The notes beneath the pieces are model-generated. The model made no database searches. It was given only the letters and a program-made list of their open reading frames with translations, and had not been told where the DNA came from. Positions 1 to 33,197 of a DNA stretch of 33,197 nucleotides are shown here, in pieces (the first letter of the stretch is position 1; every line of letters begins with the position of its first letter). A program made the translations under genes and the position numbers. The stretch spans positions 1 to 33,197 of the IMG/VR virus record IMGVR_UViG_3300017727_000070; one strand, given 5' to 3'. The DNA is from a virus.

Positions 1-1124
1 CTTTTGGATTAGGTACTAACCAAGAAATAAACTTTTTTAGTCGTGCTTTTTATGATGATAACATCTTTATGAAAGCAGATGGTACTGAGAAGGCAGATAG
101 TTTTTATCACTCTCATAACATTACGTATAAAGGAAAGCTATTTCAAGATAGGGTTACGATTAATCCTGCAATAGAGCTTCGTAAAAGAACAGCTGATGAT
201 CAATCATTCATTTTTGGTTCTATTAAAGTTAAAGGTGAGAATGATTTTGGCCCAAGGTTAAATGTTAAATCTACTAATTCACTTAGTCATTCCGAAAGAG
301 AACCTTCAGATTTTGTAGATGCGTCAGTAAATCCTGCAGATAGTATGGATGTAAGTTTCTTTACGTATAAAGGAAAGACTACAATCTCTTGGCAGAATAC
401 TTATCTCAACAAAGTTAGGTATAGTCACGAAGGTCACGTTAAAGTTTGGTCAGACAATCTACCACTCGGAAATGATTTAACAAATGGTGACTTTATCAAG
501 CACACACATACGTTAACGCTTGAAAGAATCCACAATAGGCGATTTATTTCTGAACTGATAGGTACTTGGTCTGATTTAGAGTATAATGGTAACAGAGGCG
601 GATATGATTCACGTACACTGACGGGTCAATTAACATACGTGCCAAATAGCTTTATGGTTATTAAAGGGATGTACGGTCAACACTTTTCAGAAATTTTAAA
701 TCAAGCAGGAAATATATACTCAACTAGTCGTCCTGTATATGGATGTAATGTAACATTCTTTACACCTCGTGGCACAACTCTAGGATTTAATTTAATTTAC
801 GATGTATCTGATTCTGGTGCTGGTTATTGGAATGCAAAGGAAAATCAAAAGGCAATGGTAATTGCTAAGTATCCATTTACACCAAAAACAGAAGTTTCGT
901 TTATGGGATTATGGATGCGGACAGAATACTTTTCTGAGTACAATCGTTACGAAGGCGTTAATCTTGAAAGAGTCGAAGACATTTTTGTATCAAGCATAAC
1001 TTTTACTTGGAACTATAATCGTAACCATTACGCTGAAATAGGTTATCAAGGAATGCACTTATACAATAAAGATGCTGATGTATTTAAGAATAAAGTCTTC
1101 GTTGGTTATAGACTGAAGTTCTAA
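1..1124 (+). CDS. Outer-membrane beta-barrel protein, 5' end outside the window
   Basis: The frame is open from the left edge (first full codon at base 3), so the gene is truncated by the window; the first ATG at 69 is internal. About 373 residues are visible. They are a run of short alternating polar/aromatic strands joined by Gly/Asn/Asp-rich turns, with no helical or globular motif. The protein ends in VFVGYRLKF: a C-terminal Phe with hydrophobic residues at every second position, which is the classical BAM-recognised signature of Gram-negative outer-membrane barrels. The signal peptide would lie upstream of the window. The exact family is not recognised. A phage barrel could act as a superinfection-exclusion or host-surface-modifying protein (lambda Lom is a small precedent), but that is inference. 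A TATAAATA box begins 6 nt after the stop, and base composition matches the neighbouring phage genes. Confidence 0.72.
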   Translation, partial: FGLGTNQEINFFSRAFYDDNIFMKADGTEKADSFYHSHNITYKGKLFQDRVTINPAIELRKRTADDQSFIFGSIKVKGENDFGPRLNVKSTNSLSHSEREPSDFVDASVNPADSMDVSFFTYKGKTTISWQNTYLNKVRYSHEGHVKVWSDNLPLGNDLTNGDFIKHTHTLTLERIHNRRFISELIGTWSDLEYNGNRGGYDSRTLTGQLTYVPNSFMVIKGMYGQHFSEILNQAGNIYSTSRPVYGCNVTFFTPRGTTLGFNLIYDVSDSGAGYWNAKENQKAMVIAKYPFTPKTEVSFMGLWMRTEYFSEYNRYEGVNLERVEDIFVSSITFTWNYNRNHYAEIGYQGMHLYNKDADVFKNKVFVGYRLKF

Positions 1125-1129
1125 ATTTG

Positions 1130-1137
1130 TATAAATA
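1130..1137 (+). promoter_or_regulatory. T4-type late promoter box TATAAATA
   Basis: Exact TATAAATA followed by C, 6 nt after the barrel gene stop. With T4 geometry (start about six bases after the box) transcription would begin near 1143, seven bases before the ATG of the small ORF at 1150. Confidence 0.6.
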
Positions 1138-1149
1138 CTAGTATCAAAG

Positions 1150-1323
1150 ATGATACGAAACTCACAGATTCGTGAAGCGTACGAGGCGAGCACTCGAGGT
1201 ACTCGCAAATACAACTTAGTATGTGCTGACGGTACTAATATCTTTAGTGGAAAGAATAGGGTAAATCCAAAACAAAGACCTACCCGCCCGCAAACACATT
1301 TGGTGAGCCAGCCGCAACGCTAG
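1150..1323 (+). CDS. Small hypothetical protein, 57 aa
   Basis: This ORF starts at an ATG 12 nt after a TATAAATA late box and ends at TAG 1321-1323. The product is basic, begins MIRNSQIREAYEASTRG, carries a central NLVCADGTNIFSG stretch and ends in a Lys/Pro/Arg/Gln-rich tail. No Shine-Dalgarno sequence is visible, as is usual in this window. Its 3' end overlaps the 3' end of the PAAR gene on the other strand by 44 nt, tail to tail. The family is not recognised. Promoter position and plausible composition support it; the antisense overlap and short length count against it. Confidence 0.45.
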   Translation: MIRNSQIREAYEASTRGTRKYNLVCADGTNIFSGKNRVNPKQRPTRPQTHLVSQPQR

Positions 1324-1570
1324 TACAACCAGATATTGCATCACCTATTCTACCGCAGCCTAAACCATTAATAAAGACTGTGCTTGAACCTACAGCAATT
1401 GGTGCAGAATGACCGGGACATGGAGCTCCAGGTTTCTTGTGTCCAGTATTCACATCACTTTGTCGAGATGTTGGAATGTAATTTGTAAATACATTTGGAC
1501 TACCTACGGCTCTTACCATACCTGAGCAATGGGTAACATCTGCATCTCCTATTCTTGTAACAGCTGGCAT
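1280..1570 (-). CDS. gp5.4-like: PAAR-domain spike-tip protein (T4 gp5.4-like)
   Basis: The 96-residue product consists of PAAR repeats: it opens MPAVTRIGDADVTHC and has paired GSPNVF / GSSTVFING / GSPNVFAGG units, a GHSAPIAVGS stretch and the GCGRIGDAISGC segment. In the family the repeats fold into a small cone whose conserved His/Cys residues bind a metal. The cone caps the gp5 beta-helix needle and forms the membrane-piercing tip of the contractile tail. Here the gene lies far from gp5 (15756-16751) and on the opposite strand, behind its own TATAAATA box at 1663-1670, so it should be a late gene. The length matches T4 gp5.4 (about 97 aa). The start is the first ATG; no Shine-Dalgarno sequence is seen. 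Confidence 0.92.
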   Translation of the reverse strand: MPAVTRIGDADVTHCSGMVRAVGSPNVFTNYIPTSRQSDVNTGHKKPGAPCPGHSAPIAVGSSTVFINGLGCGRIGDAISGCTSVAAGSPNVFAGG

Positions 1571-1662
1571 ATTTTTAAGGGTTGACTATAGTTGAAAAAG
1601 TATTATAATTGGTTTAATCAAAACAATTCAGAACAGATAAAAGAAACAAACTCATTATATAT

Positions 1663-1670
1663 TATTTATA
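1663..1670 (-). promoter_or_regulatory. T4-type late promoter box for the PAAR gene
   Basis: TATTTATA on the plus strand reads TATAAATA on the minus strand, in the 109-bp gap between the 286-aa gene and the PAAR gene. It would give a leader of roughly 87 nt before the ATG at 1570, the longest late leader in the window. A second TATAAT-like box lies nearer the start, around 1602-1608. Confidence 0.55.
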
Positions 1671-1679
1671 AGGGTGAGT

Positions 1680-2540
1680 CTACTGTTGTGGATAATTGTG
1701 TACATATCCTAAATTTGCATATGCTATATGTTGTGCATACGTAGAGGCATAAAATGCTTCGCCAGTAGTCGGGTGGTACATATTATGAGGAACATAATTT
1801 AATTCTTTATACTTACTAGATTGTATAGCAGTTCTAAGTAAACCACCTATCTGTTCACCAGTAAAATTTCTTACTGTTTGGTTAAATACAAATCTATCTT
1901 TTCTATAAGCTTTTTGTTCAACTGTATCAACGTATAATTGGTATTTTTCGGGGCTATCATCAGTTGTTATAGTCGAAGGTGATGCACCTAATGCAGAATA
2001 ATCAAACTCAACAATAAAATCTACGCTATAATTATAGTCTTGAGTTAATGTTGGATCAATTTTAATTTCAAATAAACTGTTAAAATATGGGTGATCAAAT
2101 GGTAGTGGTAAACCAGAACCTGAAATTATTGCTTCTGGCGGGGCTTCACCAGGTATAATTGGTGAGCTTAGATCAGGCGGTGAGTCTAATGTACTAGGTC
2201 TATAATCAGTATTTTTAAATTTGTATGTAACGTTTGGAAATGAATCAAAGCCGTAGAATCCACTTAAGTGTACAGATTGAGTCTGTGTATCTATTTCAAT
2301 TATTAAGTCAGTGTCTATTAAATCGGGCGTTACATTGCCTACAAAGATGACCGTTGGTGTACCAAGGGTTGCCACATCTGTTTCCTTTGGTGACCACACT
2401 AACTCAGATTCTTCACTTTCAGTAGTGTTAAAGGTACTGACTTCATCACGAGGTTGAGGCGGAGTATCATTATTAACAGGAAACGAGATACCTCTATCAT
2501 TTATTGCTAGTTTTGATTTAATTTCTTGAGTAATTGCCAT
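1680..2540 (-). CDS. Hypothetical protein, probable virion component, 286 aa
   Basis: Not recognised. The N-terminal half is acidic and Pro/Ser/Thr-rich, with several DSPP/TPP turns. The middle is beta-rich with hydrophobic alternation (SVDFIVEFDYSALG). The C-terminal ~80 residues look like a compact domain with QLYVDTVEQKAYRKDRF and end in a Tyr/His/Asn-rich segment. There is no signal peptide or membrane segment. It is transcribed before PAAR in the same direction, and a TATAAATA box at 2599-2606 faces it, so it is probably a late structural or tail-associated protein. The start is the ATG at 2540, about 58 nt from that box. Function is inferred only from context. Confidence 0.85.
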   Translation of the reverse strand: MAITQEIKSKLAINDRGISFPVNNDTPPQPRDEVSTFNTTESEESELVWSPKETDVATLGTPTVIFVGNVTPDLIDTDLIIEIDTQTQSVHLSGFYGFDSFPNVTYKFKNTDYRPSTLDSPPDLSSPIIPGEAPPEAIISGSGLPLPFDHPYFNSLFEIKIDPTLTQDYNYSVDFIVEFDYSALGASPSTITTDDSPEKYQLYVDTVEQKAYRKDRFVFNQTVRNFTGEQIGGLLRTAIQSSKYKELNYVPHNMYHPTTGEAFYASTYAQHIAYANLGYVHNYPQQ

Positions 2541-2570
2541 AAGTCTTTGTCAGTCAACGATTTTTTTTCC

Positions 2571-2599
2571 TGTACAAAATAGGTGTTATATAGTATAAT
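2571..2599 (+). promoter_or_regulatory. Sigma70-like early promoter, TGTACA / TATAAT
   Basis: TGTACA at 2571-2576 and TATAAT at 2594-2599 are separated by 17 bp. The expected start, about seven bases after the -10 box, falls on or next to the ATG at 2606. It opens the plus-strand early block, and its -10 box abuts a late box that reads the other way. Confidence 0.55.
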
Positions 2600-2606
2600 A
2601 TTTATA
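2599..2606 (-). promoter_or_regulatory. T4-type late promoter box for the 286-aa gene
   Basis: TATTTATA on the plus strand is TATAAATA on the minus strand and points toward the gene starting at 2540. It shares base 2599 with the plus-strand TATAAT and ends on the A of the ATG at 2606. Confidence 0.55.
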
Positions 2607-2749
2607 TGATTGAGAAAGAAGTAAAATATAAATCACCTTTGGCCCTCGCAGCCAAATTTGCGTGTCTTCGACAAATAAATAATGCTAAAATTCGTAAGCT
2701 GTTCAATGACAACAACATAAACTTGTTGACAAAAACGGTAAAAGTATGA
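2606..2749 (+). CDS. Small hypothetical protein, 47 aa
   Basis: ATG at 2606 to TGA at 2747-2749. The product is a basic, probably helical peptide (MIEKEVKYKSPLALAAKF, then a Lys/Asn-rich second half). The start codon coincides with the predicted start point of the upstream sigma70-like promoter, so the mRNA would be essentially leaderless. The end of the ORF contains the TTGACA box of the next promoter. It is too short for family recognition. Support comes from the promoter in front and the empty space it fills; it could also be a chance ORF in a leader region. Confidence 0.42.
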   Translation: MIEKEVKYKSPLALAAKFACLRQINNAKIRKLFNDNNINLLTKTVKV

Positions 2750-2755
2750 TATAAT
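2726..2755 (+). promoter_or_regulatory. Consensus sigma70 promoter, TTGACA / TATAAT
   Basis: Both hexamers match the bacterial consensus perfectly: TTGACA at 2726-2731 and TATAAT at 2750-2755, with an 18-bp spacer. The start should be near 2762, giving a ~26-nt leader for the ORF at 2788. It is the strongest promoter-like sequence in the window, as expected for a phage early promoter used by unmodified host RNA polymerase. Confidence 0.8.
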
Positions 2756-2787
2756 AGTATTATAGGATTGAGAACAGCAAATAATTT

Positions 2788-3204
2788 ATGAGTATTAAAA
2801 TCACCAAAGAACTCCTCGACCACGTTAATTCCATCTGTGCTGAGTCTAAGGCTTGGGCAGAAGCCGCACCTGAGGGTGATTGGCGCGGGTATTGTTCCTA
2901 CGATGAAGAGGACATGATCCGCCATAGTGAGCACTACACCAAAGGTGAGCGGTGCCTTACTCCTGCCGAGTGGGATCAGACCAAAGCTTGGGAAGTGTAC
3001 TCTGACGCTCATAAGTCAGAACACGGCATTCGCCCTCGCTGGACATGGTGGCAGGACCAAACCACTGAAGAGTGGGAAAAAATGAGCTCTGATTGCTATG
3101 CTCAAGCTAACGCTAATTACGAGCTCGAGCAAAAAAGAAAAGAAGAAGAGGAGTCATACGAGTATGAGCCTCCTGCTGAAATTCAAAATGGCATTAATTT
3201 TTAA
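2788..3204 (+). CDS. Trp-rich acidic early protein, 138 aa, unknown function
   Basis: This is the first full-size gene behind the consensus promoter. The product has eight tryptophans, is acidic, and carries a YSDAHKSEHGIRPRW segment; from memory, YSD-x-HK-x(3-4)-G-x-RPR segments recur in uncharacterised phage proteins. It ends with a charged coiled-coil-like stretch (residues ~105-130). Codon choice is much richer in G+C than the neighbours (about 55% G+C at 2881-2940). That resembles gp32 in the same block and suggests selection for high expression, or a different origin. There is no clear Shine-Dalgarno sequence. The function is unknown; an early host-takeover role is only a guess from position. 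Confidence 0.88.
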   Translation: MSIKITKELLDHVNSICAESKAWAEAAPEGDWRGYCSYDEEDMIRHSEHYTKGERCLTPAEWDQTKAWEVYSDAHKSEHGIRPRWTWWQDQTTEEWEKMSSDCYAQANANYELEQKRKEEEESYEYEPPAEIQNGINF

Positions 3205-3210
3205 AACTAT

Positions 3211-3645
3211 ATGAATAAAATAAAAATCATACTAGCGGCACTAATCAGTGTTGCAAATCTATCCGCACTTACAGTGACTGACGTTATGGTTGCTGTTGAA
3301 AACGTAGAGTCAAATCTTGACCCTTATGCAATCAATGTTAAAGAAGATGCACGAGGTTGTTTACAGATTCGACCGATCTTTCTAAAAGACTATAATAGGA
3401 TTACTAAACAGGATTTACCACATGATGTAGTGTTTAATCGAAGTATGGCATACCACATTACAGAAACTGTATGGATGCATTATGCTAAAAAGATACCAAA
3501 TCTAAATGCTAAACATCTAGTTTTTATACATAATGGTGGTGGCTCTGCTTGGAGATATGCGGATGACCCTAATTATGGTAACGCAAAGAAACGTTCTAAT
3601 TTAGAAATATATTGGAACAAAGTAAAAATACATTTAAACAAATAA
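3211..3645 (+). CDS. Secreted lysozyme-like / SLT-type lytic transglycosylase (endolysin candidate)
   Basis: Residues 1-19 form a Sec signal peptide: MNK, a basic Lys pair, a hydrophobic core, and a possible cleavage after NLSA. The mature part has the SLT/goose-type lysozyme pattern. VESNLDPYAIN holds the likely catalytic Glu at residue 33 (Glu30 is an alternative). ARGCLQIRP corresponds to the GLxQI-P motif, and IHNGGGSAWRY matches the NGG block that follows in this fold. IYWNKV near the C-terminus is typical of small phage members. It should cleave the peptidoglycan glycan backbone in the periplasm. Because gp5 of this phage has no lysozyme domain, this may be the main muralytic enzyme, exported by the host Sec system. 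No holin is recognised nearby. It sits between early genes, 6 nt after the previous stop. Confidence 0.8.
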   Translation: MNKIKIILAALISVANLSALTVTDVMVAVENVESNLDPYAINVKEDARGCLQIRPIFLKDYNRITKQDLPHDVVFNRSMAYHITETVWMHYAKKIPNLNAKHLVFIHNGGGSAWRYADDPNYGNAKKRSNLEIYWNKVKIHLNK

Positions 3646-3646
3646 T

Positions 3647-3835
3647 ATGACTGAAAAACAACTCAAAAAGCGAGAAGCGACTATACGTCGTATCGCGAAA
3701 AGGCTGAAGAAACGATCAGCACCTGCCGAGGACGGATACGCCCTTGTTGAACCAGAGAATAATGACGTTCACGAAGAGCTTGAACGCCTAAGTGGATACC
3801 AAGCAGAAAGGATATTTGATGGCCAGGGTCTTTGA
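3647..3835 (+). CDS. Small charged hypothetical protein, 62 aa
   Basis: It begins one base after the lysozyme-like gene stop and overlaps the next gene by 17 nt, so it is part of the same tightly packed unit. The N-terminal ~25 residues are very basic (KQLKKREATIRRIAKRLKKR), probably one helix. The remainder is acidic and ends ERIFDGQGL. No family is recognised; nucleic-acid binding by the basic helix is possible but unproven. Confidence 0.7.
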   Translation: MTEKQLKKREATIRRIAKRLKKRSAPAEDGYALVEPENNDVHEELERLSGYQAERIFDGQGL

Positions 3836-4967
3836 TAAACACGGAAGAGTCAACGCTTTTGACGAGAAATACACGGGCGAAGAGCCTACGTGGACAGGTG
3901 ATGTACTTGATTCTCAAGAGGCGATTGATAAACGATTTTCATCAGCACTAAATTTCTATGCTTACTATTTGTCTGCAAAAGATTTATTACCTGATTTAAT
4001 TTCTTATATGGAACAACGTGACATATATAAAAAGCCTGATATCAAACTTATTAAAAAGTTTGGTGAAAAGCTTGGTTTAATTACGGCGTGTAAGATTGCT
4101 CGAATGGTGAATCGTGGTATGCCTATTGGTGATAATGCTCGAACTATTGATAACATTATACGACCAGGTCTATCAGAAGCTCGTAATATGAAAGAAGTTA
4201 TTGAGGCAAAAGCAGCTGATAAACCAACAATATCTATTCAAGAACGTTTGAATAATAAAGTAAATGACAAAGTTATCTACCATCTTGATTCTATGATTGA
4301 TGACAATGGTTGGGCTACAGACGAAGTAAAGGTTAAAGGTGTCGACATAACGTCACTTTTAAAAGCAGGAGAGATTCCTGTTGCTGGTCTATCTCAAGTA
4401 ACTAAGTGGCTTGATACACTTAAGCATGGACTCCAATCTGCTTATTCAAAGACTGATTCAGACTTTGTTGAAGGTTATTCTTATCTATCACGTCCTGCGA
4501 TTAATAATCGTATTAAAGAACTTGATAAGATGTTGACTCAAGTAGAGAAGTATCGTGGTGCTAATACAAAAGCTCGTAAGCCACGTAAGAAGAAAGTCAA
4601 ATCTGCTGATGCTCAAGTAAAGAATATTAAGTACAAGCAATCAGATGACGACTTCGGTCTTAGTTCTGTTGCACCTTCTATTATACCAGGCTCAAAGAAG
4701 TTATTTACTTTTAATACAAAGTATCGTAGACTTATAATGTATGAAGCGAATTCAACTGAGGGACTTGGAGTAAAAGGAACAACGTTACAGAATTTTGATA
4801 TAAAGACTAGTTTTGAATTGACAATTCGTAAGCCAGATGATATATTACCAATAGTAACAAATAAAACTGAAAAACAAATCTCTAAAATTATCGATGCTTT
4901 GAAAACAAAAAGGAAAGCACCAAACGGAAGAATAAATAATGAAACAATCCTACTAAGAACATTCTAA
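3819..4967 (+). CDS. Conserved phage protein of unknown function, 382 aa, upstream of gp33
   Basis: The start is taken as the ATG at 3819 (MARVFDKHGRVNAF), not an upstream GTG at 3792, because AAAGGA lies seven bases before this ATG. That is one of the few Shine-Dalgarno-like sequences in the window. Residues ~30-160 are helical (FYAYYLSAKDLLPDLISYM). Residues ~245-270 are a Lys/Arg-rich linker (KARKPRKKKVKSAD). The last ~85 residues form a beta-rich domain around LFTFNTKYRRLIMY and GVKGTTLQNFDIKTS. It overlaps the gp33 gene by one base (TAATG), suggesting translational coupling. I recall similar proteins near gp33 in marine T4-like phages but know no function; a role near DNA or RNA polymerase is only suggested by the linker and position. 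Confidence 0.85.
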   Translation: MARVFDKHGRVNAFDEKYTGEEPTWTGDVLDSQEAIDKRFSSALNFYAYYLSAKDLLPDLISYMEQRDIYKKPDIKLIKKFGEKLGLITACKIARMVNRGMPIGDNARTIDNIIRPGLSEARNMKEVIEAKAADKPTISIQERLNNKVNDKVIYHLDSMIDDNGWATDEVKVKGVDITSLLKAGEIPVAGLSQVTKWLDTLKHGLQSAYSKTDSDFVEGYSYLSRPAINNRIKELDKMLTQVEKYRGANTKARKPRKKKVKSADAQVKNIKYKQSDDDFGLSSVAPSIIPGSKKLFTFNTKYRRLIMYEANSTEGLGVKGTTLQNFDIKTSFELTIRKPDDILPIVTNKTEKQISKIIDALKTKRKAPNGRINNETILLRTF

Positions 4968-5209
4968 TGGCAAAAAAAGAACCTACAATAAAACCGTCAA
5001 TAACACGAGAAGATTTGCGAATTCGAGTCGATCAACTTGTTCATAAAGATAAAATGACATATGCAGAAGCAATATGTGATATATGTGAAAAGCAACAAAT
5101 CGATCCTGCTGATATGGCAAGATTAGTTAATGGACCACTCAAGCTTAAACTTGAAGCAGAAGCTAAAAGCCGTAACATCATTAAAACAAATACTGCAACA
5201 TTATTTTAA
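4967..5209 (+). CDS. gp33: gp33, late-transcription co-activator
   Basis: The 80-residue product has the family's C-terminal half: MTYAEAICDICEKQQI, then DPADMARLVNGPLKLKLEAEA, then IKTNTATLF. In T4, gp33 (112 aa) binds the RNA polymerase beta flap and links it to the sliding clamp, so gp55-RNA polymerase can fire TATAAATA promoters. The terminal TATLF resembles clamp-binding peptides ending in LF, consistent with that role (inference). It is shorter than T4 gp33, mainly at the N-terminus. It starts at an ATG overlapping the previous stop by one base and lies in the same block as gp59 and gp32, as in other T4-like phages. Confidence 0.8.
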   Translation: MAKKEPTIKPSITREDLRIRVDQLVHKDKMTYAEAICDICEKQQIDPADMARLVNGPLKLKLEAEAKSRNIIKTNTATLF

Positions 5210-5210
5210 T

Positions 5211-5507
5211 ATGGCAACAATAAAATTAATAGAAAAACCTCACGAAGTTTACTTTAAAACTACAACTAGATATAAGTTAGAAGTTGATGGTAAACCTTTA
5301 ACCGTCTGTATTGAAGAAGATTCAAACGAATCAATGCTTCATTATATAGATGAAGAAGGTGATACATTTGTCGGCACACCTGATTGGATTTTAGAAATGG
5401 GTGAAAACGATTGGGGCGAATTAATTTTCGAGAGTACATTGTATGAAAACCTTAGTGGATTACAAGTTGACGAAGAAATTTTTACTCACGAAGACGATGA
5501 ATTATAA
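5211..5507 (+). CDS. Acidic hypothetical protein, 98 aa
   Basis: ATG at 5211, two bases after the gp33 stop (an upstream in-frame start at 5130 would overlap gp33 heavily and is rejected). It is strongly acidic with a predicted beta-rich start (ATIKLIEKPHEVYFKTTTRY) and an acidic tail ending EIFTHEDDEL. There is no recognisable motif or membrane segment. It is followed by the only sizeable untranslated stretch of the early block (5508-5677), which holds the structured RNA candidate. Confidence 0.8.
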   Translation: MATIKLIEKPHEVYFKTTTRYKLEVDGKPLTVCIEEDSNESMLHYIDEEGDTFVGTPDWILEMGENDWGELIFESTLYENLSGLQVDEEIFTHEDDEL

Positions 5508-5520
5508 ACACTTTCTGCAC

Positions 5521-5650
5521 AATTAATTGAATACTATGCCAAAGGAATAAAGTCTTCGGACTCCTGCGGAGAAAGCTCGACCCCCTCCATTGAAATCAGA
5601 TGAGGTAGACCCACAGCAGTATGGGAAGAGCCTGTTAGATTCAATTAATT
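5521..5650 (+). ncRNA. Structured non-coding RNA candidate, family not recognised
   Basis: The 170-bp gap 5508-5677 has no usable ORF but shows clear secondary structure. A perfect 12-bp inverted repeat, AATTAATTGAAT (5521-5532) with ATTCAATTAATT (5639-5650), extends by CTA/TAG after one bulged base to close the element. Inside are AGTC-TTCG-GACT (5551-5562, UUCG tetraloop), overlapping CTCC-TGC-GGAG (5561-5571), GCTC/GAGC (5575-5578 with 5628-5631) enclosing CCTC/GAGG, and a CCCA/TGGG hairpin near 5610-5625. The interior 5541-5640 is 49% G+C against about 36% around it, as expected of structured RNA in an AT-rich genome. It could be a cis-regulatory leader of the 5678 gene/gp59/gp32 unit or a free small RNA. 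The strand is assumed from the transcription direction. Confidence 0.55.
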
Positions 5651-5677
5651 CTTTTTACAAAATAAAATAAACATATC

Positions 5678-5809
5678 ATGGCAAAAACAGCAAAGATTGG
5701 AAAAACAGAGACAAAGAGAAAGAAGAGACCTGGCGTCCACGCTAAGACTAAAACTTCTAAACTAAAAAGCTCTATTCATTATAAGAAAAAATACCGCGGA
5801 CAAGGGTGA
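5678..5809 (+). CDS. Small very basic conserved protein, 43 aa
   Basis: ATG at 5678 to TGA 5807-5809. The product begins MAKTAKIGKTETKRKKRPGV and ends KYRGQG, with nearly half Lys/Arg. I recall near-identical short basic proteins in marine T4-like phages at this place before gp59; the function is unknown. Its stop overlaps the GTG of gp59 (GTGA), which argues that both are translated from one message with coupling. Nucleic-acid binding is likely from charge alone. Confidence 0.8.
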   Translation: MAKTAKIGKTETKRKKRPGVHAKTKTSKLKSSIHYKKKYRGQG

Positions 5810-6378
5810 CTGGACTTCAAGCATATCAAATTTATAACGCATTAAAGCTTCATTATACCGATGAGAAGTTTGATGCATACAAGTATAACTTTAAAGTAAG
5901 AGTTTCGCCAAGAACATTTGATTCTCTTAGATATCGTTATACCTTTGAAAAACTAGGTGCTAAACACGATCAAGATTATATAATTGATTATATTACGTCA
6001 AACATGATTGAAAATGTTATGTGGATTCACGATATGACAAAAGATAATTATGACAAACGAGAAGCTCGACTCCAATCAATAACGTATCGTCTTAAAAAAG
6101 ATTTAGCACACTTTCAAGATTTTAACAAAATGTGTGAATGCAAAGATGGTAATAATTTACTCATTGATGCTCTTACGCAAGAAGAAGTTTCACTAGAGAC
6201 TGTATCTATTATAGATAGTCTAGTGAACTTTATAAAACCTTTATTACCAAAACTAATCGACCCACTTCAAATGAAAGGGGCTCGTGCAGTATTGGCAATG
6301 AAATACAAATCAAGCTTAACTAAAATTAATATGAAAAAAATGCGAGAAGAGGTCATTAAAGCCTTTACATATGCATGA
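5806..6378 (+). CDS. gp59: gp59, loader of the gp41 DNA helicase
   Basis: The 190-residue product matches T4 gp59 (217 aa) in order and motif: an N-terminal helical half with KFDAYKYNFKVRVSPRTFDS and then RYRYTFEKLG, a stretch on helicase-loading surfaces (IIDYITSNMIENVMW), and a C-terminal helical half (ETVSIIDSLVNFI). gp59 binds forked DNA and gp32 and loads the replicative helicase during recombination-dependent replication. The start is GTG at 5806, overlapping the previous TGA; no later ATG keeps the conserved N-terminus. It ends with ATGA overlap to an in-frame upstream ATG of gp32. Placement directly before gp32 supports the call. Confidence 0.94.
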   Translation: MTGLQAYQIYNALKLHYTDEKFDAYKYNFKVRVSPRTFDSLRYRYTFEKLGAKHDQDYIIDYITSNMIENVMWIHDMTKDNYDKREARLQSITYRLKKDLAHFQDFNKMCECKDGNNLLIDALTQEEVSLETVSIIDSLVNFIKPLLPKLIDPLQMKGARAVLAMKYKSSLTKINMKKMREEVIKAFTYA

Positions 6379-6397
6379 TTTCTGTTAGTATAGTTAA

Positions 6398-6446
6398 ATA
6401 CAACAAAATACACCGCAATACAAAAATACAAAATACAAATACAAAT
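6398..6446 (+). promoter_or_regulatory. Putative gp32 autoregulatory operator: six ATACA repeats
   Basis: Six ATACA units start at 6398, 6408, 6418, 6426, 6433 and 6439 and run to the gp32 ATG at 6447. The stretch is almost free of G and cannot fold, so it would be a single-stranded A-rich tract. In T4, gp32 represses its own mRNA by cooperative binding to an unstructured A/U-repeat leader at the start codon; this leader has the same design with a different repeat unit. No Shine-Dalgarno sequence is present. Confidence 0.55.
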
Positions 6447-7355
6447 ATGTCGTTTGCAAATATGAAACAAAATCGTGAAGGCGCTATCGCAAAGCTTGTA
6501 AAAGCTACAGCGAGCACTTCAGAAAAAACTAACTACTCTGATGACCGCTTTTGGGCACCAACAGTAGATAAAGCAGGAAACGGATACGCAGTGATTCGCT
6601 TCCTACCAGCGACCGATGGCGAAGATTTGCCATGGGTTCGTTATTGGGACCATGGGTTTAAAGGACCAGGTGGTAAGTGGTACATTGAAAAGTCACTTAC
6701 TTCCATCGGCCAAAAAGACCCTGTGAGTGAAATGAACACTCAGCTATGGAATAGTGGTATTGAATCCGATAAGGAGATTGCCCGTGACCGTAAGCGTCGT
6801 CTACATCATGTATCAAACATTCTGGTTCTATCAGATACAGCCAATCCTCAAAACGAGGGTAAGGTCTTCCTGTACAAGTACGGAAAGAAAATCTTTGATA
6901 AGATTATGGATGTGATGCAACCGCAATTCGAAGATGAGAAGCCTGTCAACCCATTTGATTATTGGGGTGGCGCTAACTTCAAGTTGAAGATTCGCAATGT
7001 TGAAGGCTACCGTAACTACGATAAGTCAGAGTTTGAATCATCCACCGAGCTATTCGATGGCGACGATTCAAAGTTAGAGACTGTATACGCACAGTCATAC
7101 AAATTGCAGGAGTTCGTTGATGTCGAAAACTACAAGTCATACGGAGAGCTTAAGAAAAAGCTCTATGACGTTCTAGGTGAAGAAGAAATTGCTGATACCT
7201 TAAGCGACACCGTAGTTGATGAACTGAATACAACTAAGGCGCCAGTAATTGATGCGCCTCAAGCTGAAACACCGACACCAGCCACTGCGCAAGAAGGTGG
7301 TAGTGAGGACGGAGAAGATACTTTATCTTACTTCGCAAAACTAGCTCAACAGTAA
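6447..7355 (+). CDS. gp32: gp32, single-stranded DNA-binding protein
   Basis: 302 residues, as in T4 (301). The N-terminal B-domain begins MSFANMKQNREGA. The core OB-fold includes GNGYAVIRFLPA, NHGFK-like DHGFKGPGGKWYIEK, NEGKVFLYKYGKKIFDKI and WGGANFKLKIRNVEGYRNYDKS, and the C-terminal tail is acidic (EDGEDTLSYFAKLAQQ). It coats ssDNA and organises replication, recombination and repair proteins, gp59 among them. There is no Cys in the protein, so the T4 zinc site is lost; the segment that aligns with the zinc cysteines reads SLTSIGQKDPVSEMN, as I recall for cyanophage gp32. The start at 6447 is preferred over an in-frame ATG at 6375 that overlaps the gp59 stop, because conserved gp32 begins MSF. 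Codons are richer in G+C than in the neighbours, consistent with high expression. A terminator follows. Confidence 0.97.
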   Translation: MSFANMKQNREGAIAKLVKATASTSEKTNYSDDRFWAPTVDKAGNGYAVIRFLPATDGEDLPWVRYWDHGFKGPGGKWYIEKSLTSIGQKDPVSEMNTQLWNSGIESDKEIARDRKRRLHHVSNILVLSDTANPQNEGKVFLYKYGKKIFDKIMDVMQPQFEDEKPVNPFDYWGGANFKLKIRNVEGYRNYDKSEFESSTELFDGDDSKLETVYAQSYKLQEFVDVENYKSYGELKKKLYDVLGEEEIADTLSDTVVDELNTTKAPVIDAPQAETPTPATAQEGGSEDGEDTLSYFAKLAQQ

Positions 7356-7377
7356 AACGTTAAGCTTCCTTATTACG

Positions 7378-7406
7378 GGGCGATGGCTGAGGTCATCGCC
7401 CTTTTT
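7378..7406 (+). terminator. Intrinsic terminator after gp32
   Basis: GGGCGATG (7378-7385), an 8-nt loop, CATCGCCC (7394-7401), then five T. It is an 8-bp G+C-rich stem followed by a U tract, on the plus strand only. It ends the early block and overlaps the last codon of the convergent tape-measure gene. Confidence 0.92.
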
Positions 7407-9951
7407 AGTATGCAGGCTGTGCACCAAACATACCAACTGTTCTATCAATGTGATTTGGTGCTTCGTTAATAGTTGTAATATTTGAGTTAGTTGGTGCATT
7501 TATTTGAGTTGACACACCAGCGCCGCCAGCTGAACCAGCAGCCCGGTCCATACTTGAGAACAACTCTGCTGACACGTCGTTCCCGCGTTGAATAGCTTGT
7601 AACATTTCTGCTCCAGTTGCATTTGGATTTTTTGCAAATAAATCTTGTGCGAATTGAATTGCCGCACCACTACCTTTATATTGAGTTAGACCTTGTGCAT
7701 TCTTTGAAGCACCTGGAAATTGTATTCCGAACTTATCTTGAATGAAGTCAACTGTTTTCAACGTATCTCTGCCCGAGTTACTCCCTGTAAATCGATCTTT
7801 TAAACCCATAACATTTCTAGCGCTCTGGCTTTGCTTACGCTCAGTATCGTAAGTATTTGAACGAAGCTTTTCAAACTGCGCTTGTTTTTCGGGGTCTTTG
7901 TATTCTAACGTTGGACCATCTTCTGGGTCATCAAACATGTCGCGCGGAAGTTCAATCATTTCTGCCCCTTGGTTCTCAGATTCAAACTTGGCTAAGGCAG
8001 CTTCTGCTTCCTTAGCTGCAACCCGTGACGCATCGAATCTTTTTTCTTTAACTTCTTGAGTAACTGTCTTAACAGGGTTTTGTGTTTTGGTTTGAGGTTT
8101 TGCTTGACCTTGTGCTGATTCCTTTTTATAGAAAGTATTAATAATAGCACCACCTATTGTTTTTGTTGGAAGAACCGAAGCTAATACGCTTCCTACAACA
8201 TTACCAATTGCATAACCAGCTGTACCTGTTAAGGCTGAAGCAAGAAAACCAACACCACCTGTAGCTGCAGTAACAGCACCAATCGCAATAGCTGCACCTG
8301 CGGGCCCCGTCAACGCTTTAATAAATTCTGTTCCAACTGCATCTTTCTTTTCGTTTTCACTTGCCTCGGGGTCTTCAAGTATTGTTTTAATTGCACTATT
8401 TAAAAATATACCTTCAACAACACCACCTATAACAGGTACTCTTTTTAGTACACTAGGAAATTGTTTTGCGATGCCTTTAGTAGCATCTTTAATTTTATTC
8501 ATTGGATTTAACCTAGAAAAAAATCCACCTTTTGGCTTTGGTGCATCTACCACTGATGAGCCCGGTGCATTAGTAATGTTCTTTATTGTGTTAGAAGAAG
8601 CGTTTGCACCAGCTTGACCAGCATTGCTAATTGTTTGAGCTGGGCCTGTAAGAGTGGGTTGTTTTAATGATGGTACACCAGTAGAAGCTTTCTTTCCGCT
8701 AAAAGGATTGAGCCTACTAAATAAACCTTTACCTTTATCAACTAAATTTTTACCAAGCTTTGAGCCTAAGAGTTTTTTGCCGCCGAGAGCGGCGAGTATC
8801 GTTCCTCCGTACTCATTAATTATTTCACTGATAAGCCCTTCGCCTTTTTTATTTTCTGCACCTTTACCAAGATCACTACCTTCAATATCTTCTAATGAAT
8901 CTGCAATATCTTGAAACGTTTTATCACGTTCTTTTTCTGTTTCAGCTTTCTTAAGGTCATTACCAGTTAGAACTTTTACCAATGAACTAGTGTTTTCCTT
9001 AACTGCTTCAACAATTGCGTTATTTGATTCAACAATATCTCCAGAAAATAAATTGTTAGTGTCAAATCCACCTGGTCCTGGCTGAGCTTCAATTTGCTCT
9101 GGTATCTTAGGAAAAAATTTGTCTTTTAATCCTTGTACTTTATCTGTTACAGATGATACAGCACCAGCTACTTTTTCTTTTACTACAGCTCTTCTGAATG
9201 GAATTCCCTTTTGGCCTTTGTCTTTACCAAACACATCTCTAGCAAGATTTATAGCGCCTTTGCCAAGCTTCTTTACACCGCCAAATATCATTTTGAATGG
9301 CTTAGAAACAGCTTTAAATGTATCGACAACATTCTTAACGCCATCACGAGCAAATTGACCAATACCACGTTGTGTAACGATAGCTGCCAGAAAAAAGTCT
9401 TGAACCATATTTGCAAAGAAGCCTCTATCTCCCCCGCCAGACGCCCCGCCTTTTCCTTTTCGTCTTGATCCTCGTCCACCTGTGGCAGCATTTTTAATAT
9501 TGTCTGAAATAGACTTAAAAATACCTTTTTGTTCTTTGCCTTGTTCTAATTTTAATAAATCTTGGTTCTGTTCACGATTTGTATCAACAGAAACATTTTG
9601 ATTTAAATCTTCGATACCTTGAAGTATTTGTTCAAGTAATTCAGTTTGGCGCTTGGTTTCATTTTTACTAAAGATATTTTTAAAACCTTCTGATACATTT
9701 TTAAATGACTTAAAAGGTGTCATTACAGCATCACCAATATCTTCAATAGTGTCTCCAATAAATTTACCAGGTGCAGCTAGTGTTTCCTTTATTTTTCTAA
9801 AAGGAGATGTTACTGAATCTTTTACATCATCAATTGTTTTCTTGATGCCTCCGGCAAAACCGCCTCGCGCTTGTTGGCTAAGCTGTTTATTGGTTTTTTT
9901 CAGCTCTGCAACTAAAGCTTGAAAATCTTCATTGGTTATTGGTTCACTCAT
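7405..9951 (-). CDS. Probable tail tape-measure protein (gp29 position), 848 aa
   Basis: Long, low-complexity, mostly helical protein. Residues 1-130 are charged helices with repeated SPF/TPF/KPF turns. Residues ~155-185 are a Gly/Arg/Lys-rich linker. FSRLNP occurs twice (about 409 and 477). Residues ~555-605 are a hydrophobic Gly/Ala segment (AIAIGAVTAATGGVGFLAS) of the membrane-like kind common in tape measures. The C-terminus is Asn/Thr-rich (INAPTNSNITTINEAPN). It follows gp26/gp51 directly with an ATGA overlap; the frameshifting chaperone pair immediately upstream is the usual place for the tape measure. In T4, gp29 sets tail length. At ~1.5 A per residue this protein would span ~125 nm. 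No peptidase or lysozyme motif was seen. Sequence similarity to T4 gp29 is not evident to me, so the call rests on position and composition. Confidence 0.72.
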   Translation of the reverse strand: MSEPITNEDFQALVAELKKTNKQLSQQARGGFAGGIKKTIDDVKDSVTSPFRKIKETLAAPGKFIGDTIEDIGDAVMTPFKSFKNVSEGFKNIFSKNETKRQTELLEQILQGIEDLNQNVSVDTNREQNQDLLKLEQGKEQKGIFKSISDNIKNAATGGRGSRRKGKGGASGGGDRGFFANMVQDFFLAAIVTQRGIGQFARDGVKNVVDTFKAVSKPFKMIFGGVKKLGKGAINLARDVFGKDKGQKGIPFRRAVVKEKVAGAVSSVTDKVQGLKDKFFPKIPEQIEAQPGPGGFDTNNLFSGDIVESNNAIVEAVKENTSSLVKVLTGNDLKKAETEKERDKTFQDIADSLEDIEGSDLGKGAENKKGEGLISEIINEYGGTILAALGGKKLLGSKLGKNLVDKGKGLFSRLNPFSGKKASTGVPSLKQPTLTGPAQTISNAGQAGANASSNTIKNITNAPGSSVVDAPKPKGGFFSRLNPMNKIKDATKGIAKQFPSVLKRVPVIGGVVEGIFLNSAIKTILEDPEASENEKKDAVGTEFIKALTGPAGAAIAIGAVTAATGGVGFLASALTGTAGYAIGNVVGSVLASVLPTKTIGGAIINTFYKKESAQGQAKPQTKTQNPVKTVTQEVKEKRFDASRVAAKEAEAALAKFESENQGAEMIELPRDMFDDPEDGPTLEYKDPEKQAQFEKLRSNTYDTERKQSQSARNVMGLKDRFTGSNSGRDTLKTVDFIQDKFGIQFPGASKNAQGLTQYKGSGAAIQFAQDLFAKNPNATGAEMLQAIQRGNDVSAELFSSMDRAAGSAGGAGVSTQINAPTNSNITTINEAPNHIDRTVGMFGAQPAY

Positions 9952-10133
9952 GCGTATTGAATTCTCTTTTGACTTTGGTTTTGTCTTTGTATTCTTTCGT
10001 TTTCTTCTTTAATATGTTCTTGTAATAATGAAACGTAAATCTGCCTTTCCCACGGTAGCATATCACCTAATTCTGTTAAACTATACTTATGATGTTGGGC
10101 CATTGCAAAATTTGTTTGATAATGATTCAACAA
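9948..10133 (-). CDS. gp51: gp51-like baseplate hub assembly catalyst / tail chaperone, likely made by -1 frameshift
   Basis: The visible ORF of 61 codons has only TTG codons near its beginning (10133) and an internal ATG at 10103. The frame is open further upstream to 10181, across the slippery site at the end of gp26. The product has the chaperone signature YSLTELGDMLPWERQIY followed by a charged helix (KEENERIQRQN). gp51 is needed in T4 for assembly of the central hub. A -1 shift on the U UUU UUC heptamer (10163-10157) would fuse 69 residues starting LIGLSHESLLNHYQ to gp26, giving a ~301-aa fusion like the G/GT chaperones of other tailed phages. The stop overlaps the tape-measure ATG (ATGA). 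Free translation from TTG or the internal ATG cannot be excluded. Confidence 0.78.
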   Translation of the reverse strand: MLNHYQTNFAMAQHHKYSLTELGDMLPWERQIYVSLLQEHIKEENERIQRQNQSQKRIQYA

Positions 10134-10153
10134 TGATTCATGCGAAAGGCCGA

Positions 10154-10852
10154 TTAGAAAAAAGATGCAATTCCTTTCATTTCAACTTTGTTTTTGTGTT
10201 TATCATGCTTACATGTAAATTCTATCGTGTGTTTTAGTTCTGGTTGATTAGAAATATATTGTTGAATTGCTTCAAGATTCTCATGTGACATAGAATCAAT
10301 AAATTGTACAACTTCTTTTTCTGTTACATCATTTACACTATAAACGTTATCTTCGTCAAAGATTGTATCAATCGATTGAATAATTGCGTGATTAAAGATT
10401 TCTTCATCAGTACCTTTAATCTTTTGTGATGATTTCAATGTAAGTGGTTTAAGTGTAAGACCAACTGTATCATTTAACTTAATAGTTGAATCTACTTTTT
10501 TCTTTGGATACACAACTTCGATTTTAGTAAGGTCTACACTTACTTCAGTGTATTCTCCACACTTTTCGCATTTAAGATTAAGTGTGCTTTCTTCACCGAT
10601 ACTTTTAATTCTTAATTGAAGAAAAAGATATTCAATGTCGTATAATGTGCAGTCATCTGCCTTAACTTTATTGAACGTGCAAGCGGTTACAATGTCTTTC
10701 ATTGCGTTAAGAATCTGAGTTTCATCTTCAGACTCTTGTGCTATCATAAGTAACTTTTCTTCTTTAACAAGAAAAGGACGGTATTCTACTTCTTTACCTG
10801 TCGAAGGTATAGTAGTTATGTATTTTGTTGATTCTAGTGTTGGTAGTGGCAT
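10154..10852 (-). CDS. gp26: gp26, baseplate hub assembly protein / tail chaperone
   Basis: 232 residues (T4 gp26 has 208). The N-terminal region ESTKYITTIPSTGKEVEYRPFLVKEEK is the hallmark of the T4 baseplate family (Pfam PF12322, from memory). A zinc-ribbon-like set follows: C95-x2-C98 (CEKCGEYTEVSVDL) and C214-x-H216 near the C-terminus. The middle is helical. In T4 it acts in hub formation; in this layout it is also the upstream partner of a frameshifted chaperone pair. It starts at an ATG 21 nt after the gp54 stop, with no Shine-Dalgarno sequence, and ends on the slippery sequence ASFF-stop. Confidence 0.87.
   Translation of the reverse strand: MPLPTLESTKYITTIPSTGKEVEYRPFLVKEEKLLMIAQESEDETQILNAMKDIVTACTFNKVKADDCTLYDIEYLFLQLRIKSIGEESTLNLKCEKCGEYTEVSVDLTKIEVVYPKKKVDSTIKLNDTVGLTLKPLTLKSSQKIKGTDEEIFNHAIIQSIDTIFDEDNVYSVNDVTEKEVVQFIDSMSHENLEAIQQYISNQPELKHTIEFTCKHDKHKNKVEMKGIASFF
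10157..10163 (-). other. Programmed -1 ribosomal frameshift site, U UUU UUC
   Basis: On the minus strand the last gp26 codons read GCA TCT TTT TTC TAA. T TTT TTC fits X XXY YYZ in the zero frame, and slipping one base back gives TTT TTT CTA ATC, exactly the gp51 frame. The zero-frame stop follows immediately, which helps pausing. The -1 frame is closed by TGA at 10184-10182, only a few codons before the site, the usual layout for a true frameshift. No convincing downstream pseudoknot was found by eye. Confidence 0.72.
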
Positions 10853-10873
10853 AATATTTTAATAATTTAAAGT

Positions 10874-11758
10874 TTATTGGGCACTCCCAGGTCGTGTGGC
10901 AGTGACTCCAAATATTCTCGCTATTCTATTTATCTGATTTACTTTAGGTGGTAAAAATGGAATAATAGTAGGTATGATACGTCTCTTTTGTTTAACGTCA
11001 TTCTTATTTGGCAAAGGTCCACCACTTGGCTTTCTATTCTGTTTAACGTCTGCCTTATTAGGAAATGGGCCAATTCCAACGGGCGGTGCACCCGCGGCCA
11101 AGCGCGGTGGGTCTAAACCGTAGTCTTTGTAGTTGTTCGGTATATCATCTTGATTATTAGCATAATTTGCGTTACGCTTAATTGGCACAGGTTGTGGTAG
11201 AGTTGATTCAGTGTTGTTCTGACCGACCTCGTTAGTTTTAGCTTCTACAAAATCAAAGTACGTCATTGTAACACTAAGCTTTTGAATAGAATCTGTAGTT
11301 GTTTGATTCAAATCTATGTTTTGCACAGACACCGGATAAGCATCTCGTAATCCACATGAATATACTTTATTGTCTTGCTCATCAAGTTGGTGAATAATAA
11401 TAGGAGTAGCGTATTCATCTTTAAAACCGACTTCGTATGTTTCTCTGTTAAGAATCGCATTCGTCCATCTAGTGAATATATCTCTTGTAAAATAGTCGTT
11501 TGTAATGTTAAACACAAATGTAATGTCTTCGTTCTGATAACCATTTGGTTTTTTGTGCGTATGACGTGTTGAAGTATAATCGAGTGTTAACATCTGACGA
11601 CCAGGTAAAGACGTACTCTCACAGAACAAATCAAAATCTCTTGATTCTTCAGGTGTAAGAATATTTTGGATGACAGGAAATTGTATCATAAACCTATTTG
11701 GGTGTGCAAACCCGCTTCGATCTTGAACTGCTGATTTTAATTTGTCTATATACTGCAT
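10874..11758 (-). CDS. gp54: gp54, baseplate tail-tube initiator (junction) protein
   Basis: 294 residues (T4 gp54 has 320). Residues ~15-175 carry the tail-tube fold pattern shared with gp19 and gp48: RFMIQFP, FCESTSLPGRQMLTLDY, ITFVFNITNDYFTRDIFTRW, YEVGFKDEYATPIIIHQLD, LRDAYPVSVQNIDL and LSVTMTYFDF. The C-terminal third is a Pro/Asn/Lys-rich extension with an approximate repeat, GPFPNKADVKQNRKPSG and GPLPNKNDVKQKRR. gp54 sits on the hub-wedge plate and nucleates tube polymerisation. The start is the ATG at 11758, which overlaps the upstream stop by one base (TAATG), the favourite junction in this genome; a TTG at 11785 is possible but would overlap the previous gene by 28 bases. Confidence 0.86.
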   Translation of the reverse strand: MQYIDKLKSAVQDRSGFAHPNRFMIQFPVIQNILTPEESRDFDLFCESTSLPGRQMLTLDYTSTRHTHKKPNGYQNEDITFVFNITNDYFTRDIFTRWTNAILNRETYEVGFKDEYATPIIIHQLDEQDNKVYSCGLRDAYPVSVQNIDLNQTTTDSIQKLSVTMTYFDFVEAKTNEVGQNNTESTLPQPVPIKRNANYANNQDDIPNNYKDYGLDPPRLAAGAPPVGIGPFPNKADVKQNRKPSGGPLPNKNDVKQKRRIIPTIIPFLPPKVNQINRIARIFGVTATRPGSAQ

Positions 11759-12345
11759 TATATCATTGCTCTTGATTTTTTCCAAACTGATTGTCTTGAG
11801 TTCTTAACAAACTTATCAGTTGGAAGAAAGAGTGCAACTTCCCATTCGGTAGCTGGTACTTCTGTTATTCTTGATTCAACTTGGCTTGTAAGATATCTTT
11901 TAAAACACGGTTTAAAAAGTTCTAATTTTGATGATGCTCTTAAAAAATTATATGTTAAACGAAACCTCGTACTTTCGTCATATTTTTTATTATTTGTAAA
12001 CTCTGATAGTCTATCAAAAAACTTTGCTCTTAAAATTGGTGGTAAATAGTGTAAATTTAAACCAGTAAATCCACCTTTTTCTTTTCCAACCATAACAATT
12101 AGAGGAAAACGATCATAGTAAGGTAATGTATCTTTTGTTTTGGGATCATAAAAATACATATACATTCGGCCTATTAAAGGCTTTTCGACTTTTTTAAGTA
12201 AAGGGTCTTTGAGTATTTGATTATTATTGATTCGTGACACACTTTTCAATCTTCGTTTAAACCATTCGAGCGAGTCTTTTGACCTGGGTTGTACACCAGC
12301 ACGAAACGCGTCGGTTTCTAGTTTTTGAAAATAGGATGTTGCCAT
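11758..12345 (-). CDS. Conserved T4-like protein between gp4 and gp54, 195 aa
   Basis: Basic protein with a clear block GRMYMYFYDPKTKDTLPYYD followed by RFPLIVMV and GLNLHYLPPILRAKFFD, then a C-terminal EVPATEWEVALFLP segment and a basic tail. I recall this block from marine T4-like phages next to gp4/gp53 but not a proven function. In T4 the gp4 neighbours are gp2 (DNA-end protector), gp3 and gp53, so a head- or tail-completion role is possible but is inference. The ATG at 12345 lies five bases after a perfect TATAAATA box, so the late transcript would begin at the start codon. It ends with TAATG overlap to gp54. Confidence 0.88.
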   Translation of the reverse strand: MATSYFQKLETDAFRAGVQPRSKDSLEWFKRRLKSVSRINNNQILKDPLLKKVEKPLIGRMYMYFYDPKTKDTLPYYDRFPLIVMVGKEKGGFTGLNLHYLPPILRAKFFDRLSEFTNNKKYDESTRFRLTYNFLRASSKLELFKPCFKRYLTSQVESRITEVPATEWEVALFLPTDKFVKNSRQSVWKKSRAMI

Positions 12346-12350
12346 TATAC

Positions 12351-12358
12351 TATTTATA
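12351..12358 (-). promoter_or_regulatory. T4-type late promoter giving a leaderless mRNA
   Basis: TATTTATA on the plus strand is TATAAATA on the minus strand. It fills the 13-bp gap between the gp4 stop and the ATG at 12345. Only five bases (GTATA) separate box and ATG, so the sixth base, the T4-type start point, is the A of ATG. Confidence 0.72.
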
Positions 12359-12802
12359 TCAAGTTAGCAACTTAATTCCTAATCCTTTGATAGTATCTTC
12401 GGTCCATACTTGAAATGTCCAACCTTTATCTAAGCAATAATCATTTGCTGCTTCCCACTTAGATTGATTCTTTATGTATGTCATTACCTCACGAAGGTAC
12501 TTCTGTGACTTACGAGTGGGCCTCTTAGGCTCCTTTGTCTCTTTCTTAGGTTTGATCTCAATTAAATACTCATTACCGTTACTCATTGTCAAACGTAAAT
12601 CTGGAAAATATCGATGTAAACGATTATCAGTCTTACAACGATACGGAACGATTACTTCTTCACTCGACCATTTTAAAATATCGGGGTTTTCATCACACCA
12701 TTTAAATACTTGACGTTCCCACAGAGAACGAAATATACATTTTGTATGGTCACCATTATATTTACTAGTGTTTTTTACTTTGTATTTTCCTTTGTATGCC
12801 AT
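12359..12802 (-). CDS. gp4: gp4, head completion protein with nuclease fold
   Basis: 147 residues, as in T4 gp4 (also called gp50, ~150 aa). It shows a TnsA-like PD-(D/E)xK pattern: Glu29 in RSLWERQVFKW, Asp68 in RYFPDLRL, and Glu82-x-Lys84 in EYLIEIKPK. T4 gp4 is needed to finish filled heads before tail joining; its nuclease fold may trim packaged DNA ends (inference). The C-terminal half is helical (YLREVMTYIKNQSKWEAANDYC). The start is the ATG at 12802, just 16 bases from the divergent gp48 ATG. A near-consensus late box on the minus strand (12812-12819) lies in that gap. Confidence 0.87.
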   Translation of the reverse strand: MAYKGKYKVKNTSKYNGDHTKCIFRSLWERQVFKWCDENPDILKWSSEEVIVPYRCKTDNRLHRYFPDLRLTMSNGNEYLIEIKPKKETKEPKRPTRKSQKYLREVMTYIKNQSKWEAANDYCLDKGWTFQVWTEDTIKGLGIKLLT

Positions 12803-12805
12803 TCT

Positions 12806-12813
12806 TATAAATA
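12806..12813 (+). promoter_or_regulatory. T4-type late promoter for gp48, leaderless geometry
   Basis: Exact TATAAATA followed by CTTAT and ATG. The T4-type start point (sixth base after the box) is the A of the gp48 start codon at 12819. It decides the start of gp48: an upstream in-frame ATG at 12768 would lie before the promoter and inside gp4. Confidence 0.75.
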
Positions 12814-12819
12814 CTTATA
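12812..12819 (-). promoter_or_regulatory. Near-consensus late box (TATAAGTA) for gp4
   Basis: On the minus strand bases 12819-12812 read TATAAGTA, one change from TATAAATA. The predicted start near 12806 leaves a 4-nt leader (AAGA) before the gp4 ATG at 12802. It overlaps the plus-strand box, so the 14-bp sequence is a bidirectional late promoter candidate. Confidence 0.5.
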
Positions 12820-13697
12820 TGAGTACAACTATTTCTGATACAGATGATTTAATATTTCCTGCAAAGCTTAATACAACAGAAACTGGCCATGGATCACTAA
12901 ACTCTATTGCTGTATTTCAAGGCTTATTAGATCACGGGGGTGGTAAATCTGCAATGGTAGGTAGATATACTATTTATCTTCCTGCACCGACTGGTTTAAG
13001 TGTAAGTGATCAAGCAACCTTTAATACAACTGATTTTGGTGTATTCGGTGCAGAAAAAAAGATGGGTCAAGTACTCAAAACAGCAGGGATCGGCATCGCC
13101 AAGAAAGGAGTAGCAGCAATATCTCCTGGCCTTACCGCCGAACAAGGATTTAAAACAGTAGGTACAATAATAAACCCTAATACAAATACTACATTTTCTG
13201 GAAATGGTGTTCGCTCATTTAACTTTTCATATAAATTTGTGCCAGAATCAGAAGAAGAAACTAACACAATAAAAAGAATAATTCGAAGATTTAAAGGCTT
13301 GTCATACGCAGGATTCACACGTGATCAAACAGGTGTATCAGACCCAGCCACATTATTATTGTCCTATCCATGTAAGTGGGAAATTAAGTTTTTAAAAACT
13401 GCAGAAGGCGGAGCACTATATGAAAATCAATTTATGCCAAAGCTTTTTGAATGCTATCTTACTACGGTTGAAACAAACTATAATCCTAATGCAAATATTT
13501 TCTTTAATAACGCTGCACCGGTAGAAATTGACTTGTCTGTTACTTTTCAAGAAACACGAGCTCTTACAAGAAATGATATTGACGAGTTAGAAAATGAACT
13601 AGATGAAGAGGGAAACTTTAACACATTCCAAAACCCAGGTGGCTTAAACTCAGATGTCTACCTTGGCAACCCGCCTGATATATCAAATCTAGCCTAA
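12819..13697 (+). CDS. gp48: gp48, baseplate tail-tube cap protein
   Basis: 292 residues from ATG 12819 (MSTTISDTDD). T4 gp48 has 364. The C-terminal half has the tube-like fold of this family: RSFNFSYKFVPESEEETNTI, IIRRFKGLSYAGF, LLSYPCKWEIKFL, MPKLFECYLTTVETNYN and VEIDLSVTFQETRALTR. gp48 sits on top of the hub, below gp54, and starts the tail tube. A short patch around 13085-13145 (GIGIAKKGVAAISPGL) is Gly/Ala-rich and richer in G+C. The gene leads the plus-strand baseplate block and is transcribed from the TATAAATA box five bases upstream. gp4 diverges on the other side. Confidence 0.87.
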   Translation: MSTTISDTDDLIFPAKLNTTETGHGSLNSIAVFQGLLDHGGGKSAMVGRYTIYLPAPTGLSVSDQATFNTTDFGVFGAEKKMGQVLKTAGIGIAKKGVAAISPGLTAEQGFKTVGTIINPNTNTTFSGNGVRSFNFSYKFVPESEEETNTIKRIIRRFKGLSYAGFTRDQTGVSDPATLLLSYPCKWEIKFLKTAEGGALYENQFMPKLFECYLTTVETNYNPNANIFFNNAAPVEIDLSVTFQETRALTRNDIDELENELDEEGNFNTFQNPGGLNSDVYLGNPPDISNLA

Positions 13698-13703
13698 TTA
13701 AAA

Positions 13704-14459
13704 ATGTCTTTTTTTACACAATTTCCTCGCGCTTTATACGACCTCAAACTTGATGGTGATTTGAGTCAAATCACTGATATCTTTCGTAATGTTGATGTAA
13801 ATGAAAAGCTTATAGATGGCTATGTTAATTACACACTTGAAAGAGTTGAATCAGGTGAAAGACCAGATCAAATGTCTCAAAGACTATATAATTCTTCTGA
13901 TTATTACTGGACATTTTTTATTGCAAATGATTTCTTAAAAGCCGGCATTGACGCATGGCCAAAAGGTCAACAACACTTAGAAGAGTTTATTAAAGATACA
14001 TATAGTCCTTATTCTGTTTTAACAGTATCTGCTGAAACTCTTCGCGAGATTTGCGGAATGACATCACCATTAACAGAAACAATCACACTTGGTTCTGATT
14101 CTGGTATAAAGATTCATAAGATTGATGAGACACGTCAACAAATTTGGCTTGTTGGTAATTATTCTATTTTAAATAATGTAGAGCAAGAAGCATTTGCTAT
14201 TACTGGTTATGACCCTTCGCCTGAAGTATTTGCAGGTAATAACTTATTTGCTTTAGATGGTTTTGCTAATGCAGAAAACGCACCTTATAGTTATAATGTT
14301 TTTGACTCAACATCTGGTGACATCATTCGAACAACTGATTTTACTTCTTATGCGAAATACCATCAAAATGAAGATGACGAACGGTCTCTAATTAAAGTTA
14401 TTCAGCCCGCCTTGATTGATAATTTTGTTGATGAATATAAAAATTTGATTAATGAATAG
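13704..14459 (+). CDS. gp53: gp53, baseplate wedge protein
   Basis: 251 residues (T4 gp53 has 196). The N-terminal part has the family pattern: LTQFP-like FFTQFPRALYD, ITDIFRNVDVNEKLI, then YTLERVESGERPDQMSQRLY and the very typical NSSDYYWTFFIANDF, where T4 has NPQLYWVLLMCND. In T4, gp53 clamps adjacent wedges together and completes the baseplate ring. The extra C-terminal ~70 residues are acidic (YHQNEDDERSLIKV). It starts 6 nt after the gp48 stop with no Shine-Dalgarno sequence, and its end overlaps gp27 by 8 nt. Confidence 0.85.
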   Translation: MSFFTQFPRALYDLKLDGDLSQITDIFRNVDVNEKLIDGYVNYTLERVESGERPDQMSQRLYNSSDYYWTFFIANDFLKAGIDAWPKGQQHLEEFIKDTYSPYSVLTVSAETLREICGMTSPLTETITLGSDSGIKIHKIDETRQQIWLVGNYSILNNVEQEAFAITGYDPSPEVFAGNNLFALDGFANAENAPYSYNVFDSTSGDIIRTTDFTSYAKYHQNEDDERSLIKVIQPALIDNFVDEYKNLINE

Positions 14460-15759
14460 TGTACCTAAAAATTTTGGAAAAGGCACAGACGCTTTTGTGC
14501 CATCTTCAATTAGTCTTAAGTCAGTGCTTATTACGAATCACAAAGGTGAATCGTTTAATATTAGTCCAATCGTATCAGGTTTTTCGATTACAGAAAGCAT
14601 TTATAGTACATCTTTAATTATATCAATTACAGTCGTCGACGCTAGTAACACTATTGAAACCATACAAATTATTGGGCAAGAAAAGATTTCTTTTGTTATA
14701 ACACGAAATAAACATGAAGACGGCGCAGAAGAAGACATTCAATTAGATTTAACTATCACTGATATACCAAAATATTCGCGTAGTGATAATGAATACGTTC
14801 AATCATATGTTATATCAGCAGTCGCTTCATTCTCGGTAGTTGACAAAACACTTAAGATATCTCGTTCTTATAATAACAACACAATTGATGAGATTAAAAA
14901 AATATTAAACACTGATTTAAGTGTTACAAATTTAGTTGAAAAGGGCTCTGGTATTTCTCGTGCTAGAGGACTTTTAAGATGGCAACATCCTCTTCAAGCA
15001 ATTGAACACTTTAGAAAAAATTCTTTCAATGATGTGGGATCGCCTTTTTATGTTTTTCAGCGATTGACTGGCCAAGTAGTAATAGCTGCGCAATCCGATT
15101 TAGTAGCAGAAGAAGTTTATGAAACGTATTTTGATGGAAAACAATTTACTGGGAAAGCACTGACAAAAGATGACTACATTCAAAGAAGAACTAGAATAAT
15201 TTCTTGTGACTCAAACTTAAAATTTGGAAAACCTTTTAATTCAGTGGCTGGTGCTTATGCGTCAGAAAACAACTACTTAGATTACGGTAATAAAACATAT
15301 ACAAAATTAGATTTTACATATAATGATTTCCCACTCGGTAATACGTTGAATCAAAACTCATCTCTTTCAACTACTGCAGAAATAGATTACTCAACTACTT
15401 TTAAAGCACATTGCGAATATATTTCAACAAATGAATTTGCATTCGAAGGCGCTACAAAGAATAATAACAACCTAAGAAAAGAAAATGGTCATGTTGTGAG
15501 ATCATTTAGTGAAAATCTTGATGCAACTACACATGATGTAGAACTATTCGGAGATTCATTTTTAAATGCAGGTCGAGTTGTTGAATTAAAGTTTCCAAAA
15601 TCGCAAGACCCCTTAACCAGAGATACATCACAGGCAGAAAAATATGATGATAATTTAAGTGGTAAATACTTAATTATATCTGCAGTACATACATCAAAAG
15701 ACGGAGAATACTTTACTAATGTGAGAGTTAAAAAAGATTCAATGTCAGTTACGTTATGA
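14452..15759 (+). CDS. gp27: gp27-like baseplate hub protein
   Basis: 435 residues (T4 gp27 has 391). The start has the hub barrel pattern: VLITNHKGESFNISPIVSGFSITESIYSTSL, read here as two adjoining strands. The middle contains LLRWQHPLQAIEHFRKNSF and FYVFQRLTGQV, and the end has the characteristic hub finish GKYLIISAVHTSKDGEYFTN followed by a basic-hydrophobic strand. gp27 trimers form the torus that holds the gp5 needle and adapts six-fold tail to three-fold spike. It lies directly before gp5 with an ATGA overlap. Sequence similarity to T4 is low, so the call is based on fold pattern and neighbour. Confidence 0.78.
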   Translation: MNSVPKNFGKGTDAFVPSSISLKSVLITNHKGESFNISPIVSGFSITESIYSTSLIISITVVDASNTIETIQIIGQEKISFVITRNKHEDGAEEDIQLDLTITDIPKYSRSDNEYVQSYVISAVASFSVVDKTLKISRSYNNNTIDEIKKILNTDLSVTNLVEKGSGISRARGLLRWQHPLQAIEHFRKNSFNDVGSPFYVFQRLTGQVVIAAQSDLVAEEVYETYFDGKQFTGKALTKDDYIQRRTRIISCDSNLKFGKPFNSVAGAYASENNYLDYGNKTYTKLDFTYNDFPLGNTLNQNSSLSTTAEIDYSTTFKAHCEYISTNEFAFEGATKNNNNLRKENGHVVRSFSENLDATTHDVELFGDSFLNAGRVVELKFPKSQDPLTRDTSQAEKYDDNLSGKYLIISAVHTSKDGEYFTNVRVKKDSMSVTL

Positions 15760-16751
15760 TTGAAAATTTTATAGGACAAACATTTGCTTGGTTTACAGGC
15801 GTTATCGAAGACATTAACGATCCAAAAGAAATGGGCCGTGTACGTGTACGATGTTATGGATACCATAATGCAGATAAAGTAGAAATACCAACAGAAGAAT
15901 TACCATGGGCGACACCTATGGTGCCGGTAACATCAGCGTCTATGACAGAAGTTGGTCAATCCGCAACAGGATTACTTCATGGCTCATGGGTTGTTGGATT
16001 CTTTCGTGATGGACCAAATGCTCAAGACCCTATTGTTCTTGGCAGTATACCCTCTATTTCATCTGCAGTAAACTATGAAAAAGGATTTACTGACCCCGAC
16101 CAAAGATACCCCGCCGCAAATAAATTAGATATTTCAGAAACACCTTTAGCAGCTAAGACTTTAGAAAACGGGTATAAATCTGCTTTTCCTTATTTGAAGA
16201 AAGTAGAATTAAGAGATGAACACGATATTGTTCCAACAGCAAATGCAGTACATGAGCATAATTGGGCCTTTCCACCAATTGACGATGTTGTTGCTCCAAT
16301 GTACCCGAAGAATCACGTTATTTCATATGAGAAAGCGAATGATGAAGAAGAAAACGCTCACACTATAGAAGTTGACGTTACACCTGGTCAAGAAAGAATC
16401 TCAACGATTCATAGAACAGGTACGTATAGAGAAATTACACCAGTTGGAGATGAAACAAGTGTTATTGTTGGTAATGATTTTCAGGTTGTTGTCAAAAATC
16501 AAAATGTAAATGTCATAGGAAATTGTAATCTTACAGTTGATGCTAATTGTTCAACATACATTAAAGGTAATTGGAATATTCAGGTTGATGGTAATGTAAT
16601 AAAAAGAGTTAAAGGTTTTGAGGATATCATAATCGGTTCATTCCAAAAAGAAGCAATTGGATCAACTCTTAATCAAACAACTGGTGGAACTTGTACAGAA
16701 GCTTATGGTGGAAATCAAACAACAACAGCACCAAATATCTTCCTTAATTAG
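15756..16751 (+). CDS. gp5: gp5, central spike/needle protein without lysozyme domain
   Basis: 331 residues against 575 in T4. Residues ~12-125 are the OB-fold: WFTGVIEDINDPKEMGRVRV, LPWATPMVPV, GSWVVGFFRDGPNAQDPIVL and GSIP. Residues ~205-325 are the VgrG-type beta-helix: RISTIHRTGTYREITPVGDE, then repeats VVVKNQNVNVIGNCNLTV and YIKGNWNIQVDGNV. The T4 lysozyme domain between them is missing and replaced by a ~70-residue linker. The protein forms the trimeric needle capped by PAAR and mounted on gp27. Peptidoglycan cleavage must be supplied by another protein, perhaps the one at 3211. The stop is followed at once by a late promoter box. Confidence 0.88.
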   Translation: MIENFIGQTFAWFTGVIEDINDPKEMGRVRVRCYGYHNADKVEIPTEELPWATPMVPVTSASMTEVGQSATGLLHGSWVVGFFRDGPNAQDPIVLGSIPSISSAVNYEKGFTDPDQRYPAANKLDISETPLAAKTLENGYKSAFPYLKKVELRDEHDIVPTANAVHEHNWAFPPIDDVVAPMYPKNHVISYEKANDEEENAHTIEVDVTPGQERISTIHRTGTYREITPVGDETSVIVGNDFQVVVKNQNVNVIGNCNLTVDANCSTYIKGNWNIQVDGNVIKRVKGFEDIIIGSFQKEAIGSTLNQTTGGTCTEAYGGNQTTTAPNIFLN

Positions 16752-16759
16752 TATAAATA
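16752..16759 (+). promoter_or_regulatory. T4-type late promoter for gp25, near-leaderless
   Basis: Exact TATAAATA begins one base after the gp5 stop; six bases (GTTACT) separate it from the gp25 ATG at 16766. Predicted start at 16765, so a leader of zero or one base. Confidence 0.72.
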
Positions 16760-16765
16760 GTTACT

Positions 16766-17200
16766 ATGGCTGGACTATCAGATTCAAATACAAATGTAAA
16801 AGCAACCACAGTTGCGTTTAGTTCTTTGTACACTGATATATCTTTAGCATTTAAAGAACACCCAGTTAAAAAAGATATTCTTCCTTTAAAAGATTTAGAT
16901 GCAGTTAAGCAATCTATTAAAAATTTAATATTAACAAATCAAGGTGAAAGACCTTTTCAAATGGGTATCGGTGGTAATGTTACACGTTATTTATTTGAAC
17001 CAGTCACACCCTTTGTTGCATTTTCTTTACAAGAGGAAATAATAAAAACAATTCGTAGGCATGAACCAAGAGTTAGAAACACACAAGTAAAAGTAATCGC
17101 TGATATTGATAGAAACTTATTCAACGTTACAATTTCGTTTCTTGTACAAGCCTCAAACACACAAGAAGAAATTTCATTCGCACTTGAAAGATTACGATAA
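16766..17200 (+). CDS. gp25: gp25, baseplate wedge protein (gpW/gp25 family)
   Basis: 144 residues (T4 gp25 has 132). It contains the invariant family block around DAVKQSIKNLILTNQGERPF then QMGIGGNVTRYLFEP, followed by a helix and the strand LFNVTISFLVQ. gp25 belongs to the wedge core bundle with gp6 and gp7 and starts sheath assembly. Its ATG lies six bases after a late box, and the stop overlaps the gp6 start by one base (TAATG). Confidence 0.94.
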   Translation: MAGLSDSNTNVKATTVAFSSLYTDISLAFKEHPVKKDILPLKDLDAVKQSIKNLILTNQGERPFQMGIGGNVTRYLFEPVTPFVAFSLQEEIIKTIRRHEPRVRNTQVKVIADIDRNLFNVTISFLVQASNTQEEISFALERLR

Positions 17201-19200
17201 TGGCAAAACAATTAAAAACTACAGAACTTGATTTTGATAAAATCAAAGATAATATTAAAACCTTTTTCAAAAGGACTGATTCGCCATTTAAAGATTTGGA
17301 CTTTGACGGCTCTGGTTTAAATCAGATACTAGACATTCTTGCTTATAATACACATTACAATGCTGTTAATGCTCACATGTCAGTAAATGAGTCTTTCTTG
17401 GACACGGCACAGATTCGATCTAATGTAGTTTCTCATGCTAAGCTAATTGGTTATGTTCCGCAAAGTCGACTAGCTTCTACTGCTTCTCTTAACCTTCGCC
17501 TCGATGCGGGTGGTCAGACCGCTGCACTAAGTATACCTGAAGGTACTTCTTTTACTGGTAAAGTAGATGGCGTAACATACACATTTAAAACTACAAGTGA
17601 TTCAGCTAATGTTTTGCCAGTAAATGGAGAATATGTTTTTAATGGTGTAACTGTAAGAGAAGGTACATCTAAAACAAAAAGATTTGTATATAATAATTTA
17701 ATCAATCAGCAATTTATTATTGATGATAAAGACATTGATAAAACAAGCCTTGTAGTAAGAGTTAAAGAAAATGAATCAGCATTAGATTCAACTGCCCGAA
17801 CATATAGTCTATTTGCAATTGGTGATGATGTGCAAAGTACTTCGGAAGTGTACTACATATATGAAAACTATGAAGGTTTTTATCAGATCGAATTTGGTGA
17901 TGATGTTCTCGGTAAAAAGCCATCTCCAGGCGCTGTAATTATATGCGAATATGTTTCGACGCAAGGTGAAGCAGCAAACGATATAAATGTTTTCTCTTTT
18001 GGTACGTATGGAGGCGATTTCCCTATTGATGATATTAAAACAATAGAAACCGCATCTAAATCTGCTTTTGGCGCAGAAAGAAATACTATTGAAAATATTA
18101 AGTTCAATGCTCCAATTTCTTTTATCTCTAAAAATAGAGCAGTTACAACAAACGACTATACCGCATTAATAAACGAACGATTTGGTAATATTATTCAAGA
18201 CATATTGGTGTTCGGTGGTCAAGACACTACGCCGCCTCAATACGGTAAAGTGTTTATTGCTATAAAACCCAAAGGTGATGAAGACGTACTAACAGACCTA
18301 CAGAAATCACAGATAACAGACTTCTTGAAAAATAAAAAGATTATAGCTATTGATACTGAAGTGGTTGACCCCGACATTACATTTGTATTCTTTAATCTAT
18401 CGGTTAAGTTTGATAAAAATAAAACAGGTTTAAGCGAAAACCAACTTGCATCAAGAGCTGAAACCGCGATAGTAACATTTAATAATTCATTTGAAGAATT
18501 TAATAATGATTTTAGATACTCAACATTTCTGAAAGCCGTTGATGAAACTGATGTATCTGTTTTAAATTCATTAGCACAGGTTTTCTGTTACAAGAAATTT
18601 AACATTGCTAAAGATAATACACAAGTTAGTAACGTTAATTTTAGGTTTAATATGTTTGGTGACGCTGGTCAAACACAATCATTTATTTCTACAACCACTT
18701 GGGAATTTAATTCTCTTCGTTATGAATTAGAAGACAGACCAATTGCTAATGACACAACTAAACGCCGTCTGAAGCTAATAAGAATTACTAATAGTAATGA
18801 AAGAATTGCAACAGATTTCGAAGCTGGTTTCTTATATCCTGCAACAGGTTTATTAGAGATTAATCCTCTTCCAACAGATGCTGATTCAACAATTGAAATT
18901 ACTGCAACACCAAGGTCTTATAATATTTCAAGTTCTGAGAACAATATATTATCACTTGATTTAAATAAAACAAATATTCAAGTAACAGATAAAGATATAA
19001 TAACAAGTGATAATATTATACGAGCTAAAGCTATAGCTGAACAAGAAGATGCTGCTCAAGTTACGGACACATCATCGACAACAATAACTGGTGGTAATAG
19101 TGTTTCTACGGTAAGTGCTGGCTCAGCGTCATCTTCATCTGCAGCTTCGTCAACTACTACAACTACTACTACTACACCTACGGGCGGCGGATATAATTAA
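17200..19200 (+). CDS. gp6: gp6, baseplate wedge protein (Baseplate_J-like)
   Basis: 666 residues (T4 gp6 has 660). The N-terminal region LNQILDILAYNTHYNAVNAH, ESFLDTAQIRSNVVSHAKLI and GYVPQSRLAS is highly conserved in the family, and the central region has the gpJ-like YQIEFGDDVLGKKPSPGAVI. gp6 dimers link the six wedges into the iris ring that opens on contraction. The last ~40 residues are an unusual low-complexity tail of Ser, Thr and Gly (SAGSASSSSAASS, then a run of Thr ending PTGGGYN), encoded by an ACT/ACA triplet tract near 19150-19185. The tail may be a flexible surface extension. It is joined to gp25 and gp7 by TAATG overlaps. Confidence 0.93.
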   Translation: MAKQLKTTELDFDKIKDNIKTFFKRTDSPFKDLDFDGSGLNQILDILAYNTHYNAVNAHMSVNESFLDTAQIRSNVVSHAKLIGYVPQSRLASTASLNLRLDAGGQTAALSIPEGTSFTGKVDGVTYTFKTTSDSANVLPVNGEYVFNGVTVREGTSKTKRFVYNNLINQQFIIDDKDIDKTSLVVRVKENESALDSTARTYSLFAIGDDVQSTSEVYYIYENYEGFYQIEFGDDVLGKKPSPGAVIICEYVSTQGEAANDINVFSFGTYGGDFPIDDIKTIETASKSAFGAERNTIENIKFNAPISFISKNRAVTTNDYTALINERFGNIIQDILVFGGQDTTPPQYGKVFIAIKPKGDEDVLTDLQKSQITDFLKNKKIIAIDTEVVDPDITFVFFNLSVKFDKNKTGLSENQLASRAETAIVTFNNSFEEFNNDFRYSTFLKAVDETDVSVLNSLAQVFCYKKFNIAKDNTQVSNVNFRFNMFGDAGQTQSFISTTTWEFNSLRYELEDRPIANDTTKRRLKLIRITNSNERIATDFEAGFLYPATGLLEINPLPTDADSTIEITATPRSYNISSSENNILSLDLNKTNIQVTDKDIITSDNIIRAKAIAEQEDAAQVTDTSSTTITGGNSVSTVSAGSASSSSAASSTTTTTTTTPTGGGYN

Positions 19201-20954
19201 TGGATAATAATCACGAGAAAAGCAGAGTCAATAGTCTGCTGCCAGAGTTTTTAAAAGGAACTTCTACTGGAATAGTAAAATTCTTAAAAGAATATTATGA
19301 AAATGAATATGACAGCGAATTTTTTAAATCTAGGACAGAAAACGAAGAGTATGTAGATGTTGCTTCTTCTCTTATATCTGGTATTACAGAAAATAGAGAT
19401 TTGGATCGAGTAAGTGAAGCAACTTTTATTGAAGAGTTGTCACAGACTGTAGCAAAGAATATTCCAGCTTCAAGTGTTGTAACTAGAAAATTTCTTATTA
19501 AACGTTTAGTTGATTACTACGATGCTCGTGGTAATATTCAAATGATTGATGCGTTCTTTAGGCTTTTCTTTAATAAGAATGTTACGCTGTTTGAGCCTTG
19601 GACAAAAGTATTGATACCTTCGAGTGGAGGTTATAACGAAAATCTTTTTATAAGAACATTTAATAATACTGGTAATGATGCTCAGGGTGCAGTAACAAAA
19701 CGAATTTCACAGAAAACAGTCGGTGGTAGTATCATAGCCGAAGCGCTTGTGTCTTCTGTTACTAAAGAAACGTATGATGAAACAATCACAACGTTCAATC
19801 TGCAAAAAAATACTTTAATTGGAAATTTTCTTCCAAACTTTGATATTGAAGATGAAGATGGTAACAAATATGGAAAGCCTTATAGAACACTTAAATCATT
19901 TAATATTATTCATGGTGGATCAAACTATAGTGTTGGTGATTTAGTTTTTATACCAGAATTTTTAGATGCTACATTCTATGCTCGGGTTGATTCAGTTGAT
20001 GATGGAAAAGTAACAAAATTACGTATTATTTCATACGGTTCTGGTAATACAGTAGATAGTAATGTGTCTCCAGCGATAAGAGATTTTATGGATGCTAGTT
20101 CGACAGATATGATGCATTATTATGAGACGTGCTTAGGTACAGATGGAAATGGTACCATATCAAAGAAAGTAACTACTATAACTATAAGTAATGCAGCTTC
20201 GGCTGTCTTTAACGGAACGTGGATTAAAACAATCGTGGAAGGTCAAACACGATATATTCAAGGCGGCGGAAGTAGATATATCTTTTTTAATACTGCAACA
20301 AATAAATGGTCTCTTCAAAATGGTGCATCGATTATAGATACTTTACCAACTGCAATCACTGAAGCTGATGGTTTTTGGTCTGCAGTTGATTCTCCTGGTA
20401 GCGATTGGGAATCTCCTTTAGGAATCGATTATCTTGTTGGTTCTACATATGAAGAGACGTTTAATATTTCTAATCCTGCAGGATTAAAAACTACATTAAA
20501 TTTTGACTTATTAATAGATGAAGGCGGTCGATACAGAGATGAAAAGGGTAGACTCTCAGATGATATAGTACTTCAAGATTCTAATTTCTTTCAAAAGTTT
20601 TCGTATGAACTTGCGTCAGACCAAGAATTTTCGCAATACAAATCTTTTTATGTAGAGTTATTACACCCTGCAGGAGAAAAACCATTTCATAACACTGAAA
20701 AGACACTTCCAACGCAAAAGTTAGAGGTTAGTAACGAAGACTTCAAACCATTGAATTTTGTGCCAGTAAGTTTGATAGCTGATGATGATGATTCACCACC
20801 TGCACTACAACGTATAAATATACCAGGAGTAGTTTTCATAACGAATCAGACTTATTTTAACGTAGATGATATTGGTTTAGATAGTCCACCAGCCGTAGAC
20901 AAAACATATATAAAAGAAGATTACTTAAACACAACTTTAAAAATAACATATTAA
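19200..20954 (+). CDS. gp7: gp7-like baseplate wedge protein
   Basis: 584 residues; T4 gp7 is 1032, so this is a short version. The N-terminal part has the pattern of marine T4-like gp7 proteins: LLPEFLKGTSTGIVKFLKEY, then FLIKRLVDYYDARGNIQMID followed by FFRLFFNKNVTLFEPW. Later parts are beta-rich with RISYGSG turns (residues ~275-285) and two DSPP loops near the C-terminus (DDDDSPPAL and LDSPPAVD). gp7 links gp6/gp25 to the wedge periphery and contacts gp8, gp10 and gp53. The place between gp6 and gp8 matches T4 order. The assignment rests mostly on position plus the N-terminal pattern. Confidence 0.74.
   Translation: MDNNHEKSRVNSLLPEFLKGTSTGIVKFLKEYYENEYDSEFFKSRTENEEYVDVASSLISGITENRDLDRVSEATFIEELSQTVAKNIPASSVVTRKFLIKRLVDYYDARGNIQMIDAFFRLFFNKNVTLFEPWTKVLIPSSGGYNENLFIRTFNNTGNDAQGAVTKRISQKTVGGSIIAEALVSSVTKETYDETITTFNLQKNTLIGNFLPNFDIEDEDGNKYGKPYRTLKSFNIIHGGSNYSVGDLVFIPEFLDATFYARVDSVDDGKVTKLRIISYGSGNTVDSNVSPAIRDFMDASSTDMMHYYETCLGTDGNGTISKKVTTITISNAASAVFNGTWIKTIVEGQTRYIQGGGSRYIFFNTATNKWSLQNGASIIDTLPTAITEADGFWSAVDSPGSDWESPLGIDYLVGSTYEETFNISNPAGLKTTLNFDLLIDEGGRYRDEKGRLSDDIVLQDSNFFQKFSYELASDQEFSQYKSFYVELLHPAGEKPFHNTEKTLPTQKLEVSNEDFKPLNFVPVSLIADDDDSPPALQRINIPGVVFITNQTYFNVDDIGLDSPPAVDKTYIKEDYLNTTLKITY
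20813..20820 (+). promoter_or_regulatory. Internal TATAAATA box in gp7
   Basis: Exact late box inside the gp7 coding region, about 137 nt before the gp8 ATG. It could add late transcripts for gp8 and downstream genes; in an AT-rich genome it may also be chance. Confidence 0.3.
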
Positions 20955-20956
20955 TC

Positions 20957-22660
20957 ATGGGCGTAACAATAAACACACCGGATGCAACTGCAACATCCAC
21001 TACAAACAGATCTTTATCTAAAAAAGAAATTAGATCAAAATTTTTGAGTGATTTTAAAGGTCGCATCGACCTCGCATTAGATAAACTTTATCTTTTCTAT
21101 GGTCGGCCTTATGATTTTGATAGCCCAAGCGGCGGTGAATTACCAGAACCAATAGACTCGATAAGTGATGATGCTTCTATTCGAAAAGCTATTATGGCTT
21201 TAAAGTTGATTAGGCCCGAAGATGTTACATTAGCAATTAAGCGTAGGGATTGGACGACTAATACGAAAGTGTTTACTCCATATTCTAATCTCATTGATTT
21301 AGAAGATGAAGCCTATTATGCTTTTGTTAAATCTCAGAATAAACTTTATATTTGCTTAGATAACAATAATGGTGCAACATCAGTTACAGAACCAAATAGT
21401 AGCGATGGCACGCCTTTTACTACGGCTGATGGGTATAGATGGAAACTTCTCATCGATTACAATAGCTCTGTAATAAGAAAGTTCTCAGCTACAACACATT
21501 TACCTTTGCCAATCAAAGGATCAGAGCAGATAAAAGTATCTACAACCGGTGGACAAATTGAAAGATTAGAATTAACAAATGATTCGCCAGAAACAATAGA
21601 CTATACTGACGCATCACCTTTGTTAAGTGAAGTACCTTTCTTTATTAAAGGCGACGGTGATGATGTAAGAACAGGACGAGCGACCTTTGCCGCGCTCAAC
21701 GGTGATATCAACGCGTCAACATTAGTTTCGGCCACAATCAGTAATGCGGGTACTGGTTACTATAATGATAGTACTAGAGAAACTGTACCAGTTGAGTTTA
21801 GATTAACTGACCCATCTACCGCGGGAGTTGGTTTTAAACTTGCTTACGGAATAGCAACAATTTCTAATGGAACAATTACTGCTTTAGAAGTTATTAATAG
21901 TGGTAGTGGGTATCCAGAAAGTGGCACTTTAACAATTGTGCAGTCTTCTGCAATTGCGTATGCAACGTTAGATGGTTCTGGTGATAGAATTACTTCTACT
22001 GTTATAGAAAAGCCTGGAGCAAATTTTAGAACTGCAAAAGTCATATCTATCGCTGGTAATGCAGTTAGTGATGCTGAAGATGCTGATAGTTATATACAAC
22101 CAATAATATCGCCATTTGGTGGCCATGGTAGTAATTTACAATCAGAGTTAAGTGCTACATCGCTCTTTCTTAATATAAGAGTGTCTTCTGATACATCAGA
22201 ATTTACTCAAACTAATGATTTTAGACAAATTGGTATCATTTCAAATGTAAAAGATATTAGCGGATTAGATATACCGAGCGAAAGTATCGATGCAACAACA
22301 TCAGCTACTTTAGTTGAAAATTCAGGAATGGAGTTTTCAAGTATTTCTGACGATGCTATTATAGAAGGCCGCGATAGTTTACATAAAGCAAATATAGTTG
22401 ATCTGAATGAAACAGATACTGTAACATCAATGAGGTACTTAAACAGTCAAGATGTTCCTTATGGTAACACTTTTAATAATAGTGAAGTTGTAGATTTTGA
22501 CGCGGATACGTCCAGCGGCAAAACCGGATTTACCATTAGTAATATCACAAAACCTGCAATTGATATTTTTAGCGGTGACATTTTGTTTATAAATAACAAT
22601 ACTGCAATACAACGAAACGCCGAGCAGACCGAAACTATTAATTTCATATTTAACTTTTAG
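20957..22660 (+). CDS. gp8: gp8, baseplate wedge protein
   Basis: 567 residues (T4 gp8 has 334). The N-terminal part matches the family well: LDKLYLFYGRPYDF, VTLAIKRRDWTTNTKVFTPY, AYYAFVKSQNKLYICLDNNN and FTTADGYRWKLLIDY, where T4 has NTADGYRWKYMY. The C-terminal ~250 residues are an extension with Gly-Ser-Gly turns (INSGSGYPESG, ISNAGTGYYND) that looks like a beta-rich repeat domain absent from T4. gp8 dimers sit at the wedge periphery, bridging gp7 and gp10 and touching short-fibre parts. The gene starts 2 nt after the gp7 stop, with no Shine-Dalgarno sequence. Confidence 0.87.
   Translation: MGVTINTPDATATSTTNRSLSKKEIRSKFLSDFKGRIDLALDKLYLFYGRPYDFDSPSGGELPEPIDSISDDASIRKAIMALKLIRPEDVTLAIKRRDWTTNTKVFTPYSNLIDLEDEAYYAFVKSQNKLYICLDNNNGATSVTEPNSSDGTPFTTADGYRWKLLIDYNSSVIRKFSATTHLPLPIKGSEQIKVSTTGGQIERLELTNDSPETIDYTDASPLLSEVPFFIKGDGDDVRTGRATFAALNGDINASTLVSATISNAGTGYYNDSTRETVPVEFRLTDPSTAGVGFKLAYGIATISNGTITALEVINSGSGYPESGTLTIVQSSAIAYATLDGSGDRITSTVIEKPGANFRTAKVISIAGNAVSDAEDADSYIQPIISPFGGHGSNLQSELSATSLFLNIRVSSDTSEFTQTNDFRQIGIISNVKDISGLDIPSESIDATTSATLVENSGMEFSSISDDAIIEGRDSLHKANIVDLNETDTVTSMRYLNSQDVPYGNTFNNSEVVDFDADTSSGKTGFTISNITKPAIDIFSGDILFINNNTAIQRNAEQTETINFIFNF
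22588..22595 (+). promoter_or_regulatory. Internal TATAAATA box near the end of gp8
   Basis: Exact late box, 68 bases before the ATG of the 1968-aa gene. Plausible extra promoter for the fibre genes, but inside coding sequence. Confidence 0.35.
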
Positions 22661-22663
22661 AAA

Positions 22664-25600
22664 ATGCCAATATCAACATTTAATCAAGCGCCTTACTTTG
22701 ATGATTACAACGTCGAAGATAAAAATGATAATAACAAAACGGTCGTAGATAAAAATTATCTAAGAATACTTTTTCAACCGGGTTTTGCTGTACAAACACG
22801 TGAGCTCAACCAGCTTCAATCAGCGCTGCAAAACCAAATAGAACAGCTTGGTAATCATTTCTTCACAGAAGGTAGTGCAATTTTTGGTGACGACAAACCA
22901 ATTTTTAATGACGGCTTGCACTATGTTGATATTATACCTAATTCTGCAGCACCTGCTGGTTTAGTTGATCTTCTTAAATTACAAAGTAAAATAACTGATA
23001 TAGGAACTGAAGCAACCATTGTAAATGTAGAATCGTTTACTGAAAATAGCGTAAACAAAATAAGATTGTATCTTACATATGATCAAGGTGGAGAATTTGA
23101 AGTACCTGAAGATTCAGAAGATTTAAACAGTCCACTTGGAAATGACGCGTTGTATTTCGTTGAAGGTGAATATGTTGATTCTTTAAACACGGTAAATGAG
23201 TTTGCAGGTCATGTTGGAATAATTGACGCGACTGGTTACGGCTTTAGCTTTGCTATAAGAGAAAATGTTTATTACACTAATGGTTCATTTGTACATTTTC
23301 CCGATACAAGTTTATTTTTAAGAAAATCTCAAGGTGAAATTGTAAAAAGTGAATTACGCTTTGTGGTATCAGAAAATAAAGTTAATAGTACACAAGACAA
23401 TACATTACTTGATAACGCAAATGGTTCTTCTAATTTCTCAGCACCAGGCGCGGACAGATATCAGATTATGTTGAAACCAATTATTGTTGTACCCAGTAAT
23501 CCTGCTGGCATTGCTCTAAGAGACCTTAACGGTGGTGCTAATTCAACAATTGTATTTTTAGACAGTGATAGTAATATAGGCTCTACAAAAAGATTAATTA
23601 CAGTTGGCGAAGGTGGTGTTAAAGAAGAATCTACTAATGCATTTAATGATTTTGACAAAAAATCTGCAAAGAAGACTATGGAAGAAAGTGGTAATTACGT
23701 ACTGCAACCTTTCAGAATTACATACGAAAACTTTATTAGAGAAGAAACTCCAGCGATTAACGGATACTATACGAAATCATTTATTGAAGAAGAAACACCA
23801 TTTGGTATATCAACCGCTGAAGACGCTAGACAACACTACATTGTCGAAGTTAATACGTCAATTGCATATGTAAATGGATTTAGATATACGTATCCGCCTA
23901 AAGTTTTATTAAAAGGCGTAAGGGCTAGAACATTTGAAACTATTACAGATGGTTTAGAATTATCTATGAATTATGGTCATTATGTTGAGACTGAACTTCT
24001 TGACTCTCCGAGTGGTAATATATCTTTTACTCCAACTCAATTAGCAAATATTAAAAGTGTAACAGAAATAGGTAGTAGAGCGAGAATTCATACATTTCAA
24101 AATGAAGCTGTTGGTCAAACTTTAGACAATGTTTCTAATCCAACACTTTTATTTAAATTACCTTTTCCAGGTGTAAAAAAAATAGCTGGTTTTGAATACG
24201 AAAGAGTAACAAGATTTACTAATGTTACAGTACAAGAGGGTGATAAACTAATAATTAATTCTAGTGGAGGTAATTTTAGTGAAACTTCAGATATTTCGAC
24301 TCCTGCTTATGGTGTATTCGACGCGGAAGGTAAACTATTGAATCCTAGTTACGATTTTAATATACTAGGATCGGGGGGCAGCACAGCTAGTACAGTAAAG
24401 CTCGTGCTTGCTAATCCTAGCAGATTCACCGCGCCTTTTACAATTCTTGCACCAGAAGATGTTCCAGACGTAATTGTTAGAACAAAAACTCAGCGAACCG
24501 GAACCACTGTAGTAAATGTTACTAGTACGAGTGAAGAAACTATACTTACACTTTCAAATAGTGACGTAATCTTTTCAGAAGATAAAGTAAATCTAACAAT
24601 CGAGCTTAATACTAATCCTGGTGTAAATATTTCAGGCGCAAAGTTTAGAGTTATTGATGACGGCCAAAAGAAAGACAGATATATTAGACCTGTTATTGCT
24701 ATCTCAGGTCTCTCAAGTACTGGCGACCATACTGTTAAGTATAACTACTTTTCTCACACTAGTGGTGATTACTTTGCTTCTAACTCATATGATAATGCAT
24801 TTACAGCAGGTTATGGTGACTATTCTTCAATACCAACGCTTGACTTTTTAGAAAACACATCTCTAGCTGATGTTATTGACTTTAGAATTAAATCAATACC
24901 AGATGACCAAGATACTGCCGGTATTGAACAAGCAATACCTAGACCAAACTCGACAGCAAAGATAACTAATCTCGAAGCTTGGGAATCAAGAATTGATAAA
25001 CTGATTATTAATGATGGCGGTACTCTTGAAATATTTCAAGGCGAGCCAGCTCGTGAGCCGGTTCCACCTATTCCACCAAAGAATTCTCTTACATTATATG
25101 AAATGTTTGTTCCATACTACACTAGTGTGTTGGCTGGACTTAGAAATCAATATTTCGATAATTCAAGATACACGATGCGGCAGATTGGTCAACTCGATAA
25201 AAGACTTCAACAAATTGAATATGCTTCAGCACTAAGTTCATCAGAGGCGAGTGCTAATAATAGATTATTCACAGATTCTGAAGGTAACACTTTATTTAAA
25301 AGTGCTTTTATTGCTGACAATTTTTCTGGTCATAGTATTGGTGATCTTAAAGCACCTGATTATTTAGTAGCAATTGATACAATAAAGAAAGAAGCGAGAC
25401 CATATTTTCAGCAAAAGAATTTTAGATTCTTTTATCAATTTGCTCCAGCGCTAACAGCCGCGGAAACACAAGATAACTTAATAACAAAAGACCCAACCGC
25501 AGTTGATGAAAATGGCGAGGCGCTTGATCTAGCACCCGCAACTGACCCAGCCAATACTTATACTCTTAATGAAAGTGATCATGTTGTCGATGCTAGAACA

Positions 25601-28570
25601 ACTAAGATACCCGAAGAATTACTTATAACACTAGGAGATGGTAATACTAAAGTATTACCGCTTAGATATAATAGCTTGTATTACACATATTTTTCTGATC
25701 CTGTTGATGGCGAATCATATATTAGAGCAACAGTACTACCGCCATGGGGCAGTGGTAATGCATATGGTTACCTTCGTAAATCACGATATAGAGCCAATCA
25801 AACCGATGCGCAACTGCAGGAAGTTGTTAAAAACTATCACAAAAATCTACTTAACCTATTATCGCGCAATAATCCGACAATTACGAACCAGTTTGATAAT
25901 AATGAAAAGAATTTTATTGTCATTGTACAAGAATTTACTGATAATACTGTAACCGGAAAAGGGGTCAACTCTACTTGGTTTAATCGCAGGTATCGTCGCC
26001 GTCACCACTGGCTCGGCAATCATCGCTTTTTGTACGGAACAAACGCGGCTGATCAAGCTATTTGGGTAACAGACGGAGGCGTAGCCAATCCAAATAACTT
26101 TACAGCCACTCCTGCGCTGACTACAGCGATGCAAAACTCGACCTTCTACGTGGCAAGTCGTCATAATGCTAATATAACAGTTGGAAGAATTTTTAGTCCT
26201 GTCGAGCGTGAGACTAAGATTGCTGTAACAGGCAAAAGCGCATTAGCAGCTGCTAAAAAAAGTGATGTAGTTGACGGCGCATCTACAGCAGAAGTTCTTT
26301 CAATGTGGAAAGGCGAGACAGAAGAATTATTTAAACAACCTGCTTTATCAAATACGATTAATTTACAACCATTTGAAGTTACAAATTATGAAGGCCATGT
26401 AACACTTTCGCCTTCTAGTGATGAATGGATTGATTCAGAACAAAGACCTGCTGTTACTATTAATAATAATGGTGCAATGGATGCGATTGAATTCTTACAG
26501 GATAACGGCCTAGTTAATTTTCAAGGGGTATTAGGAACACAGTGGAACTCGTGGCAAACAACCTCTCAGAGTGTTGATGTTAATCGAACAGTTGATCTAC
26601 AACAAACATTCTTTACAAATCACCGTGGTCAGAGACGTACAAATAATACGGCTACTACAACTACACAAACCACAATAACAAATAATCAATCTAGAACTGG
26701 AACTAATACAACTCTAGGCTTTGACACAATTGAACAAGACTTAGGTGAACGTATAGTTGATCTTAATATTGTACCATTTATTCGTTCTCGTGATATTTCA
26801 TTCAAAGCAACAGGCCTAAAACCTGGTACACAACACTATATCTTTTTTGATAATGATGACGTTACACGATATTGTGCTCCTACCGGCGGACAATTCTTAA
26901 GGTATTCTGAAACTGATAATGTTAATACGTTTAACGGTCAAGGAGCGCCTGATACTCGAAATAATTATACTGGGCCTATCAGCGCGGATTCCTTTAATGC
27001 TTATTCAGCGCCTCTTAGTTCTACACTGACACAAGGAGATTTAACAGGAACTTTTAGAATACCAAATAATAATTCATTAAGATTTAAAACTGGTATTAGA
27101 GACTTTAAGATTACTTCTTCGCCAAATAATAATGATAACGAAGCGGATTCTTTAGCAGAATGTCAATATCACGCAAATGGTTTGCTTTCAGCAAAAGAAC
27201 GAGTGATTATGAGTACAAGAACGCCTGAACTTGTACGTACACAAGTTCAGCAAAGTAGACAAACGACACAAAGAAACACTACTGTACAGGTACTTAGAGG
27301 CGGTGCAGCTTGGAATGCATGGATACGTCGTGGTGACCCTATCGCTCAAACATTTTTAATTGATGAAAACGATTATGAACACGGTGTATTTTTGAGTGAC
27401 GTTGATTTGTATTTTGCTGAAAAGCCAGGTGCAAATATTGACGTTGAGGTTTATATCGTACCAACAGACAACGGAATTCCAACTTCAGATGTTGTACCTG
27501 GCTCACGTTCTGTTAAGTCAAATAATGAAATAATAGTTTCGGGTAGAGAACCTACAAATCCTGCTACACAGATTTTACCAACTAAATTTAAGTTCGAGCG
27601 TCCTTTACACTTGAAATCAGGTATTGAATATGCTATGATCGTGTTCTCTAATTCGATAGATTATAGAGTTTGGACATCCGTTCTTGGTAAAAAAGATTTA
27701 TTGACTGATAATACTATTACAACAAATTCTAGTATTGGTGTTCTTCTAAAGAGTCAAAACAAGAGAACATGGACACCAGACCAATATCGCGATTTGACGT
27801 TTGTAATGAATAAGTGTGTTTTCGATCCAAACGAAGACGTAACATTCCAATTCAAAACATCAGTTGGTGATAAACTGCATGGTGTAAATGAATTTGATTT
27901 TAGTTTGTTCAATGTAAACGAAGAAAGTCTAAAATTATCAGGTACTAATGTTAAGCACGATATAGAATTTACAAATGACACTAACACCGTTATTGATGGT
28001 GTATTTAATGGCGTAGAAACAAGAACAAACGTTGCATTGCGAAGTGCGATTAGTAGTGCGGATGTTATTAATTCAACTGTAACATTAAGTACTGATGATC
28101 GTAATATTACTCCAATGTTTGATTTGGAAAGATATTCTATACTTGGTGTTACTAACACTACAACTGGACCGCGGACTACAACAGGAACACAAATTACTGC
28201 AGCTTCTGATGAAGAAGGTTATGTAACACAATTGGTAGACGTTTTAAACCCATCTTCAACATTCCGCTCAACAATACAGGTTTTTAAACCAGCCACCACG
28301 TCTGATGTAAAAGTCTTTGTTAATTTTGATGACGCGAAAGGAACTGATGGTAATAGAGAATATACACACATTCCAGTTACTACAGCAAATGGTGTAAAAA
28401 CAGATTTGATACCAGTAACAGATGCTGCTCGAGACGAATTTGTCGATGTTGAATTTGAATTGAATCCAGGTGCAAAGTTTGAAACAATGCGGATAAAGGT
28501 TGTGTTTGAAGCTGCTGATTCTGCTAAAGTTTGTAGAATAAAGAACTTCGCCGCCTTTGCATTAATCTAA
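22664..28570 (+). CDS. Giant DUF4815-type baseplate/tail-fibre protein, 1968 aa
   Basis: The N-terminus has the DUF4815 pattern: FNQAPYFDDYN, LRILFQPGFAVQTRELNQLQ, SALQNQIEQLGNHFF. Residues ~75-900 are a long series of beta-rich modules with EFEVPEDSED-like acidic loops. Residues ~1100-1165 form an Arg/His/Trp-rich patch (FNRRYRRRHHWLGNHRFLYG) within a G+C-rich stretch. Around residue 1550 a second conserved module begins, WIRRGDPIAQTFLI then HGVFLSDVDLYF and the EYAMIVFSNSIDYRVW block, known to me from marine myovirus virion proteins. It occupies the place of T4 genes 9-12 and probably replaces them as the peripheral baseplate and fibre-attachment protein. This is inference from position and size. 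Confidence 0.82.
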   Translation: MPISTFNQAPYFDDYNVEDKNDNNKTVVDKNYLRILFQPGFAVQTRELNQLQSALQNQIEQLGNHFFTEGSAIFGDDKPIFNDGLHYVDIIPNSAAPAGLVDLLKLQSKITDIGTEATIVNVESFTENSVNKIRLYLTYDQGGEFEVPEDSEDLNSPLGNDALYFVEGEYVDSLNTVNEFAGHVGIIDATGYGFSFAIRENVYYTNGSFVHFPDTSLFLRKSQGEIVKSELRFVVSENKVNSTQDNTLLDNANGSSNFSAPGADRYQIMLKPIIVVPSNPAGIALRDLNGGANSTIVFLDSDSNIGSTKRLITVGEGGVKEESTNAFNDFDKKSAKKTMEESGNYVLQPFRITYENFIREETPAINGYYTKSFIEEETPFGISTAEDARQHYIVEVNTSIAYVNGFRYTYPPKVLLKGVRARTFETITDGLELSMNYGHYVETELLDSPSGNISFTPTQLANIKSVTEIGSRARIHTFQNEAVGQTLDNVSNPTLLFKLPFPGVKKIAGFEYERVTRFTNVTVQEGDKLIINSSGGNFSETSDISTPAYGVFDAEGKLLNPSYDFNILGSGGSTASTVKLVLANPSRFTAPFTILAPEDVPDVIVRTKTQRTGTTVVNVTSTSEETILTLSNSDVIFSEDKVNLTIELNTNPGVNISGAKFRVIDDGQKKDRYIRPVIAISGLSSTGDHTVKYNYFSHTSGDYFASNSYDNAFTAGYGDYSSIPTLDFLENTSLADVIDFRIKSIPDDQDTAGIEQAIPRPNSTAKITNLEAWESRIDKLIINDGGTLEIFQGEPAREPVPPIPPKNSLTLYEMFVPYYTSVLAGLRNQYFDNSRYTMRQIGQLDKRLQQIEYASALSSSEASANNRLFTDSEGNTLFKSAFIADNFSGHSIGDLKAPDYLVAIDTIKKEARPYFQQKNFRFFYQFAPALTAAETQDNLITKDPTAVDENGEALDLAPATDPANTYTLNESDHVVDARTTKIPEELLITLGDGNTKVLPLRYNSLYYTYFSDPVDGESYIRATVLPPWGSGNAYGYLRKSRYRANQTDAQLQEVVKNYHKNLLNLLSRNNPTITNQFDNNEKNFIVIVQEFTDNTVTGKGVNSTWFNRRYRRRHHWLGNHRFLYGTNAADQAIWVTDGGVANPNNFTATPALTTAMQNSTFYVASRHNANITVGRIFSPVERETKIAVTGKSALAAAKKSDVVDGASTAEVLSMWKGETEELFKQPALSNTINLQPFEVTNYEGHVTLSPSSDEWIDSEQRPAVTINNNGAMDAIEFLQDNGLVNFQGVLGTQWNSWQTTSQSVDVNRTVDLQQTFFTNHRGQRRTNNTATTTTQTTITNNQSRTGTNTTLGFDTIEQDLGERIVDLNIVPFIRSRDISFKATGLKPGTQHYIFFDNDDVTRYCAPTGGQFLRYSETDNVNTFNGQGAPDTRNNYTGPISADSFNAYSAPLSSTLTQGDLTGTFRIPNNNSLRFKTGIRDFKITSSPNNNDNEADSLAECQYHANGLLSAKERVIMSTRTPELVRTQVQQSRQTTQRNTTVQVLRGGAAWNAWIRRGDPIAQTFLIDENDYEHGVFLSDVDLYFAEKPGANIDVEVYIVPTDNGIPTSDVVPGSRSVKSNNEIIVSGREPTNPATQILPTKFKFERPLHLKSGIEYAMIVFSNSIDYRVWTSVLGKKDLLTDNTITTNSSIGVLLKSQNKRTWTPDQYRDLTFVMNKCVFDPNEDVTFQFKTSVGDKLHGVNEFDFSLFNVNEESLKLSGTNVKHDIEFTNDTNTVIDGVFNGVETRTNVALRSAISSADVINSTVTLSTDDRNITPMFDLERYSILGVTNTTTGPRTTTGTQITAASDEEGYVTQLVDVLNPSSTFRSTIQVFKPATTSDVKVFVNFDDAKGTDGNREYTHIPVTTANGVKTDLIPVTDAARDEFVDVEFELNPGAKFETMRIKVVFEAADSAKVCRIKNFAAFALI

Positions 28571-28571
28571 A

Positions 28572-28739
28572 ATGGACTTAGTAAGAGACACAAAAAGTAA
28601 AGCAATCATAAACAATGATAGTTTAGAACTTCAAAGATTATTAAAAGAAAGAGAAAAAAACGCAGAATTTTTAAAGCTTAAAAAAGAGGTAAAAGAGCTT
28701 AGAATGATTATAGATAATATAGTAAAGAATGAAAGATAA
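28572..28739 (+). CDS. Small coiled-coil protein, 55 aa, conserved in marine T4-like phages
   Basis: ATG at 28572, one base after the stop of the giant gene, to TAA 28737-28739; it overlaps the next gene by 11 nt. The product begins MDLVRDTKSKAIINNDSLEL and continues as a charged heptad helix (LLKEREKNAEFLKLKKEVKE). I recall short proteins with the same D-[LI]-x-RD-x(2)-SKA-x-IN start in cyanophages, always among virion genes; the role is unknown, perhaps a minor structural part or assembly factor. Confidence 0.75.
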   Translation: MDLVRDTKSKAIINNDSLELQRLLKEREKNAEFLKLKKEVKELRMIIDNIVKNER

Positions 28740-29292
28740 CTTAAATATTAAAGGCACAGTGTTTCTCAAACTTGAGAAAAAAGATGGTAGCGTAATAAAC
28801 AAAACCATTGAAAACATTATTGTCAATACTGGAAAAGAATTCTTTGCTAAACAAATATTCAATGATTCTACTGCTGGCACTGTTACTCAGATTGGTATTG
28901 GAAGAGATGGTACCGCACAAGTAGTAGGTAACACTATTACAAGTTTTAAAGTTAATACTTTTAATAATGTATTATCTCCTCAAGGGCCTATTATAAAAAA
29001 TATTGAAAGCTTTAATTCTAGCATTGAAACTATTGGCGGAATAAAAAATCAAATTGATTTTGTTACAACATTTTACGATACAGCCGCAGACACACTTTTA
29101 GACGCTGGTAATAATAAATACGAGATTAAAGAATTAGCATTAATAGGTTTGAGTGGTGATTCACCACAAGAAGATGTATTATTGTGTAGAACAACTTTCG
29201 GAACCGGAGACGATTCACCACCACAGAGAGTAGGTTTTGATAAAGCTACTACAGACGTCGTTACAGTAACATGGAGACTTACAATTAACTAA
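28729..29292 (+). CDS. Virion-associated beta-rich protein, 187 aa
   Basis: Begins MKDNLNIKGTVFLKLEKKDG, then NIIVNTGKEFFAKQIF and QIGIGRDGTAQVVGNTI. Its second half has IDFVTTFYDTAADTLLDAGN, YEIKELALIGLSGDSP and VTVTWRLTIN. This arrangement, an N-terminal strand pair, an IGIGxxGT loop and an IKELALI strand, resembles small tail-fibre or adaptor proteins of myoviruses. Two GDSP/DDSPP loops are present. It lies between a coiled-coil protein and a beta-helix fibre, so it may be a fibre adaptor. No exact family name is known to me. Confidence 0.8.
   Translation: MKDNLNIKGTVFLKLEKKDGSVINKTIENIIVNTGKEFFAKQIFNDSTAGTVTQIGIGRDGTAQVVGNTITSFKVNTFNNVLSPQGPIIKNIESFNSSIETIGGIKNQIDFVTTFYDTAADTLLDAGNNKYEIKELALIGLSGDSPQEDVLLCRTTFGTGDDSPPQRVGFDKATTDVVTVTWRLTIN
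29212..29222 (+). repeat. Dispersed 11-base motif GATTCACCACC encoding DSPP
   Basis: Exact copies at 20790-20800 and 29212-29222. One-base variants lie at 29158-29168 (final A) and 30830-30840 (GACTCACCACC), and a two-base variant on the minus strand at 2176-2186 (GACTCACCGCC). All lie in structural genes in the same reading phase, giving D-S-P-P or D-S-P-Q loops, usually after an Asp/Gly run. Confidence 0.4.
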
Positions 29293-29293
29293 A

Positions 29294-32200
29294 ATGAGTT
29301 TAATTACAATAAGAGACGCTAGAGATATAGCAAAATATAAGCAAATCACAATATCAGTTATTTCGAAAGATAATGCTGCAAAGACACTCACGTGTACTAA
29401 TAACTCTGAATTCAGAACGTTAGTAGTAGGTATGAGAATCTTAGACCTCAATTCACCTGGTGATGGCACAACAGCTAATAAGATAGTATCTATTGCTTCC
29501 AATGTGCTTACGATGGAATCAGATGCTGATTTTGCTACCGGTAGTCTTACATTTACTTCTGTAACAGCAAAAGAATCACCTTTAACAAATTTAGAAGTCG
29601 ATGAAAACTTTCTTGCACTAGAGAAAGAAAAACTCGACGCAATTGGTAACCAGATTCTAACAGGTAATGTTGAAATTAGAGACAGTGACGATGCTACTAA
29701 TCCTGGCTTTGCTGCAGATTCTTCGGGTAACTTATTTGTATCTAATAAAATTATAGCAGATTCAGTTGATATCGGTGGATCAGGTGGCACAGCTACTCTT
29801 ACAACAACAGGTGATGTTGAAGCAGAAGGTTTAAGACTAAATGGCGAGTTTGATGATCGTGTTCTTTTTGAAAAATACTTTATTACTAGATTTAGTCAGC
29901 ACCTTCTCTGTGAATATACTGGTGTCGACAATAAGTTCGTGGGTTATTCAGTTCTGTTCTTAGATAGCTCCTCAGGTAATTTAAATGAATTAAATGTAAA
30001 CGATATAATAGAATTTAATCTTAAAACTTGTCAAATTAAAGAAAAATTTGACGGTGAAGAAAAGTTTATTTATGTAGAAGATATTAGTGCTACATTTGAT
30101 CAAAACTATGCTGTAGGTTCTACGGCCAGTGCCGGGTCAGCCACTTTTACACTTAAGAAATTTTTAAGGGTTGAAGATTATTTAAAACCAAATCAATTAA
30201 TTAAAATATTTGGCGCTGGTGAAGCTACTGTTGCAGTTCCCTCAAACCCTAGTGTATCTCAAGATGCGAGTATTAGCACTACTGGTAGCACTACGTATGA
30301 ATACAAGGCTTTACAACTAAATCGTAAAACAGGAAAAATAAGTGCGGCCGACGGCGGCTCAGGTACTGTTAGCATAGATAATCAACCTATTGCTGATTTC
30401 GATGAAACAACATTTAATAGACTTAATATAACAAGAAATGCTAGCACAGGTAATGTTTTAGAAGATTTAGTTGTGTTATTATATAGGAAAATCGTCGCAC
30501 CGACCGCTGAATCTAATTTTAGCTTAGTTGCTATTATTGATGATTCGTTATTTTCTACTACTTCTGCAGTATATAATGATTATGGTAATTTTATTATAAA
30601 CGATTGGTCTGGCAGAAAAACAACTGATGGAAGATATACTGATGCTGTTAATTTAGAATATATACCTTTAACGTATGAACTTCGAGCGACGACTACTGGT
30701 AATGATTACCTATACAATCATGGTTATCAATATGTTCGTGTAAATGCTATTACTAGTAATGATAATACATTTACTGTAAAAAGTAGAGCTGGAAATGATG
30801 CTGCATTTAAATTAAGTGGTGATGGTGATGACTCACCACCTGATAGAGCTACAATGAAAAAGTTAAGACTTTTCCATAATAACTTAGTTACGTATGATGA
30901 TGGTGGTAATTTAACTGGTGGATTTCAAAAACTAATTAATGACAAGAAAGCAACTGGTCAAAATATTATTAACTTACTTGCAGGAACATATCATACAAGT
31001 GTCTTTTCATTACCAAACAATATTAAATTAAAAGGCGAATCGCGATTTAACACTATATTAAAACTTCCGCCTTTAGATGATTATAACGATCATTTTACTG
31101 CAAGAAGCGATGCAGGAATAACACAAGATGTCGATATTCTTCAAGAAACACTGAGAAATTATAATAATACTATACTAGGTTTAACTAAAGCTTCTGACGA
31201 TACATCAAAGCATAATATTTCAGTTGAAGACCTTACAATCGATGGTAATTTTATTAATAGATTTAACTCAGACAATTCTACAACACCAAGTGTTATAGCT
31301 GACAATCTTGTAAGAGCAGAAAACGTAAATCAGTGTCTTTTCCGTGGTGTTGTGATTAAAAATTCTGTTGGAGGTGGTGTTTATGCCCCAGCCACAAAGA
31401 ATTTCTCATTTGAAAACAACAGTGTTATTGATAACTGTCAGGTTATAAAAGATACAGATTTGTTTTCACCTTTCTATGGATTAGCATCTCAAGATATTAC
31501 ACTAGTCAGTAATAAACTGATAAATGCTAATTCACCTGTCGATTTATCAAATGTAATTAGAGGTTCAGCCATAGGTAATATAATCAAAAACACAGACACC
31601 GGTGTTATTACATACGGTTCTGTAAATTTTGTTACAACACCTAATTTAATACTTGGACCAAACAATGAGTTTATAGGTACAACAGATACTTTAGATAGTG
31701 AATTTGATTCAATTAACGTTGATCTTTTTCAACATACTGGTGCTTTTTCTTCACCTGACATTACATTTTTAAAAGAAGGCTTAGCAGCGTATCTGGCAGA
31801 AGACGAGCAAGTAGATACGAATGGCAATGTTATACCAGGTAGTGGTGTTCAATTAACATCTAAAATACACGTACTTGCAAAACAAGAGCAATTTGAATAT
31901 TTCATTGACGATGAAATCCCTCTTGAAACTACACCTGGTAACACTTCTACTAATATTAGTGAAACTGCTATCACATTTCCCTCTACTTCTAGGAACCTTG
32001 GTCAGCTTAAATTTTCTTTAGTTCAAGATCGAATTACCGAATTAAAAAATAATTTTTCAATGGTTGGTTCTACACCAAATCTAAAAAGTAAATTCGATGC
32101 TCTTACTGGTCAACCCGAGAAACAAACTCTTGTTGGACTTGCTTATCAAATTAATGCAATCGAATACGAAGGTTTAATAAATTCAAATGATTATGTAAAG

Positions 32201-32557
32201 TTTACCAACGCGCAGAGTAGCGATGGAAAAATTATAATTACAGTAGACTCTACAGTAGACATGAATCACTTTATTATAGACAGAGAAGTTATCTTATCTG
32301 CTAATACGACTAGTAATACACCATCGGCGATGTTCCAATTTATTAATCGCGTTGCGGACGATATATTACCAAACGATTATAAAGTTTGCAAAATTGAGAG
32401 TATAAATACAACTAGTACAGAAAGAACAGTAACATTAACTAAAATCGGCGGCGCGTCAGAAGGTATTTTTAACGAAGACTTATCAAACTCTACTGATGAT
32501 TACCTCGTAGGATTTAAAAACACATTTTTAATAGCTAAAGGCAGAATACTTGTATAA
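29294..32557 (+). CDS. Right-handed beta-helix tail fibre / tailspike, 1087 aa
   Basis: The N-terminal ~190 residues are beta-rich with a TNLEVDENFLALEKEKLDAI stretch common at the start of phage fibres. Residues ~530-800 have the pectate-lyase-like parallel beta-helix pattern: IINLLAGTYHTSVFSLPNNI, IKLKGESRFNTILKLP, ISVEDLTIDGNFINRF, FRGVVIKNSVGGGVYA, FSFENNSVIDNCQV and LVSNKLINANSPVD. Such folds bind or cleave surface polysaccharides. No catalytic set can be assigned with confidence, so receptor binding is likelier than proven enzymatic action. The C-terminal ~250 residues are a separate beta-rich part, possibly for trimerisation. It starts 1 nt after the previous stop. Confidence 0.83.
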   Translation: MSLITIRDARDIAKYKQITISVISKDNAAKTLTCTNNSEFRTLVVGMRILDLNSPGDGTTANKIVSIASNVLTMESDADFATGSLTFTSVTAKESPLTNLEVDENFLALEKEKLDAIGNQILTGNVEIRDSDDATNPGFAADSSGNLFVSNKIIADSVDIGGSGGTATLTTTGDVEAEGLRLNGEFDDRVLFEKYFITRFSQHLLCEYTGVDNKFVGYSVLFLDSSSGNLNELNVNDIIEFNLKTCQIKEKFDGEEKFIYVEDISATFDQNYAVGSTASAGSATFTLKKFLRVEDYLKPNQLIKIFGAGEATVAVPSNPSVSQDASISTTGSTTYEYKALQLNRKTGKISAADGGSGTVSIDNQPIADFDETTFNRLNITRNASTGNVLEDLVVLLYRKIVAPTAESNFSLVAIIDDSLFSTTSAVYNDYGNFIINDWSGRKTTDGRYTDAVNLEYIPLTYELRATTTGNDYLYNHGYQYVRVNAITSNDNTFTVKSRAGNDAAFKLSGDGDDSPPDRATMKKLRLFHNNLVTYDDGGNLTGGFQKLINDKKATGQNIINLLAGTYHTSVFSLPNNIKLKGESRFNTILKLPPLDDYNDHFTARSDAGITQDVDILQETLRNYNNTILGLTKASDDTSKHNISVEDLTIDGNFINRFNSDNSTTPSVIADNLVRAENVNQCLFRGVVIKNSVGGGVYAPATKNFSFENNSVIDNCQVIKDTDLFSPFYGLASQDITLVSNKLINANSPVDLSNVIRGSAIGNIIKNTDTGVITYGSVNFVTTPNLILGPNNEFIGTTDTLDSEFDSINVDLFQHTGAFSSPDITFLKEGLAAYLAEDEQVDTNGNVIPGSGVQLTSKIHVLAKQEQFEYFIDDEIPLETTPGNTSTNISETAITFPSTSRNLGQLKFSLVQDRITELKNNFSMVGSTPNLKSKFDALTGQPEKQTLVGLAYQINAIEYEGLINSNDYVKFTNAQSSDGKIIITVDSTVDMNHFIIDREVILSANTTSNTPSAMFQFINRVADDILPNDYKVCKIESINTTSTERTVTLTKIGGASEGIFNEDLSNSTDDYLVGFKNTFLIAKGRILV

Positions 32558-33197
32558 TGGCAAAAATTAACAGACCAAATAATATTGTAACAATTGGCCA
32601 AACCGCTCCGGTTGGTATTGGACAAGGGAGCATCGAAAATTCACTACCTGTAGTAGTTGCAGATAATCAACCGGCTATTCCAGTCGTTGAGCAGAATAAG
32701 ATTCAATCAGAAGTTGCTCTTTCTCTTTTAGGTATTCCTAGATCAGAAGTTGCATTAGGCATCTTTGCTGATGTTAATACGTATGATGTTGATCCTAGTG
32801 AGTGGTCACAAAAGCCAATAGAAAGATCAGAACTTACTATAACTACAAATCCTTGGGAGTATGAAGGCCTTCCAACTGGTATAAAACTAGGGTATGGTCT
32901 AAGTCACGTACCCGAAGAAGCTGGTGCTCTTTTAGAAGCACCTAGAAACGAAAGTAGTGTTCTAACTTCAAAACGATTTTTTAGATATCAACCAGGTCGT
33001 GTTTCGGCCGCAACATTTGGTGTTAAGACTTCTATTACACCAGGTACGTTAGATAGAACTATTAGAAATCCATCCATTCGTAAGTATGGTATCTTTGACA
33101 AGTTCGATGGATACTATTGGGAAACCAGAGACGCTGGTATCGGCGATCAATTTTGTGTAGTAAGACGAACACAAGCTCTTATAAAATACAGAACAAA
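32557..33197 (+). CDS. Virion structural protein, 3' end outside the window
   Basis: ATG at 32557 overlaps the previous stop by one base (TAATG), and the frame stays open to the right edge (213 full codons). It begins MAKINRPNNIVTIGQTAPVG, with VVVADNQPAIPVV and then the block ESSVLTSKRFFRYQPGRVSA plus TFGVKTSI, which I recall from marine myovirus fibre or baseplate-associated proteins. Position after the beta-helix fibre suggests another distal tail component. The function is not known. Confidence 0.85.
   Translation, partial: MAKINRPNNIVTIGQTAPVGIGQGSIENSLPVVVADNQPAIPVVEQNKIQSEVALSLLGIPRSEVALGIFADVNTYDVDPSEWSQKPIERSELTITTNPWEYEGLPTGIKLGYGLSHVPEEAGALLEAPRNESSVLTSKRFFRYQPGRVSAATFGVKTSITPGTLDRTIRNPSIRKYGIFDKFDGYYWETRDAGIGDQFCVVRRTQALIKYRT

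Follow-up and report, generated by a model that had tools for sequence, protein, structure and literature searches.

A predicted -1 frameshift at the gp26/gp51 junction of a marine T4-like phage, and its likeness to the tail assembly chaperones of lambda

Background

In phage lambda, a short tail assembly chaperone, gpG, and its -1 frameshifted long form, gpGT, act on the tape measure protein, and a review regards this scheme as broadly conserved in phages with long tails, 'except T4' (PMC5009743). In T4, gp26 and gp51 are listed as hub assembly chaperones, with gp51 missing from the finished particle (PMC3004832); a T4 review states that genetic studies support gp26 as a part of the hub, which speaks against a pure chaperone. 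One citing paper (PMC12846349) attributes the finding of poly-T frameshift signals within the TAC-N genes of T4-like phages to Vladimirov, Gautam and Davidson (Virology 2022;566:9-15), and another (PMC10885494) attributes to them short and long fused chaperone genes in some T4-like phages; the same work is among the references of PMC12671138, and the accessible text of PMC5349666 names gp26 and gp51 and does not contain the word frameshift. A literature search, with most subscription journals outside its reach, found no experiment on a gp26/gp51 frameshift in T4-like phages. Judged from the citing papers, a chaperone frameshift in T4-like phages appears to have been predicted already, and the locus described here appears to be a further member of the group of Vladimirov et al. 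2022.

Results

Layout of the locus

The window is the whole analysed stretch of viral DNA, 33,197 nucleotides of IMG/VR record IMGVR_UViG_3300017727_000070. Its features around the gp26/gp51 junction are:

10154 to 10852, minus strand: gp26 (TAC-N), short form of 232 amino acids (PF12322, PHROG 150, predicted fold)
10157 to 10163 (read 10163 to 10157), minus strand: slippery heptamer T TTT TTC in X XXY YYZ phase (sequence and relatives)
10154 to 10156, minus strand: 0-frame stop codon TAA, directly after the heptamer (sequence)
10182 to 10184, minus strand: TGA closing the -1 frame, six codons before the heptamer (sequence)
9948 to 10163, minus strand: -1 extension (gp51, TAC-C), 71 codons from the heptamer (PHROG 634, PHROG 150, dN/dS)
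10172 to 10177, minus strand: AAAGGA, possible internal Shine-Dalgarno-like stimulator, 9 to 14 nucleotides upstream of the heptamer (putative function)
7405 to 9951, minus strand: probable tape measure protein, 848 amino acids, with an ATG that overlaps the TGA of gp51 (putative identity)

On the minus strand the junction reads ATG AAA GGA ATT GCA TCT TTT TTC TAA. The initial annotation had described a perfect U UUU UUC heptamer directly before the gp26 stop, a TGA closing the -1 frame six codons before it and a fusion of about 301 residues, and all three hold: the -1 frame is open from the TGA at 10184-10182 as far as the TGA at 9950-9948, and the predicted fusion has 232 + 69 = 301 residues. 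Three in-phase T6 heptamers occur in the 10,227 codons of 24 chosen window ORFs, and only the one of gp26 sits in the last codons of a gene. Like the gpG/gpGT pair, the locus has a slippery site close to where its first ORF ends, and from this site the second ORF stays open under selection in the -1 frame. The two ORFs overlap and immediately precede the 848-amino-acid gene, which itself gave no tape-measure match. We consider it very likely that gp26 and gp51 form a single tail-assembly-chaperone gene with a short product and, via a -1 frameshift, a long one.

The initial annotation had placed gp26/gp51 'just before the tape-measure gene'. The 848-amino-acid gene adjoins gp51, encodes neither Cys nor Trp and has 21% Ala plus Gly, and the gene at the same place in phage HTVC008M matches tape measure PHROGs. 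Searches of the protein against Pfam, PHROGs and NCBIfam gave nothing convincing (best E-value 0.0025, to an unrelated-looking PHROG), and tblastn against phages gave no convincing tape-measure match, so that its identity is deduced from position, composition and the HTVC008M gene, which make it a probable tape measure protein. A BLAST alignment with the HTVC008M protein (E-value 0.008) was set aside because it involves simple stretches.

Protein family and predicted fold

The gp26 protein of the window matches PF12322 (T4_baseplate; 6.2e-56, 190 bits with a cut-off of 24.5) and PHROG 150 (4.2e-60; PHROGs come without a curated cut-off). For the extension, the matches are PHROG 634 (1.2e-26), annotated as a baseplate hub assembly catalyst, and positions 231-282 of PHROG 150 (3.5e-7); as gp26 covers positions 5-232 of the same profile, PHROG 150 bridges the junction. 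Both gp26 and gp51 of T4 match PF12322 (gp51 with 3.9e-52), and T4 gp51 is one ORF that holds a gp26-like domain followed by the extension seen here in the -1 frame, while the -1 ORF of the window is the extension alone, without the gp26-like N-terminal domain. The proteins of T4, and likewise of RB49 and Aeromonas ZHF, thus belong to the same family as those of the window, but genes 26 and 51 of T4 are separate, divergently oriented and without an end heptamer, whereas the window would have one gene with a -1 frameshift. Among the complete gp26 genes of phages with separate 26 and 51, none of 13 has an X XXY YYZ heptamer in its last 30 codons (of 14 gp26 sequences, L111 is cut by the contig end, and several are near-identical to T4). 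The T4 gene ends GAG TTC TTT; an unrelated TTTAAAG lies 32 codons from its end.

The predicted fold of gp26 has a mean pLDDT of 88.3. The three best VIA-align matches are 3FGX (Z 7.9), 2OB9 (Z 7.3; 84 aligned residues, rmsd 4.2) and 3KLU (Z 6.4), followed by a next row at 4.7; values under 8 are middling by the tool's own warning. All three are termed phage tail assembly chaperones in PMC9603447. The match to Rbstp2171 (3FGX), HK97 gp13 (2OB9) and YqbN (3KLU) covers residues ~1-94 of gp26, roughly its N-terminal 40%, at 8-13% identity. Foldseek against the PDB returned no match at E ≤0.001 (HK97 gp13 at rank 49, E 4.1), and sequence searches of solved structures gave nothing useful. The N-terminal part of gp26 is thus predicted, from the modelled structure, to have a chaperone-like fold; beyond it, strands and two Cys/His clusters are predicted.

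Conservation of the heptamer among relatives

The initial annotation had proposed looking for a conserved heptamer in related gp26/gp51 loci. Among viral contigs, we took the best 80 of 105 matches, 79 of them distinct, and all 79 carry T TTT TTC or T TTT TTT where gp26 ends, gp51 following in the -1 frame; counting the window, the form is TTTTTTC in 59 and TTTTTTT in 21. Homology to gp51 in the -1 frame extends back to the heptamer, the first position of the query, in all 79 contigs. The relatives share descent and are not independent data points; one of them (L006) differs very little from the window.

In addition, 28 named records were hand-picked from 761 with a gp26 match and 634 with an extension match: 24 have the layout of the window, three have separate genes (T4, RB49 and ZHF) and Campylobacter CJLB-14 was left out. 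The heptamer is present in 23 of these 24 hand-picked phages of overlapping layout; no X XXY YYZ heptamer was found in the remaining one, VP-1. In 21 of these phages, all with the heptamer, the -1 ORF has a match to the extension profile, and the 21 belong to Kyanoviridae, Straboviridae (Vibrio, Aeromonas and Cronobacter phages), Pootjesviridae and Emdodecavirus or are Vibrio phages without a family in their record (two). Both layouts, overlapping and separate, are found within Straboviridae. The -1 ORFs of VP-1 (E 0.044), Stenotrophomonas Yut2 (0.061) and Klebsiella RCIP0023 (1.8) have no significant match to the profile. With VP-1 excluded, the heptamer-to-stop distance is 0 nucleotides in 39/103 sequences and 3 nucleotides in 44/103.

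Further analyses used representatives: 31 from the viral contigs (<80% identity, window included), which are the cleaner set, and 54 when named records were added, VP-1 being dropped as it has no heptamer and the other named records being located via their T6.

Coding selection and start codons in the -1 frame

Codons 3-34 of the -1 frame contain no stop in 46 distinct sequences, while the +1 frame has stops in 46/46; the +1 frame serves as control because the stretch contains the gp26 stop and stops in the 0 frame are partly there by construction. The same codons have a dN/dS of 0.12 (182 pairs, 70-98% identity), and by this measure the -1 frame upstream of codon 35 is under purifying selection.

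These codons speak against a gp51 that is a separate gene, with an ATG of its own (10103 or 10061) or re-initiation after the gp26 stop and no fusion. Such a gene has start codons at its disposal: the initial annotation had noted no ATG near the beginning of gp51, but the -1 ORF of the window has TTG at 10133 and 10130 and ATG at 10103 and 10061, and an ATG is often found at codon 35 of the extension. Of the 24 named records, 20 draw gp51 as a separate CDS, four omit it and none has a joined CDS. Yet a start at codon 35 would leave the conserved codons 3-34 untranslated, 17/80 loci have no ATG and 9/80 no ATG, GTG or TTG among the first 34 codons, in T4-type gp51 this stretch and a gp26 domain share a single ORF, and the heptamer is left unexplained. 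The five distinct sequences without a start differ in 23 synonymous and 24 non-synonymous codons, which is weak evidence alone. No clear Shine-Dalgarno sequence was seen before the gp51 starts; as gp26 and the downstream gene are likewise without a clear one, its absence proves nothing and was dropped as evidence. We regard an independent gp51 as very improbable.

Alternative origins of the T run

RNA polymerase could also slip on the T run and produce mixed mRNAs that encode both forms. The site is indeed a T run, and runs of seven or eight are present in 25/103 sequences, but 78/103 (42/54 representatives) have only six T, which is short for polymerase slippage, and the C at the seventh base in 59/80 shortens the run and fits a ribosomal heptamer; this origin seems to us a shade less probable still than an independent gp51. 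A third possibility, that the heptamer has no role and arose by chance from the codons used for Ser/Asp/Asn-Phe-Phe where an AT-rich gene ends, can practically be dismissed: given amino acids and codon use the mean chance of T TTT TTN is ~0.32 per sequence, so that any single heptamer means little, but it is found at the gp26 end in 31/31 representatives (chance product ~10^-17, shared descent ignored) versus 3/26 interior Phe-Phe pairs, and it is absent from the 13 complete T4-type gp26 genes that need no frameshift. Altogether, comparative support for a -1 frameshift at gp26/gp51 is very strong at the sequence level.

Possible stimulators

In the window, AAAGGA has an anti-Shine-Dalgarno energy of about -4.9 kcal/mol. 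Anti-Shine-Dalgarno pairing upstream of the heptamer is stronger than in synonymous shuffles (representatives, with control zones for comparison). Some results count against the element: in 15/54 representatives the pairing is weaker than -4.4 kcal/mol; in a scan of the 31 viral-contig representatives the zone 22-30 nucleotides upstream had weaker pairing that exceeded shuffles by a comparable margin; shifted 6 nucleotides upstream, the statistic gives p 1.1e-3 (54 representatives) and 0.036 (31), and at 12 to 120 nucleotides upstream it is not significant. AAAGGA is a possible internal Shine-Dalgarno-like stimulator.

RNAalifold found no pair of a conserved downstream pseudoknot or hairpin in 36 of the 54 representatives. 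Folded singly, the 60 nucleotides downstream are stabler than shuffled sequences by a mean z of -1.65 (n = 54; window -1.26), against -0.32 for a control stretch upstream, so a non-conserved structure may be present. The only Rfam match, SNORD34 (E 0.39), is under the gathering score.

A similar arrangement is known from E. coli dnaX, where an internal Shine-Dalgarno-like element precedes the tandem -1 slippery heptamer (PMC5600365), as proposed here. The dnaX site differs in having a downstream hairpin, for which relatives of the window show no conserved counterpart, and in that its frameshift product is described as the short form, while that of gp26-gp51 would be the long form. We tentatively suggest, with more doubt than confidence, that the T4-like frameshift is tuned by a dnaX-style Shine-Dalgarno element 9-14 nucleotides before U UUU UUN and not by conserved downstream structure, and that heptamer and element were lost on duplication into separate genes 26 and 51, which would have replaced frameshifting in the T4 line.

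Discussion

In the proposed -1 frameshift, most ribosomes would halt at the TAA and yield the 232-residue short form (TAC-N, gp26). In a minority, the Phe-tRNAs on UUU UUC within U UUU UUC would slip back by one base, re-pair with UUU UUU and read on in the -1 frame, giving the 301-residue long form (TAC-NC, gp26-gp51). We infer the ribosomal slip, its efficiency and the stimulator; if lambda gpG/gpGT is a guide, the short form may coat the protein of the neighbouring probable tape measure gene and the extension may recruit tube subunits.

The initial annotation had tied gp26/gp51 to the lambda-like chaperones as a link without proven precedent in T4-like phages. Conservation of the heptamer, selection in the -1 frame and the predicted fold favour the tie; the link itself is not new, if the papers citing Vladimirov et al. 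2022 are followed. The slippery site of lambda differs from the gp26 heptamer, and gp26, with 232 amino acids, extra strands and Cys/His clusters, is likened to gpG without sequence comparison.

A frameshift would account for gp51 being drawn as a tiny separate gene or being omitted in the named records. It would also bring the gp26/gp51 pair of marine T4-like phages into the lambda-type scheme, in which a short and a long tail chaperone are made, with T4 as an alternative solution by duplication. Lineages with and without the heptamer would then form a natural contrast, in which the question of the short-to-long ratio could be put to the test.

The gp26/gp51 junction

Reading of the minus strand confirmed that gp26, the predicted short tail assembly chaperone (TAC-N), ends in an in-phase slippery heptamer abutting its stop, with an open -1 frame that holds gp51:

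Features of the junction (window positions)
10852-10154, minus strand: gp26, 232 aa, 3' end ATG AAA GGA ATT GCA TCT TTT TTC TAA
10184-10182, minus strand: TGA closing the -1 frame upstream; downstream of it the frame is open as far as 9948
10163-10157, minus strand: heptamer T TTT TTC in X XXY YYZ phase for tandem -1 slippage, adjoined by the gp26 stop
within the -1 open frame ending at 9948, minus strand: gp51 motif MLPWERQIY
9951, minus strand: ATG of the next ORF, sharing bases with the gp51 TGA

Three in-phase T6 heptamers occur in the 10,227 codons of 24 chosen window ORFs, and the one in gp26 alone lies at a gene end.

Conservation of the heptamer

Scanning IMG/VR gave 105 relatives; the best 80, with 79 distinct loci, were used for counts. 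At all 79 loci gp51 homology in the -1 frame reaches as far as the heptamer, at which the query started. The initial annotation had proposed such an alignment as a check, and the heptamer was kept throughout, as TTTTTTC in 59 and TTTTTTT in 21 (79 loci plus the window). Its position is constant while that of the 0-frame stop varies (0, 3, 6, 9, 18 or 24 nt 3' of it; 103 sequences). All 31 viral-contig representatives (<80% identity) have the heptamer, compared with 3 of 26 interior Phe-Phe pairs. T TTT TT[C/T/G] is also present in 23 of the 24 named records examined with the overlapping layout, two of which (rhizobial phages) read Phe-Leu there in the 0 frame; the sole exception is Vibrio phage VP-1 (Ackermannviridae). 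VP-1 (L101, about 2730-2744) has the -1 overlapping layout, no X XXY YYZ heptamer and the sequence CAC GTT TTT CGC TAA, which resembles the GTTTTT motif described for Vandenendeviridae and Andersonviridae in a passage of PMC12846349.

Coding signal in the -1 frame

Codons 3-34 of the extension have a dN/dS of 0.12 (182 pairs at 70-98% identity, 46 distinct sequences) and no -1 stop in any of the 46 sequences; the same stretch has stops in all 46 in the +1 frame and in the 0 frame, the gp26 stop itself being one of the latter. An absent gp51 start, as the initial annotation expected, holds for 9 of 80 loci, which have none of ATG, GTG and TTG among codons 1-34 (17 lack ATG there), and not for the remainder. 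Translation begun independently at codon 35 would miss the selected codons 3-34, and this reading, taken jointly with a separate gene or re-initiation, is very improbable. The frameshift interpretation is supported: the heptamer is kept among relatives and, judged from the sequences, the -1 frame codes for protein upstream of any needed start.

A profile of the extension built from viral contigs was searched against the -1 ORFs of the 24 named records and 46 other-frame decoys. In 21 of the 24 the -1 ORF matched with E no higher than 5.3e-7, and a single decoy gave a hit, at E 5.3; matches to Yut2 and RCIP0023, both heptamer-bearing, and VP-1 (E 0.044) were not significant.

Protein families and fold

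gp26 matches PF12322 (6.2e-56) and PHROG 150 (4.2e-60, profile positions 5-232 of 282). Two PHROGs match the -1 extension: 634, 'baseplate hub assembly catalyst' (1.2e-26), and 150, here in its tail (positions 231-282, 3.5e-7). A single published family profile, PHROG 150, crosses the junction. The AlphaFold2 model of gp26 (mean pLDDT 88.3) gave no significant match with Foldseek alone; with VIA-align the top three were 3FGX (Z 7.9), 2OB9 (HK97 gp13; 7.3) and 3KLU (6.4), followed by 4.7 in the next row. All three are termed phage tail assembly chaperones in a passage of PMC9603447. A passage of PMC3004832 lists T4 gp26 and gp51 as hub assembly chaperones, with gp51 missing from the particle, and states that genetic studies favour gp26 as a hub component.

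After its chaperone-like N-terminal part, gp26 (window 10154-10852) may have a second domain resembling a zinc ribbon, as suggested by two Cys/His clusters, CEKC and CKHDKH; the zinc-ribbon families of Pfam matched only below cut-off. Elsewhere in the window, the head closure gene (gp4-like, 12359-12802) matches PF08722, a TnsA-like endonuclease N-terminal domain (4.8e-19).

A possible Shine-Dalgarno-like element

The window has AAAGGA, a putative Shine-Dalgarno (SD)-like stimulator, 9-14 nt upstream of the heptamer. Of 54 representatives examined, 52 have the Gly of the conserved G-[LI]-x-[SDN]-F-F terminus, and 38 of these encode it by GGA or GGG; for Gly codons at other places the figure is 146 of 413 (Fisher p 2.8e-7). 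Anti-SD pairing 6-17 nt upstream of the heptamer exceeds that of synonymous shuffles (p 1.6e-6 for the 54 representatives, 3.8e-4 for the 31 from viral contigs), these SD-element statistics being inflated by shared descent, and is weaker than -4.4 kcal/mol in 15 of the 54. A control zone 6 nt further upstream has a smaller excess (p 1.1e-3 and 0.036, respectively), and zones moved 12 to 120 nt upstream have no significant one. The control zones and the three unmatched extensions pull the frameshift case in opposite directions, at its edges only. No conserved RNA structure was found downstream of the heptamer.

T4-type separate genes

T4, RB49 and Aeromonas ZHF have separate genes 26 and 51, and T4 gp51 (249 aa) is itself a PF12322 protein (3.9e-52) that terminates in the extension. 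No X XXY YYZ heptamer occurs in the last 30 codons of 13 complete T4-type gp26 genes, several of them near-copies of T4; the matching place in T4 reads GAG TTC TTT. The heptamer thus accompanies gp26 where a frameshift is required for the long form, and is missing where that form has a gene of its own. In Campylobacter phage CJLB-14 (L091, 2022-2762), a hypothetical 246-aa CDS matches, at its end, a part of the gp51 extension (E 0.04) and is perhaps a single-ORF long form like that of T4. One T4-type gp51 (L117, 3001-3746) switches to another frame near residue 120, a lone case that a sequencing indel could explain.

The downstream ORF

The 848-aa ORF downstream of gp51, a candidate tape measure, lacks Cys and Trp, has no convincing family match and diverges fast: identity is 75% to the relative L001 and 55% to L002, with significant matches in five loci only. 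At the equivalent place HTVC008M has a gene annotated as putative tape measure, and tape measure PHROGs match its product (phrog_58 2.8e-14 over the 483 aa available). In six of the relatives examined, gp51 and the long gene after it are separated by an extra hypothetical ORF of 90-141 aa (L106 2903-3235, L093 4893-5165, L092 4911-5240, L087 3205-3624, L088 3189-3614, L089 3185-3607): three Kyanoviridae of Pelagibacter or Methylophilales and three rhizobial phages. The window has none, its gp51 stop being overlapped by the next ATG.

Relation to known frameshifts

Vladimirov et al. 2022 are reported to have found frameshifting conserved in several T4-like groups, T4 itself having separate genes 26 and 51. 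According to a review passage (PMC5009743), G-T frameshifting is a widely conserved trait of long-tailed phages, 'except T4'. Passages of two papers, both crediting Vladimirov et al. 2022, describe a short gene plus a long fused one in some T4-like phages (PMC10885494) and poly-T frameshift signals in their TAC-N genes (PMC12846349). Within the literature searched, we found neither an experiment on the predicted T4-like chaperone frameshift nor, in print, the SD-like element and the counted heptamer loss in T4-type genes. Given the earlier reports, the window is well supported as a further member of a known T4-like frameshift prediction, with modest novelty.
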